Below, piece by piece: positions 1 to 13,381 of a DNA stretch of 13,381 bases. Every line of letters begins with the position of its first letter. Position 1 is the first letter of the stretch. Where the stretch lies: the NCBI GenBank assembly GCA_023807065.1, contig JAJJLU010004413.1, forward strand, positions 1 to 13,381. Direction: 5' to 3'. Source of the DNA: Isotricha intestinalis. Its lineage: Eukaryota; Ciliophora; Litostomatea; Vestibuliferida; Isotrichidae. The notes under the pieces are model-generated. The model saw only the letters and a program-made list of their open reading frames with translations. It ran no database searches and was not told where the DNA came from. A program made the position numbers and the translations under genes.

Positions 1-1
1 A

Positions 2-193
2 GCAGCAACTAAAGACACAAAATATAAATTAATTGCTAAATCAACTGTTACTTATAAAGGAAATGATAATTTTGGAACAGTTACTGTAGATGGAACTGAA
101 GTAACTGCCACTGAAGATACTTCTTCTCCCACTTCGCCTGAGAATAATTCTTTTTATTTGAAAATCTCTTCATTTTTCACATTTTGTTGTTAA
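2..193 (+). CDS. 3' end of a Ser/Thr-rich, probably cell-surface protein (partial)
   Basis: The frame is open from base 2 of the window to a TAA at 191-193, giving 63 residues of a protein whose 5' end lies outside the window. It is much richer in G and C than the surrounding DNA, with codons such as ccc, tcg and gcc, as expected for real coding sequence. The visible part contains a Gly/Thr/Val-rich stretch (GTVTVDGTEVTATEDT), then a Ser/Thr/Pro segment (TSSPTSPENN), then a short hydrophobic end, FYLKISSFFTFCC. That order resembles the C-terminus of secreted or GPI-anchored protist surface proteins, but the hydrophobic end is short, so anchoring is only an inference. The last 24 bases overlap the 3' end of the small secreted-protein gene on the other strand. 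I do not recognise a named family. Confidence 0.6.
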   Translation, partial: AATKDTKYKLIAKSTVTYKGNDNFGTVTVDGTEVTATEDTSSPTSPENNSFYLKISSFFTFCC

Positions 194-346
194 AACATTT
201 GCTATAGCTTCACATTTTGCTACTACTGCATCTACCCATTGACATGTACTGTCAGATGAACATTCTGAACTACCTTTCCCTGCACACGCATTTAATGCAT
301 TTATTATTAATGAAAAATATAAAATAGTTTGCAAAAAAATTTTCAT
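170..346 (-). CDS. small secreted cysteine-rich protein, 58 residues
   Basis: On the minus strand an ATG at 346-344 opens a 58-codon frame that stops at TGA (172-170). Residues 1-20 (MKIFLQTILYFSLIINALNA) form a textbook signal peptide with a likely cleavage site after ALNA. The mature part has five cysteines, at residues 21, 29, 35, 45 and 56, and a CQWVDAVVAKCEAIANVL core, typical of small disulfide-bonded secreted proteins. It converges with, and overlaps by 24 bases, the plus-strand partial gene. An alternative is that a donor near the end (gtgaaaa) joins to ttctcag and continues the frame antisense to the partial gene; I disfavour this because that continuation looks like an antisense reading. 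Family and function are unknown. Confidence 0.6.
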   Translation of the reverse strand: MKIFLQTILYFSLIINALNACAGKGSSECSSDSTCQWVDAVVAKCEAIANVLTTKCEK

Positions 347-409
347 GTTTTCTTATTTTTCAATTTTTATTTTTTTGATATATATTAGAATATTAATTGT
401 TCGGTTATT

Positions 410-1156
410 GTGGTTTTAATAATATTTATAATATTAATATTTATAGGCATTTTTATTTTTTTAATATTTGGTTATATTTATGTTACATTTTTTTCTGCTA
501 AAAGCAAAGATATATCTAATAAATTTAAAAAGATAAAACAAATTGATGAATATTTATTTAAAAAATACAATAAAATAATTCCATATTGTGAAATTGATTA
601 TTTTTATATAAATCAAATAAGTAAAAGATTACCTTGTGTTTATAAATATAATAATCAATCAACTTCACAATATAATATTTATATTCAGACAATTGAAAAT
701 CATTTAAATGAAATAATTTCAGTTAAAGAAATAGGTTTTGTTTATTTTTTAGATAAATTTATGAAATTTTTTCAATTTGATATTATTAATAAAAATAACA
801 ATTATTTTGATTTACCTAAAGCAGATAACTTTGGAAAAGTTTTTATAAATTTAAACCAAGAAAAGATTAAGTTTGGATTAAGTCCTTTGTCTCAATTTAA
901 TGAATTAAATGCTTATATAAATGAAACTTATAAAGATTTTAATACTTATAATTCAAAATATGAAATTATTGATTCAAATATAAATGATTTAATTAGTTTT
1001 GAATATGAATTAGAAAAAGGTGATTTATTATATGTTCCTTCTTTTTATTTTATTCAAATTAAAAACATTAATAAAAATTTATTAATATATCAATATAAAG
1101 ATAGTAATAAAATACAAGAATGCACTTTTAAATCTTTATTTAGTTATAAACAATAA
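410..1156 (+). CDS. membrane-anchored cupin/JmjC-like protein, start unresolved
   Basis: The frame is open from base 389 to the TAA at 1154-1156. The N-terminus is a hydrophobic segment of about 25 residues (IIFIILIFIGIFIFLIFGYIY), a single membrane anchor. The soluble part that follows ends with GDLLYVPSFYFIQIKN about 35 residues from the C-terminus. This matches the late strand pair of cupin/JmjC-like domains, usually GDxLYIPSxWxHxV. The histidine expected there is missing (YFIQ), so iron-dependent hydroxylase activity is doubtful and the fold may serve another role. All Gln codons are CAA. There is no in-frame ATG between the stop at 386-388 and the hydrophobic segment; position 410 is GTG. 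The true start is probably on an upstream exon, and tatattag at 381-388 is a phase-0 acceptor candidate, but I found no matching donor. Confidence 0.7.
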   Translation: MVLIIFIILIFIGIFIFLIFGYIYVTFFSAKSKDISNKFKKIKQIDEYLFKKYNKIIPYCEIDYFYINQISKRLPCVYKYNNQSTSQYNIYIQTIENHLNEIISVKEIGFVYFLDKFMKFFQFDIINKNNNYFDLPKADNFGKVFINLNQEKIKFGLSPLSQFNELNAYINETYKDFNTYNSKYEIIDSNINDLISFEYELEKGDLLYVPSFYFIQIKNINKNLLIYQYKDSNKIQECTFKSLFSYKQ

Positions 1157-1457
1157 TATTTATATTTTAAAGAGATTTTCACAAGTAATTATTAAATATT
1201 TTAATTAATTATTTTGGTTAAAAAATTAATATTTTTATTAATAAAATGTTAATATATTAAAATACATTGAAAAATTTAATTTAGATGAATTAAAGTACTT
1301 GTTTTTGAGATAATAATCTTATAGAATAAAAATAATAGTTATAATATATTTATAAAAATTATTAATTATATTATAAAAAATTATTATCATTTTCTATTAT
1401 ATATTATATATTCTATAAATGAATATTGGGAAAAATAAAATGTAATTTCATTTTTAG
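1157..1457. other. AT-rich spacer, no gene seen
   Basis: This 301-base stretch is almost pure A and T. It has short palindromic AT runs (for example around 1320-1420), no sustained open frame on either strand, and no regular AG-NNN-GT pattern. I see nothing supportable in it apart from the 3' flank of the upstream gene. Confidence 0.5.
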
Positions 1458-1616
1458 GTAAATTCCAATGATTATAATTCGATTGAGTATATAAAAAAGA
1501 AAAAATGGAATAATAATGAATTTAAAGGAATCAAAAATTTTGTTAAAATAAAAAAATGGTTTTAAACTTATTTATTTAGTTTAAATGATATTATTGACAT
1601 TGATGTGAAAAAATGA
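1458..1616 (+). pseudogene. decayed coding fragment, family unknown
   Basis: One frame reads like protein for about 50 codons (NDYNSIEYIKKKKW, then NEFKGIKNFVKIKKWF). It is broken by a TAA at about 1566 and runs on in the same frame as TYLFSLNDIIDIDVKK to a TGA at 1614-1616. Codon choice resembles the intact genes (gaa, aaa, aat), and the sequence between the stops is not low-complexity. It has no usable start codon. It lies directly upstream of the ARF-like pseudogene, so this may be one decaying segment. I do not recognise the family. It could still be a chance open frame in A-rich DNA. Confidence 0.3.
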
Positions 1617-1638
1617 ATTAATAAAAAGAATATAATCA

Positions 1639-2101
1639 AAATATAGAAAAAGAAAATTATTTGAGAATATCATTTTTTAAAAAGAAATGGGGTTCTTTTT
1701 TGAAAGTAATGAGAATATATTTATTATAATATATAATAAATTAACAAAAGGAGATATAATAAAAACAATTCATACAATAAGATTATTGTTTAAATTTTAA
1801 ATCTAAAGGATTGCATATTCAATTTTTGGAAAGAAATAATCAAAAATAAAATAGAGTTCTTTGGAGAAATTATCAAATTATTTTTGATATAAATTCAAAT
1901 AATAAAAAAACATTTATAAAACTCACTGAACACTTAAGATATATTAAATGCATTATTTTAGTTATATCAAATAAGTAAGATTTAAAAGAGGAAATTAAAT
2001 TTCTAAAAAAAGAAGATAGTTTGTAAAAGAGGTAGATTCTTTTTCTTTGAGAAGATTTGAAAGATGGGTTAAATTGGTTAACTAAGGGTTTAGTGAAATG
2101 A
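1639..2101 (+). pseudogene. ARF-family small GTPase pseudogene
   Basis: Two frames joined by a frameshift near 1795 follow the ARF GTPase order. KLFENIIF then KEM (1654-1689) matches the N-terminal helix and first strand. IIIYNKLTKGDIIKTIHTI (about 1726-1780) matches the ILYKLKLGEIVTTIPTI region around switch I. NRVLWRNY (about 1852-1875) matches the IRPLWRHY of switch II, followed by IIFDINSNN like IFVVDSND. ILVISNK-stop-DL (about 1956-1983) is the NKQD nucleotide-binding motif with the Gln codon CAA changed to TAA. EDLKDGLNWLTKGL (2051-2092) matches the C-terminal helix GDGLYEGLDWLSNQL, ending in TGA at 2099-2101. The P-loop GxxxxGKT is gone, and there are at least five in-frame stops, including a TGA at 2048. 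It is clearly non-functional. ARFs normally control vesicle budding. The 5' limit is approximate. Confidence 0.75.
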
Positions 2102-2505
2102 GTAAATTATTTAAATTTTTATTTTTTTATTATTTAAAATGAATTTTTGTTTTTTTTTCCTACACTAATATGAACAATTATTGAATTTGAATATGTATTG
2201 ATTGAAGATAATATGATTTTAAATAAGAAAATTTTCTTTTATTTTTTCTTCAACATTTAAATTTAATTTTCATTGGAAATTAAAATATAAAATATCAAAA
2301 ATATTTTTGAGTGAAAATTTAAAATGTAAATTAGTTTAAATTATCAATTAAACATGTTAAATCTTACTTAAAATTAAAAATATATTTATCTTAAATGTGA
2401 TAGAAAATTTTATTTAATCTTATATTAAAAAATGAGTATTTCTTTTTTATTGATTTTTTTTAACTAATATATAAAATTTACCAACTAAATTAAATAAAAT
2501 AGAAA
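2102..2505. other. AT-rich intergenic region upstream of the multi-pass protein
   Basis: About 400 bases of nearly pure A/T lie between the ARF-like pseudogene and the ATG at 2506. Stops are dense in all frames, and there is no recognisable RNA gene or spliced-array pattern. It presumably holds the promoter of the downstream gene, but I see no element I can name. Confidence 0.5.
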
Positions 2506-3669
2506 ATGTCATTAATTTCTTTAGGTTCAAGAATATCAAATAAAATATTCCTACCTATATTATGTTCAATATCTTTCAATATATTTTATTTTTTTCCTTA
2601 TCAAAAAACTGATTTTAAATATCAATTATTTATTATTATTCCTTTTTCTCAATTATTTCTTGGAATAATAAATATTATACGTATCAAAAGAAGTAAAAAG
2701 GTGTTATTTAAAAAAAATAGGAAGTATAAAAATCAAACAAAATTAAAAAATTGGAAAAAAATTATGTTCCTTTCTTTAATTATTTCTATTCTTTCTTTAA
2801 TAACTCTTTTATTTGATATTTTCTTTAACGAAATAATATGTGAAAAAGATAATTATTATTTTCAAGATTATATTGATTATGGATATTTAGGAATTATTAT
2901 ATTAACATTTATCTATTATATAAGGGGAAACAAACTATTAGGAACACATCAAAAGATATCAATTATTTTATCTATTATAATATTAATAATTCAAAATATA
3001 ATTTGTTATTTAAATTATAATTCATTTGAATTTTCAAAATCATTAAATTTATTGATTTTAATTTCTTTAAAATCAATCAAAGAATTTTTAATTAATTACC
3101 AAATGATAACATTAAATCTTTCTCAATATGCTCTTCTTTTTATTAATGGAATATTACATTTAATATATTTTCTTATTTTAACAGTAATATTATTAATCAT
3201 TGATTTGCATTTTTTTAATTATTTTTTTGAATATAATAATTATCTAAAAGATATCCCTTTAATTATAATTTCAGTAATCCTTTATTCCTTATTTTTAGTT
3301 TTTAACATAAATATTAATTATTATATATCTCCAATTAGTTGTATGAGTATTTATATTATTCATTATTTTTTTAATATTATTTCTCTTATATTTTTTTACG
3401 AAAAAGTATTTTTTATGTCTGATAAAATATATATTCTAGTTATTTTTTTATCTATGATTATTGTTATTTTCACTTTAATTCAAAATGAAATAATAGTTTT
3501 AAATTTTTGGGGATTGAATATTGATACAATGGAAAAAATTGATGAAAGAGGAGATTTAGAAGTTTTAGAGAGTAATAAAATAATAAAAGAAAGTTTAATT
3601 TCTTCATTCGATAATTATTCAATTTCAAATAATCCATCTTTAAATGATAGTCAATTAAATTTAAATTAA
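2506..3669 (+). CDS. multi-pass membrane protein, possibly drug/metabolite-transporter-like
   Basis: The gene has a clear ATG start and a TAA stop at 3667-3669, encoding 387 residues in a single exon. I count eight to ten hydrophobic helices, at about residues 10-30, 42-58, 86-108, 124-140, 150-170, 180-195, 205-240, 250-272, 275-300 and 305-330. A Lys/Arg-rich loop (RIKRSKKVLFKKNRKYKNQ) lies after the second. The soluble Ser/Asn-rich C-terminus follows the segment NEIIVLNFWGLNIDTMEKI. The length, the helix count and a charged motif straight after the last helix resemble the ten-helix drug/metabolite transporter superfamily and related protist membrane proteins I have seen described as hypothetical. 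Substrate and location are unknown. Gln is always CAA. There is no sign of micro-introns in this gene, which makes their density in the downstream genes more striking. Confidence 0.75.
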   Translation: MSLISLGSRISNKIFLPILCSISFNIFYFFPYQKTDFKYQLFIIIPFSQLFLGIINIIRIKRSKKVLFKKNRKYKNQTKLKNWKKIMFLSLIISILSLITLLFDIFFNEIICEKDNYYFQDYIDYGYLGIIILTFIYYIRGNKLLGTHQKISIILSIIILIIQNIICYLNYNSFEFSKSLNLLILISLKSIKEFLINYQMITLNLSQYALLFINGILHLIYFLILTVILLIIDLHFFNYFFEYNNYLKDIPLIIISVILYSLFLVFNININYYISPISCMSIYIIHYFFNIISLIFFYEKVFFMSDKIYILVIFLSMIIVIFTLIQNEIIVLNFWGLNIDTMEKIDERGDLEVLESNKIIKESLISSFDNYSISNNPSLNDSQLNLN

Positions 3670-3939
3670 TAATTAAAAAAATTATATAATACAAATATAA
3701 ATTGGAATTAAAATTATAATTTTAAACTTTTACTATTTAATAAAAGGAAGATAATAACATTTGACTATATTAAAAAAAGAATTTCCAAAAGATGAATAGT
3801 ATTTTAATTTAATTTGATTATATCTTTATGTTAATTTATACCTCATTCTTTTATGTTTTATGATATTAATTTTTAAATTAACTCTCTAAATTAAAATATA
3901 AAAAGTTTATTTTCTAATTTTTGTACAATTTTTAATTAT

Positions 3940-4079
3940 TTCTTAGATTGTGAGTGGCAGTATATTTTGGTAAAATTTATAATTTTAATATCACATTTTC
4001 ATAAATTATGTATTTAATGAATTTCTTAATTAATTTTATTTTACTATCTATTATTCTAATTATTTTTACAATCTAAGAA
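3940..4079. repeat. inverted repeat, 12-base arms 116 bases apart
   Basis: TTCTTAGATTGT at 3940-3951 is the exact reverse complement of ACAATCTAAGAA at 4068-4079. Similarity continues outward (ATTATT on both sides) with one extra T. The arms hold more G and C than their surroundings, so chance is less likely than for pure A/T repeats. This could be the ends of a small non-autonomous element or a long hairpin in a transcript. No target-site duplication is obvious. Confidence 0.45.
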
Positions 4080-4199
4080 TAATATCCTCAATCTATTTAA
4101 AAACAAATTATTTTACTAATAAAAAAATGACAAATCTTTATTTGCAAAATTATCTTTTACAATAATTTTTTATTTTTAAACCTAAAATATCATTTAAAA

Positions 4200-4220
4200 T
4201 TCTTAAAAAATTTTTAAGAA
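4200..4220. repeat. short perfect palindrome
   Basis: TTCTTAAAAA at 4200-4209 and TTTTTAAGAA at 4211-4220 are perfect reverse complements around a single A. It is A/T-dominated, so chance is plausible in this DNA. No function is implied. Confidence 0.4.
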
Positions 4221-4521
4221 AAAAAATTTAAATTAATTGCTATTTGATTTTGTTTTTATATAAAAAATAAAAATACGAGATTTATTTATAAATAATTGTT
4301 TTAACATAATTATTTTTCAAAAATAATGGAAACATAAGTATTTATAATAGAATAATATTATATCTTTAATAATTTTAAAATTTGAAAGTCAAATTAAATA
4401 AATAAATAAAAATTTTAAAAAAGAAAATCACTATTTTTAAATTTAAAAGTTCAGTTTTATAATATAAAATAAAAATTGAAATGAATAAATCTCAATAAAA
4501 TTTTCAGTTAAATATAATTAA

Positions 4522-6856
4522 ATGGCCACCCAAAATTTAATATGGATAGAACCAAACATTGAGAGTGAAGATTACCAAGAATACGTACAAGAACTTGAAT
4601 CAATTAAAAATAAAAAAACCTTTACAGAAGTTGAAAAAGGAATTGATGAAATTTTCAAAATTAAATTTGAAGATACAATCATTATAATAGGAGGAGAGAT
4701 TATGGATGAATTTTTTCCTGATTTTTCAAATAAAATTGATCAATTACATGTTGTGCCTAAACTAATGATTTTTTCAGGAGAAGAAAAAAAAAAGGAAATT
4801 CTTAAAAATAAGAAAAAATATCAAAGTTATCCATTTTTTAATATAAATTTTGTTTTTGATGATTTTTCAAATGTTAAAAATGAAGTCTTAAAGGATGATG
4901 TTTCAGATTATTTTTTAAATGATTCAAGATTCTCTTTTGAATTTGTAGAAAGTGAGGAACAACTTGCAATTCTTGTGAATTATTATAAAATTATTGTATT
5001 AGCACCTCCACCTCAAGAAAAGATTAGAAAATTTAATCAATTTCTTTATGAAAAATTTAAAACAAAAGTAGTTAGTATTTTTAAATTGTTGAGAAATACT
5101 TTTGTTAATAATATTCCTCCAAAATTATTGATTAAATATTGGTTAAGATTATATTCTATCCCAGATTTTTCAAAATTAATGAATGACAATTTACAAAAAG
5201 GAACTTCAAATGAATTTGGAATTTATTCTCAATTATTATATATTGGATTATATAAAAATTTAATTCAACCTTATATAAATACAAAATTATATAGAGGAGG
5301 AATAATAACGAAAGATGAGTTAAAAAAAATTAAGAGTTTTAAAAAAAGAAAAGATGATTTTCATGGATATACTTGTTATACAAAAATATTTATTTCATTT
5401 ACTACTGAAAAAGATATTGCTTTAGATTTTATAAATCAAAATAAAGATAAACTTAAATTTAATGAAAAATTAGTTCTTTTTGAAATAGAAGAAGGAAATG
5501 AAAAAATGGATAAAGAAAGTGCAACAAATACAAATATTGAAGAATATTCATTAAACCCTGAAAATAAAGAGATTTTATTTTTTCCTTATTCTTGTTTTGA
5601 AATAACAGAAATTTCAAATGATGATGAAGCATATACTAATATTAAATTACAATATTTTGGAAAATATAAGGATCAAGTGCCGGAAGATATTAATGAAATG
5701 ACAAATATTCCAGAAACTCAATTTGTAAAAGACTTTTTATCAAGTCAAGTATGTTCAGAAGAAGGATTAGAAGAATTAGTTGAAGAAAATCCAAAAATTT
5801 TTACATTTGATCATAATAAATATGTAAAAAAAGAAATATCTGAGGAAGAAACTGATTCTGTAGGTATGAATAATTACATATTGCTTTGATTATAAATTAA
5901 TTTAGTATCCTGAAGTAAAATATTTATTGACTGTAGGTAATTTTATTCAACAATAATATGAATTAAGGAAGTATAAAAAAACATTATTAATGAAAGATAA
6001 AGGAAGTAGATATAAATAATTAAAGTTAGGAAGAGAAAAAAATAAAAAGAAGAAAAAAAGAAGTAAATATGATTAAATTTCATCAATTAAAAAGAAAGTA
6101 ATAACTATATATGAATAAATTCAAGAAAGTAATAAATATATCAATATATTTTAGAAAGTATTTAATATATTTAATTAAAGAAAGTTAATATAGATTTGTA
6201 ATAATTTAAGAAAGTTAAAATGAAATTAATATTTTTATAATAGGGAGCAAATATTATTAATTATTTTTTTATAGCCAGTAAATCTTCATAAAAAATTTTA
6301 GTGGGTAAATAGTTAATTAAATCAGAATGTAAATATTATAATTTGATTCAATAGTATGTGATTATATAATAATAATGATAATAGAATGTATAAAGATTAA
6401 AATAAATTAAACAAAGGAAGTAATTATTATTTTAATTAATTATAGTACGTAATATAATTATATTGGTTATTATAGATGGTAAATAAATATTAAAGTGGTT
6501 AATTGTAGATTGTAATAAATAAAAATATAAATATAATAGAAAGTATTTTAAAATTATTAATTATTGCTCGTAAAAAAATATAATAATAAATTAAGATTGT
6601 TTGAAACAATATTTATATTATTCTAGGATGTAAAATCGAATGTTAATTTATAAAAGAGGGTATAATAAACAGAATAATTTTAGAATGTAATATTATGCAA
6701 TTTATAAAATCATTGATTGTAATTATTATTTTTATTTAGAAAAAATATGTATTTATTATTAATATAATTTTAGGATGTAAAATAAATTAATATATTTTAT
6801 AGGAACAAGTAACAAAATTACTACAGAAATCTAAAGAAATATCTAAAAAAAATTAA
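4522..6856 (+). CDS. mono-ADP-ribosyltransferase-like protein, gene 1, with single-codon-exon tail
   Basis: ART-like enzymes transfer ADP-ribose from NAD+ to proteins. Exon 1 (4522-5859, 446 codons) starts at an ATG in an AAATGG context. Residues 1-130 form a receiver- or Rossmann-like region with hydrophobic strands (NLIWIEP, TIIIIGG, KLMIFSG). Residues 185-250 are the helical part of the ART fold (YWLRLYSIPDFSKLMNDNLQ). R258 in LYRGG, S292 in FISFTT and E350 in NKEILFFP are the R-S-E catalytic triad positions; the first Glu of the usual ExE is Asn348 here. Unspliced, the frame stops at 5889. Spliced through the micro-exons (5906-6776) and a last exon (6803-6856, EQVTKLLQKSKEISKKN then TAA), the protein would be about 505 residues with a Lys/Glu-rich tail. 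It is the tandem paralog of the gene at 7817. The substrate is unknown. The ART assignment is firm; the spliced tail is an inference. Confidence 0.8.
5353..5678 (+). repeat. 326-base segment identical to 8651-8976
   Basis: This piece of ART gene 1, from the codons before HGYTCYTK through the catalytic Ser and Glu to KYKDQ, is base-for-base identical to the same part of gene 2, including silent positions. The flanks on both sides are clearly diverged. It points to recent gene conversion or unequal exchange between the two tandem genes. Confidence 0.85.
5860..6802 (+). other. micro-exon array of ART gene 1: 25 single-codon exons plus 9-, 33- and 9-base exons
   Basis: After a 46-base first intron (5860-5905), short coding blocks alternate with introns that are mostly 21-32 bases and run GTAA..TAG or GTAA..AAG. 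The exons are 5906-5914 (YPE), 5968-5970 (E), 6003-6005 (E), 6030-6062 (EEKKIKRRKKE), then 22 exons of exactly three bases (the first at 6095-6097, the last at 6716-6718), then 6740-6748 (KKY), 6774-6776 (D), and the final exon from 6803. All are in phase 0 and none contains a stop. Part of the decoded product reads GPWNYNEYMIKLIDRNIKKY. Exceptions are two acceptors ending TG (before 6567 and 6716), one GC donor (6247), and a 53-base gap at 5915-5967 split by AG|GT. The repeated pattern is visible directly; that it is spliced is inferred. Confidence 0.8.
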
Positions 6857-7111
6857 TTTTAATACAAGATTTATTTCCTTAAGTGCAAATTAATATGAAG
6901 TTTATAATGAATGATTTAAAATAAATCATAATAAAATAACTAAAATTTTAATTTAAAGAACAATTTATTTTTTTATTTTATTTCTTTTCTTTTACATTTT
7001 TTACTGACTCTTTTTAACATTGATGAAATTTTGCATTAAATTATAAATACACCAAAAACACTGATTAAATCATTACATTGTTTTATTTTTTTGTTTTTTA
7101 TAAATTTCTAG

Positions 7112-7659
7112 AGATTCATTTTTGTGTTTTTAGAAAAAATTTATTGTTTTTTTTTTTCAATTTTATCAATTTGTTTTTCTTTTAATTCTAAATTATTGAT
7201 TGCCATAATTATTTCTAAATCATGTTTTTATATTTTATTTTCAAAATTACAACAAACTAATTCATTTATATATCATTTTGTTTTATTTATTATCTTATTT
7301 ATAGCATTATATTATCAAATTCCTATCTCTTTTTTGGAGAGATATAATTTTATTATCTTCACATGAAAATCATTAATTTAATTTAAAGTTTATTCTATGA
7401 ATTGAATTATTGTGTGTATTTTATCAATTTTAATAAAATCTAAATATTTTGTTTTCACTTCAATATATTTTCTAAAAATAAAAAATCAAAATAAAAAAAA
7501 ACATATAAATTTTTCCCTGATAAAAAATTTTGACTATTTAAATCAACCGTTATTAATCAAATTTTGGTTAAATTTTTCAATTCTTCTTTTGAAGAAATTA
7601 TTGGTGAATATTTAATTAAAAATGATAAAGTTTTTGATATTAATACTTTATATTTATAA
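7112..7659 (+). pseudogene. possible decayed membrane-protein gene
   Basis: Three frame segments look weakly coding. 7112-7366 is very hydrophobic (FLEKIYCFFFSILSICFSF, then HFVLFIILFIALYYQIPISF). 7412-7615 continues with KNFDYLNQPLLIKFWLNF. A shift of one frame near 7575 leads into SSFEEIIGEYLIKNDKVF and stops at 7657-7659. No ATG starts any of them; the first two begin only at GTG codons. Taken together they could be the frameshifted remains of a multi-pass membrane protein with a short soluble end. T-rich DNA gives hydrophobic open frames by chance, so this is tentative. The 255 bases before it (6857-7111) and the 157 after it show nothing I can support. Confidence 0.25.
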
Positions 7660-7816
7660 CCAAAAAAAGAATCATAAACCTTATTTGAGAAAAAATGATT
7701 TTGAGGAGAATAATATTAGAAAAAATATTAAAATCAAATTATAAATTCTTCTCAGAAAAAATATAAAAACTTTATTTAGTTTATTTTTTTTTTTATTATT
7801 GAAACATAAAAAAAAG

Positions 7817-10800
7817 ATGAATCTTGAAAATTTAATATGGATTGAACCATTTATTGAAAATGAAGAGTATGATATGTACCTTGAAGATCTTAAATCATTA
7901 TCAATTCCTAATATATTCAAATTTAAAAATACTCAAGAAGGGATTACAAAAATTCTGGATATTAAATTTGAATATTCTCTTATTATAATAAGTGGGAGAA
8001 TTATTGATGATTTTTTTCCAGAATTTTTAAATAAAATAGATGATTTAAATATAATACCTAGAATAATTGTTTTTGCTGAATCAAAAAAAGCATATGAAAT
8101 TCTTGAAAATAAAAAAAAATATAAAAGTTATCCTTTTTTTAAATCCAGATTAGTATTTGATGAATTTTCAGATGTAAAAAATGAAATTTTAAAAGATAAC
8201 ATTTCAGATTATTTTTCAAGTGATAAAAGATTTTCTTTTGAATTAATTAAAACTGAGGAAGAACTTTCAATAATTATTAATTATTATAAATTTATTATTT
8301 TAGCGGATCTTGAACAAGAAGAAATCAGAAATTTCAATAAATTTCTATATGATAAATTTAAATCACATTTTCAAATATATCAATTATTAAAGAATACCTT
8401 TGCATATAATATTCCAAAAAAATTACTTATTCAATACTGGTTGAGATTATATTCCATTTCTGATTTCCAAAATTTTATGAATGACAATTTACAAAAAGGA
8501 ACTTCAAATGAATTTGGAATTTATACTCAATTATTATATATTGGATTGAATAAAAACTTAATTCAACCATATTTAAATAAAAAATTATATAGAGGAGGAA
8601 TAATATCGAAAGATGAGTTAATAAGAATTAAGAGTTTCAAAAAAAAAAAAGATGATTTTCATGGATATACTTGTTATACAAAAATATTTATTTCATTTAC
8701 TACTGAAAAAGATATTGCTTTAGATTTTATAAATCAAAATAAAGATAAACTTAAATTTAATGAAAAATTAGTTCTTTTTGAAATAGAAGAAGGAAATGAA
8801 AAAATGGATAAAGAAAGTGCAACAAATACAAATATTGAAGAATATTCATTAAACCCTGAAAATAAAGAGATTTTATTTTTTCCTTATTCTTGTTTTGAAA
8901 TAACAGAAATTTCAAATGATGATGAAGCATATACTAATATTAAATTACAATATTTTGGAAAATATAAGGATCAAGTACCAGAAGATATTACTAAAATGAA
9001 GAATATTCCAAAAAGTAAATTTGTAAAAGACTTTTTATCAAGTCAAGTATGTTCAGAAGAAGAATTAAAAGAATTAGTTGAAGAAAATCCAAAAATTTTT
9101 ACATTTAAAGTTGAAGAATTTAAACCTAAATTTAAAAAAGAAAAAAATCAAAATATACTAAACATAAGGTAAAAACAATAAATGAAAATATTTGATTAAA
9201 AATAATAATTTTTAGGAATTGAAAAAAGAAGAAGTAAACATTTACAATTAATATAAAAGGAAGTAAATAATATTTAAGAATAGATTGTAACAAATGAAAA
9301 AATTATTTAATAGGAAGTAAAAAATAAATAAAATTTAGGAAGTGAGATAATTTTATTAATGAAAAAAAGATAGTAATATCATAAATTAATTGATGAAGCC
9401 AGTAATAAAATTATAATAATTGATAGATAGTAAAATAACTTTATTAATTGATTATAGCCAGTAATATAATATTTTTAATTATGAAAGGATGTAATATAAT
9501 ATATTTTTTAATATATTCAAAATTAATAGAATGTAATATGAAAAAATTAATTTTAAAGATTGTATAAAAAATATAATTAATTATAGGGAGTAAAAAAAGA
9601 ATAATTATATTAGGAAGTAAAAAAGAATATGATTAATTAAAGATAGTAAACTAATATATTAGATATATAATAGTTAGTAATATAATATCATTATAAATTA
9701 AAGGAAGTAATTCAATTACATTAAATAATGTAGCAAGTAAATCAAATAATTTATTCATAGTTAGTAAGATATTAATTTTTTATTTTGAAGATAGTAAAAT
9801 AATTATTTTAATTGATTATAGGAAGTAAATGAAAAATATTAAAAAGATAGTTAGTAACTTTGCTAAAAGTAATTGATTAATAGGAAGTAATAAAATTATA
9901 TACAAATATAGGAAGTAATTTATTTAAATAAATTAGTTTAGAAAGTAAAAGAATATATTATTTTAAATATTTAGAAAGTAATTAATCAATAACCATAAAT
10001 TGAAGAAAGTAATAGAAAATTATTCACATATTCAAGATTGTTGAATTTTAATTAATAAATTAATAGAAAGTATTATAATATTTAATCTAATTATTAGAAA
10101 GTAATAATTAACTTTATTTATCAAAGGATGTAAAAATAAATATAATTTTTAAAGGAAGTAATCTAATGTTATTTAATCAATAAAAGAAAGTGATATTATT
10201 ATTTTTATTTTTTTAGAAAGTATTTTTCAAATTTAATGCTAAATCAAGAAAGTAAAATATAAATATTTATATTAAAATAGTAAAATAAAAATATTTAAAA
10301 AACTATAGTCTGTAATTTAAAAAAATAAAAAAAAGAAAGTATTCTAAAAGTTAATAAAACTTAGTTAGTAGGAAAACATTTATTAAATATTTTAGGAAGT
10401 ATTATAAAAATATTTAAAAAATAGGAAGTAATATAAATGCTTTATCATTTTGGCCGTAATATTAAAATCTCATTAAATTTAAGATGGTAATAAATAATGA
10501 ATTAAATATAGAAAGTAAGTCAAATATATAATATATACAGAAAGTAAATAAGAAAAAAATAATCAATTATAGAAAGTTAAAAAATCTCTATTAATTACAG
10601 CCAGTAAAATTATTTATAAAATTATAATTAAAATAGATTGTCATAAAATTTTATTAATCATTAAAGAGAGTTATTAAAATAAAATTAATAGACAAAGCAA
10701 GTTATCCAACACATTCATTAATTTTAGTTAGTAATATAATCTTATTAAAAAAATAAAGTTAGTAAAAAAAATAAAATTAATCTAAGGAAGTAATAAAATC

Positions 10801-13042
10801 ATTAATTAAAGGGAGTAAATTGATATGCTAATAAAATAAGTTAGTATTATATATTTTTAATTTTTTTAGTATGTAAAATATTATTAAAAGATTTATAGGA
10901 AGTAATCAAATAATATTTATAATTTCAGGAAGTGATTTAATAAATAAATAATTATAGAAAGTTCTATTCATTATTAAATTCATATAGGAAGTAATTAAAT
11001 TATATATATTAAAGTCAGTAATAAAATTAGGTTTATAAATTATAGAAAGTAATCAAATCATATTAATCAAAGAAAGTAAATGAAAAAAATAAAATAAATT
11101 TTAGGGAGTAATATTATATTTTTATTTTATAAGAAAGTAAATAAAATATTTTATGACTTCTAGAAAGTTAAAAAATAATAATTTTTATTAGTTCGTGAAT
11201 ATATTTTTAATTATTACAAGAAAGTAAAATTTATTTATAATTTTCAAGGAAGTAAAAAAATACAAAGAATTGTTTATAGTTTGTAATCTTAAATATTCAT
11301 AAATTGTTAGTTAGTCAGATAATGATTTAATATTTCAAGAAAGTTATATATATTTTAAAAAAAACTAGCAAGTAAAATCAAAAATGATTTTATTATAGAG
11401 AGTATATATTATAATAAATTTTTAGAAAGTAATATAAAATTTTAATGGATTATAGAAAGTAATAAAAAATTAATAATTTTAGAGGGTAATATTAACTCTA
11501 ATAAATGAATTATAGGAAGTAATAAAAGATTAATATTTTTAGAAAGTAATATTAAAAATTAATGAATTATAGGAAGTAATAAAATATTATTTGAAAATTA
11601 ATAGAAAGTAAAATAATAATATAAATTAATTAATAGGAAGTTTTTAATTATCATTATAATTCATTATAGAAAGTTATAATATAATTTTAATCTTTATATA
11701 GAAAGTATCAATAAAAATAATTTAAGAATGTATAATAGTAATTTAAACTATTGTAGTTAGTAATATAATAAATAAATAAATTTAAGGAAGTAAAAATTCT
11801 TAATTTATGAAAGACCGTATATTAAAAATATCTTATGCTGAAGGAAGTAAAATCTAAAAATTATTATTAAAGATAGTAATCAATTAAATGTGATAATTAT
11901 AGAGGGTAATATACCATAAATAATATTAGTTTGTAAGAAAATAATATTATAATAAATTATAGGATGTAATTTATTTTGATTAATAATTAAAGGAAGTAAT
12001 TGAATAATATTAAACAACTAAAGGAAGTAATAAATCATTTTAAATAAAGGGAGTAAATTAATAATATCAATATATTAAGTTAGTAATATTATATTTTTAA
12101 TTATTTTTAGGTGGTAAATAAATATTAATTAAATTAATAAAAGGGAGTAAATTTTAATATAATTCATATTAGTTAGTAATAAACTTATATTAATATTATA
12201 GAATGTAATAAATAATATTTAAGTATAGAAAGTAATTTTACACATTCATTTAAATAAAGAAAGTAATCAAATATATTAATTAAAGAATGTAATATAATTA
12301 TAATCAATTAAAGGAAGTATTATATAACTTTTTGATAATTTTAGGAAGTAATAAAATAATTTTAATTAATTATAGGATGTGAAAAAATAATATTAATTAA
12401 TTAAAGAAGGTAATATATTATATAAATTTGAAAAAAGGAAGTAATATAATTAAATTAAATAATAAAAAGGAAGTTCTTTATTATTTATAAAATTGAAGAT
12501 GGTAAATAAACTTTAATGATATAAAGAATGTAAAAAAATTATTTTTGAACTTTAGCAAGTAATTTAATATTATTAATGATAGATAGTAAAATAATTTTAA
12601 TTAATTATTAGTTGGTAATAATATTTTATTAATAAATTCAAGGCTGTAAAGGAATTTTATTAATTATAGAAAGTAATATAACATATTTTTTAATTTAGTC
12701 TGTAATATCATAACTTTACAAAAATTAGAAAGTATACTATAAAACATTATAAATATAGAAAGTAAAATTTCATCAAAAATATTATAGAAAGTATTAAAGA
12801 AATAATAAAAATGAATAATAGAGAGTAAATCAATGAAATATTCTTAAAAGAAAGTAAAATAATCTTTATAATAAATAAAGTTAGTAATATAATAATATTA
12901 ATTAATTTTAGTTAGTAATAATGGATTATTTATTAATTATAGGAAGTAAAGAAATATATTAATTAATTGTAGCTAGTAATAATAATATTAATGAAATATA
13001 GTTGGTAATTTAATATTATTGATTTGTTAGAGAGCAAATTAA
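7817..13042 (+). CDS. mono-ADP-ribosyltransferase-like protein, gene 2, tail spread over 126 single-codon exons
   Basis: This is the paralog of the gene at 4522. The ATG at 7817 gives MNLENLIWIEP, aligning with the paralog; a TTG-started extension to 7799 is not supported. Exon 1 (7817-9168, about 450 codons) has the same receiver-like N-terminal region and ART fold. R259 in LYRGG, S293 in FISFTT and E351 in NKEILFFP are the triad positions. Unspliced, translation stops at 9172, where the stop lies inside the GTAA donor. Spliced, an 18-base exon (9216-9233, ELKKEE), 126 three-base exons and a last exon (13031-13042, RAN then TAA) add about 135 residues, giving a protein near 585 residues with a Lys/Glu-rich, coiled-coil-like tail. 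One problem: the exon 1 donor at 9169 falls in phase 2, while the array is in phase 0 (see findings). The ART call is firm, the splicing inferred, and the 3' end probable. Confidence 0.78.
8651..8976 (+). repeat. 326-base segment identical to 5353-5678
   Basis: This is the second copy of the segment shared by the two ART genes. The first differences at the edges are in the codons just before GATGAT (AGA AAA versus AAA AAA) and, after the segment, GTG versus GTA at the Val codon. Upstream halves of the genes differ at many amino-acid positions. Confidence 0.85.
9169..13030 (+). other. giant micro-exon array of ART gene 2: 126 consecutive one-codon exons
   Basis: From 9234 to 13030 the motif AG-NNN-GT recurs about every 30 bases. 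The six-base donor context is mostly GTAATA, GTAAAA or similar, and the acceptor is TAG, AAG or rarely CAG. Introns run from about 21 to 39 bases and have no constant length or sequence. I read 126 triplets, the most common being aaa and gaa, then tta, with rarer ones such as gcc, acc, tct, cca, tat and ttc. None is a stop. Read in order they give protein-like sequence, for example IPIPDNIGEILEQLIELEE near the start and NQILAKSKKKRKLLELL near the end. Both other phases meet stops early. One unit uses a TG acceptor (10451-10452) and one is damaged (10277-10281). The periodic pattern is plain in the sequence; splicing is the best explanation, not shown. Confidence 0.85.
11451..11580 (+). repeat. 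tandem duplication of a two-codon, two-intron unit inside the array
   Basis: The blocks 11451-11510 and 11511-11567 each contain codon, GTAATAAAA..TTTTTAG-type intron, codon, GTAATATTA..ATGAATTATAG-type intron. They match closely in intron sequence as well as layout. A third partial copy begins at 11568. The codons are aaa-agg, then gaa-aaa, then gaa. Most other introns in the array have no close relatives, so this looks like a recent expansion by unequal crossing-over or slippage. Confidence 0.65.
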
Positions 13043-13381
13043 ATATTTCAATTCCTCTTCAATTTCTAAAATGAACTTCAATTGTTCAATATTATAATTA
13101 TTTTTTATTCATAATTTTTTTAAAAAATTTTAAATATCTTTTAATTTTAAATTTCAATTTTGTTACTTTATATTCCATTGATAATGAGAAAGGGATAACC
13201 ATTTCACAATCTCTAAACGGTTTTTTAATAAGTTAAAAGGTTTTTGAAAAATTAAGCCTACTTTTGTTAAATTCAAAAAATTTGAGTAAAATAAAATGAG
13301 AGTTTTTATTTTTAATGAAATTTTTCATATTTTTAAAATTTTTATCACATTAAATCAATATATTTTCCAATAGATTTTCTT
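13043..13381. other. 3' flank of ART gene 2, no supported gene
   Basis: The AG-NNN-GT periodicity stops abruptly at about 13030, which agrees with the gene ending at the TAA at 13040-13042. The remaining 339 bases are AT-rich. A minus-strand frame at 13098-13232 (PFRDCEMVIPFSLSMEYKV, then a Lys-rich end, TAA) reads slightly like the 3' end of a coding exon, but it is under 50 codons, lacks support and may be chance. Confidence 0.4.

Follow-up and report, generated by a model that had tools for sequence, protein, structure and literature searches.

Predicted one-codon exons between tiny introns form long arrays in genes of the ciliate Isotricha intestinalis

Can part of a protein be encoded one amino acid per exon? 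This question is raised by a 13,381-nucleotide stretch of Isotricha intestinalis DNA (contig JAJJLU010004413.1 of assembly GCA_023807065.1; hereafter the window), in which two genes resembling ADP-ribosyltransferases (ART-like genes) are each followed by an array of triplets separated by intron-like spacers. The initial annotation had read the array behind the second gene as 126 consecutive 3-base exons that give an ART-like protein a tail of some 135 residues. The features concerned are the following:

4522..5859, plus strand: exon 1 of ART-like gene 1, ending at an in-frame donor, GTAGGT (5860)
5906..5914, plus strand: predicted 9-nt exon TATCCTGAA (YPE)
5968..6808, plus strand: second array, behind ART-like gene 1, shorter and less regular, with 29 units in the unit decode
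7817..9172, plus strand: ART-like gene 2, an uninterrupted open reading frame of 451 aa plus stop
9216..9233, plus strand: 18-nt exon GAATTGAAAAAAGAAGAA (ELKKEE), in phase 0 like the array
9260..13004, plus strand: array of 127 single-codon exons with intron-like spacers of 21–39 nt, median 27 (measured for 126 of the 127 units)
13031..13042, plus strand: predicted terminal exon AGA GCA AAT TAA (RAN and stop)

We call the genes ART-like because matches to the Pfam family PF01129 (NAD:arginine ADP-ribosyltransferase; E 7e-4 for gene 2) fall under the curated cut-off, the scores being 19.2 and 19.4 bits against 22.3, and span only profile positions 173–220 of 222. The two proteins are 73% identical, and a search of IMG/VR for ART relatives returned none.

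The recurrence of AG-NNN-GT on a single strand was confirmed. Between positions 9173 and 13040, the motif occurs 127 times on the plus strand, 108 times as AG-N3-GTA, and not once on the minus strand, and any other spacing from 0 to 12 nt yields only 0–5 matches. Two overlap artefacts (9847/9851 and 10512/10516) are present among these raw matches. The unit decode also arrives at 127 codon units, the first at 9260 and the last at 13004, close to the number originally proposed; at two of them (10277 and 10453) the AG acceptor is absent. The window contains 113 copies of AGNNNGTAA, compared with 4.5 ± 2.3 (maximum 11) in 200 dinucleotide-preserving shuffles, and a parse that did not fix exon length assigned 3 nt to 120 of the 124 array exons. 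Read in phase 0, the joined triplets contain no stop, versus 14 in each of the remaining two phases. The decoded tail is K/E-rich and, at 6 + 127 + 3 codons, also close to the length first suggested.

The second array is less tidy. GT or AG is absent at several units, and the unit parse contains one stop, a TAA at 6064, a place that the frame-aware parse assigns to a 33-nt exon; in the latter half of the array the two decodings disagree. This array, like many others elsewhere in the genome, had been absent from the initial annotation.

Throughout the 57-Mb genome, a pattern of three successive units with 3-nt exons gave 839 matches (391 + 448), compared with 22 (12 + 10) in the reversed control, and the same pattern with 4-nt exons gave none (0 + 0, control 8 + 4). 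A parse without length preference assigned 3 nt to 887 of 973 exons (838 of 915 once two near-copies were removed), with no such peak in the reversed control; among the other exons of up to 20 nt (n = 24), 19 measured 6, 9, 12 or 15 nt. These loci hence share the defining trait of micro-exon genes, in which short exons with lengths divisible by three make up the coding sequence. Where the upstream side was read, the arrays mostly follow a long exon of ordinary type and would form the C-terminal tails of ART-like, protease-like and other genes; the upstream exon of C1044 matched Trypsin_2 just under the cut-off, and those of C94 and C18 had no Pfam match. In C1364, apparently the entire gene is in array format. 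A separate class, including C1893, C439, C94 and C2b, has spacers that interrupt codons. Spacers are nearly identical in some arrays and heterogeneous in others. As regards the parses, a low intron penalty placed false introns inside long exons, and later gene parses differ in places from the low-penalty ones and from one another. The assembly appears to be size-filtered, all contigs whose size was noted being at least 10.5 kb, and a search for ribosomal protein L3 gave no match.

Stop avoidance is one sign that the joined triplets behave like codons. The 34 decoded arrays (1440 units) contain 2 stops in their best phase, compared with about 124 expected, and a set of 15 arrays (799 codons) contains 2 versus 115.7 expected. 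Since choosing a phase favours open frames, the random-triplet controls for the next two tests were also given the best of three phases: 16 arrays (902 units) had 2 stops versus 83.6 (lowest of 2000 random sets, 63), and 18 further arrays (538 units) had none versus 40.9 (lowest of 1000, 26). A weaker stop test, in which codon order was shuffled, gave 2 versus 7.9 in the 16 arrays (lowest of 5000, 2); for the split-codon arrays it gave 0 versus 0 in C1893 and p values of 0.03, 0.10 and 0.17 in C439, C94 and C2b, with one internal stop remaining in C94 after decoding. The usage of two-codon amino acids is alike in arrays and long open reading frames (TAT 50:0; AAT.92 versus.93; GAT.91 versus.93) and likewise similar in the 18 further arrays, while leucine and arginine codons depart from ordinary genes (TTA.51 versus.75; AGA.51 versus.79).

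Codon order carries information as well. CxxC occurs 19 times in the decoded arrays, compared with 3.1 expected and at most 12 in 5000 order shuffles, and a zinc-ribbon-like motif, recognized post hoc, is common to 8 of the 34 arrays, C281, C18 and C1008 among them, versus 0.0005 expected. At homologous units of the motif-sharing arrays, codon identity is 0.68 versus 0.31, and that of intron interiors 0.61 versus 0.58; these eight arrays decode to a common predicted motif although their introns are unrelated. Allowing a GTC donor and a TTG acceptor in place of the strict sites completes CTKC in C1885a and CFHCG in C1364. In Pfam, a set of eight decoded tails gave sub-threshold hits only, to zinc ribbons in two and to coiled-coil-type families in one, with stray matches or none for the rest. 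The motif profile had no match in the PDB, a single query with the decoded C1364 protein found no candidate among 5.8 billion predicted proteins, and one query of the organism's own genome, run without a positive control, found no uninterrupted copy of the decoded C281 domain. At the level of sequence, the triplets are demonstrably codons of real proteins, constant in phase along each array and distributed over many genes. Stop avoidance, codon usage, codon order and the motif common to several arrays lend strong support to the proposal that each predicted 3-base exon specifies one amino acid.

The spacers, in turn, look like introns. They read GTAA...TAG/AAG with a modal length of 26–27 nt; among 789 introns, the donor has A at +3 in.90 and at +4 in.83, and the acceptor is TAG in.67, AAG in.30 and CAG in.03, GAG rounding to 0. 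Since units were selected by AG and GT, information lies solely in the positions outside these dinucleotides. Some units depart from GT or AG, and G at +5 is found in 14 of 25 non-GT donors compared with 109 of 950 GT donors (p 2e-7; 14/23 versus 85/744 without near-copies). A branch-point search revealed no clear motif; such preferences as there were, from −10 to −6, were weak. In Paramecium, introns with a length divisible by three (3n) are avoided; such avoidance was not seen here, and in-frame stops are present in 156 of 173 3n introns of heterogeneous arrays (138 expected) and in 202 of 203 of homogeneous ones (193 expected). The genome encodes Prp8 (domain IV, E 8e-114, within a 2473-aa open frame) and two copies of U6 (108 bits). 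The arrays thus show two features of U2-type introns, GT...AG ends with a donor consensus and spliceosome parts (Prp8, U6) in the same genome. The initial annotation had further argued that standard exon or intron definition could not operate at this spacing and that an ordered or specialised machinery would be needed; the GT–AG ends, the G at +5 in 14 of 25 donors other than GT, and the presence of U6 and Prp8 fit a U2-type spliceosome of the ordinary kind that handles the short introns one by one.

The reading that we favour, with a probability of roughly 0.88 on the strength of the DNA, is that a tiny U2-type spliceosomal intron follows every codon, leaving predicted exons of a single codon. 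Intron definition would recognize each short intron as one unit, and the introns might be removed singly, in no fixed order; adjacent sites 3 nt apart would then not need to be occupied simultaneously. Skipping an exon would cost one residue and keep the frame, and given that every exon measures 3 nt, skipping would never shift the frame, so that more than 100 splicing events could be tolerated.

Whether the ART-like protein itself carries the tail is a separate matter, and here the original claim is less well supported. Of the two candidate ends of gene 2 exon 1, the good donor at 9169 is in phase 2, out of frame with the phase 0 of the 18-nt exon and the array, which leaves the tail at this locus unproven, and the nearest donor in frame, at 9110, is weak. 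The array could alternatively be unjoined to gene 2, the transcript ending at the TAA at 9170–9172 and the array decaying or being expressed separately. We regard this as a minority reading to be taken seriously: exon 1 is open up to this natural stop and the phases of donor 9169 and array conflict, but the array has 127 stop-free codons and a predicted terminal exon with a stop, an in-frame donor does exist at 9110, though weak, and the first paralog can be joined to its own array in frame in the frame-aware parse. A related metagenome protein, P0001, likewise stops without a tail; however, it is a predicted open reading frame and would enter an intron at that point anyway. This alternative rivals the favoured reading at the window locus and is compatible with one-codon exons genome-wide.

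Removal of the spacers from DNA, as germline internally eliminated sequences (IESs) lost when the expressed genome forms, is improbable. The extreme A+T content of the DNA would suit it, and short IESs of Paramecium are similar in length to the spacer mode. However, the spacers end in GT...AG with U1-like +3 and +4 positions, G occupies +5 in over half of the non-GT donors, and no constant repeat flanks the spacers, as the codons beside their ends vary; on inspection, the TA or pointer direct repeat at both boundaries that marks ciliate IESs was lacking. Many introns do have TA at +2/+3 and −3/−2, yet 30% of introns terminate in AAG, and cutting from TA to TA would leave additional nucleotides separating the codons. 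Translational bypassing, with ribosomes hopping over spacers that stay in the mRNA, is more improbable still: mitochondrial byps are indeed short A+T-rich inserts between codons, but bypassing would require 127 hops per message and is at odds with the GT...AG rule, the arrays with split codons and the encoded spliceosome parts. The idea that these are non-coding satellites or arrays of binding sites in which a triplet varies can be practically dismissed, since, despite the periodicity of about 30 bp and the near-identical spacers of some arrays, it is contradicted by stop avoidance, codon usage, CxxC and the common motif, and in the tandem repeats of IMG/VR (36 loci with a four-unit pattern, 18 chaining to at least 6 units) the triplet is mostly invariant or almost so.

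How might one-codon exons and tiny introns have arisen? In C1616, 82 pairs of units have identical introns, and the codon is also identical in 7. In 13 pairs of five-unit blocks (12 in C1083), the introns differ by 1–3% and the codon bases at half of the positions. Introns therefore appear to have been copied largely independently of the codons, and near-identical introns at many sites are the hallmark of introners. Because the introns were largely copied without the intervening codons, we infer that the arrays may have originated by introner-like multiplication of introns within existing coding sequence. A more far-reaching and rather doubtful proposal is that the codon layer and the intron layer evolve separately, introns being inserted or copied in 3-nt steps through a coding region and homogenised, codons changing faster, and tails being variable and open to editing by exon skipping that leaves the frame intact. 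One near-identical array pair supports faster codons, with 8 changes in 135 exon bases versus 5 in 1039 bases of introns and splice sites (p 2e-5), all lying within one tract; a second pair, without faster codon change, does not (1/72 versus 8/619).

If true, more than 100 successive 3-nt exons would mark a lower limit of exon definition, the spliceosome parts being far larger than the exon. Nature would thereby supply, in one-codon arrays, a test of intron definition, of the order and fidelity of splicing and of the preference for symmetric exons, and introns copied largely without codons would show intron multiplication directly. Protein regions encoded in this way would escape standard gene finders.

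Among known systems, the micro-exon genes of schistosomes and the bicycle genes of aphids have about 10–20 exons of ~6–36 nt per gene, with ordinary introns. They share with the Isotricha arrays a succession of very small exons, with lengths divisible by three, that can be skipped without changing the frame; the exons described here differ in being exactly one codon, with up to 127 in a row, introns of ~27 nt and many genes affected. We know of no more finely chopped gene layout, if RNA confirms the one-codon exons, and our literature search found isolated 3-nt exons and no array of them. A single 3-nt micro-exon is described in Drosophila homothorax (PMC7392893), two 3-nt exons in lipS of Dactylellina (PMC5639578) and three microexons in RPS24 (PMC11162997, PMC12686416); as far as these accounts go, the likeness lies in a one-codon exon spliced in by the ordinary spliceosome, and the difference in the one to three micro-exons per gene as opposed to an array. 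Ciliates are known for ultra-short introns, of about 25 bp in Paramecium and Nyctotherus (PMC5014332) and described as tiny in Stentor (PMC9505925), which resemble the present ones in length and in the splicing of tiny introns; the parts of these reports consulted make no mention of one-codon exons. Lastly, introners, which generate introns in bulk (PMC9860276), are, in what is described there, similar in spreading many near-identical introns over coding sequence, whereas the copies in Isotricha accompany each codon within one gene region and keep to a single phase.

The window is contig C1849 in its entirety, one of the 2153 contigs of a 57.3-Mb assembly, with a G+C content of 11–25% in 500-base windows. 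It carries two ART-like genes, both matching the ART profile only weakly, along with the following features:

410–1156: reading frame with a weak, below cut-off cupin-like match (PF00190)
1160–2450: region with one G-rich strand (skew up to 0.5) and no long frame, possibly a decayed gene
2506–3669: reading frame of 387 aa, hydrophobic and membrane-protein-like, no Pfam match
4522–5889: ART-like gene 1, paralog of gene 2, with an array of AG-NNN-GTAA units behind it
5968–6808: array of gene 1, about 29 units, several of them weak and one TAA or a longer exon by parse; perhaps older or decaying
7799–9172: ART-like gene 2, paralog of gene 1, with an array of the same units behind it

Between positions 9173 and 13040, behind gene 2, AG and GT were separated by exactly three bases 127 times, compared with at most five times for each of the remaining distances from 0 to 12, and the opposite strand had no case of the three-base spacing. 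The recurrence of a three-base unit on a single strand, as reported in the initial annotation, was thus reproduced. Consistent with this, AGNNNGTAA was observed 113 times in the window versus 4.5 in shuffles. Across the genome, searching for three units in a row gave 391 + 448 matches (12 + 10 with the reversed pattern), and the same pattern with four-base exons gave 0 + 0 (control 8 + 4). We decoded a first set of 16 non-redundant arrays, including the one behind gene 2, and a second set of 18 of 18, together 34 arrays and 1440 units; further arrays are present among the matches listed. The near-copies C1318 and C1885b (contigs are given as C-numbers, with a or b for separate arrays on one contig) and the window's first array were excluded from the stop, codon-usage, CxxC (first set) and motif counts. 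Some of the homogeneous-intron arrays (C275, C396, C1083, C1592) are located at the end of a contig or close to it, and their true length may exceed the assembled one.

Exon length was assessed in 19 stretches with a length-free parse, which scores splice sites and intron length alone. In each stretch, the count ran from the first place where two 3-nt exons adjoin to the last such place. Exons of 3 nt made up 887 of 973 (838/915 without two near-copies), rising to 930 once some non-GT donors were allowed, and the peak was absent from reversed sequences, where 3-nt exons (22) were about as frequent as 2-nt exons (21). The remaining exons were mostly 6, 9, 12, 15 or about 33 nt long, the last fitting two exons around one missed intron.

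Joined in order, the triplets of each array left one phase open, phase 0 in most; split codons occurred in C1893, C439, C94, both C2 arrays, C1592, C1294 (two), C570, C589 and C1042, and in several short arrays of the second set a second phase was likewise open. Stops numbered 2 in 799 codons, versus 115.7 expected from intron trinucleotides. By set, there were 2 in 902 units (one at the end of C1364, one within C94) versus 83.6, and 0 in 538 versus 40.9, where the random triplets were likewise given the best of three phases. One TAA unit was decoded in the window's first array, which lies outside these counts. For two-codon amino acids, synonymous usage followed that of 32 long reading frames (AAT.92 vs.93, GAA.89 vs.92; TAT 50 and TAC 0 in the arrays); leucine and arginine codons matched poorly (TTA.51 vs.75, AGA.51 vs.79). 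Codon order also matters: CxxC occurred 19 times in the first set versus 3.1 with shuffled order (maximum over 5000 shuffles, 12) and 7 times in the second versus 1.2 (maximum over 2000, 5).

Moreover, unrelated arrays spell one protein motif. The pattern C-x-[YHN]-x-F-[WY]-[KEQ]-G, written post hoc from the decodes, was present in 8 of the 34 arrays (C281, C18, C1885, C1541, C1008, C1460, C741 and C912), versus 0.0005 on average with shuffled codon order (maximum over 2000, 1). Across the 28 pairs of these arrays, codon-base identity was 0.68 in homologous and 0.31 in other units (0.62 and 0.35 without the four anchor units), compared with 0.61 and 0.58 for intron interiors. CPxCG forms the tail end in C1541, C1318 and C21, and in one parse also in C281. 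When the splice-site rules were made less strict, a GTC donor completed CTKC in C1885a and a TTG acceptor completed CFHCG in C1364, a check not built in beforehand. Stop avoidance, codon usage, CxxC order and the common motif together strongly support the initial reading of one amino acid per 3-base exon.

The spacers themselves look spliceosomal. Among 789 introns, the GTAA donor had A at +3 in.90 and at +4 in.83, and acceptors were TAG (.67) or AAG (.30), with GAG at about 0 after rounding; length peaked at 26–27, or at 33 in some arrays. The window introns were poor in interior AG (27 vs 44) and GT (14 vs 35). G at +5 was found in 14 of the 25 missed units that combine an AG acceptor with a non-GT donor, versus 109/950 GT donors (p 2e-7), as expected if U1 pairing compensates, and we infer that U1 and intron definition would be at work on array introns. 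Intron starts of AT, TT, GA or GC, often followed by AAGA, were seen inside arrays of the ART loci L003 and L005–L007 and of further array loci (L062–L069). The genome encodes U6 and Prp8, whereas ribosomal protein L3 was not found in a six-frame search, either because small contigs are missing or because the gene is too fragmented for such a search.

Identical introns shared a codon in 7/82 pairs in C1616, 0/10 in C1893, 9/43 in C439, 5/15 in C1364 and 11/51 in C1083, compared with 7–11% among all unit pairs of these homogeneous-intron arrays. Identical introns therefore mostly flank differing codons, with some excess sharing persisting in C439, C1364 and C1083. Thirteen overlapping pairs of five-unit blocks (12 in C1083) showed 1–3% intron difference with half of the codon bases different. 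Because near-identical introns flank differing codons, introns were mostly copied or homogenised independently of them. Block duplication including codons also occurred (LEEEK in C1083, SWVKDLGDEE repeated in C826). The near-identical arrays of C1541 and C1318 (L005 and L006) differed at 8/135 exon bases versus 5/1039 intron and splice-site bases, all in one tract (units 24–33) and mainly at codons, which could be a conversion tract; C1885a and C1885b showed no exon-base excess (1/72 exon, 8/619 intron).

Where the upstream side was read, arrays mostly followed a long ordinary exon: ART-like in the window, C1885, C1541, C1318 and C21; protease-like in C1044 (PF13365, E 2e-5, just under cut-off), in C94 (resembling C1044 by eye, no Pfam match) and, by eye only, in C1893 and C439; and Cys-rich without a Pfam match in C18. 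In C1364 the array seems to make up an entire small gene, which starts with MSE and then continues with single-codon exons. A frame-aware parse joined gene 1 in frame to its array (exon 1 to 5859, then YPE). For gene 2, the initial annotation had placed the array as the tail of the ART-like protein; its triplets do behave as codons, but the good donor at 9169 is in phase 2, out of frame with 9216–9233 and the array (phase 0). From 9041 onward, in-frame GTs are 9047, 9077 and 9110, the last (GTTGAA) being nearest to the array and weak. Because the good donor is out of phase and 9110 is weak, the 136-residue tail on ART protein 2 is putative.

Judged from the genome sequence, the arrays are very probably (about 0.88) a real, genome-wide and coding phenomenon for which splicing would be the best explanation. 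Among the open-licence PMC papers listed by the searches, none had an array of one-codon exons, and an earlier description is possible. Isolated 3-nt exons are known (PMC7392893, PMC5639578), and RPS24 is reported to have three microexons. Near the array start of both window genes, AG directly abuts GTAA (5936/5937 and 9168/9169), a zero-length exon in the parse and an arrangement also found in recursive splicing.
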